Assembly: GCA_016789955.1 (NCBI GenBank)
Contig: JAEUPB010000099.1
Location: 1 to 63,237, forward strand
Origin: Rubrivivax sp.
Lineage (GTDB): Bacteria > Pseudomonadota > Gammaproteobacteria > Burkholderiales > Burkholderiaceae_C
Reading direction: 5' to 3'
Length of the DNA stretch: 63,237 nt
Under the pieces are notes generated by a model that had not been told where the DNA came from, did not search any database, and worked only from the letters and a program-made list of their open reading frames with translations. A program made the position numbers and the translations under genes. This document shows positions 1 to 63,237 of this stretch, one piece after another; within the stretch, counting starts at the first letter, position 1, and every line of letters begins with the position of its first letter.

Positions 1-38
1 CAGGCGACGGGCGTACGTGAGTCGTGCATGCTTGTGGC

Positions 39-113
39 TGTTCATCCGGCTGGTTTCCTTGAGGACTGGGGGTTTGGCGATTTCCAGTCTCTCAAACCCG
101 GTCCGGATGAACA
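39..113. repeat. Long imperfect inverted repeat (about 75 nt hairpin)
   Basis: Perfect outer arms TGTTCATCCGG (39-49) and CCGGATGAACA (103-113) flank a partly complementary interior (TTGAGGACTGG against CCAGTCTCTCAA). The structure lies just upstream of the IS66 remnant. It may be a transposon end, a folded single-stranded recombination substrate, or a transcript hairpin. The arms do not fit integron attC core sites. Function is unknown. Confidence 0.55.
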
Positions 114-147
114 CCGGATACAACCTATTGAAGCTTCACAGCTAGTC

Positions 148-291
148 CACGGGCTCAACGCCAACCTCGTGCACAAGTGGAGGCGCAAAGTGCAGGCTCG
201 CGCGATGCCGGCGGCCGCGTTCGTGCCGGTGGCCGTGGCGGCTGCGACCGTCGAGCCCGAGCCGTTCGCCGAGATCGAACTGCAGCGCGGC
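148..291 (+). pseudogene. IS66-family TnpA remnant (internal fragment)
   Basis: About 48 codons match the middle of IS66-family accessory transposase protein TnpA. The HGLNANLVHKWRR motif of its helix-turn-helix region is followed by an FVPV stretch and the IELQRG motif near the C-terminal strand. Sequence before 148 and after about 291 no longer resembles the family, so this is an internal fragment without its own start or stop. The TnpB and TnpC genes are absent. It marks an old insertion that abuts the truncated minus-strand gene at about 290. Confidence 0.7.
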
Positions 292-475
292 TCGCGTCTA
301 CCTCAATGCATGACTCCGACGACTTGGCGCCGTCGTTCTCATCTGCTGGCGAGTCCAGCATGCTGACCGCCCCTTCAACGGCGCCTACCTCGAAGCCGGA
401 AAGGTGGCCGTCGCGGAAGCCCTGTTTGACGATCTGCAACGCCGCCCCGTGGTTCGTGACGTGGTACAGCTTCAT
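290..475 (-). pseudogene. Truncated small gene, possible ADP-ribosyltransferase-like fold, coupled to the integrase
   Basis: The frame begins MKLYHVTNHGAALQIVKQGF and continues with a DSPADENDGA segment. This recalls small proteins with an LYHVT start and a GFRD motif that share a fold with ADP-ribosyl-transferring or RNA 2'-phosphotransferase-like enzymes. About 62 residues remain before the homology-like part stops exactly where the IS66 remnant begins, so the C-terminus is lost. Its ATG overlaps the integrase stop codon (ATGA at 472-475), which implies the two were translationally coupled. The family assignment rests on the N-terminal motif only. Confidence 0.45.
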
Positions 476-1833
476 GCGGCGACAGCGCGGACTGGCGACG
501 ACCAAACTGCCGCCGGTTTGAACGGCACGCCGGCCTGCTCAAGCATCCATGCCTCGGCCTTCGTGTGCCACAGCCGGAGCAGGTCGAGCGGCCGGCGGCG
601 GTAGTGCTTCTCGGCCAGCGCCGAGGGCTTGTGCCCCATGATCTGCGCAGCGATACCGCTGGGCATCTCCACCCACTCGCACAGCGTGCCGAACGAGCGG
701 CGCAGTCCGTGGATGGTGACGTGCGGAAGGCCCGAAGCCTTCAGGACGCGGTCGTGCGGCATGCGCGGTTCCTGGATGCGTCCATCCTCCGCCGTGGGGC
801 TGCTGAACACCCACTCATTGCGCCGCGGGAGCCCGGCCAGCAGGTGCGACACGTAGGGGGTCAAGGGGATGACTCGCTGATCCTCCACCTTGTCGGCGAT
901 GGTCAGGCTGCCCCACTTGAAGTCCACGTCCTGCCAGCGCAGCCGGGCCAGCTCTTCGCGCCGCGCGCCGGTCAACAGGACCGCTTGCAGGTACGCGGCC
1001 TGCACGGGGTTCGTCAACTCGCGCACGGCCTTGAACCACGGCGCAAGCTGCTCACGCTGCAGGCAGTCGCCTTCACGACTGCGTGATGACGGCACCGCCT
1101 CGGTAACTGCCTTCGATCGATACACGTCGGCGCCGATCAAGGCTTTGTAGGTCGGGTGCTCGGCCGCCCAGCGAATGAAGCCGCGCAGCAGCCGGAAGGC
1201 ATGCGCTGCGCTGGTGGGCCTCGTCGCGGTCTCGGCCTCGAGCCAGCCTGTGAGCCACTCTGCATCCAGCTCGGCCAGACGCAGCGGCATCAGGGCTGCC
1301 AACGGGCCGGCCACCGTGACGCCCTCGCCTCGCTTGCGCTCCTCTCCACCAGGTGCCGCTAGACGCTGATGATCGAGCAGGGTCCGCGGACTCCACTTCG
1401 CCGAGCGGGCGGCGAGATACACAGGCCAGGCGTCCCCCACCGCGACATCATCCCTTGCGGCTTGCTCGGCAGCCTCGACACGCTGGACCCGAGCCGCCTC
1501 GATCGACGCATCGCGCACGGCGCGCGGGTCTACGCCGGTCCTGATCATGTTCAGCAGGCGCAGCGCCTCACCATCGGCACCCGGGCCCGTGGGGTTGCCC
1601 TTCTTGTCGCGCGGCACGCGGATCGGCATGGACGCCGGCCCGATGGTCATGCGTACCGTCTGCCGGCCCAGCCGGGACTCGAAGATGAACGTCTTCTTGC
1701 CGCCGCGCGTGACTCGCAAGCCGAGCCCGGGTTGTCGGGTGTCCCAGTACAGCGACTGCGACATGCCGGGGGCACACGCCGCCCGCTCGATTCGCTCGCG
1801 CGTGAACTCGAATCGGCTGGCATCGCTGACCAC
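472..1833 (-). CDS. Tyrosine recombinase / phage integrase
   Basis: A 453-residue site-specific recombinase that integrates and excises the element at a tRNA gene. The N-terminal part (about residues 20-60, with a GLRVTRGGKKTF segment) resembles the DUF4102-type arm-binding domain of island integrases. The C-terminal catalytic domain shows the expected residues: arginine in the GARREEL box (about 290), the HGLRR box (about 374-378), the GHKPS box, and the nucleophile tyrosine in KHYRRRP (about 411). The start is a GTG at 1833. Upstream lie repeated CTGTAGGCA motifs and then the attachment site. The protein appears intact, so the element may still be mobilisable if the other end survives. Confidence 0.93.
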   Translation of the reverse strand: MVSDASRFEFTRERIERAACAPGMSQSLYWDTRQPGLGLRVTRGGKKTFIFESRLGRQTVRMTIGPASMPIRVPRDKKGNPTGPGADGEALRLLNMIRTGVDPRAVRDASIEAARVQRVEAAEQAARDDVAVGDAWPVYLAARSAKWSPRTLLDHQRLAAPGGEERKRGEGVTVAGPLAALMPLRLAELDAEWLTGWLEAETATRPTSAAHAFRLLRGFIRWAAEHPTYKALIGADVYRSKAVTEAVPSSRSREGDCLQREQLAPWFKAVRELTNPVQAAYLQAVLLTGARREELARLRWQDVDFKWGSLTIADKVEDQRVIPLTPYVSHLLAGLPRRNEWVFSSPTAEDGRIQEPRMPHDRVLKASGLPHVTIHGLRRSFGTLCEWVEMPSGIAAQIMGHKPSALAEKHYRRRPLDLLRLWHTKAEAWMLEQAGVPFKPAAVWSSPVRAVAA

Positions 1834-1866
1834 GTGGACTGCCCTGGCTCAGGGCCTACAACCGAT

Positions 1867-1930
1867 CTGTAGGCATCCTGTAGGCACGGATTCTCCACAC
1901 TCATCAACGACCGTCAATGCCTGTAGGCAC
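1867..1930. repeat. Three direct copies of CTGTAGGCA between integrase and attachment site
   Basis: CTGTAGGCA occurs at 1867-1875, 1878-1886 and 1921-1929. An inverted half (CCTACA) lies at 1855-1860. Short iterated motifs between an integrase start and its attachment core are typical of arm-type integrase sites or excisionase sites. That role is inferred from position. Confidence 0.55.
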
Positions 1931-2005
1931 GCAACCTATTGATTCAACAGGAAGAAGCCCCCACATCCAACTAAGGTCAACGCCGCAGAATGCCTACTTT
2001 GCCGA

Positions 2006-2051
2006 ATTCGTAATGCGAAGGTCGGGAGTTCGACTCTCTTCACCGGCACCA
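2006..2051 (+). other. Attachment site: 3' end of a tRNA-Thr(CGT) gene
   Basis: The sequence contains the 3' half of a tRNA: an anticodon loop TTCGTAA (anticodon CGT), the T arm (GGGAG, TTCGACT, CTCTT), the 3' acceptor strand CACCGGC, discriminator A, and CCA at 2049-2051. The 5' half is missing: bases before about 2006 do not pair with the anticodon stem and no GCCGGTG acceptor strand precedes it. It is best read as the displaced tRNA end left by integration of the element at 1-2005. Confidence 0.75.
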
Positions 2052-2061
2052 CGACCTGAAC

Positions 2062-2103
2062 CAGGGGTCGGCATCCACCCGATGCCGACCCCTGTTGCCT
2101 TTT
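2062..2103 (+). terminator. Rho-independent terminator of the displaced tRNA-Thr
   Basis: A perfect 14-bp stem (2062-2075 with 2081-2094, beginning CAGGGGTCGG) encloses a 5-nt loop and is followed by TTGCCTTTT. It lies 10 bp after the tRNA CCA end, so it is probably the native terminator of the tRNA gene, now cut off from its promoter. Confidence 0.8.
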
Positions 2104-2131
2104 GCGGCCGCCGCATCCGCGGCGATGAGCG

Positions 2132-2383
2132 TCACTGTGCCGCCGGCCCCGGATTCGGTGGCAGGTCGCGCATCATCTCGCGGGCCCCCGAGGAGCCGAT
2201 GCGGCGCACCATCAGGTAGGTCGACGGGCGCTGCAAGTGGCTGCCGGTGTCCTTCTCCGCGGCCTGCGCAGACGCAGCGGCGGCGCTGGTCGGGGGCGCG
2301 GGCGGCGTCGAGCAGCCGGCCGCGAGACCGGCTGTAGCCACGGCCAGCACGGCCTGCACGATTCGGGTTGCGACGTTCGCCAT
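2132..2383 (-). CDS. Small lipoprotein, 83 aa
   Basis: The protein starts MANVATRIVQAVLAVATAGL and has a lipobox ending LAAGC at about residue 24, so it should be a lipid-anchored protein. The mature part is short, Ala/Pro-rich and then polar, with an RPSTYLMVRRIGSS segment near the C-terminus; no family is recognised. A GGAG ribosome site lies 8 nt before the ATG. It is the first chromosomal gene right of the attachment site and is divergent from the kinase at 2516. Confidence 0.65.
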   Translation of the reverse strand: MANVATRIVQAVLAVATAGLAAGCSTPPAPPTSAAAASAQAAEKDTGSHLQRPSTYLMVRRIGSSGAREMMRDLPPNPGPAAQ

Positions 2384-2515
2384 GGGGGTACTCCTGTCCG
2401 GCCGGAACGGGGCCGGTGCCGCCGCATTGTGCGCCCGCAGGCCGGCCGCAGGTGCCCGTGATCGCCCCCTTCGACGCCGCGAGGCCGGGCGGTAGAGTCC
2501 GCCCGCTGCCGACCC

Positions 2516-4969
2516 ATGCTGCCGAGCGAAGCCTTCCCCTCCACACCACCGGCCCGCGCCGAGCGCTCGGCGCTCGGGCTGTTCGAGCAGGCGCTGGACA
2601 TCGATGCGGCGCTGCGCGACGACTGGCTGGTGCAGCAATGCGCCGGCGACGACGCGCTGCTTGCGCGTCTGCGCCGCATGCTGGCGATCGACGCCGCCGG
2701 CACGTCGACGTTGTTCGGACCTGCTGCCGACGGCACGCACGTGGCCGGGAGCGAACCGTACGCCGCGGTGCTGCCGCCGCCCTCGGTGGGCGTGTGGCGC
2801 CTGGAGGAGCTGATCGGCAGCGGTGGCATGGGCGCGGTGTACCGGGCGTCGCGCAACGACGGTCTCTTCGAGCAGACGGTGGCCGTGAAGTTCGTGCGCC
2901 CGCTGCGTGGCCTGGTGCAGGTGGAGGCACTGGTGGATGCCGAGCGCCGGCTGCTCGCGCGCATGCAGCACCCGGGCATCGCGCACATCCTCGACGGCGG
3001 CACCACCGAGGGTGGGCTGCACTTCCTGGTGATGGAGTTCGTCGACGGGGCGGGGCTCGACGAGCACATCGCGGCGCGGCACCTCGGCGACCGCGCCATC
3101 GTCGAACTGATGCGCGAGGTCTGTGCGGCGGTCTCGCATGCGCACGAGCACCTGGTGCTCCACTGCGACATCAAGCCCGCGAACATCCTCGTCGATCCCG
3201 ATGGGCGGCCCAAGCTCATCGACTTCGGCGTCGCGCGCATCCAGGACGTGATCGACGCCTCGCTGCCCGAGGGCTACACGCGCGCCTATGCCAGCCCCCA
3301 GCGGCTGGCCGGCCAGCCCGCGTCGGTGAGCGACGACGTATATGCGCTGGGCATGGTGCTGGCCGAGGTGCTCACCGGCACGGTGCCCGACGCGCAGCAC
3401 CTGGGCCTGCCGGCAGCGCTCGATCCCGAACTCGCCGCGGTGATCCACAAGGCTGTCGCGCGCGAACGCATCGACCGCTACGCCAGCGCACGTGCGCTGG
3501 CCGACGACCTGGGCGCCTGGCTGGCCCATCGGCCGGTCTCGGCGATGGGCACGCACTGGCGCTACCGCACGCGCAAGCTCGTGCAGCGGCACCCGTGGCG
3601 GGTGGCATCGGCCACGCTGGCACTCGTCGGCCTGGTGTCGGCCCTGGCGGTGATCACCGGCCTCTACAACCGCGCCGAGAGCGCGCGGCGAGACGCCGAG
3701 AAGCGCTTCGACGACGTGCGCTCGCTGGCCAAGTACATGCTGTTCGAGCTGGACACCCGGCTCGAGTCGACGCCGGGCAACACCGGGGCGAGGCGCGAGA
3801 TGGTGGGCCGCAGCCAGCAGTATCTGGATGCCCTGGCCGACAGTGCCGTCGACCGCCCGGCACTGCAGCGCGAGGTGGCGGCCGGCCTGGCGAGGCTGGC
3901 CGAGGTGCAAGGCGTGCCCGGGCGCCCGCATGTCGGCGAGCCTGCCGCGGCACGCACGAACCTGCTGCGCGCCGAAGCCATCCTGCAGGGCCAGGCGGAC
4001 ACCTCGCGGCACGACTGGACCTGGTTCCGCGACGATGCCCGCGTGCAGTACCTGCTGGCGCTGATGGTGGGCGGGCGCGACAACGCGCTGCAGGACCAGC
4101 TCGCGCGCGCCGAACGGGCGGAGCGCGGCATGCTGCGGGCGCTGGAGCTGGCGGCAGCGGGCGCCGAGCCGGCACCGCCCGCGGCCCTTGCGGAGTTGCA
4201 CGGCCTGCTGACGAGCACGCGCTTGACGCAGGCCGATGCCTATCACAGCCTCGACCAGCACGCGAAGGCGGCTGCGCTGCAGGGCCAGGAAGAGCAGCGC
4301 CTGCAGGGCCTGCCACAGCCCGTGCGCGACGCGATGGACTTCGAGTTCCAGACCGGGCGCACGGCGCTGACCTACGGCGACTCGCTGTACTACCTGGAGC
4401 GCCGCGCCGAGGCGCTGCAGGCCTATGAGCGCGGCTCCGAGCGCTTCCAGCGTGCACTGGCACGCGATCCCACCAACCGGCGCCTGCTGATCGGCGCCAC
4501 GATGGCCAGCTGGTACCGCGCGTCGCTGCTGGCCGAGCAGGACCGGCCGGCGGAGGCGCTGCAGGCGAGCGACGACGCGATGCGCATGAGCACGCAGCTG
4601 CTGGCCCTGGACCCGCACAACGTCGAGGCCATGCGGCAGCACAACGCGGTGCGCAACGACCGCGCCATCGTGCTCGCGCGCCTGAAGCGCTACGACGAGG
4701 CGATCGCGCTGATCGAGGCGTCGATGCCCGAGAAGCTCGCCCGCGCCCAACGGCTGCCCGACGACTTCGAGAGCGCGCGGGACCTGGCCGTTCCGCTGCG
4801 GCTGCTGGCGCAACACTACCGCGACAAGGGCGACCTCGCCGGGGCCTGCCGTGTGCTGCGCGAGGCAGAGCAGCGCTGGGAAGCGCTGGACCGGCGCTGG
4901 GGCCTGCCTGACCTGGACCGGCGCAACGATCTAGCCGAAGTGCGCCGGCAGCTCGCGCGCTGCCGCTGA
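2516..4969 (+). CDS. Membrane Ser/Thr protein kinase with C-terminal TPR-like region
   Basis: An 817-residue Hanks-type kinase. A roughly 95-residue N-terminal region precedes the catalytic domain: glycine loop IGSGGMGAVY (about 98), lysine in VAVKF (about 125), catalytic loop HCDIKPAN (about 215) and DFG (about 236). The catalytic loop has HCD instead of HRD, so this is a non-RD kinase that may not need activation-loop phosphorylation. One transmembrane helix (about 362-382) follows, then a long helical region (about 390-810) with TPR-like character. It is convergent with the ECF sigma gene at 5005, a pairing seen for other kinase-linked ECF systems. The substrate is unknown. Confidence 0.9.
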   Translation: MLPSEAFPSTPPARAERSALGLFEQALDIDAALRDDWLVQQCAGDDALLARLRRMLAIDAAGTSTLFGPAADGTHVAGSEPYAAVLPPPSVGVWRLEELIGSGGMGAVYRASRNDGLFEQTVAVKFVRPLRGLVQVEALVDAERRLLARMQHPGIAHILDGGTTEGGLHFLVMEFVDGAGLDEHIAARHLGDRAIVELMREVCAAVSHAHEHLVLHCDIKPANILVDPDGRPKLIDFGVARIQDVIDASLPEGYTRAYASPQRLAGQPASVSDDVYALGMVLAEVLTGTVPDAQHLGLPAALDPELAAVIHKAVARERIDRYASARALADDLGAWLAHRPVSAMGTHWRYRTRKLVQRHPWRVASATLALVGLVSALAVITGLYNRAESARRDAEKRFDDVRSLAKYMLFELDTRLESTPGNTGARREMVGRSQQYLDALADSAVDRPALQREVAAGLARLAEVQGVPGRPHVGEPAAARTNLLRAEAILQGQADTSRHDWTWFRDDARVQYLLALMVGGRDNALQDQLARAERAERGMLRALELAAAGAEPAPPAALAELHGLLTSTRLTQADAYHSLDQHAKAAALQGQEEQRLQGLPQPVRDAMDFEFQTGRTALTYGDSLYYLERRAEALQAYERGSERFQRALARDPTNRRLLIGATMASWYRASLLAEQDRPAEALQASDDAMRMSTQLLALDPHNVEAMRQHNAVRNDRAIVLARLKRYDEAIALIEASMPEKLARAQRLPDDFESARDLAVPLRLLAQHYRDKGDLAGACRVLREAEQRWEALDRRWGLPDLDRRNDLAEVRRQLARCR

Positions 4970-5004
4970 ACGCCCCCGCCGCCGGGGAAGCCCGGCGCGC
5001 CGGG

Positions 5005-5580
5005 TCAGTCCTGCGGGCCCAGCGCCTCGGCCAGCCAGGCGCGCGCCGAACGCCAGTTGCGCTTAACGGTGGCCGTGGAGATGCCGGTGGCCTCGGCGAT
5101 CTCCTCGATCGTCATGCCCGCGAAGTAGCGCATCTCCACCAGCTTCGCGTGCTCCGGCGACACCGCGGCGAGCTTGTCCAGCACGTCGTGCAGCGCCTCG
5201 ACATCGACGTCGGACCCGGGCTCGTCGGGGATCGTGGACACCAGCGTCACCTTGGTGCCGCCGTCGCGCTTGGCCGACATCTCGCGGCGCACGTGGTCGA
5301 TCAGCACCTGCCGCATCACCTGCCCGGAGTAGGCGAGGAAGTGAGCCCGGTCGCGCGCCGAAAGGGCGTCCTGCCCGAGCAGCTTGAGCGCTGCGCCATG
5401 CACCAGCTCGGTCGGCGCCACCATGTGCCGCGCCCGGTCGCCGACCAGGATGCGCCGCGCTAGGCGCCGCATCTCCTGGTAGACGGCCGACATCAGCGCG
5501 TCGCGCGCCTTGCCGCTGCCGCCTGAGGCTTCTCGCAGCAGTTCGGTCACGGCGGGGGGCTTGCGGGGGACGTCGGGCAT
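5005..5580 (-). CDS. ECF-type RNA polymerase sigma factor (sigma-70 X6-like)
   Basis: A 191-residue sigma factor with region 2 (about 25-95, including an FLAYSGQVMRQVLIDHVRR segment) and region 4 (about 130-185), whose helix-turn-helix reads MTIEEIAEATGISTATVKR. The form matches the ECF-like group of about 190 residues that sits next to Ser/Thr kinases rather than a classical anti-sigma gene; no anti-sigma factor is visible beside it. The gene ends 35 bp from the convergent kinase stop. A natural hypothesis is that kinase activity controls this sigma factor and that the repeated 38-bp sequence nearby is its promoter. Neither is proven by the sequence. Confidence 0.88.
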   Translation of the reverse strand: MPDVPRKPPAVTELLREASGGSGKARDALMSAVYQEMRRLARRILVGDRARHMVAPTELVHGAALKLLGQDALSARDRAHFLAYSGQVMRQVLIDHVRREMSAKRDGGTKVTLVSTIPDEPGSDVDVEALHDVLDKLAAVSPEHAKLVEMRYFAGMTIEEIAEATGISTATVKRNWRSARAWLAEALGPQD

Positions 5581-5678
5581 GGCGGAGCGGGCGGATGCGC
5601 GTCCGACCGACTCTAGCGCCGTGCCACGATCCGCGCATCGGGCCTGGGCCTCGTCGCCCGGCAGCCCTGCGCCGTGGA

Positions 5679-5939
5679 TCACGCGGGCGCGGGAACCGCC
5701 ACCACGAGCTTGGCGACCTCCGGATCGCAGTCGAGCAGCACGACCACCAACGGACAAGGCGCCTCGGCCGGCGCCAGGCGCAGGGTCTGCGGCCCCACGC
5801 CGAGCGCCGGACCCAGCAGCACATCCCCGCCCTTGGGCACGACCGCCTGAGCGCGTCCGAGATGGCAGTGGCCTTGCTCGTCCTGCACCGCCACGATGCC
5901 CGTGACAGGGTCTGCAGCAACAACGTTGTAGCGGTTCAT
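5679..5939 (-). CDS. Hypothetical protein, 86 aa
   Basis: A short protein starting MNRYNVVAADPVTGIVAVQD, rich in Val, Ala and Pro, with predicted beta-strand character and no signal peptide or membrane segment. No family is recognised. It lies upstream of the sigma gene on the same strand (about 100 bp between them) and may share its transcript. Its start region is divergent from the stretch holding the first 38-bp repeat. Confidence 0.55.
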   Translation of the reverse strand: MNRYNVVAADPVTGIVAVQDEQGHCHLGRAQAVVPKGGDVLLGPALGVGPQTLRLAPAEAPCPLVVVLLDCDPEVAKLVVAVPAPA

Positions 5940-6116
5940 GTCTCGTCCGTTGCGTGGGATGGGCGAATCTGGGGCAGTGCGCGCAAGGGCTCTGTGCGGC
6001 ACCCCACACAAGCGGGCTCCCTCGTCGATTCTTTCGACGGCAAGCGGAACGACTCCGCAGGTCACACGGACCCCAGGCACACCCGGCTGCGCGGCAGCCG
6101 GTGAGTGGCGGGGCGG

Positions 6117-6154
6117 CCGTGATCCGCTTTTGCTGCGTCTTGCGCCGGTACCGG
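6117..6154 (+). repeat. 38-bp repeat, copy 1
   Basis: Gapless alignment with copies at 6501 and 7280. CGTGATCCG at offsets 2-10, TTT at 12-14, GCG at 19-21, TTGCGCC at 24-30 and GTACC at 32-36 are conserved in all three. This is the most divergent copy. It lies 31 bp before a doubtful reading frame at 6186. Confidence 0.75.
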
Positions 6155-6185
6155 CTGTCCGAGCTTCCGTGATCGATCCGCCGCC

Positions 6186-6506
6186 ATGCCGCCGACCCTG
6201 CCGTCCTCCGATCCCCCTCGCCTGGCCGCCGCTGCGGCTGCACTGCGACGCCTCGCCGCCGCGCTGGCGGCGCTCGCCGTGGCCGCCGCCTCGGCCACGG
6301 CCGCCGCCGACCCGGCCGGACACGGGGCGACGCCGCTGCCCGTCAGCCAGGTGCTGCGCGCGCTGGCCCGGCTGATGCGCGGCAAGGCCGGCGGCGAGGC
6401 GCTGCGCGAGGCCTGTCGCCGCGATGCGCGGCCCGTGGGCGCCGGCCGCCAACCGAGCGAATGGCACGCCACAACGGCCTTGCCAACTTTCTTTCGCCGC
6501 CCGTGA
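6186..6506 (+). CDS. Doubtful 106-aa reading frame with a hydrophobic Ala-rich N-terminus
   Basis: The frame MPPTLPSSDPPRLAAAAAAL continues with an alanine/leucine-rich stretch that could act as a signal peptide, then a short basic region. Its stop codon falls inside repeat copy 2. No family is recognised, and frames of this length arise by chance in DNA this rich in GC. In its favour is its place directly after copy 1, as the other two copies also precede genes. Confidence 0.25.
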   Translation: MPPTLPSSDPPRLAAAAAALRRLAAALAALAVAAASATAAADPAGHGATPLPVSQVLRALARLMRGKAGGEALREACRRDARPVGAGRQPSEWHATTALPTFFRRP

Positions 6507-6538
6507 TCCGTTTTTCCGGCGCCTTGCGCCTGTACCAG
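6501..6538 (+). promoter_or_regulatory. 38-bp repeat, copy 2, upstream of the Q/N/Y-rich protein
   Basis: Same conserved blocks as copies 1 and 3. It is followed 18 nt after the TTGCGCC block by CGAAAC (6549-6554), an arrangement identical to copy 3. The gene start is at 6607. This could be a promoter for an alternative sigma factor or an interspersed repeat. Confidence 0.6.
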
Positions 6539-6606
6539 TACGACGGCGCGAAACGCCTCGAAGCCAGACCCGGACCCCACAACCCGACCCCACCAGGAGC
6601 ACCCCG

Positions 6607-7239
6607 ATGAACCGCAGCACCCGCACCCTCCGCCGCCTTGCCGCCACCTGCGCCCTGCTGGCCGCCGGCATCGCCGCCCCGGCCCAGGCCCAGGACTACG
6701 GCGCCATGATCCAGTACCAGATGAACCAGATGAACCAGATGCTGAACCAGGGTCAGCAGCAGGTGAATCAGATGGTCCAGCAGCGCATGCAGGACCCGGC
6801 CGTGCGCAACGCCTACCAGCAGTACCTGCAGCAGATGCAGGCCAGCGGCCGCCAGCCGATGGACTTCGCCACCTTCACCTACTACTACATCTACACCAAC
6901 GGCTACTCGAGCAGCGGCATGGCGCACATGAACCGCGTCGAGAGCGGCAACCGCGCGGCGGAGATGAACGCCTGGAACGGTGTGCGCCAGGCCGAACGGA
7001 ACCGGGCCGAGGCCCAGCAGGGCCAGCGCGACGGCTACTACCGCAACCAGCAGGAAGCCGGCCGCGGCCTGATGGGCCAGAGCACCTACTACGGGCCCAA
7101 CGGCTACCAGGCCCAGCTGCCGCACACCTGGCAGCCCAACGGCTACTACCAGCACCAGGGCCAGCAGTACTACGTCGACCAGAGCGGCCAGTACTACGTG
7201 CGCGGCGGCAACGGCTACTACTACCCGATCAGCCGCTGA
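6607..7239 (+). CDS. Secreted Gln/Asn/Tyr-rich low-complexity protein
   Basis: A 210-residue protein with a signal peptide (MNRSTRTLRRLAATCALLAA, cleavage near AQAQD at about 29). The first 60 mature residues are Q, N and M rich, with coiled-coil-like heptads; the C-terminal third is rich in Y, G, Q and N. Such composition suits a self-associating surface or matrix protein, but no family is recognised. AGGAG lies 8 nt before the ATG. A strong hairpin follows the stop codon and repeat copy 2 precedes the gene, so it is likely its own transcription unit. Position beside kinase and FHA genes makes it a candidate output of that system. Confidence 0.75.
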   Translation: MNRSTRTLRRLAATCALLAAGIAAPAQAQDYGAMIQYQMNQMNQMLNQGQQQVNQMVQQRMQDPAVRNAYQQYLQQMQASGRQPMDFATFTYYYIYTNGYSSSGMAHMNRVESGNRAAEMNAWNGVRQAERNRAEAQQGQRDGYYRNQQEAGRGLMGQSTYYGPNGYQAQLPHTWQPNGYYQHQGQQYYVDQSGQYYVRGGNGYYYPISR

Positions 7240-7258
7240 CCCCCGGTTCGCGGGGGTC
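7238..7258 (+). terminator. Hairpin after the Q/N/Y-rich gene
   Basis: A perfect 8-bp stem (GACCCCCG with CGGGGGTC) and loop GTTCG begin inside the stop codon of the upstream gene. There is no T-run, so it may be a weak terminator or a 3'-end stabiliser. It separates the upstream gene from repeat copy 3. Confidence 0.5.
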
Positions 7259-7279
7259 CGGAGCGCCCGGCCCGCCCCC

Positions 7280-7317
7280 GCGTGATCCGTTTTCGCCGCG
7301 CTTTGCGCCTGTACCAG
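7280..7317 (+). promoter_or_regulatory. 38-bp repeat, copy 3, upstream of the FHA-protease gene
   Basis: Shares all conserved blocks with copies 1 and 2, and the downstream CGAAAC (7328-7333) at the same 18-nt distance as copy 2. The FHA-protease start codon is at 7360, so this copy sits where a promoter for the downstream signalling genes would be expected. Confidence 0.6.
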
Positions 7318-7359
7318 CAGCCCCCCCCGAAACCGACACCGAACCCAGAGGACACCGCC

Positions 7360-9099
7360 ATGACCCGACTGATCATCCGCCACCTGACCGGCGCCAAGGC
7401 CAACCAGGAGGTCTCCTTCGACGAGGCCGCCCAGGCCACCGCGATCACCATCGGCCGCGACGCGACCTGCCGCTTCGCCTTCGACGACGCCGACGATGCC
7501 GTCAGCCGCCAGCATGCCCGCGTCGAGCAGGGCGAAACGGGCTACGTGCTCGTCGATGCCGGCAGCGCCAACGGGACGCTGGTCAACCGCGTGCCGGTGC
7601 ACGGCAAGGCCGCGTTGACCCACGGCGACATCGTGCAGTTCGGCCGCGGCGGCCCCCAGGTCTCGATCCACCTCGACCCGCCGCCGCCCGCCGCCGCGAA
7701 GGCCACGCGGCTGGTCAGCGACACGCTGGCCAAGCCGACGCGGCTGGCCGAGACGTCTGCCGGGGCAGATTCGGCGAAGGGCGCCGCCAAGGGCACGGCC
7801 CAGGGTGCGGTGCAACCGTCGCGCGTCGGCCGTGCCACCGTCGAGCGCATGCTCGGCACCGAACGCGACCGCAGCCGGCGGCTGACGGTGAACATCGTGG
7901 CCGGCGTCGTGGCCGTGGCCGGCGCGATCGGGATCTGGCAGGTGATCGAGGCGAAGAAGCGCGACGAGAGCACCAGCGCGCAGATCGCCGCCGCCAAGGG
8001 TCAGCTCGCCGACACGAACAAGGTCGCCGGCCAGCGCATCGCGGACGTCGAGGCCAAGGCCAACCTGGCGCGCCGCATCAAGAACGATTACGGCGCGTCC
8101 ACCGTCTACATCGAGGCCGCGTGGCGCCTGACCGAGACCAACTCGGGCCGGCAGATCTTCCACTCGTACGTGAAGCTGCCCGAGAAGGGGACCTTCCCGG
8201 CCTACATCCGCCTCGAGGACGGCAGCTACGAACCGCTGCTGACCACCGAGGACAAGGGCGGCGCCAACCGGCCGATCGCTTCGTCGCACAGCGGCACGGG
8301 CTTCGTGGTGTCCGACAACGGGCTCATCATGACCAACCGCCACGTGGCCGCCGCATGGCACGCACCGTACGGGTTGAAGTTCCCCGGCGTGGTGCTCGAG
8401 CGCCAGAAGAACGACAAGGGCCAGGTCGAGATGGTCGCCGTCGACATGCTCGACAGCGCCCCCGAGAGCCTTTCGAACTGGGTGCCCTCGCGCAGCCGCT
8501 TCTTCAAGACGATGGGCGTGGCCGACTCGCGCTCCGTGACCGGCGTGCTCAACTCGCTCAGCGTCACCTTCGCGGGCAGCAAGCTGCGCAACGCCGCCAC
8601 GCTGGGCACCATTTCCCCAGAGGCTGACGTGGCGCTGATCAAGGTCGAGGCCGGCGCGGGCATCCTGAAGAAGGTCGAGCTGCGCGACAGCTACGAGTCG
8701 CTGGCCTCCGGCGACACCATCGTGGCGCTGGGCTATCCGGGCGTCTCGGCCAAGACCTACATGGTCACGAACTCGGCCGACGCGCTGGTCAAGGACGAGG
8801 ACGTGGCGATGGTCCCCGAGGTCTCGGTGAACCAGGGCATCGTGAGCAAGGTGGTACGCGGCAACAAGTCGGTGACCGCGGGCAAGGTCATCTCGACCAA
8901 CGGCGACCTGTTCGAGATGAGCATCAACTCCAGCGGCCAGGGCAACAGCGGCGGCCCGGTGTTCGATGCCGACGGCAAGGTGGTCGGGATCTTCAGCACG
9001 ATCGGTCGCTACGGCGGCGCGACGCTGACCGGCGCGATCCCGATCCGCTACGGCCTGGAACTGCTGGACCCGACCCGCAGCGCGGTCGCCCAGCGCTGA
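7360..9099 (+). CDS. FHA-domain membrane protein with trypsin-like (HtrA-type) serine protease domain
   Basis: A 579-residue fusion. An N-terminal forkhead-associated domain (about 22-95, with TIGRDATCRF, SRQHARVE and GSANGTLVN) binds phosphothreonine. A single transmembrane helix (about 173-195) follows, then an extracytoplasmic trypsin-like protease domain with histidine in MTNRHVAA (about 328), aspartate in EADVALIKVE (about 423) and serine in GNSGGPV (about 530). All three catalytic residues are present, so activity is expected. The arrangement could transmit kinase phosphorylation in the cytoplasm to proteolysis across the membrane. It is followed by a phosphatase and a kinase in the same direction. 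Confidence 0.88.
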   Translation: MTRLIIRHLTGAKANQEVSFDEAAQATAITIGRDATCRFAFDDADDAVSRQHARVEQGETGYVLVDAGSANGTLVNRVPVHGKAALTHGDIVQFGRGGPQVSIHLDPPPPAAAKATRLVSDTLAKPTRLAETSAGADSAKGAAKGTAQGAVQPSRVGRATVERMLGTERDRSRRLTVNIVAGVVAVAGAIGIWQVIEAKKRDESTSAQIAAAKGQLADTNKVAGQRIADVEAKANLARRIKNDYGASTVYIEAAWRLTETNSGRQIFHSYVKLPEKGTFPAYIRLEDGSYEPLLTTEDKGGANRPIASSHSGTGFVVSDNGLIMTNRHVAAAWHAPYGLKFPGVVLERQKNDKGQVEMVAVDMLDSAPESLSNWVPSRSRFFKTMGVADSRSVTGVLNSLSVTFAGSKLRNAATLGTISPEADVALIKVEAGAGILKKVELRDSYESLASGDTIVALGYPGVSAKTYMVTNSADALVKDEDVAMVPEVSVNQGIVSKVVRGNKSVTAGKVISTNGDLFEMSINSSGQGNSGGPVFDADGKVVGIFSTIGRYGGATLTGAIPIRYGLELLDPTRSAVAQR

Positions 9100-9136
9100 A
9101 CCCACCCCCGACCGACCACGACTCCGGAGACGGCGC

Positions 9137-10003
9137 ATGAAGGCCTTCTTCTCCCGCCGCGCACGGCCTGCCGCAGCGCCCGCCGAGATCGCCCACGAGT
9201 TGGCGCTCGCGCTGCACACCGACGTCGGCCCGGTGCGCACGCTGAACGAGGACTGCATCGCCGCGCTGAACGCGCCGCGCGGGGCCGGCGAAGGCGGCGA
9301 CCGCACCGTGCTGGTGGCGCTGGCCGACGGCATGGGCGGCCACCAGGCCGGCGACGTGGCCAGCCGCCTGGCCGTGCAGGCGGCCCTGGAGAGCTACGGC
9401 GCCCAGCCCGCCGGGGCCTCCCAACAGGTCGCCCTGCACGCCGCTCTGCGCGCCGCCAACTCCGCCGTGCACGCACATGCGCGGCAGCACGCCGAGTGTG
9501 CAGGCATGGGCACGACGATGCTGCTGGTGGCGCCGGCGCCGAGCGGCCTGGGCGTGGCCTGGGTCGGCGACTCGCGGCTGTACCGCTGGCGCGAGGGTTC
9601 GCTGGTTCAGCTGACGCGCGACGACACGCTGGTGCGCTCGCTGGTGGACCGCGGCCTCGTCGACCCGGCCGACGCACACCGGCACCCCGACCATTCGGTG
9701 CTGACGCAGGCCGTGGGCACGCACGCGGCCATCCCCTCGCCGCATGTCGAAGCCCCGCTGCCGATCGCCGTGGGCGACCGCTACCTGCTGTGCAGCGACG
9801 GCGTGCACGACGTCATCGACGATGCCGGCCTCGCCCGCCTGCTGGCCACGGGCACGCCGCACCAGTGCGCGCAGGCCATCGCCGCAACGGCATGGCGGCT
9901 GGGCACCAGCGACAACCTGTCGATCGGCGTGCTGCACGTGCTGCCCCCTGCGCCGCCGGCCGCCGCACGCCGCACGCGACACGGCGAAGAGGTGCTGTCG
10001 TGA
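9137..10003 (+). CDS. PP2C-family Ser/Thr protein phosphatase
   Basis: A 288-residue metal-dependent phosphatase that should reverse the action of the kinase encoded next. It shows the family motifs in order: a VRTLNED segment near the start, ALADGMGGHQAGD (about 62-74), GTTM, VGDSRLYR (about 142), CSDGVHDVI (about 218), and the terminal DNLSIGV (about 258). The metal-binding aspartates are all present. There is no membrane segment. The stop codon overlaps the GTG start of the kinase gene (GTGA at 10000-10003), so the two are translationally coupled, as in the PppA-PpkA style pairs of other bacteria. Confidence 0.92.
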   Translation: MKAFFSRRARPAAAPAEIAHELALALHTDVGPVRTLNEDCIAALNAPRGAGEGGDRTVLVALADGMGGHQAGDVASRLAVQAALESYGAQPAGASQQVALHAALRAANSAVHAHARQHAECAGMGTTMLLVAPAPSGLGVAWVGDSRLYRWREGSLVQLTRDDTLVRSLVDRGLVDPADAHRHPDHSVLTQAVGTHAAIPSPHVEAPLPIAVGDRYLLCSDGVHDVIDDAGLARLLATGTPHQCAQAIAATAWRLGTSDNLSIGVLHVLPPAPPAAARRTRHGEEVLS

Positions 10004-11334
10004 CCACCGACGGCATGATGATCGGCCCCTATCGCCGGCTCGAGCGCCTGGGCGAAGGCGCGATGGGCGAAGTGCACCGCGCGGTGGACACGATGCTCGA
10101 GCGCGACGTGGCGCTGAAAACACTGCGGCCCGAGATGAGCGCCCGCGAGGACCTGGTGGAGCGCTTCCGTGTCGAGGCCATCGCCCTCGCCCGCCTGCAC
10201 CACCGGCACATTGCCACCGTGTATGCGTTCTTCCGCCATGGCGAGCAGCACCACATCGCGATGCAGTACCTGCGCGGGCGCACGCTGGAGCAGGTGCTGC
10301 GCGAGCGCGGCCGTCTGCGGTGGCGCGAGGCCGCCGCGGTGGCCATCGACGTGGCCTCGGCCCTGGAGCATGCGCATGCGCTGGGCGTGGTGCACCGCGA
10401 CCTGAAGCCGGCCAACCTGATGGTCGACGACGAAGGCCGCACCGTGGTGATGGACTTCGGCATCGCCCGCGTGCTGGCCAAGGAACGCCAGACGCGCGCC
10501 GGCACGCTCGTGGGCACGCTCGAGTACATCGCACCCGAAGTGGTGCGCGGCGAAGCCGCCGACGCACGATCGGACCTCTACGCGCTCGGCTGCGTGCTGT
10601 ACGAGATGGTCACCGGCGAACTGCCCTTCCCTGGCCGCTCGGACTTCGAGCTGATGCGGGCCCACGCCGAACAGGTGCCGCCGAGCCCGCGCGAGCGCAT
10701 CGGCGAACTGCCCGAGGCGCTGGAGGCCGTGATCCTGCGTGCGCTGGCCAAGCAACCGGGGGCACGCTTCGCCGATGCCGCGGCGTTCCGCAAGGCCTTG
10801 CAGGCGGCGCTCAACGCAGCGACCCAGGCCGCACAGGCCTCGCGGTGGCCCGCCTGGCTGGCCCTGCCCCGCCCGGCCCAGGCGCACGCATGGACCGCCT
10901 GGCTGCGCGAGTACCCAGGCCTGGCCGGCGTGGCGCTGGTGGCGGCCGGCGCGGTGTGCCTGCCGCTGGCCTGGTCGGCGCTTTCGTGGAACCCACCGGC
11001 AGCGCCGCCTTCGTCAGCCGCTCCGCCAGTGACGGTGGCTGCCCCGACCACCACCGTCGCAACCTACGCCTCGGCCCCGCCCACGCCGTCGCCCGCGGCA
11101 CCCGCCGCGACCCGGCCGGCCACCGGGTTCAAGCCCGTGGTCGTCGAGTCTCCCGTCGAGAGCCCGCGCGAGTCTCGGCCGGCGCAGCCCGGCCCGGTGT
11201 TCGTGATGCCGCCGCCGCCGCAGGCGCGGGTCAGCGTCGAGACCCGCGCGCCGACTCCCGTGCCGCCCACCGCACCGACGCCGAAGCCGGCCACTCCGGC
11301 CGACGCCGGCGGCGGCTGGTACGTCCGTCATTGA
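10000..11334 (+). CDS. Membrane Ser/Thr protein kinase (PknB-like)
   Basis: A 444-residue kinase. The glycine loop LGEGAMGEV (about 17), the lysine in VALKTL (about 37), HRDLKPAN (about 132) and DFG (about 151) are all canonical, so unlike the kinase at 2516 this is an RD kinase. A transmembrane helix (about 307-329) precedes a Pro/Ala/Thr-rich extracytoplasmic tail of about 115 residues without a recognised sensor domain. I chose the GTG at 10000 because it overlaps the phosphatase stop; ATG codons at 10015 and 10018 are alternatives. The FHA protein and the phosphatase are its likely partners. Confidence 0.92.
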   Translation: MTTDGMMIGPYRRLERLGEGAMGEVHRAVDTMLERDVALKTLRPEMSAREDLVERFRVEAIALARLHHRHIATVYAFFRHGEQHHIAMQYLRGRTLEQVLRERGRLRWREAAAVAIDVASALEHAHALGVVHRDLKPANLMVDDEGRTVVMDFGIARVLAKERQTRAGTLVGTLEYIAPEVVRGEAADARSDLYALGCVLYEMVTGELPFPGRSDFELMRAHAEQVPPSPRERIGELPEALEAVILRALAKQPGARFADAAAFRKALQAALNAATQAAQASRWPAWLALPRPAQAHAWTAWLREYPGLAGVALVAAGAVCLPLAWSALSWNPPAAPPSSAAPPVTVAAPTTTVATYASAPPTPSPAAPAATRPATGFKPVVVESPVESPRESRPAQPGPVFVMPPPPQARVSVETRAPTPVPPTAPTPKPATPADAGGGWYVRH

Positions 11335-11345
11335 GGAACCACCCC

Positions 11346-11894
11346 ATGCCCATGCCCATGCCCATGCCCTCGTCATCGTTGCCGCGCAGGGCGGCACTCA
11401 TCTCGCTCGCGCTCGTGGCCCTCGCGCTCGGCGGCTGCAGCTCGTCCACGCCGCTGGTGCGCAAGGCCGAGGACATGGTGCAGATCGTCACGGCCAAGGC
11501 ACGCTTCCGCGGTGAATCGAATCTCGCCGATCCCGGCCGCGTGGCCCGCGAGCTCGGCTGCGGCGCGGGCTCGGCAGCCGCGAAGTTCGAGTCCAGCGCC
11601 GTGCTGCCGGAACGGCCTCGGGCCGGCCGCGAGATCAACCACCGCGTGGTCTACGCCGCGTGTCCGGGTGCCGACGAAGGCGCTCCCGGCACGTTGACGA
11701 GACGCTTCACCCGCGAGGGCCGCACGCTGTTCGAGGACAGCACGCCCTACACGCTGAAGCCGGGGCGCTGGTCGGTCGACGTGTTCGTCGGCATCCCGCC
11801 GCAGGCCACGCCGGGGCCGTATCGGCTCGAGGTGCGCTATGCGCAGCGTGGCCTGCGGCTCGAGTCGGCGAGCGACTTCGTCGTGCAGCCGTGA
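11346..11894 (+). CDS. Lipoprotein of unknown function in the kinase operon
   Basis: A 182-residue protein with a lipobox (LALGGC, cysteine at about 34) after a hydrophobic segment. The mature part contains a beta-rich domain ending in VDVFVGIPPQATPGPYRLEV, reminiscent of extracellular beta-sandwich modules; no family is assigned. The 5' end is an unusual run of four Met-Pro codon pairs. The first ATG (11346) is preferred because GAGGA, overlapping the kinase stop codon, lies 8 nt upstream, but the codon pair repeat could allow slippage or internal starts. It is probably the last gene of the operon. Confidence 0.72.
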   Translation: MPMPMPMPSSSLPRRAALISLALVALALGGCSSSTPLVRKAEDMVQIVTAKARFRGESNLADPGRVARELGCGAGSAAAKFESSAVLPERPRAGREINHRVVYAACPGADEGAPGTLTRRFTREGRTLFEDSTPYTLKPGRWSVDVFVGIPPQATPGPYRLEVRYAQRGLRLESASDFVVQP

Positions 11895-11981
11895 AGCGCC
11901 ACCGGGTGGCGGCGACGTTCGATCAACACCATGAAGCCCATGCAGAGCAGCGTGGCGGCGAAGAAGGTCATCGCGCTCATC

Positions 11982-14279
11982 TCACTCCCCCCACAGGGCG
12001 CCGCTGGTCTTGAACGACGAGAGGGTCTGGCCGCTCTCGCTGAGTACCAGGCCTTCGCTGAGCACCAACCCTTCGCTGAGCACCAGGCCCTCCGAGAGCA
12101 CGAGGCCCTCGCTGAGCACAAGCCCTTCGCTCAGCACCAGGCCTTCCGACAGCACGAGCCCTTCGCTCAGCACCAGGCCGCTGCCCAGCACCAGGCCGCT
12201 GCCGGAGATCAGCCATGACGACAGCGTCGGCACCGACGTGAACAGGCCGGTCGATCCGATCGAAGAGGACGACCCGAGCAGACTGTCGGCGAGCACGACA
12301 CCCCCGCTGACGAGGCTCTCGGCGCTCGCGTAGCGCATCTGCACGCTCTGCGGGAACGTGTTCGTCGGAATGCCGATGCCCGACCAGTACACCGGCGTGT
12401 AGCGCATCGCGAACTTCGAGGCCCAGATCAGCTTCGGGTCCCACACCGCCTGGTAGGTGTTGAACAGCTTGTCGCCGGTGGCCACGTGCGAGCCGCCGAT
12501 CGTGACGATGCGAGACCAGTTGAACGGGGTACCCGCGATCGACGTGCTGCGCGAGGTCGGCAACGTCTTGCCCGAGGCCAGCAGCGAGGTGTAGCCCGGG
12601 ACCATCGTGCCGCTGGCCACGGCACCCGAGATGTCGGTGCGCAGCGACTGCGCCAGCCGCACGGCGCCCTCGAGATTCAGGTGGCCTGCACCCTGCTCGA
12701 GCATGTTGTAGCCCGCCACCGGCTGCGCCGTGTACTGCAGGATCGCCTTGATCAGCGGCGGCGTCAGGCCGGGATTGGCCTGCAGCAGCACGGCCGCGGC
12801 CCCAGCCACCGCCGGTGCCGCCACCGAGGTGCCGCTCAGCTTCAGCAGTTCCTGCCCGTACACCGCGGCGCCGCCGCCGCCCGCCACCAGCGTCGGATAC
12901 GAGGATGCGAGCATGTTCCTGGCCGGCGACGTCGGGACGGCCGACGTCGAGCTCGCGCCGATGACCTTGTTGCCCGGGGCCACGAGGTCGGGCTTGATGA
13001 CGTTGTCGTACCAGCGCGAGCCGTCGGTGTTGAGGACGTACGCGCGCGTCGGGCCGCGCGAGCTGAAGTTGTTGACGACGTCGTCGCCGCGCGACGTGGT
13101 GTCCTTGAAGTTCAGCGCACCCACGGTCAGCGCGGCCGGCGAGTGCGCCGGTGATGCGACGGTGCCGTAGACCTTCTGGTTGGCGGTGTTCAGGCCGAAG
13201 TTGCCCGCGGCCACGACGACGGTGATGCCCATCGACGCAGCGGCCTGCACGGCCAGGCACAGCGGGTCGACGTCCCACGAGTCGGTCGATGCCGCCGCGA
13301 GGCTCAGGTTCATCACCTTGATGTTGTATTCGCGGGCGTGGTACATGACCCACGCGATGCCCTCCAGCGCATCGCTGACGGTGCCCACGCCGGAAGCGTT
13401 CAGCACGCGCACGTCGTAGATGTCGGCATTCGGCGCGATGCCGGCGATGTCCTGCCCCTGCATCACGCCGCGGCCCGCGGCCACCGAGGCCACGTGCGTG
13501 CCGTGACCGTAGCCGTCCTGCGTGACATCGCTGTCGGCGGCCACCGAGGTCTCGTAGCTGGCCAGCGCCGCGCTGCCGGGCTGCAGCGTCGTGGAGCCGC
13601 CCGTGACGCTCCAGGTCCACGGATTGACGGCGGACTTCAGCATCGACACGTTGCGCTTCACGCGCGAGACGCCCGCCGCATTGAGCATCGACTTGTGCGC
13701 CTTCATGACGCCCGAGTCGAGGATCGCGATGCCGACGCCGGTGCCATCGAGGCCGGCGTAGGCGGTGGCGCTGCTGTACAGGCGCACCGGGGCCAGCGTG
13801 GCGCCGGCGATCACCTCCTTCGTGCTGCTCGTGCCTTGGGTGGCGCGGTTGGGCGACAGGCTCACCACGTCGGCCAGCCGCGCCGCCTGCTGGATGGCCG
13901 AGATCGGAAGCTCCACGGTGAGCGCCTTCAGCCCGACATGGACCATCAGCACGTCGCCACCCAGGCGCGTCAAGCTGGCGCGCAGCGCGGTCATCTGCGG
14001 ATCGCTGCCGTCGGTGCTGATGATGACCTGTGCCGTGCGCTGCCCGCGGTTGGCGCGCGACCACCCGGGGCTGCTCTTCCCGGGCGACACCAGCTCGCGC
14101 ATCAGGTCCTTGGCAATGAAGCCGCGCGGCTTGCCCCGCGGCGCATCGACGGCGAACGGTGCCGCCAGCGCGGCCACCGGCACCGCGCTCAAGGCCACGG
14201 GTGAGCCGGCGATGGCCGCGGCAAGCACGCTGCACAGTGCGCGGCGAGTGCGGGCCTTCAGGGCAGAGACGACGCTCAT
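11982..14279 (-). CDS. Secreted subtilisin-like (S8) serine protease with C-terminal hexapeptide repeats
   Basis: About 765 residues: signal peptide, an inhibitor-like propeptide region (about 60-150), then a peptidase S8 domain with aspartate in GIAILDSGV (about 186), histidine in GHGTHVAS (about 256) and serine in GTSVAAPAVAG (about 484). After the catalytic domain comes a region of about 200 residues and then tandem copies of the hexapeptide LVLSEG before a short tail. I took the ATG at 14279 (MSVVSALKART), giving a normal signal peptide; in-frame starts at 14294 and 14348 are alternatives. It is convergent with the kinase operon. Substrates are unknown. Confidence 0.88.
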   Translation of the reverse strand: MSVVSALKARTRRALCSVLAAAIAGSPVALSAVPVAALAAPFAVDAPRGKPRGFIAKDLMRELVSPGKSSPGWSRANRGQRTAQVIISTDGSDPQMTALRASLTRLGGDVLMVHVGLKALTVELPISAIQQAARLADVVSLSPNRATQGTSSTKEVIAGATLAPVRLYSSATAYAGLDGTGVGIAILDSGVMKAHKSMLNAAGVSRVKRNVSMLKSAVNPWTWSVTGGSTTLQPGSAALASYETSVAADSDVTQDGYGHGTHVASVAAGRGVMQGQDIAGIAPNADIYDVRVLNASGVGTVSDALEGIAWVMYHAREYNIKVMNLSLAAASTDSWDVDPLCLAVQAAASMGITVVVAAGNFGLNTANQKVYGTVASPAHSPAALTVGALNFKDTTSRGDDVVNNFSSRGPTRAYVLNTDGSRWYDNVIKPDLVAPGNKVIGASSTSAVPTSPARNMLASSYPTLVAGGGGAAVYGQELLKLSGTSVAAPAVAGAAAVLLQANPGLTPPLIKAILQYTAQPVAGYNMLEQGAGHLNLEGAVRLAQSLRTDISGAVASGTMVPGYTSLLASGKTLPTSRSTSIAGTPFNWSRIVTIGGSHVATGDKLFNTYQAVWDPKLIWASKFAMRYTPVYWSGIGIPTNTFPQSVQMRYASAESLVSGGVVLADSLLGSSSSIGSTGLFTSVPTLSSWLISGSGLVLGSGLVLSEGLVLSEGLVLSEGLVLSEGLVLSEGLVLSEGLVLSEGLVLSESGQTLSSFKTSGALWGE
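12037..12207 (-). repeat. 18-bp coding tandem repeat (LVLSEG hexapeptides)
   Basis: Roughly nine units of an imperfect 18-bp repeat encode seven consecutive LVLSEG copies plus variants (LVLSES, LVLGSG) near the C-terminus of the S8 protease. The units differ mainly at synonymous positions, so selection has kept the peptide while the DNA drifted. Confidence 0.85.
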
Positions 14280-14691
14280 GTCGGCACGGGCCATACCTCT
14301 CGGCAGGCCCTTCGTGGTGATGTGCAACATGCTAGGGATGAATTGCATCCAATTGTCATGTCGCGTCCGAGCTCAATCCCCTGAAGGCGGGGATACATCA
14401 CGGCACCGGCCGAATATGGCCAGTTTCACCCCTCAATTGCAGGTCAAGTTCGAGAGGCTCGATCCGAGGCCGGCATGCATCTCTTGTAATCAACGACTTG
14501 CATCACGTTGTCGGGAATGTTCAGCGGAGGGCGTGCTGTTCCTCTCAAGTTTCGCTCCGGTTTGCCGAAAACATCCGGATCACCCGGCCTGCGAGTATCT
14601 CGATGCCGGTAGATATACTGTTTCCGAAACCCGCTCGCTCAACGCCTGTCAGGGTATCCGGAAGGCATCCGGATACCCCACGGCACGAGAT
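14280..14691. other. Intergenic region between S8 protease and oxidoreductase genes
   Basis: About 410 bp, less GC-rich than its surroundings. It should contain the protease promoter. CATCCGGAT occurs twice, once within the hairpin at 14652-14678. No gene or RNA family is recognised. Confidence 0.5.
14652..14678 (-). terminator. Hairpin downstream of the FAD oxidoreductase gene
   Basis: A perfect 10-bp stem (GGGTATCCGG with CCGGATACCC) and a 7-nt loop start 14 bp beyond the stop codon of the gene at 14692. No T-run follows on either strand. It may be a U-tract-less terminator or a protein-binding palindrome. Confidence 0.45.
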
Positions 14692-15819
14692 TCAGTGCAG
14701 CCGCTGCGGAGCGAACAGGGCGGCGTCCACGCCATGCGCACGGAGCCGTTCGGGCACCGGCTCGCCGCAGACCAGCGCCGCTGCCAGCTCGCCCGCGGCC
14801 GATGCGCTCTGGATGCCATAGCCGCCTTGCGCGGCCAGCCAGTGGAAGCCGGGAGAGCGGTCGTCGGGCCCGATCACCAGCTCGCCGTCGCGAACGAAGG
14901 ATCGCAGCCCCGCCCAGGTGCTCTCGGGTCGGCGGATCTCGAGCGTCGTCACGGTCTGCAGCCGGTCGATGCCCAGCGCGATGTCGAGCTCCTCAGGCCG
15001 CACGTCGTGCGGCACCGTGGGGTCGGCGTTGGCCGGCGATCCGAGCAGGCGGCCGGCGTCGGGCTTGAAGTACCAGCCCTCGTCGACACCCACCACCGCC
15101 GGCCACGCAGACACGTCCACGCCGGCGGGCGCCTTGAACGTGAAGGCGCTCCGGCGGCGGGGTTCGAGCCCGACCGGCACGGCGCCAAAGAGCGCCGCCA
15201 CGACATCGGCCCAGGCTCCGGCGGCATTCACAATCTGACCAGCCCGCACGGTGCGCCCATCGGCCAGTGCCACGTGCCAGCGCGTGCCGTCGTGGCGAGC
15301 GCCCGTCACCTCCGCATCGGTCCACACCGCGCCGCCTCCCGCCTTGACGCCTCGCAGGAAACCCTGGTGCAGCGCGTGCACGTCGATGTCCTCGGCGGCC
15401 GGGTCGTACAGCGACGCGTGCACCACCTCGGGCCGCAGGCACGGCACGCGCGCGAGTGTGGCCGCGGCATCCATGCGCTCGACGGTGCCGCCGTGTGCCG
15501 ACAGCTCTGCGTGCGTGTGCTCCAGCAGCGCCTGCTGCGTGTGCGTGGCCAGGTACATCGAACCCCGACGCGAGAGCAGCGGCATTGTGGTGAAGCCGGC
15601 CGCTGGGTCCTCGTAGAAGCTGCGGCTGGCCCGCGTCAGCGCGCGCACGCCGGCCGGACCGTAGCTCTCCATGAACATCGCCGCCGACCGGCCGGTGCTG
15701 TGCAGGCCCGGCTGCAACTCGCGCTCGACCAGCATCACCGAGCGCCGCCCCGCGAGCCGCCACCCCACGGAAGCGCCGGCGATGCCGGCACCGATCACGA
15801 GCACGTCGACGTCGTTCAT
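14692..15819 (-). CDS. FAD-dependent oxidoreductase (D-amino-acid/glycine oxidase family)
   Basis: A 375-residue DAO-family flavoenzyme. The N-terminal dinucleotide-binding motif VLVIGAGIAGASVGWRL (about 5-21) is followed by an acidic residue at the end of the second strand (LVERE) and the STGRSAAMF segment typical of the family. A second FAD-contact motif VNAAGAWAD lies at about 190. The C-terminal GGYGIQSASAAGELAA resembles the final FAD-binding helix. Likely substrates are D-amino acids, glycine or N-methylated amino acids; the sequence does not say which. It stands alone, divergent from the efflux genes. The start is the ATG giving MNDVDVLVIG. Confidence 0.85.
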   Translation of the reverse strand: MNDVDVLVIGAGIAGASVGWRLAGRRSVMLVERELQPGLHSTGRSAAMFMESYGPAGVRALTRASRSFYEDPAAGFTTMPLLSRRGSMYLATHTQQALLEHTHAELSAHGGTVERMDAAATLARVPCLRPEVVHASLYDPAAEDIDVHALHQGFLRGVKAGGGAVWTDAEVTGARHDGTRWHVALADGRTVRAGQIVNAAGAWADVVAALFGAVPVGLEPRRRSAFTFKAPAGVDVSAWPAVVGVDEGWYFKPDAGRLLGSPANADPTVPHDVRPEELDIALGIDRLQTVTTLEIRRPESTWAGLRSFVRDGELVIGPDDRSPGFHWLAAQGGYGIQSASAAGELAAALVCGEPVPERLRAHGVDAALFAPQRLH

Positions 15820-16010
15820 CGAGGCATTCTCGTCGTCGGACGCAGCGCGCCTTGCCTGGTCAGCCTTCCAGGTGACCCGCCATGCGGCACGAAGGCGCTC
15901 TCCCGCCTCGATCGCCGGCACGCGGACGCGGGTAAGGCCTGCGACACATCCCAGCAACCCGCCCGGACAATCATCGTACAAACGCGGGCCTGGGACCCGC
16001 TGGAGAACCG

Positions 16011-17333
16011 ATGACTGTCCGTTCCTGGTCCTGGTGTGTGTTTGCGATGCTCGGCGTCGCGTCCGGCTGTGGGCAGTCTCCGGGCGGTGGTGGATCCTCT
16101 TCATCCGCGGCGTCGTCGGCCACGGCTGCCGCCGCCGGCGGTTCGGCTGCGGCAGCAGCGTCGGCGCCGGCAGGGCCGCCGGTCTCGGTGACCACGGTAC
16201 CGGTGCGCCAGCGCGACCTGCCGGTGGTGCTCGATGCCACCGGCACCGTCACCGCGGTGACCAGCGTCGACGTGAAGCCGCAGGTCTCGAGCGTGGTCAC
16301 GAAGGTGCTGGTGCAGGACGGCCAGTTCGTGCGCGCCGGCCAGCCGCTGGTGACGCTCGATGCGCGCGGCGACGAAGCCAAGGTGGCGCAGCTGCGCGCC
16401 CAGATGGCCAAGGACGAGGCCGCCTACGCCGACGCGCAGCGGCAGCTCGCGCGCAACCGCGACCTGCTGGCGCAGAACTTCATCAGCCCGAGCGTCGTCG
16501 ACACCTCGCAGGCACAGGTCGATGCGCAACGGGCCGTGGTCGCCGCGGACAAGGCCGCGGTGCAGGCCGCCGAGGTGACGCTCGGCTACTCGCGCATCAC
16601 CGCCCCGCTGTCCGGGCGTGTCGGTGTCGTCGCGGTGTCGGCCGGCAGCGCGGTGCAGGCCAACCAGACCACGCTGCTCACCGTGACGCAGCTCGACCCC
16701 ATCGACGTGGGCTTCTCGGTGCCGCAACGCCACCTGGGCGACATGCTCGACGCGCTGCGCTCCGGCGGCGCGCCGGTGGCGGCCACGGTGCCCGACACCC
16801 GCGCCGCGGCCTCGGCACCCCCACTCGGTGGCCGCCTGAACTTCGTCGACAACGCGATCGACGCCGCCTCGGGCAGCGTGAAGGTCAAGGCGCGCTTCGA
16901 GAACGGCGGCTATCGCCTGTGGCCCGGCGCCTACGTGCGCGTGGGGCTGACGGTGCAGACGCTCAAGGGCGCGCTGGTGGTACCGCAGGCCGCCATCGTG
17001 CAGGGCCAGCGCGGCTCGCTGGTCTTCATCGTCGAGGACGGCAAGGCCGCCGTCCGCCCGGTGCAGGTGCTGGCCACGCAGGGCGAGGACGCCGCGGTCA
17101 GCGGGCTGCGGCCCGGGCTGCGCGTGGTGCTCGACGGGCGGCAGAACCTGCGCCCCGGCACGCCGGTGGTCGAGCGGGCGCGCGAAGGCGGCCGCGCAGC
17201 CTCGGGCGCCGGGGGCGGCGGCGCCGGGCGCGCCGCGTCGGCGGCCCCAGGCGGCGGGGCTCGAAGCGGCGATGGCGCATCGGCACAGGCCGCCAGCGGC
17301 AATACGCGGCGAGAAGGGGCGGCGGCACCATGA
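16011..17333 (+). CDS. RND efflux periplasmic adaptor (MFP) lipoprotein
   Basis: A 440-residue membrane fusion protein linking the inner-membrane pump to an outer-membrane channel. A lipobox (GVASGC, cysteine at 20) gives lipid anchoring, followed by a Ser/Ala/Gly-rich linker. The barrel-sandwich and helical hairpin region spans about 60-190 (VKPQVSSVVTKVLVQDGQFV is typical), then beta-barrel domains to about 375. The C-terminal 65 residues are an unusual Gly/Ala/Arg-rich tail. The stop overlaps the pump start (ATGA at 17330-17333). No outer-membrane TolC-like gene is present nearby. Confidence 0.9.
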   Translation: MTVRSWSWCVFAMLGVASGCGQSPGGGGSSSSAASSATAAAAGGSAAAAASAPAGPPVSVTTVPVRQRDLPVVLDATGTVTAVTSVDVKPQVSSVVTKVLVQDGQFVRAGQPLVTLDARGDEAKVAQLRAQMAKDEAAYADAQRQLARNRDLLAQNFISPSVVDTSQAQVDAQRAVVAADKAAVQAAEVTLGYSRITAPLSGRVGVVAVSAGSAVQANQTTLLTVTQLDPIDVGFSVPQRHLGDMLDALRSGGAPVAATVPDTRAAASAPPLGGRLNFVDNAIDAASGSVKVKARFENGGYRLWPGAYVRVGLTVQTLKGALVVPQAAIVQGQRGSLVFIVEDGKAAVRPVQVLATQGEDAAVSGLRPGLRVVLDGRQNLRPGTPVVERAREGGRAASGAGGGGAGRAASAAPGGGARSGDGASAQAASGNTRREGAAAP

Positions 17334-20300
17334 ACCTGTCGGAACTCTTCATCCGCCGTCCGGTGATGACGGTGCTGCTGAACCTGGCCATCGTGCTGGC
17401 CGGGGTGATCGGCTTCCGAAGCATCCCGGTGGCCGCGCTGCCGAGCTACGACACGCCGGTGATCAACGTGTCGGCCCAGCTTCCGGGTGCCAGCCCGGAG
17501 ACCATGGCCACCTCGGTGGCGCTGCCGCTGGAGAAGCAGTTCCAGACCATCCCCGGCCTGTCGGTCATCAGCTCCACCAGCACTCTGGGCGCCACCTCGC
17601 TGACACTGGAGTTCGAGGAAGGCCGGGCGATCGACGGTGCGGCGCTCGACGTGCAGGCCGCCCTGCTGCGCGCCCAGCGTTCGCTGCCGCAGGACATGAC
17701 GCAGCCACCGTCCTACCGCAAGGTGAACCCGGCCGACGCGCCGGTGCTGCTGATCGCGATGACGTCGCCGGCGATGGCGCCGTCGGACCTGCAGGACTAT
17801 GCCGAACACCTGATCGTGCCGACGCTGTCGACCATCGATGGCGTGGCGCAGGTCAACATCTTCGGCCCCAAGCGCTACGCCGTGCGCGTGCGCGTGATGC
17901 CCGAGGCACTCGTCGCCCGGAACATCGGCCTGGACGAGCTGGGGGCGGCCCTCAGGGCCGCCAACGCCAACACGCCGGTGGGCACCTTCGAAGGGCCGCG
18001 GCAGACGCTGACGCTGCAGGCCAACCGCCAGCTGCGCAACGCCGCCGAGTTCGCCGACCTGATCGTCTCGGCGCGCGGCGGCAACACGGTGCGGCTGCGC
18101 GACGTGGCGCAGGTCGAGGACAGCCTGGAGAACGTGAAGACCTTCGCCACGCTGAACGGCGAGCCGTCGATCACGTTGGCCGTGCTGCGCCAGCCCGGGG
18201 CCAACACGGTGCGCGTCGTCGACGCCGTGCGCGCGGCACTGCCTGCGCTGCAGGAGCAGATGCCCCGGTCGGTGTCGATGACGCCGGTGAACGACCGTTC
18301 GCTGTCGGTGCGCGAGGCGCTGCACGACGTGACGCTCACGCTGATGGGCACGATCGCCCTCGTCGTGCTGGTGATCTTCCTGTTCCTGCGTCGGTTCGTG
18401 GCCACGGTGATCCCGACGCTCTCGCTGCCGGTGTCGCTGGTGGGCGCTGTGGCGCTGTTGTGGGGGCTGTCGTACAGCCTCGACAACATCTCGCTGCTGG
18501 GCCTGACGCTGGCCGTGGGCCTGGTGGTCGACGATGCCATCGTGATGCTCGAGAACATCATCCGCCACGTCGAGGACGGCATGTCGCCGTTCGAGGCGGC
18601 ACTGAAGGGCTCGCGCGAGGTCGGCTTCACGATCATCTCGATCTCCACCTCGCTGGTGGCGGTGTTCATCCCGATCTTCTTCATGCCCGGCGTGATCGGG
18701 TTGCTGTTCCACGAGTTCGCGGTGGTGGTGGGGCTGTCGATCCTGGTGTCGGCGTTCGTCTCGCTGACGCTGGTGCCGATGCTCGCCAGCCGATTCCTCT
18801 CCGACGAGGCGCACAAGAAGCCGCCGGGCGCCCTGGTGCGGATGTTCGAGCGTGCCTTCGATGCGACGCTGGCCGGGTACACGCGCACGCTGGACGCCGC
18901 GCTGCGCTGGCGCAAGGTGGTGCTGCTGGTGGCGCTGGCCACCTTCGGCGGTACCGCGGTGCTGTTCCAGATCATTCCGAAGGGCTTCTTCCCCGAGGAG
19001 GACATCGGGCAGATCCAGGTGAGCACCGAAGCCGCCGAGGACACCTCGTTCCCCGAGATGATCCGGCTGCAGGAGCGCGTGGCCGCGGTGTTCCGCGCCG
19101 ACCCGAACGTGGCGGCCGTCAGCTCGTTCAACGGCGGCGGCAACAACGCCCAGAACACCGGGCGCATGTTCATCACGCTGAAGCCGCGGGCCGAGCGCGC
19201 GGCGATGAAGCAGGTGATCGAAGGCCTGCGCCGCAAGCTGCGCGAGGTGCCCGGCATCAACGTGTTCATGCGCCCGGTGCAGAACCTGCAGCTCGGCGGG
19301 CGCCAGAGCAAGGCGCGGTACCAGTTCATCCTGCAGAGCGTGAAGGCCGACGAGCTGTACGGCTGGGCGCAGCGGCTGCAGGACCGGCTGCGCAACGACG
19401 ACCTGTTCCGCGACGTCACCACCGATGCGCAGCTGCGCGGGCTGCAGGCGTCGCTGCGCATCGACCGCGAGCGCGCCAACACGCTGGGCGTGTCGATCGA
19501 CGCGATCCGCAACGCGCTGTACAGCTCGTTCGGCGAGCGCCAGGTATCGACGATCTACCTGCCCACCGACAGCTACCAGGTCATCATGGAACTGGTGCCC
19601 GAGGCGCGGCGCGACGAGCGCGCGCTGGAGGGCGTGTACGTGCGCGCGAACACCGGCGCGCTGGTGCCGATGACGAGCTTCACCACCATCGAGCGCACGG
19701 TCGGGCCCACCTCGATCAACCACGTCGGGCAGCTGCAGGCGGTGACGATCTCGTTCAACCTGGCGCCCGGCACGGCGCTGGGCGACGCCACGGCGCGCAT
19801 CGACCAGGCCTCGCGCGCGATCGGGCTGCCGCCGTCGATCATCACCAAGTACGGTGGCGACGCCGCGGTGTTCAAGAGCTCGCAGGGCAAGCAGGCGATC
19901 CTCATCATCGGCGCGCTGCTCGTCATCTACGTGCTGCTGGGCGTGCTCTACGAGAGCTACATCCACCCGATCACGATCCTCGCCGGGCTGCCGTCGGCCG
20001 CGGTGGGCGCGCTGGCCACGTTGATGATCTTCGGCATGGACCTGACGCTGATCGCCACCATCGGCATCCTGCTGCTGATCGGCATCGTCAAGAAGAACGC
20101 GATCATGATGATCGACTTCGCGCTCGAGGCGCAGCGGCACCAGGGCATGACGCCGCAGCAGGCGATCCGCGAGGCCTGCCTGCTGCGCTTCCGGCCGATC
20201 ATGATGACCACGCTGGCCGCGCTGATGGGCGCGCTGCCCATCGCGCTGGGCATCGGCGCCGGCGCCGAGCTGCGCCAGCCGCTGGGCCTGGCGGTGGTGG

Positions 20301-20458
20301 GCGGCCTCGTGTTCTCGCAGGCCGTGACGCTCTACATCACGCCGGTGATCTACCTGGCGCTCGACCGCTACAGCGGCCGCGGGCCGGTGACCACGCCGGA
20401 ACGCATCGAGCCCTCGGCGCAGGCCACGCCAGCCTCCCGGGCCGCGGGCGACGACTGA
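17330..20458 (+). CDS. RND multidrug efflux permease (HAE1 family)
   Basis: A 1042-residue inner-membrane proton-driven pump, the normal length for AcrB/MdtB-type proteins. It starts MNLSELFIRRPVMTVLLNLA (first transmembrane helix), has two large periplasmic loops, and in TM4 the GLVVDDAIVMLEN motif with the paired aspartates used for proton transfer. A second half with IGILLLIGIVKKNAIMM shows the internal duplication of the family. It is co-transcribed with the adaptor. Substrate range cannot be read from sequence; MdtB/MdtC-like resemblance suggests hydrophobic or amphiphilic compounds. Confidence 0.93.
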   Translation: MNLSELFIRRPVMTVLLNLAIVLAGVIGFRSIPVAALPSYDTPVINVSAQLPGASPETMATSVALPLEKQFQTIPGLSVISSTSTLGATSLTLEFEEGRAIDGAALDVQAALLRAQRSLPQDMTQPPSYRKVNPADAPVLLIAMTSPAMAPSDLQDYAEHLIVPTLSTIDGVAQVNIFGPKRYAVRVRVMPEALVARNIGLDELGAALRAANANTPVGTFEGPRQTLTLQANRQLRNAAEFADLIVSARGGNTVRLRDVAQVEDSLENVKTFATLNGEPSITLAVLRQPGANTVRVVDAVRAALPALQEQMPRSVSMTPVNDRSLSVREALHDVTLTLMGTIALVVLVIFLFLRRFVATVIPTLSLPVSLVGAVALLWGLSYSLDNISLLGLTLAVGLVVDDAIVMLENIIRHVEDGMSPFEAALKGSREVGFTIISISTSLVAVFIPIFFMPGVIGLLFHEFAVVVGLSILVSAFVSLTLVPMLASRFLSDEAHKKPPGALVRMFERAFDATLAGYTRTLDAALRWRKVVLLVALATFGGTAVLFQIIPKGFFPEEDIGQIQVSTEAAEDTSFPEMIRLQERVAAVFRADPNVAAVSSFNGGGNNAQNTGRMFITLKPRAERAAMKQVIEGLRRKLREVPGINVFMRPVQNLQLGGRQSKARYQFILQSVKADELYGWAQRLQDRLRNDDLFRDVTTDAQLRGLQASLRIDRERANTLGVSIDAIRNALYSSFGERQVSTIYLPTDSYQVIMELVPEARRDERALEGVYVRANTGALVPMTSFTTIERTVGPTSINHVGQLQAVTISFNLAPGTALGDATARIDQASRAIGLPPSIITKYGGDAAVFKSSQGKQAILIIGALLVIYVLLGVLYESYIHPITILAGLPSAAVGALATLMIFGMDLTLIATIGILLLIGIVKKNAIMMIDFALEAQRHQGMTPQQAIREACLLRFRPIMMTTLAALMGALPIALGIGAGAELRQPLGLAVVGGLVFSQAVTLYITPVIYLALDRYSGRGPVTTPERIEPSAQATPASRAAGDD

Positions 20459-20480
20459 CGGAACGATCAGGCGGCGGCGC

Positions 20481-21233
20481 TCACCCCGCCGCCTTCGCCG
20501 CCTTGCGCTTGTTGCGGGCGCGGATGTTGAGCGTCTCCACCGCCAGCGAGAACGCCATCGCGGCGTAGATGTAGCCCTTGGGCACGTGCATGTCGAAGGC
20601 TTCGGCCGTCAGAGCCATGCCCACCATCACGAGGAAGGCCAGCGCCAGCACCTTCACCGACGGATGGCGATCGACGAACTCGCCGATCGGGCGCGCCGCG
20701 AACAGCATCACCATCACCGACGCGATCACCGCAGCCATCATCACGCCGATCTGGTCGACCATGCCGACGGCGGTGATCACCGAGTCGAGCGAGAAGACGA
20801 TGTCGATGATGGCGATCTGCCCGATCACCGACCAGAACAGCTTCCGGCCCGCGCTCTTCAGTGCACCGGCGTCGGTGGCCGGCGGCCCTTGCTCCTCCTG
20901 GGCCTCCACCTCCATGAAGATCTCGTGCGAGGCCTTCCACAGCAGGAACAGGCCGCCGAGCAGCAGCACGAGATCGCGCCCGCTGATGCCCTGCCCGAGC
21001 ACGTGGAAGAGATCGGCCTTCAGGCCCATCACCCAGCTCAGCGAGGCCAGCAGCATCAGCCGCGTCAGCATCGCGAAGCCCAGGCCCAGCTTGCGCGCAC
21101 GTTCACGCACCTCCTGCGGCAGCCGCCCGACGAGGATCGAGATGAAGATGATGTTGTCGACGCCGAGCACGATCTCCAGCCCGGTGAGCATGAAGAACGC
21201 GATCCAGACGTTGGGGTCGAGCAGGAGGTCCAT
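20481..21233 (-). CDS. TerC family integral membrane protein
   Basis: A 250-residue protein with about seven transmembrane helices and the TerC acidic membrane motifs: GLEIVLGVDNIIF in the first helix and DIVFSLDSVITAVGMVDQ mid-protein. Family members export manganese or other divalent cations, sometimes during assembly of exported metalloproteins; the exact role here is inferred. It is convergent with the RND pump. I looked for the manganese riboswitch that often precedes such genes and did not recognise it upstream. Confidence 0.88.
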   Translation of the reverse strand: MDLLLDPNVWIAFFMLTGLEIVLGVDNIIFISILVGRLPQEVRERARKLGLGFAMLTRLMLLASLSWVMGLKADLFHVLGQGISGRDLVLLLGGLFLLWKASHEIFMEVEAQEEQGPPATDAGALKSAGRKLFWSVIGQIAIIDIVFSLDSVITAVGMVDQIGVMMAAVIASVMVMLFAARPIGEFVDRHPSVKVLALAFLVMVGMALTAEAFDMHVPKGYIYAAMAFSLAVETLNIRARNKRKAAKAAG

Positions 21234-21408
21234 GGAGAGGGCAGGCGCCGCCGGGAGGATCTCGACGGCCGTCGCAACGGCAGGTGTGGGGGAGAGGGCC
21301 GGGATTCTAGGAACCGGGGTAGGGGAATCCGCGCCGATGACCCGAGTCCGCGGCGGGCCTAATCACCCACGCGCCGGAGCGGGCCGATCGTTCCGACCGC
21401 CCTGCCAC

Positions 21409-24219
21409 TCAACCCGGCCCCGCCAGTTCGCGCTCGATGGCCGCCAGATCGGCCCGCAGCGCGCGTTGCAGCGCCGCCACGGCCTCGGCCGGGTCGGCGC
21501 CCCGCTGCAGCGCCTCCTGCAGCACATCGGCGGCCGCCTGCGTCGCCGCGGCGCCAATGGTGCCGGCGCTGCCGCGCAGGTCGTGCGCCAGCTCGCGCAG
21601 CCGAAGCCGCTCACCCGCGGCCTGCAGTTGTTCCAGCCGCTGCGGCGTCTCGCGTTCGCGGTCGGCGAAGGTGCGCAGCAGCCGGCCGACCAGCTCCGGC
21701 TTGTGGCGCATCAGCCCCCGCAGCGGGCGTGAGTCGAACGGCGCCAGCCACGCCGGCTCCGGCTCGCCCGGACCCGGGGTCTGCGGGGGCAGCCAGCGCA
21801 GCAGCATGTCGACGAGTTGCTCCGGCAGCACGGGTTTGGCCAGGTGGTCCGACATGCCGGCCGCCACGCAGCGGTCGCGGTCCTCGGGCATGGCCGCGGC
21901 GGTCATGCCGATGATCGGCAGCGCGGCGCCCGCCGGCAGCCGGCGGATGCGGCGCGTGGCCTCCAGCCCGTCGAGCAGCGGCATGTGCAGGTCCATCAGC
22001 ACGAGCGCGTAGCGGCCGGGTGCCGAGCGCGCGATGGCGTCGACCGCAGCCTGCCCGTCGCCGACCGTCTCGGGCTCGATGCCGACGCGCCGCAGGTACT
22101 CGGTGGCCACGATCTGGTTCAGCGGGTTGTCCTCGACGAGCAGAACGGCGCGGCCTCGCAGCCCGGCGGCGCGCGTCCGCAGCTCGGCGTCCGCATCGCG
22201 CGCGTCGGTGCCGGCGGACGCGTCGGCATGGCTCGCCAGGCCGGCCCGGGCCGCCGTGGGCGCCGGCGCCTCCCCCGCCTCGGCCGGCCGCAGCGGCGCG
22301 GTGAACCAGAACGTGCTGCCGCGCCCGGGCTCGCTGTCCACGCCGATCTCGCCGCCCATGCGCTGCACCAGCTGCCGGCAGATCGCCAGACCGAGGCCCG
22401 TGCCGCCGAAGCGCCGCGTGATCGACTCGTCGGCCTGCACGAAGGCCCCGAAAAGCTGCGCCGCGTGCGCCGGCGCGATGCCGATGCCGGTGTCGGTCAC
22501 CGCGAAGCGCAGCCGCGCATCGGGCTGCAGCCCCACGCCCACGTGCACGTGGCCGCGCTCGGTGAACTTCAGCGCGTTGCCGACCAGGTTGTTCAGCACC
22601 TGCGACAGCCGCAGCGGGTCGCCGTGCACGAGGGTCGGCACGCCGTCCAGCAGATGCAGCTCCAGGCGCAGGTCCTTCTGCTGCGCACGGGCCTCGAACA
22701 GGTCCACCACCCGCCGCAGCACGTCGGGCAGGTCGAACACCACGTCGTCCATGCGCAGCGCGCCGGCCTCGATCTTCGAGTAGTCGAGCACGTCGTCGAG
22801 CAGCGCCATCAGCGACGTGGCCGACTGGTGCAGCTTGTCGATGTGGCCGCGCGCGGCCAGCGGCAGCTCGAGGTCCAGCGCGATGCGCGACAGCCCGACG
22901 ATGGCATTCATCGGAGTGCGGATCTCGTGGCTCATGTTGGCCAGGAACGAGCTCTTCGTGCGTGCCGCGGACTGCGCGGCGTCGCGCGCGCGCACCAGCG
23001 CCTCGTGCGCCCGGCGCTGCTCGCCGACATCGCGCGCGATCAGCAGCAGCTGCGGCACGCCGCCGCGGTCCACCCGCGCCAGCGCGCAGTCCCACTGCGC
23101 CACGTCGCCGCTGGCGGCCGCCAGCGTCACGTCAAGGCGCCGCGGCCTCGCATCCTTCAGCGTCAACAGTGCGGCGTACACCAGGCCGCCCGAGCGCCAG
23201 TCGTCGCGCTGCCGGAAGTCCTCCTCGCGCAACGCCGTCAGCGAGCGGCCTGCGAGCAGGCAGAACGCCGCGTTGGCGATCACGCAGCGCCCGTCCTCGC
23301 CGAATACCGCGATGCCGATCGGCGAGCGCTCGATCACCGCGTCGCTGAACGTCAGCAGCTCCTCGACCTTGGCCTGCACGGCCTTCTGCGGGCCGACGTC
23401 GGTCATCGACAAGTACAACCCGACGACGGTGCCGTGCTCGTCGGCATCCGGCAGCAGCTGTGCCTGCACGTCGCGCGCGGGTTGCCCGCGCATCGGCGGC
23501 AGGTGCACCTCGAAGTCGCGTCGCCGGCCCGCCAGCGCGTCGGCCACCGCCGCGTCGAACTGGGGCGTCAGCGCCGGCCCCAGCAGATCCTGGAGCGCAT
23601 GGCCCGGCAGACGATCCGGCGACACGCCGAACCATTCGCCGTGCGCCCGATTGCCGAAGCGGCAGGTGCGCCGGGCGTCCCAGTAGCCCATCGCCACCGG
23701 CGAATTGTCGACCAGCGCGTAGAGGTCGCGTTCGCGCTGCCGCAGCTCGGCGGCCTGGTCCTCGATGCGGCGTTCGAGCTGGCGGTGCAGCGTGTCGTTC
23801 TCCTCACGCAGCCGGTGGTTCTCGACGCTGCGCTGGATCGCCCGCACCAGGCCCTCGGGGCTCATCGCGGACTTGACGAGGTAGTCCGACGCGCCTTCGA
23901 GCAGCAGGTGCACGGCGAGTGCCTCGTTGCCCGCGCCGGTGACGAAGACGATCGGGAAGTCGCGCTGCGCCTCGCCGCGCAGCAGCGGCATCAGCGCAGC
24001 GCCGTCGGTGTCCCCGAGATCGTTGTCGAGCACCACGCAATCGAAGATGCGCGAACGCACCAGCTGCAGCGCCTCGGCGCCCGACGCGGCCTCGGTCACT
24101 TCCACCAGCAGTTCGCTGCGCACCAGGAAGCGGCGCACGCGCTCGCGGTCGACATCGTCGTCGTCGACCACCAGCGTGTGCAGCGGTTGGTCGGCCGTGC
24201 CGGGCAGGTCGCGCGTCAT
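21409..24219 (-). CDS. Hybrid sensor kinase: REC-PAS-PAS-HisKA-HATPase-REC-HPt
   Basis: A 936-residue cytoplasmic multi-domain kinase. An N-terminal receiver (phospho-acceptor near D65, VVLDNDLGD) is followed by a coiled coil (about 145-180), two PAS-like domains (about 180-410), a HisKA domain with histidine 431 (MSHEIRTPMNA), an HATPase domain (about 535-660), a second receiver with D743 (LVLMDLHMP) and an HPt domain with H879 (AHDLRGSAG). All relay residues are present. No membrane segment is seen, so the signal is cytoplasmic or arrives by phosphotransfer to the first receiver. Its start overlaps the upstream response regulator stop. Confidence 0.92.
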   Translation of the reverse strand: MTRDLPGTADQPLHTLVVDDDDVDRERVRRFLVRSELLVEVTEAASGAEALQLVRSRIFDCVVLDNDLGDTDGAALMPLLRGEAQRDFPIVFVTGAGNEALAVHLLLEGASDYLVKSAMSPEGLVRAIQRSVENHRLREENDTLHRQLERRIEDQAAELRQRERDLYALVDNSPVAMGYWDARRTCRFGNRAHGEWFGVSPDRLPGHALQDLLGPALTPQFDAAVADALAGRRRDFEVHLPPMRGQPARDVQAQLLPDADEHGTVVGLYLSMTDVGPQKAVQAKVEELLTFSDAVIERSPIGIAVFGEDGRCVIANAAFCLLAGRSLTALREEDFRQRDDWRSGGLVYAALLTLKDARPRRLDVTLAAASGDVAQWDCALARVDRGGVPQLLLIARDVGEQRRAHEALVRARDAAQSAARTKSSFLANMSHEIRTPMNAIVGLSRIALDLELPLAARGHIDKLHQSATSLMALLDDVLDYSKIEAGALRMDDVVFDLPDVLRRVVDLFEARAQQKDLRLELHLLDGVPTLVHGDPLRLSQVLNNLVGNALKFTERGHVHVGVGLQPDARLRFAVTDTGIGIAPAHAAQLFGAFVQADESITRRFGGTGLGLAICRQLVQRMGGEIGVDSEPGRGSTFWFTAPLRPAEAGEAPAPTAARAGLASHADASAGTDARDADAELRTRAAGLRGRAVLLVEDNPLNQIVATEYLRRVGIEPETVGDGQAAVDAIARSAPGRYALVLMDLHMPLLDGLEATRRIRRLPAGAALPIIGMTAAAMPEDRDRCVAAGMSDHLAKPVLPEQLVDMLLRWLPPQTPGPGEPEPAWLAPFDSRPLRGLMRHKPELVGRLLRTFADRERETPQRLEQLQAAGERLRLRELAHDLRGSAGTIGAAATQAAADVLQEALQRGADPAEAVAALQRALRADLAAIERELAGPG

Positions 24220-24641
24220 GGCAGCCGCACCGCTTCGGCATAGCGCAGCAGCATCTGCGCGAGCCGCGCGTACTGCGGCCCCGCGGCGGCCTTCAGCACG
24301 TAGCCCGCGACATGGCCCTGGTAGGCGCGCTCGCGGTCGCCCTGGGCATCGCTGGTGGTCAGCACGAACACCACGTCGTCGGACAGGCGCGGGTCGGCGC
24401 GCAACTGCGCCAGGAACTCGAACCCGTTCATGCGCGGCATGTTCAGGTCGAGCAGGATCACGCGCGGCCGCGGCACGTGCCGCAGCGGGTCCTCGTCGCG
24501 CAGTGCCGCGAGCGCGACGCAGCCGTCCTCGGCCCACACCACCGGGAACGGGCAGCCGGCGCGCGCCAGGCTGCGCACCACCCCCTCGGCAGCCACGTCG
24601 TCGTCCTCGACGAGCAGGATGTGCAGCGCGGGCTCAGCCAT
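24216..24641 (-). CDS. Single-domain response regulator
   Basis: A 141-residue stand-alone receiver (CheY/Rcp1 type): acidic pair VEDDD near the start, phospho-acceptor D65 in VILLDLNMPRMNG, the conserved threonine in VLTTSD and lysine in VLKAA. There is no output domain, so it acts by protein contact or passes phosphate on. It overlaps both neighbours (8 bp with the upstream kinase, 4 bp with the downstream hybrid kinase), so the three genes form one coupled operon. Rcp1-type receivers are typically served by bacteriophytochrome-like kinases such as the one just upstream. Confidence 0.9.
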   Translation of the reverse strand: MAEPALHILLVEDDDVAAEGVVRSLARAGCPFPVVWAEDGCVALAALRDEDPLRHVPRPRVILLDLNMPRMNGFEFLAQLRADPRLSDDVVFVLTTSDAQGDRERAYQGHVAGYVLKAAAGPQYARLAQMLLRYAEAVRLP

Positions 24642-26112
24642 CGTCCCCTCCGCGACGCTGGAATCGCGGCCACCAGAACCGGAAGCAGGCGCCGCGGCCG
24701 CGGTCGATCGGCGAGTCGACCTCGATGTGGCCGCCGTGGATCTCGACGAGGCGCTTGGCCACCGCCAGCCCGATGCCGGAGCCGCCGCGCCGGGACGAGC
24801 CGAGCGTCTGGAACAGCTTGAAGACGCGGGCACGCGCCGTCTCGGGGATGCCCGGGCCGTCGTCGATGACGCAGATCACGCAGTGGCCGCCGTCCTCGTG
24901 CGCCGTCACGCGCACCCGGCCGTCGCTGCGATCGTGGTGCTTGATGGCATTGCCCACCAGGTTGCGCAGCACGGTCTCCAGCGGCGTGCGCGCGCCGGGG
25001 AACGGCGCCACCGCCAGCGCGAGCTCCACCGTGATACCCGTCGGCACGGGCTCGATGTCGAGCAGCCCCTGCACCAGCGCCCCCAGGTCGATCGTCGTCA
25101 CGTCGCCGCCGGCGCTGCTGGCGCGGGCGTACGCGAGCAGGTCGTCGATCAGCCGTTCCATGCGGTGGATGCGGTCACCGACGCGGCCGAGGTTGCGCAC
25201 CACCTCCGCCGGCGCCCCGCTGCCCAGGTCGGCCTGGATCCACTCGACGAGGTCGGCGATGCCGCGCAGCGGCGAACGCAGGTCGTGAGACGCGACGTAG
25301 GTGAACTCCTCGAGGTTCGCGTGGGCCTGCCGCAGTTGCAGTTCCAGCCGCTTGCGGTGGCTGATGTCGGTCACGGCGGCCAGCGTCATCTGGCGGCGTT
25401 GCCAGCGCACGCGGCTCAGGCCGATCTCCACCGGCAGCTCGGTGCCGTCGCGGTGCAGCGCCGTGAGGTCGCGGCCGCGCCCCATCATGCGTGCACCGCC
25501 GACGCCGTGATAGCCGCGCGTCAACGCGCCGTGGCCGGCCCGATGGCGGTGCGGCAGCAGCATCTCCAGCGGCTGCCCGACGAGGTCGGCCGGTGCATGG
25601 CCCAGCGACTGCCCCAGCACGCGGTTGGCCATCGCGATGACGCCATCGTCGTCGACGATCAGCAGACCGTAGGGCGACGCATCGAACAGGCCGCGGAAGG
25701 CCCATTCGAGCGCCAGGCGCTCGCTGATGTCGACCACCGAGGCCAGCACCAGCGGACCTTGCGGCCCCGACAGCGGGTTCAGGCCGATCTCCACCGGGAA
25801 CTCGTGACGGTCGCTGCGTCGCGCGTGCAGCACGCGCCCGGCACCCATCGCGCGCCGCTCGGGCCGTGCGAAGAAGTCCTGCCTCAGCCGTTCGTGACTG
25901 CCGCGCAGTGCCCCCGGCAGCAGTACCTCGACAGGCTGCCCGACCAGGGCCTGCGTCGTGGCCGCGAACATGGTCTCGAGTTCGCGGTTGACGGCGACGA
26001 TCAGGCCATTCGCATCGACCAGCAGGAACCCGTTGGGCGCCGCGTTGAACGCTCGAGCCAGCAGCTCGTCACTCGGAGCCGCCAACAACAGGCTGCGTGC
26101 TGCTTCGACCAT
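24634..26112 (-). CDS. PAS-PAS sensor histidine kinase
   Basis: A 492-residue soluble kinase. Two PAS domains (about 15-130 and 140-255), each ending in the VVDISER or VTDISHR motif that joins PAS to the kinase, are followed by a HisKA domain with H276 in ASHDLRSPLRG and an HATPase domain (about 370-480, with NLVGNAIKHHD and GSGIGLAV). The HDLRSPLR form of the histidine box is the one found in bacteriophytochrome-type kinases, although no chromophore domain is present. It is the first gene of the three-gene phosphorelay operon. Confidence 0.9.
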   Translation of the reverse strand: MVEAARSLLLAAPSDELLARAFNAAPNGFLLVDANGLIVAVNRELETMFAATTQALVGQPVEVLLPGALRGSHERLRQDFFARPERRAMGAGRVLHARRSDRHEFPVEIGLNPLSGPQGPLVLASVVDISERLALEWAFRGLFDASPYGLLIVDDDGVIAMANRVLGQSLGHAPADLVGQPLEMLLPHRHRAGHGALTRGYHGVGGARMMGRGRDLTALHRDGTELPVEIGLSRVRWQRRQMTLAAVTDISHRKRLELQLRQAHANLEEFTYVASHDLRSPLRGIADLVEWIQADLGSGAPAEVVRNLGRVGDRIHRMERLIDDLLAYARASSAGGDVTTIDLGALVQGLLDIEPVPTGITVELALAVAPFPGARTPLETVLRNLVGNAIKHHDRSDGRVRVTAHEDGGHCVICVIDDGPGIPETARARVFKLFQTLGSSRRGGSGIGLAVAKRLVEIHGGHIEVDSPIDRGRGACFRFWWPRFQRRGGDDG

Positions 26113-26228
26113 CCACCGGGCGCCTCCACGCCCCGCGGGAGCGTGCTTCTGCGGCGCACTGCAACCCGCCTGGCTAGCCTAGGTCGCATCCGTCTCGACG
26201 GGCATCGGGCCTTACCCCTCCGAACAAG

Positions 26229-26882
26229 TCACCAGCCCGCCGGGAGCTTTCGCTTCAGCACGATTTGACGCTTGTCGAGCGTGACATAGCCGCCCTGTGT
26301 GAGCTGCGTGAAGATGCGACTGACCATCTCGCGCGATGAGCCGACGCGGTCGGCGATGTCCTGCTGGGTCAGCCGCTCCGTGACGATGCGATCGCCGGGG
26401 CCGCCACCCTCCATCGGCACAGCCAGCTCGTCGAGCAGCCTTGCCACGCGGCTGTAGACGTCTTCCAGCGCGAGGCGCTTGACGTTGTGCGTCGAGCGGC
26501 GCACGAGCCCGATCAGCTTGACGATCAGGTGCATCGCGAAGTCGGGGTGCGTGGCGAGGAACCCGCGCACCTCCGCGCCCGGCACCACGATGCACTCGCA
26601 GGGCTCGAGCGTCATCACCGAAGCCGAGCGCGGCCCGCCGTCGAGCGTCATCTCACCGAAGTACTCGCCGGGGCCGTGGGTGTTGTAGACGATCTCGCGG
26701 CCGTTGGGCGACGAGCCGTAGATCTTCACCCGCCCCTCGACGATGATGTAGAGCGAATCGCTGCGGTCGTCCTCGTGCACCAGCACGGTCTGCGCTGGAT
26801 AGCGCCGCACGCCGCCGCGCGCCGCGATGGCGCGGAGCAGTTCGTCCTTCAGCGGGCCGGAGTGATCGGGGCTCGGTTCCAT
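26229..26882 (-). CDS. Crp/Fnr family transcriptional regulator
   Basis: A 217-residue regulator with an N-terminal cyclic-nucleotide-binding fold (about 20-130, including GRVKIYGSSPNGREIVYNTHG) and a C-terminal winged helix whose recognition segment reads QQDIADRVGSSREMVSRIF. It lacks an N-terminal cysteine cluster, so it is not an iron-sulfur FNR; a nucleotide or other small ligand is more likely. The gene lies 10 bp downstream of the metallopeptidase gene on the same strand and may be co-transcribed with it. Targets are unknown. Confidence 0.88.
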   Translation of the reverse strand: MEPSPDHSGPLKDELLRAIAARGGVRRYPAQTVLVHEDDRSDSLYIIVEGRVKIYGSSPNGREIVYNTHGPGEYFGEMTLDGGPRSASVMTLEPCECIVVPGAEVRGFLATHPDFAMHLIVKLIGLVRRSTHNVKRLALEDVYSRVARLLDELAVPMEGGGPGDRIVTERLTQQDIADRVGSSREMVSRIFTQLTQGGYVTLDKRQIVLKRKLPAGW

Positions 26883-26892
26883 CACCTCGGGA

Positions 26893-27768
26893 TCACAGCG
26901 TGCGCTCGGAGAAGGTGTCGCAGGCCTTGACCTGCCCCGCCTCGAGCCCGCGCTTGAACCAGCGCACACGCTGCTCGCTGGAGCCGTGCGTGAACGAGTC
27001 GGGCACGACCGTCCCGCGGGCCTGGCGCTGCAGCGTGTCGTCGCCGATCTTCGACGCCGCATTCAGCGCTTCGGGGATGTCGTTCTGCTCCAGCCAGCCC
27101 TTGCCCTTCTGCGAGTGGTGCGTCCACACGCCGGCCAGGCAGTCGGCCTGCAGCTCGACGCGCACCGACACGCGGTTCATGTCGGCTTCGGACAATCGTC
27201 CGCGCATGCGGTCGACCTTCTCGGTGACGCCCATCAGCTGCTGCAGGTGGTGCCCGACCTCGTGCGCGATCACGTAGGCCTGCGCGAAGTCGCCCGGCGC
27301 GCCGAGGTTCGCCTGCAGCGTGCGGAAGAAGTCGAGGTCGAGGTAGACCTTGCGGTCGCCCGGGCAGTAGAACGGACCCATCGCCGCGTCGCCGCCGCCG
27401 CAGGCGGTGGGCGTGCGGCCGCTGTAGAGCACGAGCCGCGGTGCGTCGTAGCGCGCGTTCGACGCCGACAGCACGCGGCCCCACACGTCCTCGGTGTCGG
27501 CGAGCACGGTCGAGACGAACGCCGCCTGCCGATCCTCGGCTGGCGGCTTGCGTGCCGGCTGCTGCTGCGCCTGCGGGGCCATGTCGCCGCCACCCGAGAG
27601 CAGCCCCAGCACCGTGAGCGGGTTGATGCCGAACATCCAGCCGGCCACCAGCGCGACGACGATCGTGCCCACGCCGATGCCGCGGCCGCCGATCAGCCTC
27701 GGCCCGCCGCCGCCCATGCCGCGGCGGTCCTCGACGTTCTCGCTCTGGCGCTCACCTTCCCACTTCAT
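26893..27768 (-). CDS. Neutral zinc metallopeptidase (YpfJ family)
   Basis: A 291-residue protein with an N-terminal cytoplasmic segment, one transmembrane helix (about 31-55, GVGTIVVALVAGWMFG), a Gly/Gln/Pro-rich linker and a periplasmic metallopeptidase domain. The zinc motif HEVGHH lies at about residue 166. Conserved cysteines in ACGGG and FYCPGD fit the family, in which they may form a disulfide. E. coli YpfJ is the nearest familiar homologue; its physiological substrate is not established. It sits between dcd and the Crp/Fnr gene on the same strand. Confidence 0.88.
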   Translation of the reverse strand: MKWEGERQSENVEDRRGMGGGGPRLIGGRGIGVGTIVVALVAGWMFGINPLTVLGLLSGGGDMAPQAQQQPARKPPAEDRQAAFVSTVLADTEDVWGRVLSASNARYDAPRLVLYSGRTPTACGGGDAAMGPFYCPGDRKVYLDLDFFRTLQANLGAPGDFAQAYVIAHEVGHHLQQLMGVTEKVDRMRGRLSEADMNRVSVRVELQADCLAGVWTHHSQKGKGWLEQNDIPEALNAASKIGDDTLQRQARGTVVPDSFTHGSSEQRVRWFKRGLEAGQVKACDTFSERTL

Positions 27769-27784
27769 GCCGCGGCCCTCGGGG

Positions 27785-28354
<570 letters not shown>

Positions 28355-28420
28355 GGCGCAGCATTCTAGGAGGCGCCTCCGCGTCCTCTTCCGCCTCCGG
28401 CATGGCTACGATCGCCGGCC

Positions 28421-29455
28421 ATGCCGCCCTCCGATCCCCGTGTCGACCCCCGCACCGAACCGGTGCTCGTGATGGGCGCCGGCGCGATCGGCTGCTTCGT
28501 CGGCGGACGCCTGGCGGCCAGCGGCGTGCCGGTGCACTTCGTCGGCCGGCCCCGCGTGCTCGACGCCCTGCGCCTGCACGGGTTGACGCTCAGCGACCTG
28601 GAAGCGCCCACGCGCACGCTGCCGCCGCAGGCGTTGTCGGTGCAGGCCTCCTGCACAGGCCTCGCCGCCGGCCTCGTGCTGCTCACGGTGAAGAGTGGTG
28701 CGACCGAGGACGCCGCCCGCGAACTGGCCGCTGCGCTGCCGGCCGGTACGCTGGTGCTGTCGCTGCAGAACGGCATCGGCAACGCCGCCGCCGCACAGCG
28801 CGCCGCGCCGGGGCTGGTGTGCATCGCTGGCATGGTGCCGTTCAACGTCGCCGAGCAGCAGCCGGGCCACTACCACCGCGGCACCACCGGCGTGCTGGCA
28901 GCGCAGGACCACCCTGCCCTGCGCCCGTGGCGAGAGGCCTTCGCAACAGCCGGGCTGCCGCTGCAGCTGCACGCCGACCTGCGCGCCGTGCAGTGGGCCA
29001 AGCTGCTGCTGAACCTGAACAACCCGGTCAATGCGCTCTCGGGCCTGCCGCTGCGCGCGCAGTTGCTCGACCGCCGCTACCGCCGGGTGCTGGCTGCGCT
29101 GCAGGAGGAAGCCTTGGCGGCGCTGGCCGCCGCCGGCATCACCCCGGCGAAGCTGACGCCGCTGCCGCCGGGCCTGGTGCCGCGCGTGCTGCGGCTGCCC
29201 ACACCGCTGTTCCGGCTGGTGGCCGCGCGCATGCTGAAGATCGACGAACGCGCCCGCTCGAGCATGGCCGACGACCTCGCGCTCGGCCGGCCGACCGAGG
29301 TCGACGCGTTGTGCGGCGAGGTGGCGCGGCTGGCCGCGAGCACCGGCGGCGCGGCACCCCTGAACGAGCGCATGGTGAAGCTCGTGCAGGCATGGCCGCA
29401 GCAGCCGCGGCCGATCTCCTCACAGGAGCTGCTGCAGGAATTCGGCCTGCACTGA
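28421..29455 (+). CDS. 2-dehydropantoate 2-reductase family oxidoreductase
   Basis: A 344-residue NADPH-dependent reductase of the ketopantoate reductase family. The nucleotide-binding motif VMGAGAIGCFVGGRL lies at about 17-31, the conserved KS pair at about 92, and the catalytic lysine region WAKLLLNLNNPVNAL at about 192. The C-terminal all-helical domain is complete. It could supply pantoate for coenzyme A (PanE), but bacteria often carry several paralogues that reduce other 2-keto acids, so I leave the symbol empty. It is divergent from dcd. Confidence 0.85.
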   Translation: MPPSDPRVDPRTEPVLVMGAGAIGCFVGGRLAASGVPVHFVGRPRVLDALRLHGLTLSDLEAPTRTLPPQALSVQASCTGLAAGLVLLTVKSGATEDAARELAAALPAGTLVLSLQNGIGNAAAAQRAAPGLVCIAGMVPFNVAEQQPGHYHRGTTGVLAAQDHPALRPWREAFATAGLPLQLHADLRAVQWAKLLLNLNNPVNALSGLPLRAQLLDRRYRRVLAALQEEALAALAAAGITPAKLTPLPPGLVPRVLRLPTPLFRLVAARMLKIDERARSSMADDLALGRPTEVDALCGEVARLAASTGGAAPLNERMVKLVQAWPQQPRPISSQELLQEFGLH

Positions 29456-29467
29456 ACCGCCGCGCGG

Positions 29468-31729
29468 TCAGCGCATCAGGTACACCGGGCTCGACCAGAT
29501 GCGGTGGCCGTCCTCCAGCGTGATGCAGACGTGGATCGCATCGTCAGGGCCTGAGCCGCGCCGCGTGATGCGACGCGCGAAAGCAGCGTTCTGCACCGGG
29601 TTGCGATCGGGCAGCCGGAACAGCCGCATGCGCCGCGCGATGCCGCCGCCGGAATCGAGCACCACGTCCTCGAGACCGATCGAGGCCACCGGCAACTGCG
29701 CCCGCACGAGCGCCGTGTCGATCGCCAGCGTACCCGCCTGCGCGTCGGCCAGCATCACGTCGGCGCCGCCGAAGCCGCCGGTGGTCAGCGCCGTCCACGC
29801 GAGCTTGCCCGGCTCGACGTGGCGGATCTGCTTGTCGAGGTTCCAGAGGTTGATGGGCGTGTGGCGCTCGAAGGCGTTGCCCGCGAGCGTGGCCGAGCCG
29901 TCCCACACGCTCTGCCGGCCGCGGCCGCGGTACTCCGAGCCCTCCCAGAGGATGCGCAGCCGCCGGCCGAGATCGGCCGCTGCATACGGCCGCCAGGTCT
30001 CCAGCACCTGCATGCGGTTGCGGATCTCGATGCGCTCGATCGGCGCGCCCGCGGCGACGTCGACCTCCAGCGTCACCGCGTCGTCGGCGCAGCGAAGGAT
30101 GTCGCCCATGCGGGCGGTTGCCACGCGGTCGCACACCCGGCCTCCGAGCTGCGGATCGTCGTCGTACAGCTCGGCGGGCTCGTCGAAGCGCACTCGAACG
30201 TCCACGTGCGCCCGGCAGCCCGTGGTGGCGTAGTGGTGGCGCTTGCGCAATGCCTCGAACAAGGCGTCGCGCGTCAGCTCAGGCGCCAGCAGGCACGACA
30301 GGCCGCCGTACGCACCGAACAGCGACGCACCCGGGTGGCTCGCGCCGTGCCGACCCTTGTGCCCGTCGGAGTTCGCGAGGATGCCGACGCGGTAGCCCTG
30401 GTCGAAGGCGTCCTCCAGCAACCACTCGAAGGTGCCCCAGTCGGAGTGGATCTCGATGGAGCGCTCGATCTTCGCGTCGTGCGCCTGACGGATGTCGGCA
30501 TAGCGCCCGCCGATGTGCGCGAAGACGACGCAGTTCTCGCCCTCCAGTGCCTTGAACAGGTCGGCGGCGCTGTTCGCGTCGGTGTGCACGTCGCTCAGGT
30601 CTTCCACCAGCGCATGGTGCGAACGATGGATCTGCCGCCCCTCGTCGCGGAACATCACGTTGCGGTCGCCGCCCAGGCCGGTGTTGCCCGACCACTCGTA
30701 GCCCGGAAAGATGATGAAGCGGCCGTCGCGGTTGTATTCGGCGGTGAGGCGGTTCAGCTCTTCCCAGAATGGCGTGGTGATCTGGAAGTCGTTGCCCTGG
30801 TGGCTCATCGCGTCGAGGAAGGCGCGGTCGCGCGCGAACTCGATCAGCTCGCGCGCCGAGTTGGTGCCGATCGTCTCTTCCGATTGCCCGTGCAGGTCGG
30901 CCCAGAACGGCAGCAGCTCCACCGCCGCCACGATGCGCAGCGGGTTGCTGGTGCACACCGCCGTGCCGTTCGCATCGCGCACCGTGATGCGCAGCTCGCC
31001 CGGCTCGCGCACCGACAGGCCCTCGAGCGCGACGGCCAACGTGCCAGGCTCGATGTCGACGTAGCCCGGCAGGTTCTCCACCGGCACCGAGGATTCCAGG
31101 CTGAACCGCCCCTGCACGCGGTGGCTGGGGTTGCCCCAGCGGTCCTCGCCCTTGAAGCCGAGCGTGAAGGTCGCGCCCGCTCGCCGCTGCGTGGGCAGCA
31201 CGGCCTTGTGGAGCACCGGCGGCCCCGCCACCACCGGTACGGCCGGCTGGATCGGCAGCTCGACGAAGTTGTACGTGGCGAAGGCGTCCACCAGCACCTT
31301 GAACTCGAAGGTCGGTTCGGTGAAGGTCTGCATGCGGATGCCCGGCGAGCCCTGGCGTCGGTCGCCGATGCGCACGGTGATCGTCTCGCCCTCGCGCAGG
31401 AATCCGCGTTGCACGCGGATGGCGATGGTCTTGTCCCAGGGGCGCACGTTGCCCTTCTGGTCGTAGCGCAGCTCCAGCACCGCGCCGTTGCTGGCCTCGG
31501 CCGTCACGTAGTTCCAGCCGGTCGGGTTGTCGAACTGCGGCTTGCCCATGTCGCTGGCGAATCGGTGCACGATCTTCAGGCCGCCGGTGTCGTCGATGCC
31601 GAAATAGCCTGCGGTGTAGGTCAGCGTGTACGACCCGAACGCGCCGGCGTCGACCGGATCGGTGGGCGTGATGGTCGCGTGGCCGACACGGTCGCGCAGG
31701 TAGGTGGAGTGGAAGGCGTTGTTGCGCAC
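29468..31729 (-). CDS. DUF3604 protein (PHP-like metal-dependent phosphoesterase fold)
   Basis: A 753-residue protein. The first 330 residues contain beta-rich regions; the central part has histidine- and aspartate-rich motifs typical of PHP-like metal sites: FWADLHGQSEE (about 340), SHQGNDF, FPGYEWSGN, FAHIGG, and ANSDGHKGRHG (about 480). Proteins with DUF3604 are mostly uncharacterised. I chose the GTG at 31729 because GGGAG lies 9 nt before it and it falls 17 bp after the stop of the preceding gene; reading frame extends further but overlaps that gene. It is the last gene of the GntR-Bug-ComA operon. Confidence 0.82.
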   Translation of the reverse strand: MRNNAFHSTYLRDRVGHATITPTDPVDAGAFGSYTLTYTAGYFGIDDTGGLKIVHRFASDMGKPQFDNPTGWNYVTAEASNGAVLELRYDQKGNVRPWDKTIAIRVQRGFLREGETITVRIGDRRQGSPGIRMQTFTEPTFEFKVLVDAFATYNFVELPIQPAVPVVAGPPVLHKAVLPTQRRAGATFTLGFKGEDRWGNPSHRVQGRFSLESSVPVENLPGYVDIEPGTLAVALEGLSVREPGELRITVRDANGTAVCTSNPLRIVAAVELLPFWADLHGQSEETIGTNSARELIEFARDRAFLDAMSHQGNDFQITTPFWEELNRLTAEYNRDGRFIIFPGYEWSGNTGLGGDRNVMFRDEGRQIHRSHHALVEDLSDVHTDANSAADLFKALEGENCVVFAHIGGRYADIRQAHDAKIERSIEIHSDWGTFEWLLEDAFDQGYRVGILANSDGHKGRHGASHPGASLFGAYGGLSCLLAPELTRDALFEALRKRHHYATTGCRAHVDVRVRFDEPAELYDDDPQLGGRVCDRVATARMGDILRCADDAVTLEVDVAAGAPIERIEIRNRMQVLETWRPYAAADLGRRLRILWEGSEYRGRGRQSVWDGSATLAGNAFERHTPINLWNLDKQIRHVEPGKLAWTALTTGGFGGADVMLADAQAGTLAIDTALVRAQLPVASIGLEDVVLDSGGGIARRMRLFRLPDRNPVQNAAFARRITRRGSGPDDAIHVCITLEDGHRIWSSPVYLMR

Positions 31730-31746
31730 GGTGGAGGCTCCCGGGA

Positions 31747-32544
31747 TCAGCCGTGCAGCGGGCCGGCGGTGCCCAGCCCGGTGCGCAGCGCTTCGGTGTC
31801 CATGATGGTCTTCACGTCGATGTTGGCGAGGTTCACGTCGGGGCCGAATTCGCGCAGCACCGACTTCTTCATCACCTCGATGTCGCAGCTGCGCACACCC
31901 GCGATCCACGGTCCCGGCAGCTCGATCATGATGCGGTCGGCCGGCAGCCCCTCGCGCAGCACGCGCAGCGTCTCCTCGTGCACGGCACCGTCTCGCACCA
32001 GCTCGGCCGCCTCCACCAGCACCAGCTCGGCGCCGGCGTCGAAGCAGATGCGCGCCTGCTCGACCAGCAGCGCCGGGTTGCTCAGCGTCTCCTTCGAGCC
32101 CACCTCGCCGAACACGTGCAGCCCGGCGCGGCAGGCGCCGCTGATCTGCCCGTGGCGCTGCGCGTCGGTGAGCGGCACGGTGTTGTCGGAGATCTCGATG
32201 GTGTCGAAGCCGAGCGACAGCGCCTCCTCGTAGAAGCGCGGCAGCGCCGCCTCGCCGAGCGTCGCGAACACGTACTCGTGGAACTGCCCGCCGATGAAGG
32301 GCCGCACCTGCGCGGACTTCAGCATCCGCAGCTTCTCGACCAGCACGTCGCGGGGGTACAGCCGCGACAGGCCGGTCTTGATCTTCATGATGTCGATGTG
32401 CGCGCCGGCGGTGCGCAGCACGTCGGCGAGGTAGCCGTTGGGCAGGCCGTCGTCGATGACCATCGACAGCCCGCGGCTGCGCGGCTTGGCGGTGCTGCGC
32501 CGCGGGTCGATCGGCACGAACGAGAAGGGAGCGGGCGCGTTCAT
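31747..32544 (-). CDS. Phosphosulfolactate synthase-like protein (ComA family)
   Basis: A 265-residue TIM-barrel protein resembling (2R)-phospho-3-sulfolactate synthase, the enzyme that adds sulfite to phosphoenolpyruvate in coenzyme M synthesis. Matches include the N-terminal GLSMVIDDGL strand, the IDIMKIKTG segment (about 50-58), IEISDNTVPL (about 121-130) and the LVLVEAAELVRDG region (about 185). Coenzyme M is not expected here, so a sulfolactate-related or unrelated C-C or C-S lyase/synthase role is more likely. The start overlaps the stop of the Bug protein (4 bp), showing coupling. Confidence 0.75.
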   Translation of the reverse strand: MNAPAPFSFVPIDPRRSTAKPRSRGLSMVIDDGLPNGYLADVLRTAGAHIDIMKIKTGLSRLYPRDVLVEKLRMLKSAQVRPFIGGQFHEYVFATLGEAALPRFYEEALSLGFDTIEISDNTVPLTDAQRHGQISGACRAGLHVFGEVGSKETLSNPALLVEQARICFDAGAELVLVEAAELVRDGAVHEETLRVLREGLPADRIMIELPGPWIAGVRSCDIEVMKKSVLREFGPDVNLANIDVKTIMDTEALRTGLGTAGPLHG

Positions 32545-33518
32545 TCGGGGGTCAGTCCGGCGAGCTTGTACATGCGCGCGAAGCGCTCGCGATCGGCGGC
32601 CAGGAATGCCTTGAACTCCGCGGGTGCCGTGCCGACCGGCTCGATGCCCATGGCCAGCAGCCGGGCCCTGGTCTCGGGCGCCGTGACCACCTCGCGGATC
32701 GCGGCCTGCGCCTTCTGCACCACGTCGTCGGGCGTCCTCGCCGGCGCGAACACGCCCATCCAGTGCGTGGCCTCGAAGCCCTTCAGGCCGGGCGATTCGG
32801 CGACCGTCGGCAGGTCGGCCGCAAACGCCGCGCGCTCCGACTGCGTGACCGCCAGCGCCACCAGCTTGCCCGACTTGATGTGCCCCATCACCGGCGCCAT
32901 GCCGACGATGGCCAGCGGCGTCTGCCCGCCGACCACGTCGTTCACCGCCGGGCCGGCGCCCTTGTACGGGATGTGCACGAGGTCGATGCCGGCCAGGTTG
33001 TTCAGCAGTTCGCCCGCCAGGTGCTGCGAGCTGGCGTTGCCCGCCGTGCCGAAGCTGAACTTGCCCGGGTTGGCCTTGACCTTCGCGATCAGCTCGGGCA
33101 CCGACTTCACTCCGACCGCCGGGTTGGCCACCACCACCAGCGGCGTCATGCCGGCCAGCGTGACGGGCGCCAGATCCTTCGAAGGGTCGTAGCGCATCGA
33201 CTTGTAGGCCGTGGGCGCGATGACGATCTCGGCCGGCGATGCGAAGAGGAACGTGTAGCCGTCGGGTTGCGCGCGCGCGACGGCCTCGGCGCCGATCATC
33301 CCGTTGGCCCCGGCCTTGTTGTCGACGACGACCGTCTGGCCCCAGCGCGCGGAGAGACGCTCGGCAACGATGCGCGCCATCGCGTCGTGCCCGCCGCCCG
33401 GTGCATAGGGCACGAGCAGCGTCACCGTGCGCGCGGGCCAGGTCTGCGACCAGGCGGAAGACGTGGCCAGCGCCAGAACGGCGGCCGACGTGAACGACAG
33501 CAGCAACGAACGCCTCAT
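32541..33518 (-). CDS. Tripartite tricarboxylate transporter (Bug family) periplasmic binding protein
   Basis: A 325-residue solute receptor with a signal peptide (cleavage after about 25, WSQTWP). The family hallmark follows: VTLLVPYAPGGGHDAMAR and the IGAEAVARAQPDGYT segment. Such proteins, very numerous in Burkholderiales, bind carboxylates and related small acids. No membrane components (TctA/TctB) are encoded here; they may be shared from elsewhere or the receptor may act in sensing. Genetic coupling to the ComA-like protein suggests an acidic, possibly sulfonated, ligand; that is inference. Confidence 0.92.
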   Translation of the reverse strand: MRRSLLLSFTSAAVLALATSSAWSQTWPARTVTLLVPYAPGGGHDAMARIVAERLSARWGQTVVVDNKAGANGMIGAEAVARAQPDGYTFLFASPAEIVIAPTAYKSMRYDPSKDLAPVTLAGMTPLVVVANPAVGVKSVPELIAKVKANPGKFSFGTAGNASSQHLAGELLNNLAGIDLVHIPYKGAGPAVNDVVGGQTPLAIVGMAPVMGHIKSGKLVALAVTQSERAAFAADLPTVAESPGLKGFEATHWMGVFAPARTPDDVVQKAQAAIREVVTAPETRARLLAMGIEPVGTAPAEFKAFLAADRERFARMYKLAGLTPE

Positions 33519-33562
33519 CGCGAGACTCCTCGATCGAGGTGACACGTGGAACGGCCGCCCGG

Positions 33563-34342
33563 CTACGCGCCCGGCGGGTTGAAGTCGAGCTTGAGCGCGC
33601 ACGCCCCCGGCGGCACGCTCATCACCTGGAAGCTGATCGGCACGCGCCCGTAGCTTCGCGCCGTGATGTGCACCTGCATGCCGATGGTGCCCGCCTGCAC
33701 GCCCATCAGGCGAGCATCGGGCGCCTCGATCGCCCGCGTGTAGGCCAGCCCTTCGGACGACAGCGTCGGTGCGGCGAAGTCGCCGGCCAGCACGTCCTTG
33801 AGGTTGGTGTCGGCCAGGCGCCTGGCTGCCATGCGCAGCAGGCGCCCGAAGCGCGTGGCCGGCAGGTACATGCGACTGGCACAGGTGAAACGGCCGTCGA
33901 CATCGACCTGCCGCATCAGCAGCACCCAGCCTTTCGGATCGAGGCCGAGCACCTCGGACCAGGGGCCGGTGGCCGTGACGAGCTGGCGGTCGACCACCGT
34001 GGCGTAGATCGGCAGCTCGGCGCCGCCCTCGGGCGCCACGAAGCGGAAGTGCCACGAGCCGGCGATGGCCTTGCGCACCTCGCCGACGAAGGTGCCGTGG
34101 CCGTGCCGGCGCACGAGGAAACCCTCGTCCATCAGCCGCCCGAGCGCCTTCTGCGTGGTGCCCAGGCTCAGGCCCAGCGCCTCGCTCAGCTCGCGCTCGC
34201 CGATGACCTTGCTGCCCAGCGGCAGCTCGCCGGCCTGCACGGCCGCGGCGATGGCGTCGCGCAGCCGCACGTGCTTGGGCACCGCCGCCGGCAGCTCGGC
34301 ATAGCGCTGCAGGATGGGCGACGAAGGCGCGGCGGAAGTCAC
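33563..34342 (-). CDS. GntR-family transcriptional regulator with UTRA domain
   Basis: About 259 residues. The N-terminal winged helix (about 22-90) contains SKVIGERELSEALGLSLGTTQKALGRLMDEGFLVRRHGHGT, split here by motif: ERELSEALG and TTQKALGRL, as in GntR/HutC repressors. A UTRA-type ligand domain fills the C-terminal half. I prefer the GTG at 34342: a sigma-70-like promoter ends 7 nt before it, so the longer TTG start at 34378 would sit in the -35 box. The gene precedes the Bug, ComA-like and DUF3604 genes on the same strand and is probably their local regulator. Confidence 0.83.
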   Translation of the reverse strand: MTSAAPSSPILQRYAELPAAVPKHVRLRDAIAAAVQAGELPLGSKVIGERELSEALGLSLGTTQKALGRLMDEGFLVRRHGHGTFVGEVRKAIAGSWHFRFVAPEGGAELPIYATVVDRQLVTATGPWSEVLGLDPKGWVLLMRQVDVDGRFTCASRMYLPATRFGRLLRMAARRLADTNLKDVLAGDFAAPTLSSEGLAYTRAIEAPDARLMGVQAGTIGMQVHITARSYGRVPISFQVMSVPPGACALKLDFNPPGA

Positions 34343-34349
34343 GCGGCGC

Positions 34350-34395
34350 AGTGTAGGCAAGCCGGTCGAAATGTGCAACAGAGCTATAGAGCTCT
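34350..34395 (-). promoter_or_regulatory. Predicted gntR promoter and operator
   Basis: On the minus strand TTGCAC (34378-34373) and TACACT (34355-34350) are separated by exactly 17 bp, a good sigma-70 match. Just upstream of the -35 is the palindrome AGAGCT-ATAG-AGCTCT (34380-34395), a plausible operator for the GntR protein itself. The GTG start codon lies 7 nt after the -10, suggesting a leaderless mRNA. Confidence 0.6.
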
Positions 34396-34417
34396 CGGGC
34401 TCCAGGCCAGCGCCGTG

Positions 34418-35248
34418 CTACGTCGCCCACATGCGCAGCGGCGCCGGCTCCATCTGCCACAGCGCCTGCCGCCACGCACCGCGCACCTCGCGCGTCAGCA
34501 GCGCCAGCGGCTCGATGCGGTCGGCCAGCGCACGCACGACCACCAGCCGCGGCTGCAGCGCGGTGGCCGCGGCGTCCACCGTGCCGGCCGCGATGCAGCG
34601 GCGCGCCGCCTCCACGGCGGCCTCGCCTAGCGCTTCCGCGTCGGCGGTGCCTTCGCCGCAGGCCCACCACATCGTGGCCAGCGCACGGCGCCCGCCCAGG
34701 CCCACCGGGGAATCGAGCAGCAGCCGATCGGCGGCATCCAGGCGCCCGCGTTCCAGCCACAGGCCAGGGACCTCCAGATGCTGGTCGTAGCGCCCGTGCT
34801 CGAAGCGCTCGCCCGACGCCGGCAGGCCGAGCGCCAGCAGGTCCCAGCCGATCAGCTGCGCCTGCGGCCCGAGGTCGAAGCGCAACCCGCCTCCGGCCCG
34901 CGCGCCGTCGTGCACCAGCGTCTCGGCCGGCAGCCATTCGAGGCGCGCGCCGGCACCGACGCGCATCACGGTCCGCTGCGAGGCCTCGGCCCCGTCGCTG
35001 CGGTACCAGCGCGTGGCGCCGGGCGTGGAGACGACGGCGTGCGCGCCCTCGCCTACGTCGCCGTCGATCACGAGGCGGTCTCCGCCGACGATGCCACCCG
35101 GCGGATGCACGATGACGTGGTGGCACACCGCCGGTCCTTCCGGGTACAGCGCCTTCAGCACGCGCAGCGGCCCGCGGTGCGCGAAGGTGGAGACGGTGCG
35201 CTCGTCCTCTCGGCGCCACGCCAGCCGCAGTTCGGCTTCCCAGCCCAT
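34418..35248 (-). CDS. ureD: Urease accessory protein UreD
   Basis: A 276-residue chaperone that binds apo-urease and, with UreF and UreG, delivers nickel. Family signs are the N-terminal GPLRVLKALYPEGPAVCHHVIVHPPGGIVGGD region (quoted in part: VIVHPPGGIVGGD, about 46-58), ATRWYRSDGAEA and WLPAETLVHDGA. It starts at MGWEAELRLAW. Here ureD is the last urease gene, 29 bp after ureG, whereas in many proteobacterial clusters it is the first. The end lies near the gntR promoter region of the next operon. Confidence 0.93.
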   Translation of the reverse strand: MGWEAELRLAWRREDERTVSTFAHRGPLRVLKALYPEGPAVCHHVIVHPPGGIVGGDRLVIDGDVGEGAHAVVSTPGATRWYRSDGAEASQRTVMRVGAGARLEWLPAETLVHDGARAGGGLRFDLGPQAQLIGWDLLALGLPASGERFEHGRYDQHLEVPGLWLERGRLDAADRLLLDSPVGLGGRRALATMWWACGEGTADAEALGEAAVEAARRCIAAGTVDAAATALQPRLVVVRALADRIEPLALLTREVRGAWRQALWQMEPAPLRMWAT

Positions 35249-35277
35249 CCGAGGCGGATCGGATCGCGAGTCGTTGC

Positions 35278-35931
35278 TCAGGCGTGCGCCTCGACCAGCA
35301 GCCCGCGCTGCTCGATGAACGACACCACGTCGGCGAGACCCGTGAGCGTCTTCAGGTTCGTCATCACGTAGGGCTTGCCGCCGCGCATGCGCCTGGTGTC
35401 GGCCTCCATCACCGCGAGATCGGCGCCCACGTGCGGCGCGAGGTCGGTCTTGTTGATGACGAACAGGTCGCTCTTCGTGATGCCCGGGCCGCCCTTGCGC
35501 GGGATCTTCTCGCCGGCGGCAGTGTCGATGACGTAGATCGTCAGGTCCGAGAGCTCGGGGCTGAAGGTGGCCGCGAGGTTGTCGCCGCCGCTCTCGATGA
35601 ACACGATGTCGGCCTGCGGGAAGCGCTCGAGCATGCGGTCCACCGCCTCGAGGTTGATCGATGCGTCCTCGCGGATCGCCGTGTGCGGGCAGCCGCCGGT
35701 CTCCACGCCCATGATGCGTTCGGCGGGCAGCGCGCCGGCCACCGTCAAGAGCCGCTGGTCCTCCTTCGTGTAGATGTCGTTGGTCACGACCACCAGGTCC
35801 CAGCGCTCGCGCATGGTCTTGCAGAGCATCTCGACCAGCGTGGTCTTGCCCGAGCCGACGGGGCCGCCGACGCCCACGCGCAGCGGCGGGAGCTTCTTGG
35901 TCCGGCCGGGGATGCGATGCAGCAGGGTCAT
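35278..35931 (-). CDS. ureG: Urease accessory GTPase UreG
   Basis: A 217-residue SIMIBI-class GTPase that powers nickel insertion into urease. The P-loop [13 protein letters not shown] lies at about 20-32; other motifs are [13 protein letters not shown] (with the nickel-binding CPH), [15 protein letters not shown] and the NKTDLAP base-recognition loop (about 160). The start codon overlaps the ureF stop (ATGA), so ureF and ureG are coupled. Confidence 0.97.
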
Positions 35932-36611
35932 GAGCGGAAGAGCCTCGAGTACTGGGTTTCGTGGCGCGCCGAGAGCAGCGCGAGTCCGGGGGTATAGGCC
36001 TGACGGGCGGTGTCGTCCATGGCCAGCGCGTCGTCCACCAACGGCGGCAGCGCCTCGGCCAGCGCGCCGAGCACGCGCTGGCCGGCAGTCTGGCCGAGCG
36101 GCACGGCCTTGAGCGCGGCCTGCACGAGGTTCTCGGCCCAGCCGAAGCCGTGGGCCAGCAGCGCGTCGCGCGCGGTGGCGCCGCTGCGCACCACCGCCAG
36201 CGCCCACGCCAGCGGCCAGGTCGGGGCCGGCGCCAGCGCGGCGAGCATGTCCACGCGGGCATCGCCGTCGCCGGAACCGGCCCGCAGCCACTCGAGCATC
36301 GAGCGGCCCATCTGCTCCGTCTGGCGCAACAGCTCCCGGCTCTCGCGCGTGCGGCGGTGCCAGTCGTTCAGGGCCGCGAGGCGCGGCGCGTCGGTCTGCC
36401 GCCATGCCGCCAGCGCCTGCGCCAACAGCGGCAGTTCCGAACGGCCGAGCGCCAGCGCCTGCTGGTCGAGCAGCCATCGTTGCGTGGTGGCCTCGTCGCC
36501 GACGAGTCCGGCCTCGATAACCGCTTCCAGCCCTTCGGAGTAGCTGTAGCCGCCCACCGGCAGCGCCGGCGAGGCGAGCCAGATCAGCTGCAGCAGCGTG
36601 GACGGTGTCAT
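35928..36611 (-). CDS. ureF: Urease accessory protein UreF
   Basis: A 227-residue all-helical accessory protein that gates UreG in the urease activation complex. The N-terminal [20 protein letters not shown] (LPVG-Y-YS motif) is diagnostic, as is the SEGLE segment that follows. It is the first gene of a ureF-ureG-ureD block separated from ureABCE by an oppositely oriented gene. Its ATG is only 44 bp from the start of that divergent gene, so a separate ureFGD promoter must lie in or overlap that space. Confidence 0.93.
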
Positions 36612-36655
36612 CGGGGCGACGTTATAACGAGCCTGTCGTTCGCAAGGACCGGGCC
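36612..36655. promoter_or_regulatory. Compact divergent promoter region with GTTATAAC palindrome
   Basis: This 44-bp gap separates the starts of ureF (minus) and the persulfide dioxygenase fusion (plus). The palindrome GTTATAAC (36621-36628) offers a TATAAC -10-like element on both strands. For ureF this would leave almost no leader. No convincing -35 is seen. Confidence 0.4.
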
Positions 36656-37729
36656 ATGTTGATCTTTCGCCAGCTCTTCGATCCCGTCTCGTCGACCTAC
36701 TCCTACCTGCTGGGCGACGACAGCCGCGGCGAGGCGGTGCTGATCGACCCGGTATTCGAGCATGCGCGGCGTGACAGCGCGCTGCTGCGCGAGCTCGGGC
36801 TCAGGCTGGTGGCCACGCTCGACACCCACGTGCACGCCGACCACGTGACCGGCGCCTGGCTGCTGAAGTCGCGCCTGGGCAGCCGCATCGCCGGCGCCGC
36901 GGCCGGCGGCGCGCAGGGGCTCGACGTGCCGCTGGCCCATGGCGACACCGTGGCCTTCGGCCGCCGGACGCTGATCGTGCGCGCCACGCCGGGCCACACC
37001 GACGGCTGCCTCAGCTTCGTGCTCGACGACGAGAGCCTGGCCTTCACCGGCGATGCGCTGCTGATCCGCGGCTGCGGCCGAACCGACTTCCAGCAGGGCA
37101 GCGCCGAACGGCTGTACCGCTCGGTACACGAGCAGCTGCTGACGCTGCCCGCGCACGCGCTGCTGTACCCGGCGCACGACTACAAGGGCCTCACCGTGAC
37201 CAGCGTGGCCGAGGAGCGCCGCTACAACCCGCGCTTCGGCGGCGACAGCAACCTCGGCGACTTCGTCGGCTACATGAACCACCTCGGGCTGCCGCATCCC
37301 AAGCAGATGGCGGTGGCCGTGCCGGCGAACCTGCGCTGCGGCCGCCCCGATGGTGACGTGGCGCCACCGGCCGAACCGGCCTGGGCACCGCTGACCTGGA
37401 CCTTCGCCGGGCTGTGGGAGATCGCGCCCGCGGTGCTGGAGGAGCTCTCGCCCGCACCCCAGATCGTCGACGTGCGTGAGGTCGCCGAGTTCGACGGGCC
37501 GCTGGGCCGCATCCCGGGCGCGCTGCCCATCCCGCTGGCCGAATTGCCGGCGCTCAGCAGCACGCTGGACCGCGCGCGGCCGGTGGTCACCGTATGCCGC
37601 TCGGGCGTGCGTTCGGCGCAGGCTGCGGTCCTGCTGGCCCGGCAGGGCTTCGGCGACGTGGCCAACCTGGCCGGCGGAATGCTGCGCTGGCGGGCGTCGG
37701 GCGGAGAGGTCGAGGGGGGCGCGGCCTGA
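36656..37729 (+). CDS. Persulfide dioxygenase-rhodanese fusion
   Basis: A 357-residue two-domain enzyme. Residues 1-230 form an ETHE1-like metallo-beta-lactamase fold with the iron-binding motif THVHADH (about 55-61), a GHTDG box, and the [17 protein letters not shown] segment specific to persulfide dioxygenases. Residues 265-355 are a rhodanese domain with active cysteine 314 in [16 protein letters not shown]1 oxidises glutathione persulfide to sulfite; the rhodanese domain can interconvert persulfide and thiosulfate. Such fusions are known in Burkholderia. It interrupts the urease genes on the opposite strand; no link with urea is evident. Confidence 0.9.
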
Positions 37730-37780
37730 AGCACCGGCCGGATCCAGGGACCCTGAGCTCAGGTGGCCCCGGCGGCCTCC

Positions 37781-38386
37781 TCAGTGCTTGTGGTCGTGGC
37801 CGTGGCCATGGCCGTGGTCATGCCCGTGGCCGTGGTCATGGCGGTGCTCGTGGTGCCCATGGTCATGGTGATCGTGACCCTCGTGCCCATGCCCGTGGTC
37901 GTGATCGTGCGCATGATCGTGGGCATGGCCCCCGGCCGCATACGCGCCCGCCTCCGGCTCGAAGGCCTCCTGCGCCTCGCTGACGATCAGGTGCTGCCGG
38001 CGCAGCATGTCGGCCAGCACCGGGTCGGGCTCAAACTTCAGGTGATCGGGCCGCACCTCGAGCTGCACGTGGCGGTTGCCCAGGTGGTAGGCCGCGCGCA
38101 GCAGGTCGTGCGGCGAGCCGTGCTCGCTGCAGTGGCGCACCACCATCACGGCCTGCGGTGCCGCCTGCACGCGCACGAACGAGCCGTCCTCGGCCACCAG
38201 CACGTCGCCGCCGCGCACCACCGTGCCGCGGGCCAGGAACACGCCCAGGCGGCGGCCGGTGGAGTCGGTGGCTTCGAAGCGGCTCTTCTGCCGTGTGTCC
38301 CAGTCGAGCTCGACGCTCGCGGCGCGGTTGAGCAGCACCTTGGCCAGCCCGCGGCCCTGGGGGATGAGCTTGTCGATGGTCAGCAT
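37781..38386 (-). CDS. ureE: Urease nickel metallochaperone UreE with long His-rich tail
   Basis: About 201 residues. The two-domain UreE core (about 1-145) includes LLNRAASVELDWDTRQKSR, FLARGTVVRGGDVL and the AYHLGNRHVQ nickel site. The last 50 residues contain about 25 histidines, mostly in H-D, H-G and H-E pairs. This is longer than in many homologues and should bind several nickel ions for storage. The ATG at 38386 (MLTIDKLIPQ) matches the family start. It ends convergent with the dioxygenase fusion. Confidence 0.94.
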   Translation of the reverse strand: MLTIDKLIPQGRGLAKVLLNRAASVELDWDTRQKSRFEATDSTGRRLGVFLARGTVVRGGDVLVAEDGSFVRVQAAPQAVMVVRHCSEHGSPHDLLRAAYHLGNRHVQLEVRPDHLKFEPDPVLADMLRRQHLIVSEAQEAFEPEAGAYAAGGHAHDHAHDHDHGHGHEGHDHHDHGHHEHRHDHGHGHDHGHGHGHDHKH

Positions 38387-38443
38387 GGGGCGATTGTCGT
38401 CCACGCCCGATGGCCATCCGGCGCGCCGGCGCCGGCGCGGCGA

Positions 38444-40171
38444 TCAGAACAGGAAGTACCGCTGCGCCATCGGCAGCACCGTGGCCGGCTCACAGGTCAG
38501 CAGTTGCCCGTCGGCGCGCACGGCATAGGTCTGCGCATTGATCTCCATCTTCGGCAGGTAGGCGTTGTGCACCATCTGCCGCTTGGTCACGCCGCGCACG
38601 CCCTTGACCGCCGCCAGCTGCTTGTGCAGCCCGTAGCTCTCGGCCGTCCCTTGCGCCAGCGCGGCCTGGCTGACAAACGTCAGCGACCCGCGCGCCAGCG
38701 CGCCGCCGAACGCGCCGAACATCGGCCGCGCGTGCACCGGCTGTGGCGTCGGGATGCTGGCGTTGGCGTCGCCCATCTGCGCCAGCGCGATGAACCCCCC
38801 CTTCAGCACGAGGCTCGGCTTGACGCCGAAGTACGCCGGCTTCCACAGCACGAGGTCGGCCCATTTGCCCACCGCCACCGAGCCGACCTCGTGCGCGATG
38901 CCGTTGGCCAGCGCCGGGTTGATCGTGTACTTGGCCACGTAGCGCTTGATGCGCTCGTTGTCGTTGCGCTGCGAATCGCCCGGCAGCGCGCCGCGCTGCA
39001 CCTTCATCTTGTGCGCCGTCTGCCAGGTGCGCAGGATCACCTCGCCGACACGCCCCATCGCCTGGCTGTCGCTGCTCATCATGCTGATGGCACCCAGGTC
39101 GTGCAGCACGTCCTCGGCGGCGATCGTCTCGCGGCGGATGCGGCTCTCGGCGAAGGCCAGGTCCTCGGCGATGGCCGCGTCGAGGTGGTGGCAGACCATC
39201 AGCATGTCCAGGTGCTCGTCCACCGTGTTGGCGGTGTACGGCATCGTGGGGTTGGTGGAGCTGGGCAGGAAGTTGGCCTCGCCCACCACCTTCAGGATGT
39301 CGGGCGCATGGCCGCCGCCGGCGCCTTCGGTGTGGAAGGCGCAGAGCGTGCGGCCTTTCGTCGCCGCGATCGTGTCCTCGACGAAGCCCGATTCGTTCAG
39401 CGTGTCGGAGTGGATGGAGACCTGCGTGTCGGTCGCCTCCGCGACGCCCAGGCAGCAGTCGATGGCGCTCGGCGTCGTGCCCCAGTCCTCGTGCAGCTTC
39501 AGGCCGATGGCACCGGCATCGATCTGCTGGCGCAGCGCCTCGGGCCGGCTCGCGTTGCCCTTGCCGAGGAAGCCGAGGTTCATCGGGAACGCGTCGGCCG
39601 CCAGCAGCATGCGGCGGAGGTTCTCGGGCCCCGGCGTGCAGGTGGTGGCGAAGGTGCCGGTGGCCGGGCCGGTGCCGCCGCCGAGCATCGTCGTCACGCC
39701 CGAGGCCAGCGCCTCGTCGATCTGCTGCGGGCAGATGAAGTGAATGTGGCTGTCGATGCCGCCCGCGGTGACGATCATCCCCTCGGCCGCGATGACCTCG
39801 GTGCCCGGGCCGATGACGATGTCCACGCCCGGCTGCACGTCGGGGTTGCCGGCCTTGCCGATGCCGACGATGCGGCTGCCACGCAGCCCGATGTCGGCCT
39901 TGACGATGCCGCCGTGGTCGACGATCAGCGCGTTCGTGATCACGCAGTCCACCGCTTCGTGCGCGCCCGGGCCGTTGACCTGCTGGCCCTGGCCCATGCC
40001 GTCGCGAATGGTCTTGCCGCCGCCGAACTTCACTTCCTCGCCGTAGCCGCCGGCACGCAGCGTCAGGTCCTGCTCGACCTCGAGGATCAGTTCCGTGTCG
40101 GCCAGCCGCAGGCGGTCGCCGACGGTCGGGCCGTACATCTCGGCGTAGGCGCGGCGTCCGAGGGTGGCCAT
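38444..40171 (-). CDS. ureC: Urease subunit alpha
   Basis: The 575-residue catalytic subunit, which hydrolyses urea to ammonia and carbamate. Visible active-site segments are the nickel ligands in [14 protein letters not shown], the carbamylated lysine near residue 225 in [11 protein letters not shown], the [15 protein letters not shown] flap region (catalytic histidine near it) and the [13 protein letters not shown] aspartate ligand. All appear intact. The ATG at 40171 overlaps the ureB stop. Confidence 0.98.
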
Positions 40172-40479
40172 CACAAGGCTCCTTGAACGAGACCACGGAA
40201 GCCGTAGACGGTACGCGCCCCGGCGTAGTCCACGAGTTCCACCGTGCGCTGCTGCCCGGGCTCGAAACGCACCGCGGTGCCGCTGGCGATGTTCAGCCGC
40301 ATGCCGCGCGCGGCCGCGCGGTCGAAGGCGAGCGCGCCATTGGTCTCGGCGAAGTGGTAGTGCGAGCCGACCTGGATCGGCCGGTCGCCGCGGTTCTCCA
40401 CCACCAGCGTGGCGGTGCGCCGCCCCGGGTTCAGCGGAAGGCTCGCGGCGTCGTCGGTCAGCAGTTCGCCCGGGATCAT
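40171..40479 (-). CDS. ureB: Urease subunit beta
   Basis: A 102-residue structural subunit of the urease (alpha-beta-gamma)3 complex. [10 protein letters not shown] at the start and [11 protein letters not shown] (about 38-48) are diagnostic. It lies 41 bp after ureA and overlaps ureC by one base pattern (ATGA). Subunits are separate genes, as usual for proteobacteria. Confidence 0.97.
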
Positions 40480-40520
40480 GCAGCGCCCCTTTTCAGTGCG
40501 TTCATCGGGTCAGGCCCAGC

Positions 40521-40823
40521 TCATGCAATGGGTTGGTGCACAGTCACCAATTTGGTGCCATCCGGAAAGGTCGCCTCGACCTGGATCTCGGGAATCAGCT
40601 CGGGTACGCCGTCCATCACGTCGGCGCGTGCCAGCACCTGCCGGCCGGCACTCATCAGCTCGGCCACCGAGCGGCCGTCGCGCGCGCCTTCGAGGATCGC
40701 CGCTGTGATGAAGGCGGTGGCCTCGGGCACGTTGAGCTTCAGGCCGCGGGCGCGCCGGCGCTCGGCCAGCAGCGCGGCGGTGAAGATCAGCAGCTTGTCC
40801 TTCTCGCGCGGGGTCAGGTCCAT
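40521..40823 (-). CDS. ureA: Urease subunit gamma
   Basis: A 100-residue structural subunit, the normal length. [20 protein letters not shown] at the start, then [10 protein letters not shown] and the C-terminal [18 protein letters not shown] are diagnostic. It is the first gene of the ureABCE block. Its start is 46 bp from the GTG of the divergent permease-kinase gene, so the two promoters share a short region. Confidence 0.97.
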
Positions 40824-40869
40824 CGTGCGGGCACCGTAAGCAATCCGGCGGCCATGTTATGCGCCGCTG

Positions 40870-43800
40870 GTGCGGATCTTGTATTGGTACTGGTCCGTGA
40901 GCCTGGCACCCCCCGCCCCCCAACGCGTCGTCAAGGCCCGGCGCGACTACAACGCCTGGGTCGCCCGCGAGTCGATGGAGGACTACGCGCTGCGTTTCAC
41001 GCCGCACGGCTTCCGACGCTGGAGCGCCTGGCGGGTGGCCAACACGGCCTTTGGCGCGGCTTCGTTCCTGGTGCTCGAGGCCGTGGGCGCCACGCTGCTG
41101 GTGCAGTACGGGTTCACCAATGCGCTGTGGGCGATCCTCGCCACGGGCCTGATCATCTTCGGCGCCGGCTGGCCGGTGAGCGTCTATGCGGCACGTCACG
41201 GCGTCGACATGGACCTGCTGACGCGCGGGGCCGGCTTCGGCTACATCGGCTCGACGATCACCTCGCTGATCTACGCGAGCTTCACCTTCATCTTCTTCGC
41301 ACTCGAGGCCGCGGTGATGGCCTACGCGCTCGAACTCGCCTTCGACATCCCGCCGGCCTGGGGCTACCTGATCTGCGCGCTGGTGGTGATCCCGCTGGTG
41401 GCCCACGGCGTGACCGCGATCTCGTGGCTGCAGGTGTGGACGCAGCCGATGTGGATCGTGATGCTGGTGCTGCCCTACCTCTACGTCTGGAAGCACAACC
41501 CGGGCGTGTTCGAGGGCGTGCTGCACTACGGCGGCGAGCATGGCGTCGGCGCCGGTTTCGATGCGCGGGCCTTCGGCGCGGCGCTGACGGTGGGCATCGC
41601 GCTGATCACGCAGATGGGCGAGCAGGTCGACTATCTGCGCTTCATGCCGGCGGCCAAGCCCGGGACGACCGGCCGCGTCGGCTGGTGGGCGGCGGTGATC
41701 GTCGGCGGCCCCGGGTGGGTGATCCCCGGCGTGCTGAAGATGCTGGGCGGCGCGCTGCTGGCCTACCTGGCCATCACTCTGATGGTGCCGCCCGAGCGCG
41801 CGGTGGACCCGAACCGCATGTACCTCGCCGGCTACGAGTACGTGACGAGCCACTACGGCTGGGCGGTGGCGCTGACGGCGACCTTCGTCGTCGTGTCGCA
41901 GCTCAAGATCAACGTCACCAACGCCTATGCGGGGTCGCTCGCGTGGAGCAACTTCTTCTCGCGCCTGACCCACGCGCACCCCGGCCGTGTCGTGTGGATG
42001 GTGTTCAACACCGCCATCGCGCTGGTGCTGATGGAGATGAACGTCTTCAACGCGCTGAGCCACGTGCTGGGGCTGTACGCCAACGTGGCCATCGCCTGGA
42101 TGATGGCGGTGGTGGCCGACCTCGTCGTGAACAAGCCGCTCGGCTGGTCGCCACCGGGCATCGAGTTCCGCCGCGCGCACTTGTACGACATCAACCCGGT
42201 CGGCGTCGGTGCGATGGGCATCGCGTCGGCGCTCTCGGTCACGGCGCACCTGGGCGTGTTCGGCGACTGGGCGCAGGCCTACTCGGCGATGATCGCGCTG
42301 GTCACCGCCTTCGTCGCCTCGCCGCTGATCGCCTGGGCCACGCGCGGCCGCTATTACCTGGCGCGGCGGGTGATCCCGATCGCGCCGAAGCCCATGGCCA
42401 CCGAGGCCACCGCCGCACAGGACGGCACCTACCGCCGGCTGACCCGCTGCTGCGTCTGCGAGCGCGAGTACGAGGCGCCCGATGTCGCCCAGTGCCCCGC
42501 CTACCAGGGCCCGATCTGCTCGCTGTGCTGCACGCTGGACGCGCGCTGCGACGACCTGTGCAAGCCCGACGCGCGCCTGTCGGCGCAGTGGACGGCTGCG
42601 CTGCGCCGGCTGCTTCCGCGGCGCATGTGGCCGCAGCTCGATGCCGGCCTGGCGTCGTTCCTGCTGACGATGGTGGTGGTGACGCCGGCGCTGGCGGTGC
42701 TGATGGCGCTGGTGCACGGGCTGATCGCGCGCTCGCTGGCCGCGGCCGGCCCGCAGGCTGCCGAGTGGCTGCCGATGGCGCGCGAGGCCTTCTTCGCCGC
42801 GTACTTCCTGCTGCTGGTGGTTGCCGGCGTGGTGGCGTGGTGGCTGGCGCTGGCGCAGCACAGCCGCCGCGCCGCGCAGGAAGAGTCGAACCGCCAGACC
42901 GAGGCACTGAACCGCGAGATCGAGTCGCACCGCCGCACCGACGAGCAGTTGCAGAAGGCGCGCCGCGAGGCCGACCGCGCCAACCAGGCCAAGAGCCGCT
43001 ACATCACGACGATCAGCCACGAGCTGCGCACGCCGCTGAACAGCATCCTCGGCTACGCGCAGCTGCTGGAGGAAGACGACGCGATGCCCGCGCACCGACG
43101 CCAAGCGGTGAGCGTGATCCGCCGCGGCGGCGACCACCTGCTCGGGCTCATCGAGGGCACGCTGGACATCGCGCGCATCGAGTCGGGCAAGCTCACGCTG
43201 GAGACGCGGCCGATGCGCTTCGCCGACGGCATGGCCGAGCTGGCGCGCATGTTCGAGCTGCAGGCCGCCGGGCGCGGCATCGGCTTCCGCTTCGAGGTCG
43301 AAGGCACGCTGCCGCCGGTGGTGCGTGCCGACGAGAAGCGGTTGCGGCAGATCCTCATCAACCTGCTGGGCAACGCCGTGAAGTTCACCCAGCAAGGCCA
43401 CGTGTGCCTGCGCGTGCAGCACCAGCGCGAGATGGCGCGCTTCGAGATCAGCGACACCGGCCCGGGCATGGACGAGGCCGAGCTCGCGCGCGTGTTCGAG
43501 CCTTTCGAGCGCGGCAGCGCGGCCAGTGGCCACTCGGTGGGCAGCACCGGCCTGGGCCTGACGATCGCGCGCATGCTGACCGCGCTGATGGGCGGCGAGA
43601 TGCAGGTGGCCAGCACGCCGGGCGCGGGCACCACGTTCACGATCCGGCTCTTCCTGCCCGAGGTGACCGGTGCACTACCCGAGCTGCTGGCATCGCCGGG
43701 CGGCCACGGCCACACCGGCTATGCCGGCCCGCGCCGCACCGTGTGGGTGGTGGACAACGAGGAAGCCGACCGCCGCCTGCTGCGCGACGTACTGGAGCCG

Positions 43801-44406
43801 CTCGGCTTCCAGGTGCGTACCGCCGGCAGCGGCGAGGAAGCGCTGGCGATGGCCGGCGAGACCGGCGACCGTGCCGATGCGCTGCCGGACGCGCTGTTCA
43901 TGGACCTGGCGATGCCCGGCATCGACGGCTGGGAGACGCTGCGCCGGCTGCGCGCGCGGGGCTGGACGATGCCGATGGCGGTGGTCTCGGCCAACGCCTT
44001 CGACCGCAAGCTCGACAACCCGGTCGGCCTGCCGCCCGAGGACTTCATCGTCAAGCCGGTGAGGCTGACCGAGCTGCTCGACTGGCTGGGCAGGCGGCTG
44101 GCGCTGCAGTGGATCGCCGCGCCGCGCAGGGCCGCACCGGCCGCACCCCCGGCACGCGAGCGGGCCGCAGCCGCGCCGCCCCTGCCCGACCGCGCCCGGC
44201 TGCAGGCGCTGCTGCAGGCCGTGACGCTGGGCCACGTGCGCGGCATCGGCCGTGCGCTCGATGCCATCGAGGCCGACGACGCCGCCCACGCGGCCTTCGT
44301 CGAGCCGCTGCGCGCGCTGGCCCGCCAGTACCGCTACGACGCCATGACCGACGCGCTGCGGCGCGCGCTCGGCGACCCTCCGCTGGAACCCCGCCATGCC
44401 GCCTGA
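40870..44406 (+). CDS. NCS1-type permease fused to a hybrid histidine kinase/response regulator
   Basis: About 1178 residues. The first 510 form a multi-helix membrane domain resembling NCS1 purine/cytosine/allantoin/hydantoin permeases. A cysteine cluster follows (about 526-562; CCVC, then CSLCC and two more cysteines) that could bind zinc or a cofactor. Two further helices (about 592-618, 641-663) lead to a coiled coil, HisKA with H717 (ISHELRTPLNS), HATPase (about 815-935) and a receiver with D1012 (LFMDLAMPG). A short helical C-terminal domain ends the protein. The GTG at 40870 is the longest start; a GTG at 40897 is possible. Next to urease and urt genes, it probably senses a nitrogen compound. 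Confidence 0.88.
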   Translation: MRILYWYWSVSLAPPAPQRVVKARRDYNAWVARESMEDYALRFTPHGFRRWSAWRVANTAFGAASFLVLEAVGATLLVQYGFTNALWAILATGLIIFGAGWPVSVYAARHGVDMDLLTRGAGFGYIGSTITSLIYASFTFIFFALEAAVMAYALELAFDIPPAWGYLICALVVIPLVAHGVTAISWLQVWTQPMWIVMLVLPYLYVWKHNPGVFEGVLHYGGEHGVGAGFDARAFGAALTVGIALITQMGEQVDYLRFMPAAKPGTTGRVGWWAAVIVGGPGWVIPGVLKMLGGALLAYLAITLMVPPERAVDPNRMYLAGYEYVTSHYGWAVALTATFVVVSQLKINVTNAYAGSLAWSNFFSRLTHAHPGRVVWMVFNTAIALVLMEMNVFNALSHVLGLYANVAIAWMMAVVADLVVNKPLGWSPPGIEFRRAHLYDINPVGVGAMGIASALSVTAHLGVFGDWAQAYSAMIALVTAFVASPLIAWATRGRYYLARRVIPIAPKPMATEATAAQDGTYRRLTRCCVCEREYEAPDVAQCPAYQGPICSLCCTLDARCDDLCKPDARLSAQWTAALRRLLPRRMWPQLDAGLASFLLTMVVVTPALAVLMALVHGLIARSLAAAGPQAAEWLPMAREAFFAAYFLLLVVAGVVAWWLALAQHSRRAAQEESNRQTEALNREIESHRRTDEQLQKARREADRANQAKSRYITTISHELRTPLNSILGYAQLLEEDDAMPAHRRQAVSVIRRGGDHLLGLIEGTLDIARIESGKLTLETRPMRFADGMAELARMFELQAAGRGIGFRFEVEGTLPPVVRADEKRLRQILINLLGNAVKFTQQGHVCLRVQHQREMARFEISDTGPGMDEAELARVFEPFERGSAASGHSVGSTGLGLTIARMLTALMGGEMQVASTPGAGTTFTIRLFLPEVTGALPELLASPGGHGHTGYAGPRRTVWVVDNEEADRRLLRDVLEPLGFQVRTAGSGEEALAMAGETGDRADALPDALFMDLAMPGIDGWETLRRLRARGWTMPMAVVSANAFDRKLDNPVGLPPEDFIVKPVRLTELLDWLGRRLALQWIAAPRRAAPAAPPARERAAAAPPLPDRARLQALLQAVTLGHVRGIGRALDAIEADDAAHAAFVEPLRALARQYRYDAMTDALRRALGDPPLEPRHAA

Positions 44407-45376
44407 CACCCCCGCCCCCGACCCGATCGACGCGCTGCCGCCGAACGCCGACGTCGTGCTCGTCGTGGACGACGTGCCCGACAACATCGCGCTGCTCAAC
44501 GACGCGCTCGACGAGGCCGGCTACACGGTGATCGTGGCCACGCATGGCGACGCCGCGCTGCAGCTCGCGGCCCGCGCGCTGCCCGACATCGTGCTGCTCG
44601 ACGCGGTGATGCCGGGACTGGACGGCTTCGACGTGGCGCGGCGGCTGAAGGCCGACCCGCGCACCGCGTCGATCCCCATCGTGTTCATGACCGGCCTCAC
44701 CGAGACCGAACACGTGGTGGCGGCCTTCGCCGCCGGTGGCAGCGACTACGTGACCAAGCCGATCCGGCCCAAGGAGGTGCTGGCGCGCATCGCCGCGCAC
44801 CTGCGCAGCGCGCGCACGCAACGCCAGGCGCGCAATGCGCTCGACGCCTTCGGCCACGCGACGATGGTGGTGCGCGAGCGCGACGGCCGGCGCATCTGGC
44901 AGACCACGCTGGCGCGCACGCTGCTGGCCGAGTTCTTCGGCAGCGAGGACACCACGCCACCCGAACTCACAGCGTGGGTCGCACGCGAGGCGCTGCGCCG
45001 CCGCGCCGGCGCCGACCCGCACACGCTGACGCTCGCCCGCGGCCGCCGCCGCATCACGTTCGCGCTGCACGAGATGCCCGAGGAATCGCTCGAGGAAGGC
45101 AGCGACGGCGAGTGGCTCGTCGTGATGCGCGAGACCGACGACGACGCCGTCGTCGAAGCGGTGATGCTGGCCTTCAAGCTCACCGCCCGCGAGGCCGAGG
45201 TGCTGTACTGGGTGGTGAAGGGCAAGACCAACCGCGACATCGGCGACATCCTCGGCACCAGCCCGCGCACGGTCACCAAGCACCTCGAGCATGTGTTCGA
45301 GAAGCTCGGTGTCGAGACGCGCACGGCGGCGGCGGCGATGGTGATGCAGCGGGTGCGGGAACTCGGGCGCGGTTGA
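44396..45376 (+). CDS. Response regulator with REC and LuxR-type HTH
   Basis: A 326-residue regulator overlapping the permease-kinase gene by 11 bp. The receiver (about 20-138) has VVDD near its start, the phospho-acceptor in IVLLDAVMPG (about 63) and TKPI with the conserved lysine. A middle region (about 145-260) of unclear fold precedes the NarL/LuxR helix-turn-helix (about 262-318, LTAREAEVLYWVVKGKTNRD). It should receive phosphate from the NCS1-kinase and control nearby urea genes. An 18-bp inverted repeat upstream of urtA is a candidate binding site. Confidence 0.9.
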   Translation: MPPDTPAPDPIDALPPNADVVLVVDDVPDNIALLNDALDEAGYTVIVATHGDAALQLAARALPDIVLLDAVMPGLDGFDVARRLKADPRTASIPIVFMTGLTETEHVVAAFAAGGSDYVTKPIRPKEVLARIAAHLRSARTQRQARNALDAFGHATMVVRERDGRRIWQTTLARTLLAEFFGSEDTTPPELTAWVAREALRRRAGADPHTLTLARGRRRITFALHEMPEESLEEGSDGEWLVVMRETDDDAVVEAVMLAFKLTAREAEVLYWVVKGKTNRDIGDILGTSPRTVTKHLEHVFEKLGVETRTAAAAMVMQRVRELGRG

Positions 45377-45456
45377 CGCGGGCACCATCCGAAAGGCCTC
45401 CCTCCTACACTGGCCGCCGTTCGGTCACGCCGGCTCGTCGCCGGCCCTGAAGCCCC

Positions 45457-46455
45457 ATGACATCGCTGCCCACCCTTCGTCCGCTCGGCCGCTCCGGCCT
45501 GAACGTCGCCCCGCTGGCCTTCGGCGGCAACGTGCTGGGCTGGACCGCCGACGAAGCGACATCGTTCGCCGTGCTCGATGCGTTCGTCGAGAGCGGCTAC
45601 AACCTCATCGACACCGCCGACGTGTACTCGCGCTGGGCGCCGGGCCACCAGGGCGGCGAGAGCGAGGCCGTGATCGGGCGCTGGCTGAAGGCGCGCGGGC
45701 CGGCGCTGCGCGATCGCGTCCTCGTCGCCACCAAGGTCGGGATGCCGATGGACGACGAAGGCAGCGGCCGGGGCGGGCTGTCGCGGCGCTGGATCCGCCA
45801 GGCCGTGCACGACTCGCTGGCCCGCCTGCAGGTGGAGCGCATCGACCTCTACCAGGCGCACAAGGACGACCCTGGCACGCCGCTGGAGGAAACGCTCGGC
45901 GCCTTCGCCGAACTGATCGCCGAGGGCAAGGTGCGCGCCATCGGCGCCAGCAACTACACCGCGGCGCGCATGGCCGAGGCACTCGCGACGAGTGCGCGGC
46001 TCGGCCTGCCGCGGTACGAAAGCCTGCAGCCGCACTACAACCTGATGGAGCGCGCAGATTACGAGGTGACGCTCGAGCCGCTCGTGCGGAAGGAACAGAT
46101 CGGCGTCATCAACTACTTCGCGCTGGCGCGCGGCTTCCTGACCGGCAAGTACCGCAGCGAGGCGGACCTGGGCAAGAGCGTGCGGGGTGGCGGCGTGAAG
46201 GCGTATCTCGATGAACGTGGCCACGCGGTGCTCGGCGCGCTGGACGCCGTGGCGGCCGAGCATGGCGACGAGCGCGCGACGCCGGCCCAGGTGGCGCTGG
46301 CCTGGCAGATGGCGCGCGACGGCATCACCGCGCCCATCGCCAGCGCCACGTCGGTGCCCCAGTGGCAGGAGCTGGCCGCCGCCGCGCGCCTGACGCTCAC
46401 GCCGGCGCAGATCGCGCGACTCGACGCCGCCAGCCGCCCACCCGCAGCGGCCTGA
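45457..46455 (+). CDS. Aldo/keto reductase
   Basis: A 332-residue NADPH-dependent TIM-barrel reductase. The catalytic set is visible: aspartate and tyrosine in NLIDTADVYS (about 50-58), lysine in VATKVG (about 90) and histidine in LYQAHKDDP (about 132). The family name covers many aldehyde and sugar substrates and the sequence does not fix one. It lies between the response regulator and urtA on the same strand, but with 80 and 100 bp gaps, so membership in the urea regulon is uncertain. Confidence 0.9.
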   Translation: MTSLPTLRPLGRSGLNVAPLAFGGNVLGWTADEATSFAVLDAFVESGYNLIDTADVYSRWAPGHQGGESEAVIGRWLKARGPALRDRVLVATKVGMPMDDEGSGRGGLSRRWIRQAVHDSLARLQVERIDLYQAHKDDPGTPLEETLGAFAELIAEGKVRAIGASNYTAARMAEALATSARLGLPRYESLQPHYNLMERADYEVTLEPLVRKEQIGVINYFALARGFLTGKYRSEADLGKSVRGGGVKAYLDERGHAVLGALDAVAAEHGDERATPAQVALAWQMARDGITAPIASATSVPQWQELAAAARLTLTPAQIARLDAASRPPAAA

Positions 46456-46474
46456 GGACCCGCGGCGCCGCCGC

Positions 46475-46492
46475 ATACGTCATGTGTCGTAT
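46475..46492. promoter_or_regulatory. 18-bp inverted repeat upstream of urtA (candidate operator)
   Basis: ATACGTCA-TG-TGTCGTAT: the arms match at 7 of 8 positions. It lies 66 bp before the urtA start codon. Its TACG-type arms and size suit a NarL/LuxR-family dimer, so the regulator at 44396 is the obvious candidate. Binding is inferred. Confidence 0.5.
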
Positions 46493-46557
46493 TGGCCGCC
46501 CGCGGGGCGCGCCCTAACCTGCACGGCATCCCAAACCGCCTGCCAGGAGGGCATGCA

Positions 46558-47826
46558 ATGACCCAGAGCCGCCGTACCTTCGCGCTCCAGACCCTCGCCG
46601 CCGCGCTCGCCGCCGGCGGCATCACCTACGCCCACGCCCAGGAGACCATCAAGGTCGGCGTGCTGCACTCGCTGTCGGGCACGATGGCGATCTCCGAGAC
46701 GGTGCTCAAGGACACCGTGCTGATGGCGATCGACGAGATCAACGCCAAGGGCGGCGTGATGGGCAAGAAGCTCGAGCCGGTGGTGGTGGACCCGGCGTCG
46801 AACTGGCCCCTCTTCGCCGAGAAGGCCAAGCAGCTGATCAGCCAGGACAAGGTGGCGGTGGTGTTCGGCTGCTGGACCAGCGTGTCTCGCAAGAGCGTGC
46901 TGCCGGTGTTCGAGCAGACCAACAGCCTGCTCTTCTACCCCGTGCAGTACGAGGGCGAAGAGCTCAGCAAGAACGTGTTCTACACGGGTGCCGCGCCGAA
47001 CCAGCAGGCCATCCCGGCCGTCGAGTACCTGATGAGCAAGGACGGCGGCTCGGCCAAGCGCTGGGTGCTGCTGGGTACCGACTACGTCTACCCGCGCACC
47101 ACCAACAAGATCCTGCGTGCCTTCCTGAAGAGCAAGGGCGTGGCCGAGGCCGACATCATGGAGGAGTACACCCCCTTCGGCCACTCCGACTACCAGAGCA
47201 TCATCGCCAAGATCAAGAAGTTCTCCAGCGAAGGCAAGAAGACCGCCGTCGTCTCTACCATCAACGGCGACTCCAACGTGCCCTTCTACAAGGAACTGGG
47301 CAACCAGGGCCTGAAGGCCACCGACGTGCCGGTGGTGGCGTTCTCGGTGGGCGAGGAGGAACTGCGCGGCGTCGACACCAAGCCGCTGCAGGGCCACCTG
47401 GCCGCGTGGAACTACTTCATGAGCCTGAAGAACCCGGCCAACGACGAGTTCACCAAGAAGTGGGCCGCGTACGCCAAGGCCAAGAACATCGCCGGCCACA
47501 AGGACAAGCCGCTCACGAACGACCCGATGGAGGCCACCTACATCGGCATCTACATGTGGAAGCAGGCGGTGGAGAAGGCCAAGAGCACCGACACCGACAA
47601 GGTCATCGCCGCGATGGCCGGCCAGACCTTCAAGGCGCCGAGCGGCATCACGTCCAAGATGGACGAGAAGAACCACCACCTGCACAAGAGCGTGTTCATC
47701 GGCGAGGTCAAGGCCGACGGCCAGTTCAACGTGGTGTGGAAGACCCCCGGCCCGGTGAAGGCCCAGCCCTGGAGCCCGTTCATCCCCGAGAACAAGGGCA
47801 AGAAGGACGAGCCCACGAAGGGTTGA
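46558..47826 (+). CDS. urtA: Urea ABC transporter substrate-binding protein
   Basis: A 422-residue periplasmic receptor for urea. The N-terminus has a twin-arginine-like SRRTFALQTL motif before a hydrophobic stretch ending AHAQ (about 28), so Tat export is possible. The mature protein starts ETIKVGVLHSLSGTMAISE, typical of UrtA, and includes VFGCWTSVSRKSVLPVFE and NGDSNVPFYKEL. AGGAGG precedes the ATG by about 8 nt. It heads the urtABCDE operon and is preceded by the 18-bp inverted repeat. Confidence 0.96.
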   Translation: MTQSRRTFALQTLAAALAAGGITYAHAQETIKVGVLHSLSGTMAISETVLKDTVLMAIDEINAKGGVMGKKLEPVVVDPASNWPLFAEKAKQLISQDKVAVVFGCWTSVSRKSVLPVFEQTNSLLFYPVQYEGEELSKNVFYTGAAPNQQAIPAVEYLMSKDGGSAKRWVLLGTDYVYPRTTNKILRAFLKSKGVAEADIMEEYTPFGHSDYQSIIAKIKKFSSEGKKTAVVSTINGDSNVPFYKELGNQGLKATDVPVVAFSVGEEELRGVDTKPLQGHLAAWNYFMSLKNPANDEFTKKWAAYAKAKNIAGHKDKPLTNDPMEATYIGIYMWKQAVEKAKSTDTDKVIAAMAGQTFKAPSGITSKMDEKNHHLHKSVFIGEVKADGQFNVVWKTPGPVKAQPWSPFIPENKGKKDEPTKG

Positions 47827-47836
47827 TGCGGCCGAC

Positions 47837-49402
47837 GTGACTCGGATCGGACGACGCGTGCGCGGCTTGCGGGGGTGGCTGCTATGTGGTCTGTCGCTGC
47901 TGTGGCCCCTGTGGGCCGCGGCGCTGACGGACACGCAGCGCACCGCCATCGCCGCGGGTGACAACGACGCCCGCATCGCGGCGCTGCAGGAGCGCGTGAC
48001 GGCGGCCGATCCAGACCTCGGTCCGTTCGTGAAGGCCCTGCTCGCCGACGAGGTGAAGCTCGCCGGCGGCAAGGCCGTGGTGCTGCAGGCCGGACAAGCC
48101 GCCCCCGACGGCGCCGAGGACGTCGTCATCAACAACCGCCTGCGCCGCGAGCTGGAAGGTGCGCTGGCGGGCCTGGCATTGCTCTCGAAGGACCGTGCCG
48201 AGCGTGCGAAGGCCATTGCCGAGCTCAAGGATGTCGACGAGGCGCAGCTGCCGCTGCTCGAGAAGGCACTGGCCGCCGAGACCGATGCAGAGCTGAAGCC
48301 CCGGCTCGCGCGCCTGCGTGCCGCGGCGCTGATCGCCTCGCCCGACCGCGCCAAGCGGCTGGACGCCGCGAAACTGCTCGGCGAGAGCAGCGACCCCGCC
48401 ACGCGCTCGCTGCTGCTCGAACGGCAGGCGCAGGAGACCGACGACGGCGTCAAGGCCGCGCTGGCCGCCGCGGCCGATCGCGTGCAGCAGCGGCTGGCCT
48501 GGGGCGAGCGGCTCGGGCTGCTGTTCACCGGCATCAGCCTGGGCTCGGTGCTGTTGCTGGCCGCGCTCGGCCTGGCCATCACCTACGGGCTGATGGGCGT
48601 GATCAACATGGCGCACGGCGAGCTGATGATGATCGGCGCCTACGCCACGTGGATGGTGCAGAACCTGTTCCGCGCGAAGTTCCCCGGCGCCTTCGACGCC
48701 TACGTGCTGGCGGCGATCCCGGCGTCGTTCCTCGCCGCGGCGCTGGTGGGCGCGGTGATCGAGCGCACCGTGCTGCGCTGGCTGTACGGCCGGCCTTTGG
48801 AGACGCTGCTGGCCACCTGGGGCATCAGCCTGATGCTGATGCAGGCCGTGCGCTCGACCTTCGGCGCGCAGAACGTGGCCGTGGAGAACCCTTCGTGGCT
48901 CTCCGGCGGCGTGGCAGTGCTACCCAACCTCACGCTGCCGTACACGCGGCTGGCGATCCTCGCCTTCGCCACGCTGGTGCTGCTGGGCATGGCGCTGCTG
49001 ATCGCGCGCACGCGCCTGGGCCTGTTCGTGCGCGGCGTCACGCAGAACCGGCGCATGGCGTCGTGCCTGGGCGTGGACACCGCGCGCGTCGACACGCTGG
49101 CCTTCTCGCTGGGCGCCGGCATCGCGGGCCTGGCCGGCTGCGCGCTGAGCCAGATCGGCAACGTCGGCCCCGACCTCGGGCAGAGCTACATCGTCGACTC
49201 GTTCATGGTCGTCGTCACCGGCGGCGTGGGGCAGCTGGCCGGGGCGGTCTACGCCGGGCTCGGCCTGGGCGTGCTGTCGAAGGTGCTCGAAGGGTGGCAG
49301 GGCGCGGTGCTGGCCAAGATCATCGTGCTGCTGCTGATCGTGGCCTTCATCCAGAAGCGCCCGCAGGGCCTGTTCGCGCTCAAGGGGCGGAGCGTCGAGT
49401 GA
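47837..49402 (+). CDS. urtB: Urea ABC transporter permease UrtB
   Basis: A 521-residue permease. After a signal-like N-terminal segment it has an extracytoplasmic helical domain of about 200 residues, which is characteristic of UrtB and absent from related LivH permeases. The membrane part (about 225-515) contains ITYGLMGVINMAHGELMMIGA, a LivH-type motif. The start is a GTG 10 bp after urtA; its stop overlaps the urtC start. Confidence 0.94.
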   Translation: MTRIGRRVRGLRGWLLCGLSLLWPLWAAALTDTQRTAIAAGDNDARIAALQERVTAADPDLGPFVKALLADEVKLAGGKAVVLQAGQAAPDGAEDVVINNRLRRELEGALAGLALLSKDRAERAKAIAELKDVDEAQLPLLEKALAAETDAELKPRLARLRAAALIASPDRAKRLDAAKLLGESSDPATRSLLLERQAQETDDGVKAALAAAADRVQQRLAWGERLGLLFTGISLGSVLLLAALGLAITYGLMGVINMAHGELMMIGAYATWMVQNLFRAKFPGAFDAYVLAAIPASFLAAALVGAVIERTVLRWLYGRPLETLLATWGISLMLMQAVRSTFGAQNVAVENPSWLSGGVAVLPNLTLPYTRLAILAFATLVLLGMALLIARTRLGLFVRGVTQNRRMASCLGVDTARVDTLAFSLGAGIAGLAGCALSQIGNVGPDLGQSYIVDSFMVVVTGGVGQLAGAVYAGLGLGVLSKVLEGWQGAVLAKIIVLLLIVAFIQKRPQGLFALKGRSVE

Positions 49403-50517
49403 ACAGGTCGTTGCTCGGCGCCAAGGGATGGACGGGCGTGGCCGCGGCGCTCGCCGTGCTGGTCGTGCTGATCCCGCTCACCGCGCTCGTCGTGCCCGCC
49501 GACAGCGCCTTCCACCTCGGCGAGTTCTACGTCAGCCTGCTCGGCAAGATCCTCTGCTACGCGATCTGCGCGCTGGCGATGGACCTGATCTGGGGCTACA
49601 CCGGCATCCTGTCGCTGGGCCACGGCCTGTTCTTCGCGCTGGGCGGCTACGGCATGGGCATGTACCTGATGCGGCAGATCGGCCGCGAGGGGCAATACAA
49701 GTCCGACATGCCCGACTTCATGGTGTTCCTGAACTGGAAGCAGTTCCCGTGGCACTGGGGGCTCTCCGACTCGTTCGTCGGGCAGCTGCTGCTGGTGGTG
49801 CTGGTGCCCGGCGTGCTGGCCTTCGTGTTCGGCTACTTCGCGTTCCGCTCGCGCATCAAGGGTGTGTACTTCTCGATCATCACGCAGGCCCTCACCTACG
49901 CCGCGATGCTGCTGTTCTTCCGCAACGAGACCGGCTTCGGCGGCAACAACGGCTTCACCGACTTCAAGCGCATCCTCGGCATCCCGATCAACACGCCGCA
50001 GATGCGCGTGTTCCTGTGCGTGCTGACCGGCGTGGTGCTGGTCGCTCTGTTCCTGATGTCGCGCGCCATCGTGCAGAGCAAGGCCGGCCGCGTGCTGCAG
50101 GCGATCCGCGACGCCGAGAGCCGCGTGATGTTCACCGGCTACGACCCGCTGGCCTACAAGCTGGCGATCTGGACGCTGTCGGCGGTGATGTGCGCGATCG
50201 CCGGCGCGCTCTACGTGCCGCAGGTGGGCATCATCAACCCGAGCGAGATGAGCCCGGCGGCCAGCATCGAGATGGCGATCTGGGCCGCGGTGGGCGGGCG
50301 CGGCACGCTGATCGGGCCGATCGTCGGCGCGGTGTTCGTCAACGGCGCCAAGAGCTGGTTCACGGTGGCGTTCCCGGAGTTCTGGCTCTACTTCCTCGGC
50401 TTGCTGTTCATCGCGGTGACGCTGTTGCTGCCGAATGGACTGGTCGGCCTGCTGCGCAGACCGGGGGGCCTCATCGGCCTGCTGCGCCGACGCGGCAGCG
50501 AGGACCGCAAGGCATGA
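49399..50517 (+). CDS. urtC: Urea ABC transporter permease UrtC
   Basis: A 372-residue LivM-type membrane permease partnering UrtB. GYTGILSLGHGLFFALGGYGMGMYLMR (here cut to GILSLGHGLFFALGG, about 63-77) and the AWAAVGGRGTLIGPIVGA-like region near 300 are family marks. It starts with a GTG overlapping the urtB stop (GTGA) and its stop overlaps the urtD start (ATGA). It ends with a basic Leu/Arg-rich tail. Confidence 0.94.
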   Translation: MNRSLLGAKGWTGVAAALAVLVVLIPLTALVVPADSAFHLGEFYVSLLGKILCYAICALAMDLIWGYTGILSLGHGLFFALGGYGMGMYLMRQIGREGQYKSDMPDFMVFLNWKQFPWHWGLSDSFVGQLLLVVLVPGVLAFVFGYFAFRSRIKGVYFSIITQALTYAAMLLFFRNETGFGGNNGFTDFKRILGIPINTPQMRVFLCVLTGVVLVALFLMSRAIVQSKAGRVLQAIRDAESRVMFTGYDPLAYKLAIWTLSAVMCAIAGALYVPQVGIINPSEMSPAASIEMAIWAAVGGRGTLIGPIVGAVFVNGAKSWFTVAFPEFWLYFLGLLFIAVTLLLPNGLVGLLRRPGGLIGLLRRRGSEDRKA

Positions 50518-51398
50518 CGCCCGACCTGATGGAAGCCGGCGCGCAGCGGCGCGCGGCGCTCGAGGCCAAGGCGGCGCAGCAGACCGGCGGCTCCGGCGGG
50601 CGCTCCGCCAGCTTCGGCCGCGTGGCACGCCAGGGCGAGCCCGACTTCACGCACGGCGTGGCGCTGTACGTCGACGGCCTCACCGTCTCGTTCGACGGCT
50701 TCAAGGCGCTGAACGACCTGAGCCTGTCGATCGACGTCGGCGAGCTGCGCTGCATCATCGGCCCCAACGGCGCGGGCAAGACGACGATGATGGACTGCAT
50801 CACCGGCAAGACGAAGCCCGACGCCGGCAAGGTGTACTTCGGCTCCACCATCGACCTGCTGCGCGCCAGCGAGACCGAGATCGCCGAGGCCGGCATCGGC
50901 CGCAAGTTCCAGAAGCCCACCGTCTACGAGCCGCTGTCCGTCTACGAGAACCTCGAGCTGGCGCTGCGCGCCGACCGGCGCGTGTTCTCCACGCTCACCT
51001 GGAAGGCCGGCGGCGCCGAACGCGCGCGCATCGACGAGCTGCTCGTGCTGATGAAGCTCGAGGGCGAGGCGCACCGCGCCGCCGGGCTGCTGAGCCATGG
51101 GCAGAAACAGTGGCTCGAGATCGGCATGCTACTCGCCCAGGACCCCAAGCTGCTGCTGCTCGACGAGCCGGTGGCGGGCATGTCCGACGAGGAGACCGAG
51201 CGCACGGCCGAGCTGTTCCTGAGCCTCGCGGGCCAGCACTCGCTGGTGGTGGTGGAGCACGACATGACCTTCGTGGCCGCGCTCACGCAGGGCAAGCGCA
51301 AGGTGACCGTGCTGCACGAGGGCCGCGTGCTCGCCGAAGGGCCGCTGGCGCAGGTGCAGGAGAACCCCGCGGTCATCGAGGTCTACCTGGGACGATGA
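50514..51398 (+). CDS. urtD: Urea ABC transporter ATP-binding protein UrtD
   Basis: A 294-residue LivG-type ATPase with an N-terminal extension of about 45 residues before the ABC domain. Walker A is GPNGAGKTTMMD (about 84), the signature region LLSHGQKQWLEIGM (about 188) and Walker B LLLLDEPVAGM (about 210). The SHGQKQ form of the signature is usual for UrtD. Confidence 0.95.
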   Translation: MTPDLMEAGAQRRAALEAKAAQQTGGSGGRSASFGRVARQGEPDFTHGVALYVDGLTVSFDGFKALNDLSLSIDVGELRCIIGPNGAGKTTMMDCITGKTKPDAGKVYFGSTIDLLRASETEIAEAGIGRKFQKPTVYEPLSVYENLELALRADRRVFSTLTWKAGGAERARIDELLVLMKLEGEAHRAAGLLSHGQKQWLEIGMLLAQDPKLLLLDEPVAGMSDEETERTAELFLSLAGQHSLVVVEHDMTFVAALTQGKRKVTVLHEGRVLAEGPLAQVQENPAVIEVYLGR

Positions 51399-51399
51399 C

Positions 51400-52092
51400 A
51401 TGCTGAATGCCGACGGCATCAACCAGTACTACGGCGGCAGCCACATCCTGCGCGACCTGTCGCTGCAGGCGCCGGCGGGCGAGATCACGGTCGTGCTCGG
51501 CCGCAACGGCGTCGGCAAGACGACGCTGCTGAAGTGCCTGATGGGCGTGGTGGCGGTAAAGACCGGAACCGTGAAGCTCGACGGGCAGGACATCACGCAC
51601 GCCACGCCGTACCAGCGCGTACGCGCCGGCATCGGCTACGTGCCGCAGGGGCGCGAGATCTTCGGCCGCCTGACGGTGATGGAGAACCTGCGCATGGGCC
51701 TGGCCAGCCGCCCCGCCGGCACGCCGGTGCCCGACGAGCTGTTCGAGCTGTTCCCCATCCTCAAGCAGATGATCGGCCGCCGCGGCGGTGACCTCTCCGG
51801 CGGGCAGCAGCAGCAGCTGGCCATCGCCCGCGCGCTGGCCGCGGGCCCGAAGGTGCTGATCCTCGACGAGCCCACCGAGGGCATCCAGCCGAGCATCATC
51901 AAGGACATCGGCCGCGTCATCCGCCACATCGCCCGCACCAAGGGCATGGCGGTGATCCTCGTCGAGCAGTTCTACGACTTCGCCGAGGAACTGGCCGACC
52001 GCTACGTGCTGATGGAGCGCGGCGAGGTCGTGATGCGCGGCCTGGGCAAGGACATGCCGGCCGACGGTGTGCGGCAGCGCATGGCGATCTGA
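51400..52092 (+). CDS. urtE: Urea ABC transporter ATP-binding protein UrtE
   Basis: A 230-residue LivF-type ATPase, the last urt gene, starting 2 bp after urtD. Walker A is GRNGVGKTTLLK (about 34), the signature LSGGQQQQLAIARAL (about 131) and Walker B VLILDEPTEGIQP (about 153). The segment GYVPQGREIFGRLTV is typical of the family. Complete UrtA-E implies high-affinity urea uptake feeding the nearby urease. Confidence 0.95.
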   Translation: MLNADGINQYYGGSHILRDLSLQAPAGEITVVLGRNGVGKTTLLKCLMGVVAVKTGTVKLDGQDITHATPYQRVRAGIGYVPQGREIFGRLTVMENLRMGLASRPAGTPVPDELFELFPILKQMIGRRGGDLSGGQQQQLAIARALAAGPKVLILDEPTEGIQPSIIKDIGRVIRHIARTKGMAVILVEQFYDFAEELADRYVLMERGEVVMRGLGKDMPADGVRQRMAI

Positions 52093-52139
52093 GCGCGGCG
52101 CGCCGAACACCCTTGCGGCGGCCCGATACGATCGGCGTC

Positions 52140-52994
52140 GTGTCCTCGTCGTCCCCGATCCCCGCGCCCGACGTGCTCGCCGCCGAGTTGCGGCTGCGCG
52201 GCATTGCGGTGCCCGGCGGGCCGCTGCGCGTGGATGGCTACGGCGACTCCGCCGCCCTGTCCGACGAGCTGATCGGCCTGATCCGCAGCGGCCGCAAGCG
52301 CGCCGGCACCGGGCTGCTGTGGGCGATGGAGGCCGATGGCGACGCGATGCCGCGCACGGGCGACGTCGAGATCGTGGTCGACCACGCGATGAGGCCCGCG
52401 CTCGTGACGCGGCTGACGAGCGTGGACGTGCGGCGCTACGACGCGGTGGACGCCGCCTACGCCGCCATCGAAGGCGAAGGCGACGGGTCGCTCGACTTCT
52501 GGCAGCGCGGCCACTGGGCCTTCTTCGGCCGCGAGTGCCGCCGCATCGACCGCGAGCCCGACCCGGCGATGCCGGTGGTGTGCTCGGTGTTCGAGGTGCT
52601 GCACGACCTGCCCGCGCTCGGCATCGACGGCGTGCTGCGCCTGTACGCCGGCGTGTGGAACGAGACCGATCCGCGCATCGCGGCGCATGTCGTGCCGCTG
52701 TGCCTGACGCCCGACGCCGAGATCGTCGGCCCCGGCTACCGGTTCCACGGCCACGCCGACGTGTGCGGCGAGATTGCCCGCTTCCACCGCGACGACCCCG
52801 GCTGCCGCGTGGTGCTGACCACCGGCTTCGACACCCACGGCGCGTGGTCGCGCTTCGCCTTCGCGCTGCTCGACCCACGCGGGCGCACGGCCAACGAAGG
52901 CTGGGACGTGGCGCGCCACGCGGCCGACGGCCGGCTGGAACAGGTGGTGACGTTCTGGGGAGCGCTGCCGCCGCCACCGGGGCCCGCGGCATGA
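52140..52994 (+). CDS. ASCH-domain protein fused to an NTF2/SnoaL-like domain
   Basis: A 284-residue protein. The first half resembles the ASCH fold (DGYGDSAALSDELIGLIRSG, then GDVEIVVDHAMRP and DFWQRGHWAFFGRECRRI), which is thought to bind RNA or modified nucleosides. The second half (about 165-275) resembles a SnoaL/NTF2-like cup with a GPGYRFHGHADVCGEIARF segment. No well-known protein has this pairing that I can name. I chose the GTG at 52140; a TTG at 52113 is the longest start. Its stop overlaps the start of the Crp/Fnr gene, so the two are coupled. Confidence 0.7.
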   Translation: MSSSSPIPAPDVLAAELRLRGIAVPGGPLRVDGYGDSAALSDELIGLIRSGRKRAGTGLLWAMEADGDAMPRTGDVEIVVDHAMRPALVTRLTSVDVRRYDAVDAAYAAIEGEGDGSLDFWQRGHWAFFGRECRRIDREPDPAMPVVCSVFEVLHDLPALGIDGVLRLYAGVWNETDPRIAAHVVPLCLTPDAEIVGPGYRFHGHADVCGEIARFHRDDPGCRVVLTTGFDTHGAWSRFAFALLDPRGRTANEGWDVARHAADGRLEQVVTFWGALPPPPGPAA

Positions 52995-53683
52995 GCCTCA
53001 CGCCCGAACATCGCGAGCGGCTCGCGGCGCTGTACCCCGCGATCGATGCGCTGCCGGCCGAAGAGATCGACGCCGTGCTGTCGTCGCAGGCGATGGCCGC
53101 GGCCGTGCCGGCCGGCGCCGTGCTCTTCGAGCAAGGCGCGCCGTGCCGCGGCTTCCCGATGGTGCTCTCGGGCTCGGTGCGCGTGGCGCGCGGCTCGCCC
53201 ACGGGCCGCAGCCTCGAGCTGTACCGCGTGCAGCCGGGCGACCTGTGCATCGTGTCCACCGGGTGCCTGTACGGCGATGCCGGCGCGCCGGCGCTCAGCG
53301 CCCACGGCGTGGCCGCGGCCGACACCGAACTCGTGCTGCTGTCGCCGCCCGGCTTCGAGCGCTGGGCCGCGCACGAGCCGTTCCGCCGCTACGTGTTCTC
53401 GGTGTTCGCCGACCGCATGGCCGACCTGATGGGCCTGGCCGAAGCGGTGGCTTTCCAGCGGCTGGACCAGCGCCTGGCCAGCGCGCTGCTCGGCCACGGG
53501 CCGACGCAGCACACCACGCACCAGGCGCTGGCCGACGAGCTGGGGACGGTGCGCGAGATCGTCACGCGGCTGCTGCGGCGGTTCGAGCGGCAAGGCTGGC
53601 TGCGGCTGTCGCGCGAGCGCATCGAGCTGGTCGACCCTGTTGCGCTGCGCGCACTGGCGCAAGGTGGCGGCGACGATCGTTGA
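52991..53683 (+). CDS. Crp/Fnr family transcriptional regulator
   Basis: A 230-residue regulator with a cupin-like sensor domain (about 30-130) containing cysteines in GAPCRGF and DLCIVSTGCLYG, and a C-terminal winged helix with HQALADELGTVREIVTRLLRR. There is no N-terminal four-cysteine cluster. Similar regulators often adjoin small DUF2892 membrane proteins, as here, and may respond to redox or sulfur signals. An FNR-like palindrome lies just downstream (53722-53739), ahead of the DUF2892 gene. Confidence 0.85.
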   Translation: MSLTPEHRERLAALYPAIDALPAEEIDAVLSSQAMAAAVPAGAVLFEQGAPCRGFPMVLSGSVRVARGSPTGRSLELYRVQPGDLCIVSTGCLYGDAGAPALSAHGVAAADTELVLLSPPGFERWAAHEPFRRYVFSVFADRMADLMGLAEAVAFQRLDQRLASALLGHGPTQHTTHQALADELGTVREIVTRLLRRFERQGWLRLSRERIELVDPVALRALAQGGGDDR

Positions 53684-53691
53684 GCGTCCTC

Positions 53692-53721
53692 AGCGCGCCA
53701 GGCAGACCTGCCTGGCGCGCT
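53692..53721 (+). terminator. Strong hairpin after the Crp/Fnr gene
   Basis: A perfect 13-bp stem (AGCGCGCCAGGCA with its complement) and a 4-nt loop lie 8 bp after the stop codon. No T-run follows. It probably ends or insulates the upstream transcript. Confidence 0.55.
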
Positions 53722-53739
53722 CGGTGACCTGAGTCACCG
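53722..53739. promoter_or_regulatory. FNR-like palindromic site upstream of the DUF2892 gene
   Basis: CGGTGAC-CTGA-GTCACCG is a perfect palindrome with the spacing of FNR/DNR boxes (five-base half sites, GTGAC, four-base centre). Its centre is about 80 bp before the DUF2892 start codon. A GACACT element (about 53760-53765) would put it near -41.5, the usual position for activation. The neighbouring Crp/Fnr protein is the likely ligand. Confidence 0.55.
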
Positions 53740-53810
53740 ACCTGCACGGCCCCCATGCCGACACTGCCTCCACCGCGACACGTTCGTCGCATCTACCAGA
53801 GGAGCACCCC

Positions 53811-54005
53811 ATGAAGAGCAACGTCGGCGGCATCGACCGCATCCTGCGCATCGTCCTCGGCCTCGTGCTGATCGGCCTCACCCTCTCGGGAACGATCGGG
53901 GTGTGGGGCTGGATCGGCCTCGTGCCGCTGGCCACCGCGGCGATGGGCTTCTGCCCCCTCTACACGGTGCTCGGCTTCTCGAGCTGCCCGGTGAAGAAGG
54001 CCTGA
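53811..54005 (+). CDS. Small membrane protein, DUF2892 (YgaP-like transmembrane domain)
   Basis: A 64-residue protein with two membrane helices. MKSNVGGIDRILRIVLGLVL and the C-terminal CPLYTVLGFSSC are the family pattern, the same module that anchors rhodanese YgaP. Conserved cysteines lie near the membrane face. An AGAGGAGC ribosome site precedes the ATG. Genetic pairing with a Crp/Fnr regulator and the FNR-like site suggests it responds to oxygen, nitric oxide or sulfur stress. Confidence 0.85.
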   Translation: MKSNVGGIDRILRIVLGLVLIGLTLSGTIGVWGWIGLVPLATAAMGFCPLYTVLGFSSCPVKKA

Positions 54006-54069
54006 GGCATGGACACCAGGCCCGTGGCGCGTATCCTGCGGGGCCTCGACCGGCTTCAGGGACCTCGCC

Positions 54070-54261
54070 ATGGCGGACAAGCTGCTCACCCAGGCCAAGG
54101 CGCTCTGGAAGTCGCAGCTCCAGGTGCGCAAGGACGCTGAGGAGCTCGTCAAGCTCTCGGCGAGCAACCCGGACATCGACAAGCTCGCCAAGCTGATGCT
54201 GGACAACGCCCGGCTCGCGCTGCTGCAGGCCCAGAAGATCGTCGAGAAGCTGGGCGGCTGA
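54070..54261 (+). CDS. Small helical protein, 63 aa
   Basis: MADKLLTQAKALWKSQLQVR begins a highly charged, almost wholly helical protein with Leu/Ala/Lys heptad-like spacing and no membrane segment. No family is recognised. Codon use fits the neighbours. It follows the DUF2892 gene by 64 bp on the same strand. Confidence 0.55.
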   Translation: MADKLLTQAKALWKSQLQVRKDAEELVKLSASNPDIDKLAKLMLDNARLALLQAQKIVEKLGG

Positions 54262-54281
54262 GGACGCGAGGCGACGAGCGC

Positions 54282-54845
54282 TCAGGCCCAGGGCTGCAGC
54301 ACGTCGGCTTGCCGCAGCCGCCGCGGCGAGGCCTTCAGCGGCCGCGCGGCAGTGCCCAGCGACACCCAGCCGACCAGCATCTCGCCGGGCGCGCAGAACG
54401 CCGCCTGGATCGCCGGGTGGCGGACCTTGTGGCCCGAGAGCATCTTGCCCGCGTAGCCCAGCGCGTGCGCGGCCTGCAGGAACATCGCCAGCGCGCCGCC
54501 CACCGCGCACCACTGCTCGTGCGCCGGCACCTGCGGGTGGCCGGGGTCGATGCGCGCCATCACCGCCACCGTCACCGGCACCTGAAGTGCACGTTCGGCA
54601 TCCAGTGCGATGCCGGAGGCGTCCTTGCCGGCGTCGCGCGCGGCATCGGCGAACAGCGCGGCCAACCGCTGCCGCTGCTCGCCACGCACGACGATGAAGC
54701 GGAACGGCACCAGGCCGGCATGATCGGGTGCGTGCAGCGCCGCATCGGCCATCAGCGCGAGCGCCGCGTCGTCGGGGCCGGGTTCGGACAAGTGCTTGCC
54801 GCCGAGCGAGTGGCGGGACAGGAGGCTGTGCAACACCGGGTCCAT
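54282..54845 (-). CDS. Nitroreductase family protein (YdjA-like)
   Basis: A 187-residue flavin-binding protein. The N-terminal LLSRHSLGGKHLSEPGP segment corresponds to the RRS flavin contact of the family, APDHAGLVPFRFIVVRG is the AP-H---P-RF pattern of the small YdjA-type members, and LGYAGKMLSG replaces the usual GLG-W helix. Activity on nitro compounds is not implied. It is convergent with the 63-aa gene and its start is 19 bp from the divergent PepSY gene. Confidence 0.85.
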   Translation of the reverse strand: MDPVLHSLLSRHSLGGKHLSEPGPDDAALALMADAALHAPDHAGLVPFRFIVVRGEQRQRLAALFADAARDAGKDASGIALDAERALQVPVTVAVMARIDPGHPQVPAHEQWCAVGGALAMFLQAAHALGYAGKMLSGHKVRHPAIQAAFCAPGEMLVGWVSLGTAARPLKASPRRLRQADVLQPWA

Positions 54846-54864
54846 CGGGTCATCATGGCACACC

Positions 54865-56133
54865 ATGCCGCCGCTGACGGAGACCCCACCTCCCCGCACG
54901 GACGCTGCGGGCGGCCCGGGCTCGCGGCGGCGGGTGCGCCGGCTGTCGCTGGCCCGCTGGAGCACGCTGCACCGCTGGCTGGGCATCGGGCTGGGCCTGT
55001 GGTTCGCGCTCGTCGGCCTCACCGGCACGCTGCTGGTCTGGCGCGACGAGGTCGACGGATTGCTGAACCCGGCGTGGTTCCAGGCGCCGGCCTCGTCCGG
55101 CCCGACGCTGCCTGTCGACGACTTGATCGAGCGCGTGCGCGCCGCCCAGCCCTCGCTCGGCCGCATCGAGCGGCTGCGGTTCCCCGACACCCCGGGCCAG
55201 GCACTGCGGCTGCAGGTGCGCGGGGCGCTGGCCCGCGTGGAGGCCGCGCGGCTCGAACTGTTCGTCGACCCGGCCACCGGCACCGTGCTCGGCCAGCGCG
55301 GGCTCGATCGCCTGTCGCTGACCCGCGCCGATGCGATGCGCACGCTGTACGAGTTCCACCGCAACGTGCTGCTCGGCGAGCCGGGCTCGAACATCGTCGG
55401 CGTGGCCGGCTGCCTGCTGCTGACCTCGGCGGTCAGCGGCCTGGTGCTGGCATGGCCGCGCAGCCGCGAACGCTGGAAAGGCCTGCTGCGCATCGCGTGG
55501 CGCTCCAACGCCACGCGCGTGGCCTTCGACGTACACCGCAGCAGCGGCGCGCTGCTGGCGGTGCTGGTGCTGCTGGCCACGATCACCGGCACCACGCTCG
55601 TGTGGCCGAACTACGTGCGCGATGCCGTGGCGTCTCTCTCTCGCGTGGAGCCGATTCCGGTGCTGCCGTTCAGCGTCGCGCAGGGCGACGAGGAGCCGCT
55701 GCCGCTGCAGGCGCTGCTGGAACGCGTGCTCGCCGCGTTCCCGGGCCATCGCGTGGCGGAACTGCGCCTGAGCGAGCGCGGCCTCACCGGCGTGCTGTTC
55801 CAGCTGCGCGACGACGGCCTCGACGTGCACCGCCTGGGCGACACCATCGTCTGGCTGCATCCGCTGACCGGCGCGCCGCTGGCCGAGCGCAGCACGCGCA
55901 CGCGCAGCGCCGGCGAGCAGTTCATGCACTGGCTGCTGCCGCTGCACGTGGGCAGCGCCTTCGGCGGACCGGGCCGCGTGGCGATGGCGGTGGTCGGCAT
56001 CGCGCCCTTCGTGCTGGTGGGCACGGGCCTGTGGGTGTGGTGGAAGAAGCGACCGGGCGAGCGCGTGGCGCGCGAACGGCAGGCGATCAGAAGACGAGGC
56101 AGCGCCAGCGCAGGTCGGCCGCCCGGGCCATGA
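54865..56133 (+). CDS. PepSY-associated membrane protein
   Basis: A 422-residue inner-membrane protein with four main hydrophobic segments. WSTLHRWLGIGLGLWFALVG (about 45-64) is the hallmark N-terminal helix. Two PepSY-like periplasmic regions follow (about 85-170 and 265-335), and the FMHWLLPLHVG and GLWVWWKKR segments close the protein. Paired histidines in helices suggest heme or quinone-linked electron transfer, as in iron-siderophore reductases of this family. No siderophore receptor gene is nearby. Its last 47 bp overlap the convergent DsrE-like gene. Confidence 0.85.
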   Translation: MPPLTETPPPRTDAAGGPGSRRRVRRLSLARWSTLHRWLGIGLGLWFALVGLTGTLLVWRDEVDGLLNPAWFQAPASSGPTLPVDDLIERVRAAQPSLGRIERLRFPDTPGQALRLQVRGALARVEAARLELFVDPATGTVLGQRGLDRLSLTRADAMRTLYEFHRNVLLGEPGSNIVGVAGCLLLTSAVSGLVLAWPRSRERWKGLLRIAWRSNATRVAFDVHRSSGALLAVLVLLATITGTTLVWPNYVRDAVASLSRVEPIPVLPFSVAQGDEEPLPLQALLERVLAAFPGHRVAELRLSERGLTGVLFQLRDDGLDVHRLGDTIVWLHPLTGAPLAERSTRTRSAGEQFMHWLLPLHVGSAFGGPGRVAMAVVGIAPFVLVGTGLWVWWKKRPGERVARERQAIRRRGSASAGRPPGP

Positions 56134-56482
56134 ACTGCACCGCGCCGCCGTGGCCGGCGCATTCGGCGATCAGCGCCTGCGGGTCCACGCCCTGCGCGTG
56201 CAGCGCGTCGGTGCAGGCGTAGAGCTTCGCGCCGAACGACACCGCCTCGCGCATCGCGTCGAGCACGGTCTTCGGATGGCGCGGCGAGGCGCGCAGCCGC
56301 TCGGCCACGCCGGGCACCAGCAGCCGCACGCTGCGCGCGGTGAAGTAGACCTCCACCGGCAGCTCCATCGCGCCGGCCGCCGCGGCGTGGAAGAACGGCG
56401 TGGCCAGCCGCTCGGGCGCGTCGGGGTCGGCGGCCCACAGCAGCAGCGCGAGGCCGTCGGCGGAGTGCTCGGTGTAGGGCAT
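56087..56482 (-). CDS. DsrE/DsrF-like sulfur-relay family protein
   Basis: A 131-residue protein with the DsrE-type fold pattern: an LLLWAADPDAPERLATPF start, VEVYFTARSVRLL strand, and a FGAKLYACTDALHAQGVD segment whose cysteine corresponds to the sulfur-carrying residue in the family. It follows the lipoyl-carrier gene by 5 bp on the same strand, a pairing seen in sulfur-oxidation (sHdr-type) systems, although no hdr genes are present here. Its 3' end overlaps the convergent PepSY gene. Confidence 0.65.
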   Translation of the reverse strand: MPYTEHSADGLALLLWAADPDAPERLATPFFHAAAAGAMELPVEVYFTARSVRLLVPGVAERLRASPRHPKTVLDAMREAVSFGAKLYACTDALHAQGVDPQALIAECAGHGGAVQFMARAADLRWRCLVF

Positions 56483-56487
56483 GGCGA

Positions 56488-56934
56488 TCAGGCCGCCGGG
56501 TCGTCGTCGCCCAACCGGTTCAGCCATGCGTGGCGCTCCATCGCCGGCCCCAGGGCCTCGCCGGTGACGAGCTGCGCCGCATCGGCCGCGAAGTCGGCGA
56601 GCTGCACGCGCGCCAGCCAGCCGCGGCCGTGCGGATCCTCGTGCACCCACTCGGGCCGCCGGGCCAGCTCGGCGTTGACCTCGATCACCGTGCCGCCCAC
56701 CGGCGACTTCACCGAGACGATGCTCTTGGCCAGCTCCACCACGGCCATGGATTGCCCCTGCACGAGCACCGAGCCCGGGCTCTTGGGCCGGCACATGTAG
56801 ATCTCGCCGGCCAGCCTCATGCCGAGGGCCGTGATGCCCACCCGCGCGACCCCGGGCTCCTCGAGCCGGGCCCACACCTGGTGCTCGACGAGCACGTGCA
56901 GGTCCTCGGGGACGTCGATGCCGCGGACCTTCAT
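56488..56934 (-). CDS. GcvH-like lipoyl carrier protein
   Basis: A 148-residue protein resembling glycine cleavage H protein. The lipoylation site aligns as VVELAKSIVSVKSPVGG, with the lysine in ELAK (about 70). Glycine cleavage partners are not in the window; instead a DsrE-like gene follows. This suggests a sulfur-related lipoate-binding role like LbpA rather than glycine decarboxylation, though this is inference. It starts 22 bp after the tRNA-Sec gene on the same strand. Confidence 0.8.
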   Translation of the reverse strand: MKVRGIDVPEDLHVLVEHQVWARLEEPGVARVGITALGMRLAGEIYMCRPKSPGSVLVQGQSMAVVELAKSIVSVKSPVGGTVIEVNAELARRPEWVHEDPHGRGWLARVQLADFAADAAQLVTGEALGPAMERHAWLNRLGDDDPAA

Positions 56935-56955
56935 CGCACGCGGCCTGCGGAGGCA

Positions 56956-57051
56956 TGGCGGAGAGGAGAGGGAGTCGAACCCTCCCGGCGACGCGTGGCG
57001 CCACCCACCGGGTTTGAAGCCCGGCCGACCCACCAGGATCGTTTCCTCTCC
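56956..57051 (-). tRNA. selC: tRNA-Sec (anticodon TCA)
   Basis: A 96-nt selenocysteine tRNA. On the minus strand the 8-bp acceptor stem GGAGAGGA pairs with TCCTCTCC, the anticodon stem CCGGG/CCCGG holds loop CTTCAAA with TCA at 57017-57015, the variable arm is long, and the T stem GGGAG/CTCCC precedes GCCA. The 8-bp acceptor stem and large variable arm are diagnostic. It lies only 7 bp downstream of selB, so it is probably released from a longer transcript. Confidence 0.97.
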
Positions 57052-57058
57052 AACGAAA

Positions 57059-58966
57059 TCATGTCTGGAACACCGTGGCATCGGAGCGTACGCGGTGTTC
57101 ATCGCCGACGCGTCGCGTTAGGCCGACGCGGTCGAAGTATTCGAGGATCTGGATCGCCCGCTTGCGGCCCAGCTTCGTCTCGTCGCGGAAGCGCGCGGCC
57201 GTGACCATGCCTTCCTCGCGCGCCAACCGCCGCGCCAATCCGGCGAGCGTGGCCATCGTCGCCTGCGGGTAGTACAGGTCCTTCACCACCTGGTGCAGCT
57301 CGCCGCGCTGCGCCAGCCGCGCGAGCGTGGTGCGCAGCAGCGCCTCGCTCTCGCCGCTGTCGCGGGCCAGGTCGCGCGCCCAGGCGCCTTCGTAGCCGGA
57401 TTCGGCGAGCCGCGGCGCCACCTTCTGCGCGATGCGCTCCTCGGTGGCCGAGAGGCGCACGGCATGTTCGGGCCGGTGCACGAAGGCACCGCGCACGGCC
57501 ACCGCGCCCTGGGCCTGCAGCTCGGCCAGCAGCGCGCGGTACAGCGGCTCGGGCAGACGCGGCGCGGCCAGGCGGCGCAGCCGCGCGGCGTCGGGGCCGG
57601 CTTCGTCAGGCAGGCGCTCGTGGTACGCGGTGAGCGCGGCGAGCATCGCGTCACGCACGGCGTCGGCATGCGCGCGGGCGAGCAGGAAGTCGCCACCGGA
57701 AATTGCGCCGGCGGCGGGGCCGGCGACCGTACCCGCCGCCGCCGGGCCACGCCCTTGCGCGGCCGCGTAGCGCGACCAGTCCACACCCAGCGGCGCGCGG
57801 GCCAGCCGCGCCGCGGCGCGGGCGGCGGGGTCGGCCAGCGCCAGCGCGTCCAGTTCGGCGAGCCGCTCGGTCGTGCGTCGGTAGCGCGTGGGTGCATGCG
57901 GGTCGAGCGCGGTGCCGCCGGCCAGCGTGCGCGTGCCGCTGGCGTCGCGCAGCACGACGCGGTCGCCATGCCAGGCGCCGACCGGCACGCGCAGCACCAG
58001 TTGCACGAGGCCCTGTTCGCCCGGCGCGAGCTGGTCGGCCGCCTCCGAGCGCAGCACCGCCACCGTGCCCATCGTCGAGGCGCTGCCCACGTGCACGTGC
58101 ACCGGCGTGCCCGAGCGCAGCGGCTTCGCTTCGGCATGCCAGAGCTGCAGGCGCACGTCGAGCCGCGCGGTCTCCAGCGCCACGGCAGGGTCGACGATCC
58201 ACTGGCCGCGCTGCAGCTCGTCGCGCGCCACGCCCGCGAGGCCCAGCGCGCAGCGTTCGCCCGCGCCCGCCGCCGCAGCCGCGCGCCCCTGCGCATGCAC
58301 GCTGCGCACCCGCACGAGCCGCTCGCCGGGCACGATGCGCAGCTCGTCGCCCACTGCCACGCGGCCCGCGTGCACGGTGCCGGTGGCCACGGTGCCCACG
58401 CCGTCGAGCGTGAAGGCGCGGTCGATCGCGATGCGGAACGCGCGGTCGTCGGCGGCGCGGGCGGTCGTGCGGGCCTGATCGCGCAGCCATGTGCGCAGCG
58501 TGTCGACGCCCCGCCCCGTGGTGGCCGACACCGCGTGCACCGGTGCACCGGCCAGCGGCGTGCCGTCGAGCAGCGCATGCGCTTCGGCGCTCACGGCGTC
58601 GAGCCGCGCGCCGTCGACACGATCGGCTTTCGTCACCACCACCGCGCCGCGCTGCAGGCCCAGCAGCGACAGCACCGCCAGGTGCTCGTGCGTCTGCGGC
58701 ATCGGTCCATCGTCGGCCGCCACCAGCAGCAGAGCGACGTCGATGCCGGTGGCGCCGGCCAGCATCGTGTGCACCAGCCGCTCGTGGCCGGGCACGTCGA
58801 CGAAGCCGATGCGGCCGCCCTGCCCGTCGTCGGTGAAGGCGTAGCCCAGCTCGATGCTGATGCCGCGCGCCTTCTCCTCGGGCAGGCGGTCGGTGTCCGT
58901 GCCGGTCAGCGCCTTGACCAGCGTCGTCTTGCCGTGGTCGATGTGGCCTGCGGTGCCGACGATCAC
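57059..58966 (-). CDS. selB: Selenocysteine-specific elongation factor SelB
   Basis: A 635-residue translation factor that carries Sec-tRNA to UGA codons bearing a SECIS hairpin. GTPase motifs: [13 protein letters not shown] (1-16), [10 protein letters not shown] (about 55) and VVTKADR (about 110). Domains II-III follow, then four winged helices (about 370-630) that bind the SECIS RNA. The start is a GTG at 58966 within a duplicated sequence. It is cotranscribed with selA. Confidence 0.96.
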
Positions 58967-59003
58967 GCGGCGCCTCCCGTGCTGACCATCACGCGGCGCC
59001 TCC
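58962..59003 (-). repeat. 26-bp-spaced direct repeat at the selA-selB junction
   Basis: GGAGGCGCCGCGTGAT occurs at 59003-58988 and again at 58977-58962 on the minus strand. The first copy holds the selA stop, the second the selB GTG start. A tandem duplication would explain why the usual stop-start overlap is now separated by a short frame. Confidence 0.8.
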
Positions 59004-60467
59004 GACGCCGAGGGAAACCGCCAGGGCCGGCAGCTGGCTCGCCAGTCCGGCCGGATCCTCGAGGCAGCGCAGATCCAGCAGCAGCCGGTCTTCGGCGATG
59101 CGGCCGATCACCGGCCGCGGCAATGCGCGCAGCGCGGCCGACAGCTCGTCGAGCGCACGGCCGGCGCCCTTGCGTTCGCGCGGCGCGGCCGCGAGGCCCG
59201 CCGACGGCAGCCGCTCCACCGGCAACGAGCCCGAGCCGATCTGCCCGAGCAGTTCCACCACGCTCACGTCGAAGCGCGGCGCCAGGGCCGCGGCCAGCGG
59301 TGCGCAGAGCGCTTCTGCGGTGGCGCGGATGTCAGCCAGCGGCCGCGTCAGCAGCCGCAGCGTCGGCAGGTCCTGCGCGAGACGCTCGGGGCGCAGGTAG
59401 AGCCGCAACGTCGCCTCGAGCGCCGCCAGCGGCAGCTTGCTGATGCGCAGCGCGCGCTTCAACGGGAACTTGCGGATGCGGTCGATGGCCGCCTTGCGGC
59501 CGACGATCAGCCCGGCCTGCGGCCCGCCGAGCAGCTTGTCGCCGCTGAAGGTGACGACGTCGCAGCCGGATTCGATCTTCTGCCGTGGCGTCGGCTCGGC
59601 CGGCAGGCCGCGTGCCGCCAGGTCGATCAGCGAGCCCGAGCCGAGGTCGGTGGCCAGCGGCAGGCCCTTCGCGTGCGCGATGCGCGCGAGCTCGGCCTCG
59701 TCCACCGACGCGGTGAAGCCCTGCACCGCGTAGTTGCTGGTGTGCACCTTCATCAGCAGCGCGGTCTGCGGACCGATCGCCTGCTCGTAGTCGCGCGGAT
59801 GGGTGCGGTTGGTGGTGCCCACCTCCACCAGCGTGGCGCCGGCCGAGGCCATCACGTCGGGCATGCGGAAGGCGCCGCCGATCTCCACCAGCTCGCCACG
59901 CGAGACGATGGCTTCCTTGCCGCGCGCGAGTGCCGCGATGGTCAGCAGCACCGCCGCGGCGTTGTTGTTGACCACCGTGGCCGCCTCGGCGCCGGTGAGC
60001 GTGCACAGCAGCTCCTCGACGATGGAGTCGCGGTCGCCGCGGCCGCCGCTGGCCAGGTCGTACTCGAGGTTGTTCGGCGCGGCCATCGTGGCCAGCACCG
60101 CCTGCACCGCAGCATCGGCCATCAGTGCGCGGCCGAGGTTGGTGTGGATCACCGTGCCGGTGAGGTTGAGGACCGCGCGCAACTTCGGCTGCAGGCGGCC
60201 CTGCACGCGCCGCTTCAGCGCGGCGTCGAGCGCGGCAGGCTCAACGGCTCCACGCGCCAGCGCGCCGGTCACCGCGTCACGGCGCAGGCCGTCGAGCAGA
60301 GCACGGGCTTCGCCGGCGACGAGCGTGTGGCCGTGTTCGGCGACGAGTGCCGACGCGCCCGGCTGCCGCAGCAGGCGGTCGATCGAGGGCAGGTCCTGGG
60401 GTCCGGCGGAGGCTGCTCCGGGGGCCGCGGAACCGTCGACGACGGATGGCGCAGGCCTCGCGGTCAT
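58989..60467 (-). CDS. selA: L-seryl-tRNA(Sec) selenium transferase
   Basis: A 492-residue PLP enzyme that converts seryl-tRNA(Sec) to selenocysteinyl-tRNA(Sec). The PLP lysine lies in [11 protein letters not shown] (about K311). Other family segments are [17 protein letters not shown] (about 96-112) and [10 protein letters not shown]. The N-terminal extension is Ala/Pro-rich. It overlaps the fdhE stop (ATGA) and precedes selB, giving an fdhE-selA-selB-selC order. Confidence 0.96.
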
Positions 60468-61483
60468 GCCGGCTCCGGTGGTGCCGCGGTCGACTCGGGC
60501 GCGCCGAACAGCAGCATCAGGTTGACGCCATGGCGCTGCAGGCCGGTCTCGGAGACCAGCAGGTCCAGCGTCAGGCTCGCGAGGTCATCGGCCACGGGCT
60601 CGACGAACGGCTCGCGGTCGGTGTGCACGATCTTCAGGTAGTGGCCGCAGTCGTCGCAGGTCTCGACCTGCACCGCTGCCTTGGCGGCGCGCTCGCCGGA
60701 GTCGGCCTCGCCCTCTCCGGCACGATCGAGCGACTGATAGGCCACGCGCTCGGTCTTGCCGCAGTGGCTGCAGCGCACGCGCTCGAGGTACCACTCGACG
60801 TTGCACAACGAGCAGTGCAGGAAGCGCTGCCCGGTGGACTCGCCGCTCGAACGGGTGATGCTCGCCACCGGGCGGCTGCCGCAGCACGGGCAGACGCCGG
60901 CGTCGTCGAGCAGGCCCAGCGGCGCCTCGCCGAGCTGGCAGGCCAGGTGCGTCCACATCACCTGCAAGGCGGCGGCCACCACGGGTGCGGAAGCCAGGTC
61001 CAGCCCCGCCATCACGCCGTTGAGCAGCGCGTCGGCCTGTCGTTCGAGATGCACCTCGTCTGCCGCCGCCAGCCGGTCCAGCATGTCGGCCACCGGGCCG
61101 GGGCCGACCGAGCGCTGCAGCTCGCCGACGATGCGCTGCAGCACCTCGCGGTGCCAGCGCTCGTCACGCGGCCAGTCGGTGGCGGCCAGCGGCGGGCGGC
61201 CGTCGCGCGATGCGCGGTCGATCGCCTGCGCGTCGGGCACGGCCCAGCCGCTGCCGCGGGCCAGTTCATCGAGCGCCGCCTGCTGCGCCTGCGCCAGCAT
61301 CGAGATGAAGACGAGATAGTCGCCCATCGCGTGGCCGGCTGCGAGCTGGCGCAAGCGCATCGCCCGCTCGGCGTACACGCTGCCGCGTTGGGGAAAGATC
61401 AGCCGCCGCACGTCGCCGCCCGAGCGGGCGGCGATCTCCTCGGCGGACATCACGCGGACGGTGGCGGAAGCGGAGGCGGACAT
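60464..61483 (-). CDS. fdhE: Formate dehydrogenase accessory protein FdhE
   Basis: A 339-residue cytoplasmic chaperone needed for activity of membrane-bound formate dehydrogenase. Four CxxC motifs form the rubredoxin-like iron site: CPCCGSRP (about 198), CSLCNVEW (about 226), CSHCGKT (about 238) and CDDCGHY (about 274). The N-terminal domain is helical. It lies 85 bp downstream of fdhI, with a terminator-like hairpin between. Confidence 0.93.
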
Positions 61484-61524
61484 TCGTGGCGGCGTGGGAT
61501 GAACGATGGAGGCTCACGTGAAAC

Positions 61525-61547
61525 GGGCGCCGCATGCCGCGGCGCCC
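61525..61547 (-). terminator. Hairpin between the formate dehydrogenase and fdhE genes
   Basis: A perfect 9-bp stem (GGGCGCCGC with GCGGCGCCC) and 5-nt loop lie 22 bp after the fdhI stop and are followed on the minus strand by GTTTC. It may partly terminate transcription, lowering expression of fdhE and the sel genes relative to the enzyme. Confidence 0.55.
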
Positions 61548-61568
61548 GCACCGTGGGGGCAATGGACT

Positions 61569-62189
61569 CTAGCGCCCGCGCGTCTGCTCCTGATGCCACA
61601 AGGGATGATTGGCCTTGGCCCAGCCCTCGCTGACGGTGCCGCGGGTCATCGCGCGCACCGAGCCCTTCACCCAGATCGCCGCGTACACGTGCATGATGGT
61701 GGCGGCCACGAGCACCACGGCAGCCACCGAGTGCAGCAGCACGGCGATGCGCAGCACCGGCACCGAGAAGAAGGGCGCGAACCACGGACGCCAGAACACC
61801 AGACCCGTGAGCAGCAGCACGCACAGGCTGAGCGCGCTGGCCCAGAACACCATCTTCTGGCCGTAGTTGTACTTGCCCACCGGTGGCATCGCGTCCTTGT
61901 TGCCGCGCAGCATGTCGCCCATGTGCTGCTTCCATTCACGGTCGGCGTCGGTGATGACGTTGTCGCGCCAGAGCCTGATGAACAGGCCCAGGAACGCCAG
62001 CACCATCACCACACCGATGAACGGATGCAGGATGCGCGCCCACGAACCGCCACCGAACAGGTTCGACAGGAAGAACAGGCTCGGGTGGAAGAACGCGAGC
62101 CCCGACAAGGCGGCCAGCACGAACATCAGCGCGCTGAACCAGTGGTTCATGCGCTCGCTGTCGTTGTACCTCTGCAGCAAGCGGGCCAT
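61569..62189 (-). CDS. fdoI: Formate dehydrogenase cytochrome b556 (gamma) subunit
   Basis: A 206-residue membrane subunit with four helices. It carries electrons from the iron-sulfur subunit to quinone through two b hemes; candidate heme histidines are in RMNHWFSA, ILHPFIG, LLHSVAA and MHVYAAIW. It starts [17 protein letters not shown], overlapping the stop of the beta subunit gene by one base pattern (ATGA). Confidence 0.93.
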   Translation of the reverse strand: MARLLQRYNDSERMNHWFSALMFVLAALSGLAFFHPSLFFLSNLFGGGSWARILHPFIGVVMVLAFLGLFIRLWRDNVITDADREWKQHMGDMLRGNKDAMPPVGKYNYGQKMVFWASALSLCVLLLTGLVFWRPWFAPFFSVPVLRIAVLLHSVAAVVLVAATIMHVYAAIWVKGSVRAMTRGTVSEGWAKANHPLWHQEQTRGR

Positions 62190-63064
62190 CACGCGCCCTC
62201 CTTCTCTTTTTCTTCCACCGGGCCCACCTTCATGTAGTGGAAGAAGCCGGCCACCACCGCGCCGATCATGCCGGCGACGGCGAGCGGCTTGGCAATGCCC
62301 TTCCACAGCGACACCATCGGGCTGACCGACGGATCCTTCGGCAGTTCCACCAGCGCCGGATCATCGGCGTGCTTCAGCACGTACATGACGTGCGTGCCGC
62401 CCACGCCCTGCGGGTTGTAGAGCCCCGCTCCGGCGAACCCGCGATCCTTCAGCTCGGCGGCGCGCTTGGTGCCCATGTCGACCATGTCGTCCTTGGTGCC
62501 GAACGCGATGGCACCGGTCGGACAGGTCTTCACGCAGGCCGGTTCGCGCCCCACCGCGACGCGGTCGGAGCACAGCGTGCACTTGTAGGCCTTGTTGTCC
62601 TTGCCGCTGATGCGCGGCACGTCGAACGGGCAGCCCTTCACGCAGTAGCCGCAGCCGATGCAGTTCTCGCTGATGAAGTCGACGATGCCGTTGTCGTACT
62701 TGACGATGGCACCCGGCGCCGGGCAGGCCTTCAGGCAGCCCGGATCCTCGCAGTGCATGCAGCCGTCCTTGCGGATCAGCCACTCGAGATTGCCCTTGCC
62801 GTCCTTGGGCTCGATCTCGAAGAACTTCATCACCGTCCAGCTGCTCGGCGTCAGGTCCGACGGGTTGTCGTAGACGCCGATGTTCGTGCCGACCTCGTCG
62901 CGCAGGTCGTTCCAGTTCATGCACGCGACCTGGCAGGCCTTGCAGCCGATGCACTTGGACTCGTCGATCAGCTTGGCGACCTTCGGCGCGGCGTTGCGCA
63001 CCTGAGGGGTAGGCGTGGTGGTCGCGCTGCGAGCCACCACGTTCTGCGATTGCAACGTAGACAT
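62189..63064 (-). CDS. fdxH: Formate dehydrogenase iron-sulfur (beta) subunit
   Basis: A 291-residue electron-transfer subunit with four ferredoxin-like cysteine motifs: [35 protein letters not shown] and CTLCSDR with CVKTC. One C-terminal membrane helix (about 257-277) anchors it, as in E. coli FdnH/FdoH. The start at [10 protein letters not shown] gives the usual length; the upstream extension overlaps the alpha subunit and is rejected. Confidence 0.95.
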
Positions 63065-63074
63065 GGCGCTCCCC

Positions 63075-63237
63075 TCAGGCTTTCTCGATGTTGACGAGGA
63101 ACGCCTTGAACTCCGGCGTCTGCGAGTTCGCGTCACCCACGTAGGGGGTCAGCGCATTCGCGAGATACCCGTTCTGCGTCACGCCCTTGAAGCCCCAATG
63201 GATGGGGATGCCCACGTGGTGCACCTTCTTGCCGTTG
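63075..63237 (-). CDS. fdoG: Formate dehydrogenase alpha subunit, C-terminal end (partial)
   Basis: Only the last 53 codons are in the window. They encode [13 protein letters not shown] and [17 protein letters not shown], ending NIEKA, which match the C-terminus of the selenocysteine-containing, membrane-bound formate dehydrogenase alpha subunit. The molybdenum site and the expected in-frame UGA with its SECIS lie beyond 63237. The downstream selA, selB and selC genes support a selenoprotein. Confidence 0.9.

Follow-up and report, generated by a model that had tools for sequence, protein, structure and literature searches.

A widespread NCS1-type permease–histidine kinase fusion beside urea and short-chain amide genes: a probable transporter-derived sensor

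Histidine kinases fused to transporters are known from very few transporter families. The closest described systems are CbrA, CrbS (MxtR) and RpuS, the SLC5-STAC kinases (PMC7918813, PMC13022988, PMC9100948), in each of which a LeuT-fold secondary transporter is fused to a histidine kinase with the regulator adjoining; CrbR, a LuxR-type regulator, depends on an inverted repeat in its promoters (PMC5715377). The protein described here shares this arrangement, and its regulator is likewise of the LuxR type and accompanied by a palindrome. Its transporter part, however, is related to NCS1 rather than to the solute/sodium symporters, and a cysteine-rich module with a two-helix hairpin stands where those kinases have STAC and PAS. 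It also resembles Ks-Amt5, in which the domain of a nitrogen-nutrient transporter has become a kinase sensor (PMC5764959), but Ks-Amt5 has an Amt/Rh fold, no receiver and ammonium as its ligand. The fusion is real and conserved, and would add an NCS1 branch to the transporters found fused to kinases.

Parts of such loci may be recognised in earlier work. The UrtABCDE and FmdDEF importers of urea and short-chain amides belong to the same gene neighbourhoods as the fusion, and the reports on them leave the kinase aside. An amide-type five-gene ABC set lies beside formamidase and amidase genes in Bradyrhizobium japonicum (PMC3098086). A table for Dechloromonas aromatica places a histidine kinase of 1131 amino acids and a receiver protein beside UrtA (PMC2907700), and a Pseudomonas paper places a hybrid kinase and a LuxR-type regulator near a second urtABCDE set in Ectopseudomonas (PMC13296017); a permease part goes unmentioned in the table and in the corresponding passage of that paper. 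We found no earlier description of an NCS1–kinase fusion in the open-access literature searched.

The window, by which we mean the whole stretch of 63,237 bp of Rubrivivax sp. DNA that was analysed, contains the following features.

35281–35883, minus strand: ureG (TIGR00101 match inside frame 35278–36477)
37781–38404, minus strand: ureE
38444–40174, minus strand: ureC
40171–40479, minus strand: ureB
40521–40823, minus strand: ureA, divergent from the kinase gene and 73 bp from the GTG at 40897
40839–40883, no single strand: two imperfect sigma54-like sites, 9 of 12 letters each
40839–40854, minus strand: sigma54-like site directed towards ureA
40868–40883, plus strand: sigma54-like site directed towards the kinase gene, its -12 part without GC
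40870–44406, plus strand: one frame of 1178 amino acids comprising NCS1 permease, cysteine-rich module, two transmembrane helices and hybrid histidine kinase
40972–42339, plus strand: membrane domain of predicted NCS1 fold, residues ~35–490
42448–42561, plus strand: cysteine-rich module, residues 527–564, with eight conserved cysteines
42637–42867, plus strand: two-helix hairpin, residues ~590–666
42988–43656, plus strand: HisKA (His717) and HATPase_c (Pfam)
43741–44082, plus strand: receiver domain, Asp1012 (Pfam)
44396–45376, plus strand: response regulator with REC and LuxR-type HTH (Pfam), overlapping the kinase gene by 11 bp
45457–46455: aldo/keto reductase gene, between the regulator and urtA
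46476–46491, plus strand: operator-like palindrome TACGTCATGTGTCGTA, which departs from TACGYC-N4-GRCGTA at one position and lies 66 bp upstream of the urtA ATG
46558–47826, plus strand: urtA, urea ABC transporter binding protein (TIGR03407, 603.6 bits against a cut-off of 492.75)
47837–49402, plus strand: urtB (TIGR03409)
49405–50517, plus strand: urtC (TIGR03408), 5' limit approximate
50661–51398, plus strand: urtD (TIGR03411), 5' limit approximate
51400–52092, plus strand: urtE (TIGR03410)

The genes from urtA to urtE each scored over the curated cut-off or lay in the expected frame. The sequence-only reading had placed the fusion between the ure and urt genes, and this holds as far as ureA is divergent upstream and urtA–urtE lie downstream; the aldo/keto reductase gene, which has no evident link to urea, intervenes before urtA. 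The response regulator that it had noted beside the kinase is the next frame. In the window protein, HisKA (residues 707–773), HATPase_c (821–929) and the receiver (958–1071) all exceed their Pfam cut-offs and the catalytic residues are present, which makes it a hybrid histidine kinase. The catalytic residues of kinase and receiver are kept in 165 to 167 of the 167 copies of 1000–1300 amino acids, to which this count was limited, and the fusion is therefore a maintained protein. Pfam found nothing in the window protein between the permease part and HisKA, and neither PAS nor HAMP anywhere in it. As the alignment to most homologues begins only at about residue 10–16, translation probably starts at the GTG at 40897.

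Because the PDB, searched by sequence with the protein or with a family profile, yielded neither CodB, Mhp1 nor any other relative, the kinship of the membrane domain had to be approached through predicted fold and profile–profile comparison. The model of residues ~35–490 (mean pLDDT 79.5) has a LeuT-type fold like that of the NCS1 transporters, with CodB and Mhp1 closest, and hhalign of the fusion profile gave 99.9 against NCS1 (98.6 without the nearest four) and 3.1 against the solute/sodium symporters. The earlier proposal that a permease resembling NCS1 is joined to a hybrid kinase, which was to fall if the membrane domain proved unlike NCS1, is thus borne out, by predicted fold and profile kinship for the permease and by Pfam domains for the kinase. 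PF02133 has no match in the window protein at E ≤ 1, nor any in its genome; as this cut-off is not reached, we file the domain as a distant NCS1 branch rather than as a member of the Pfam family. Of two stand-alone relatives, L225 exceeds the PF02133 cut-off (31.6 against 23.5 bits) and L211 falls below it. Identity as a solute/sodium symporter kinase was rejected on the low hhalign value and the lack of an SSF match in the window protein. The window genome has a separate frame of 1110 amino acids with a solute/sodium symporter domain (G000:C28:63971-65173), possibly a kinase of the CbrA/CrbS type.

The fusion thus shares predicted fold and profile kinship with CodB and Mhp1, and differs from them by its kinase, its cysteine module, the failure of the window protein to match Pfam, and a lysine in place of an Na2-site threonine. 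In alignment A1 (119 rows; the residue number plus 14 gives the ORF number), Gln234, Glu237, Gln238, Asp240, Arg243, Lys332, Asn334, Asn337 and Tyr339 do not vary, and 118 rows have Glu132. The positions that align with the pocket of CodB and Mhp1 are, in ORF numbers, Glu146, Gln248, Glu251, Gln252 and Lys346. Chained alignments, with the site residues of CodB and Mhp1 taken from PMC9379551, pair Lys332 (119/119) with CodB Thr278 of the Na2 site, Phe128 with CodB Trp108 and Glu132 with Mhp1 Gln121; the place of CodB Thr279 is taken by Ile in 118 of 119 copies. The two sodium-site residues of CodB are therefore not kept in the family, and the invariant lysine makes CodB-like sodium coupling unlikely, which suggests its loss. 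Of 276 columns compared for a switch between urea and amide specificity, ORF residue 412 in TM10 separates the two groups best: it is Gly in 62 of 65 amide rows and another residue in 35 of 40 urea rows. Since a sign test on independent pairs gave P = 0.25, it is kept as a lead only.

The cysteine-rich cluster and two further helices that had been noted after the permease are likewise present. Nine cysteines lie within residues 527–564 of the window protein; all 25 rows of alignment A3 keep eight of them (527, 530, 542, 550, 553, 554, 560 and 564), and 167 full-length copies keep the first six without exception. By its pattern the module may be zinc-ribbon-like. It also occurs in the two permeases without a kinase, L211 and, partly degenerate, L225, and is therefore part of the permease rather than of the kinase. 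In a model of residues 505–785 (pLDDT 87, pTM 0.54), the second of the two hydrophobic helices of the hairpin (~590–628 and 633–666) is predicted to run continuously into the dimerisation helix of the kinase. At E ≤ 0.001 the structures similar to this model were all of kinases (GacS), and we therefore assign no fold to the cysteine module.

We sought relatives within Pseudomonadota. The fusion has a match in 114 of 200 genomes of the taxonomic family (weakly in G029, G065, G176 and G188), in 19 of 369 genomes at class level and, at 1e-10, in 54 of 398 at phylum level, a few of the matches in the class and phylum sets being weak, partial or stand-alone. The earlier description of an NCS1 version as much less familiar fits the open-access literature searched, but the protein itself is common. 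In the permease part, the Rubrivivax gelatinosus copy is 84% identical to the window protein. Two sets of loci were compared: the best 80 of 538, all close kin (68–81% identity), and wide regions picked by hand from part of the genome-search matches, in which 99 copies were counted (L226, a repeat of L068, was left out and L296 counted once). Among the 179 copies, 175 exceed 700 amino acids; a split gene, a copy at a contig edge and the two stand-alone permeases make up the remainder.

Each copy was labelled, by our own thresholds, according to urea, formamidase, amidase and amide-type ABC genes within 10 kb. The labels are urea for 87 of the 179 copies, amide for 66, both for two and none for 24; among the 138 copies with at least 7 kb on both flanks, 66 have urea genes, in keeping with the proposed tie of the fusion to urea genes, 60 have formamidase, amidase or amide-type ABC genes, one has both and 11 have none. 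In the close clade, a divergent ureA lies within 1.5 kb in 53 of the 73 loci with 2 kb upstream. Amide-type loci encode the formamidase FmdA, the aliphatic amidase AmiE, AmiS/UreI and a UrtABCDE-like set (~40–55% identity). In comparison, 19 of 20 loci of plain NCS1 permeases have no match to ure, fmdA, amiE or amiS, and some have weak matches to generic ABC or kinase parts; the exception, L266, has such markers because a fusion lies there. At L266 (G001) the plain PF02133 permease gene is found a few kb downstream of the fusion and its regulator, beside urease genes. On a quick tree of 122 rows, with every fourth of the genome-contig search rows, the urea and amide labels need eight changes, and urea/amide allegiance has therefore switched repeatedly. 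At L074 (G145; 4.3–15.7 kb), a urea-type and an amide-type fusion stand in tandem about 7 kb apart, each with its own regulator; the close-clade copy L074_7315 is labelled amide only through the adjoining second, amide-type system.

Many urtA and amide-ABC promoters have a TACG-N8-CGTA palindrome in common, which was found with no preset motif as the commonest inverted repeat in both of these sets. TACGTC-N4-GACGTA is commonest in amide-ABC/kinase gaps (18 of 58) and TACGCC-N4-GGCGTA before urtA (20 of 35), each against at most two in shuffles; a looser form is found in 33 of the 58 gaps, 21 of the 35 stretches and none of 59 ureA/kinase gaps, and 25 of the 58 amide gaps have no T-type palindrome. 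The candidate from ureA/kinase gaps was rejected (commonest in 3 of 59, at most 2 in shuffles). The combined form TACGYC-N4-GRCGTA has 44 sites in 3,333,217 bases, and each is at most 600 bp away from where urtA, the kinase gene or fmdA begins to match; 391,306 bases of control loci have none. Among 66 one-mismatch sites, five have no listed gene nearby and ten lie in ureA/kinase gaps. The proposed control of uptake and hydrolysis is accordingly favoured for urt, with an operator-like palindrome before urtA, and is weaker for direct control of ure, with strict sites in 0 of 59 ureA/kinase gaps.

The stricter pattern ATACGYCANNYGRCGTA occurs in 29 of 100 genomes, as against three for the reversed pattern. 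Of its 32 places 30 were examined, and 27 lie before urtA, amide urtA/kinase or fmdA/kinase genes, at least seven of the 30 being in loci that had served to define the palindrome. It is present in 25 of 57 genomes with the fusion and 4 of 43 without (P = 1.4e-4 by Fisher's exact test on a hand count that ignores kinship), the latter four being G027, G048, G062 and G080. G062:C3 has no fusion match, but it encodes a regulator with 49% identity and has an operator upstream of urtA. The window site taken alone is not above chance (6 one-mismatch matches in the window against 6.24 expected), and a pattern tailored to it occurs once in the window genome and its reversed control three times.

Before urtA, the promoter-proximal arm base tends to follow residue 294 of the regulator: Lys is paired with C in 20 cases and with G in four, Asn with T in four, His with C in two, and Thr with A in four of five, the window among them. 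For Lys and Asn against C and T arms in both sets the counts are 20,1 / 2,28 (P = 5.9e-11 by Fisher's exact test, ignoring kinship), and the sole Lys/T case is L074, the locus with two regulators. Four alphaproteobacterial Thr294 regulators with C-type arms run against the rule, and Asp294 regulators have mixed arms. This tendency ties the neighbouring regulator to the palindrome.

We also scanned for sites resembling the sigma54 consensus, requiring GG and GC to be present and at least 9 of the 12 letters to agree. Such sites occur in 57 of 59 ureA/kinase gaps (shuffled mean 7.75, maximum 13) and in 39 of 58 amide gaps (shuffled mean 14.25, maximum 20); before urtA they were rejected (10 of 35, shuffled mean 8.9, maximum 13).

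As most of the relatives examined lie beside urea or formamide/acetamide genes, the fusion most likely senses urea and switches on urt. We put the probability at roughly two in three that it is a transporter-derived urea sensor kinase that activates urt, and that relatives use the same module set to short-chain amides such as formamide and acetamide. Urea as the ligand of the window copy is likely; we infer it from neighbouring genes, which show a pathway rather than a ligand. Urea, or a closely related carbamoyl compound, would occupy the central pocket of the NCS1-fold domain, and the resulting movement would travel along the C-terminal portion of the permease, the cysteine-rich module and the hairpin to the kinase dimerisation helix and so alter autophosphorylation at His717. 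Phosphate would then reach the internal receiver, the REC-LuxR regulator directly, or both, and the regulator would bind the palindrome upstream of urtA and activate the urea ABC importer. From the excess of sigma54-like sites in ureA/kinase gaps we infer a possible circuit with two inputs, in which urease and sensor would depend on nitrogen limitation and the importer would need both nitrogen shortage and urea. If this is true, urea and small amides would form a class of NCS1 substrates far from nucleobases, and a likely urea/amide sensor could be named for much of Burkholderiales and other Pseudomonadota, for which the present analysis supplies a predicted operator and regulon.

Much of the same evidence bears on readings in which the permease part does more, or less, than this. 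It might carry urea itself while the kinase reads the transport cycle, a second, low-cost importer and sensor in one. The conserved transporter core agrees with this, as does the occurrence of kinase-less copies in amide and urease gene sets: L211, a stand-alone permease of 544 amino acids, is divergent from a fusion and followed by fmdA and amiE at a locus with no UrtA match and no ABC importer, and L225, of 528 amino acids, lies downstream of ureABCEG. CbrA, moreover, is reported both to transport histidine and to signal (PMC7096432, PMC13022988). Against retained transport stands the lysine at the place of CodB Thr278; however, it cannot tell sensor from carrier, because the stand-alone copies have it too. 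Ks-Amt5 shows in addition that binding without transport is possible in a fusion of this kind (PMC5764959), and we consider a full transceptor unlikely. A broader view, which we hold tentatively and at somewhat less than even odds, is that these proteins form a separate and widespread NCS1-derived class of urea/amide receptors, kinase-fused as sensors and, in L211 and L225, stand-alone as sodium-independent carriers, with regulator and operator co-evolving and circuits swapped several times. The stand-alone permeases are candidates for a new kind of urea/amide carrier.

The permease might instead be only an anchor or a dock for a partner, the signal being read by the cysteine module (redox or a metal such as nickel) or through contact with the urea ABC transporter. 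Urease needs nickel, and eight invariant cysteines lie in a module on the cytoplasmic side; CbrA without its transporter domain is also reported to signal still at high expression (PMC7918813). This reading is nevertheless improbable, as the module is also found in copies that are partnered by formamidase and amidase rather than urease and in two permeases that have no kinase, and as residues lining the pocket are no less invariant than the cysteines. The sequence-only reading had named purine, cytosine, allantoin or hydantoin, the classical NCS1 substrates, in connection with the permease. As ligand, such a compound would be one whose breakdown yields urea. The fold agrees with this, and urea is the end product of allantoin breakdown, but by the urea and amide markers scored, the neighbours across the family are urea or short-chain amide genes, with 60 of the 138 well-flanked copies beside amide-type rather than urea genes, and formamide and acetamide are not products of any of these pathways. 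Such a ligand is very improbable.

Some divergent copies depart from the common plan. In a far clade (L075, L076, L077, L248 and L249), the regulator is REC-EAL, by Pfam in L075 and L077 and by similarity in the others, and the output can therefore differ; urea/amide sensing may there feed cyclic-di-GMP. L075, the far-clade copy whose C-terminal part was scanned, has no internal receiver, and the loci of this clade have a large LuxR-type gene in divergent orientation. L223 and L224 (G335) are longer fusions of 1210–1261 amino acids, with PAS domains in L223; for at least about 8 kb to either side they have no urea/amide marker, and no matching regulator follows them. One further match, G051:C23, lies inside an open frame of 2134 amino acids, far above the other copies in length.
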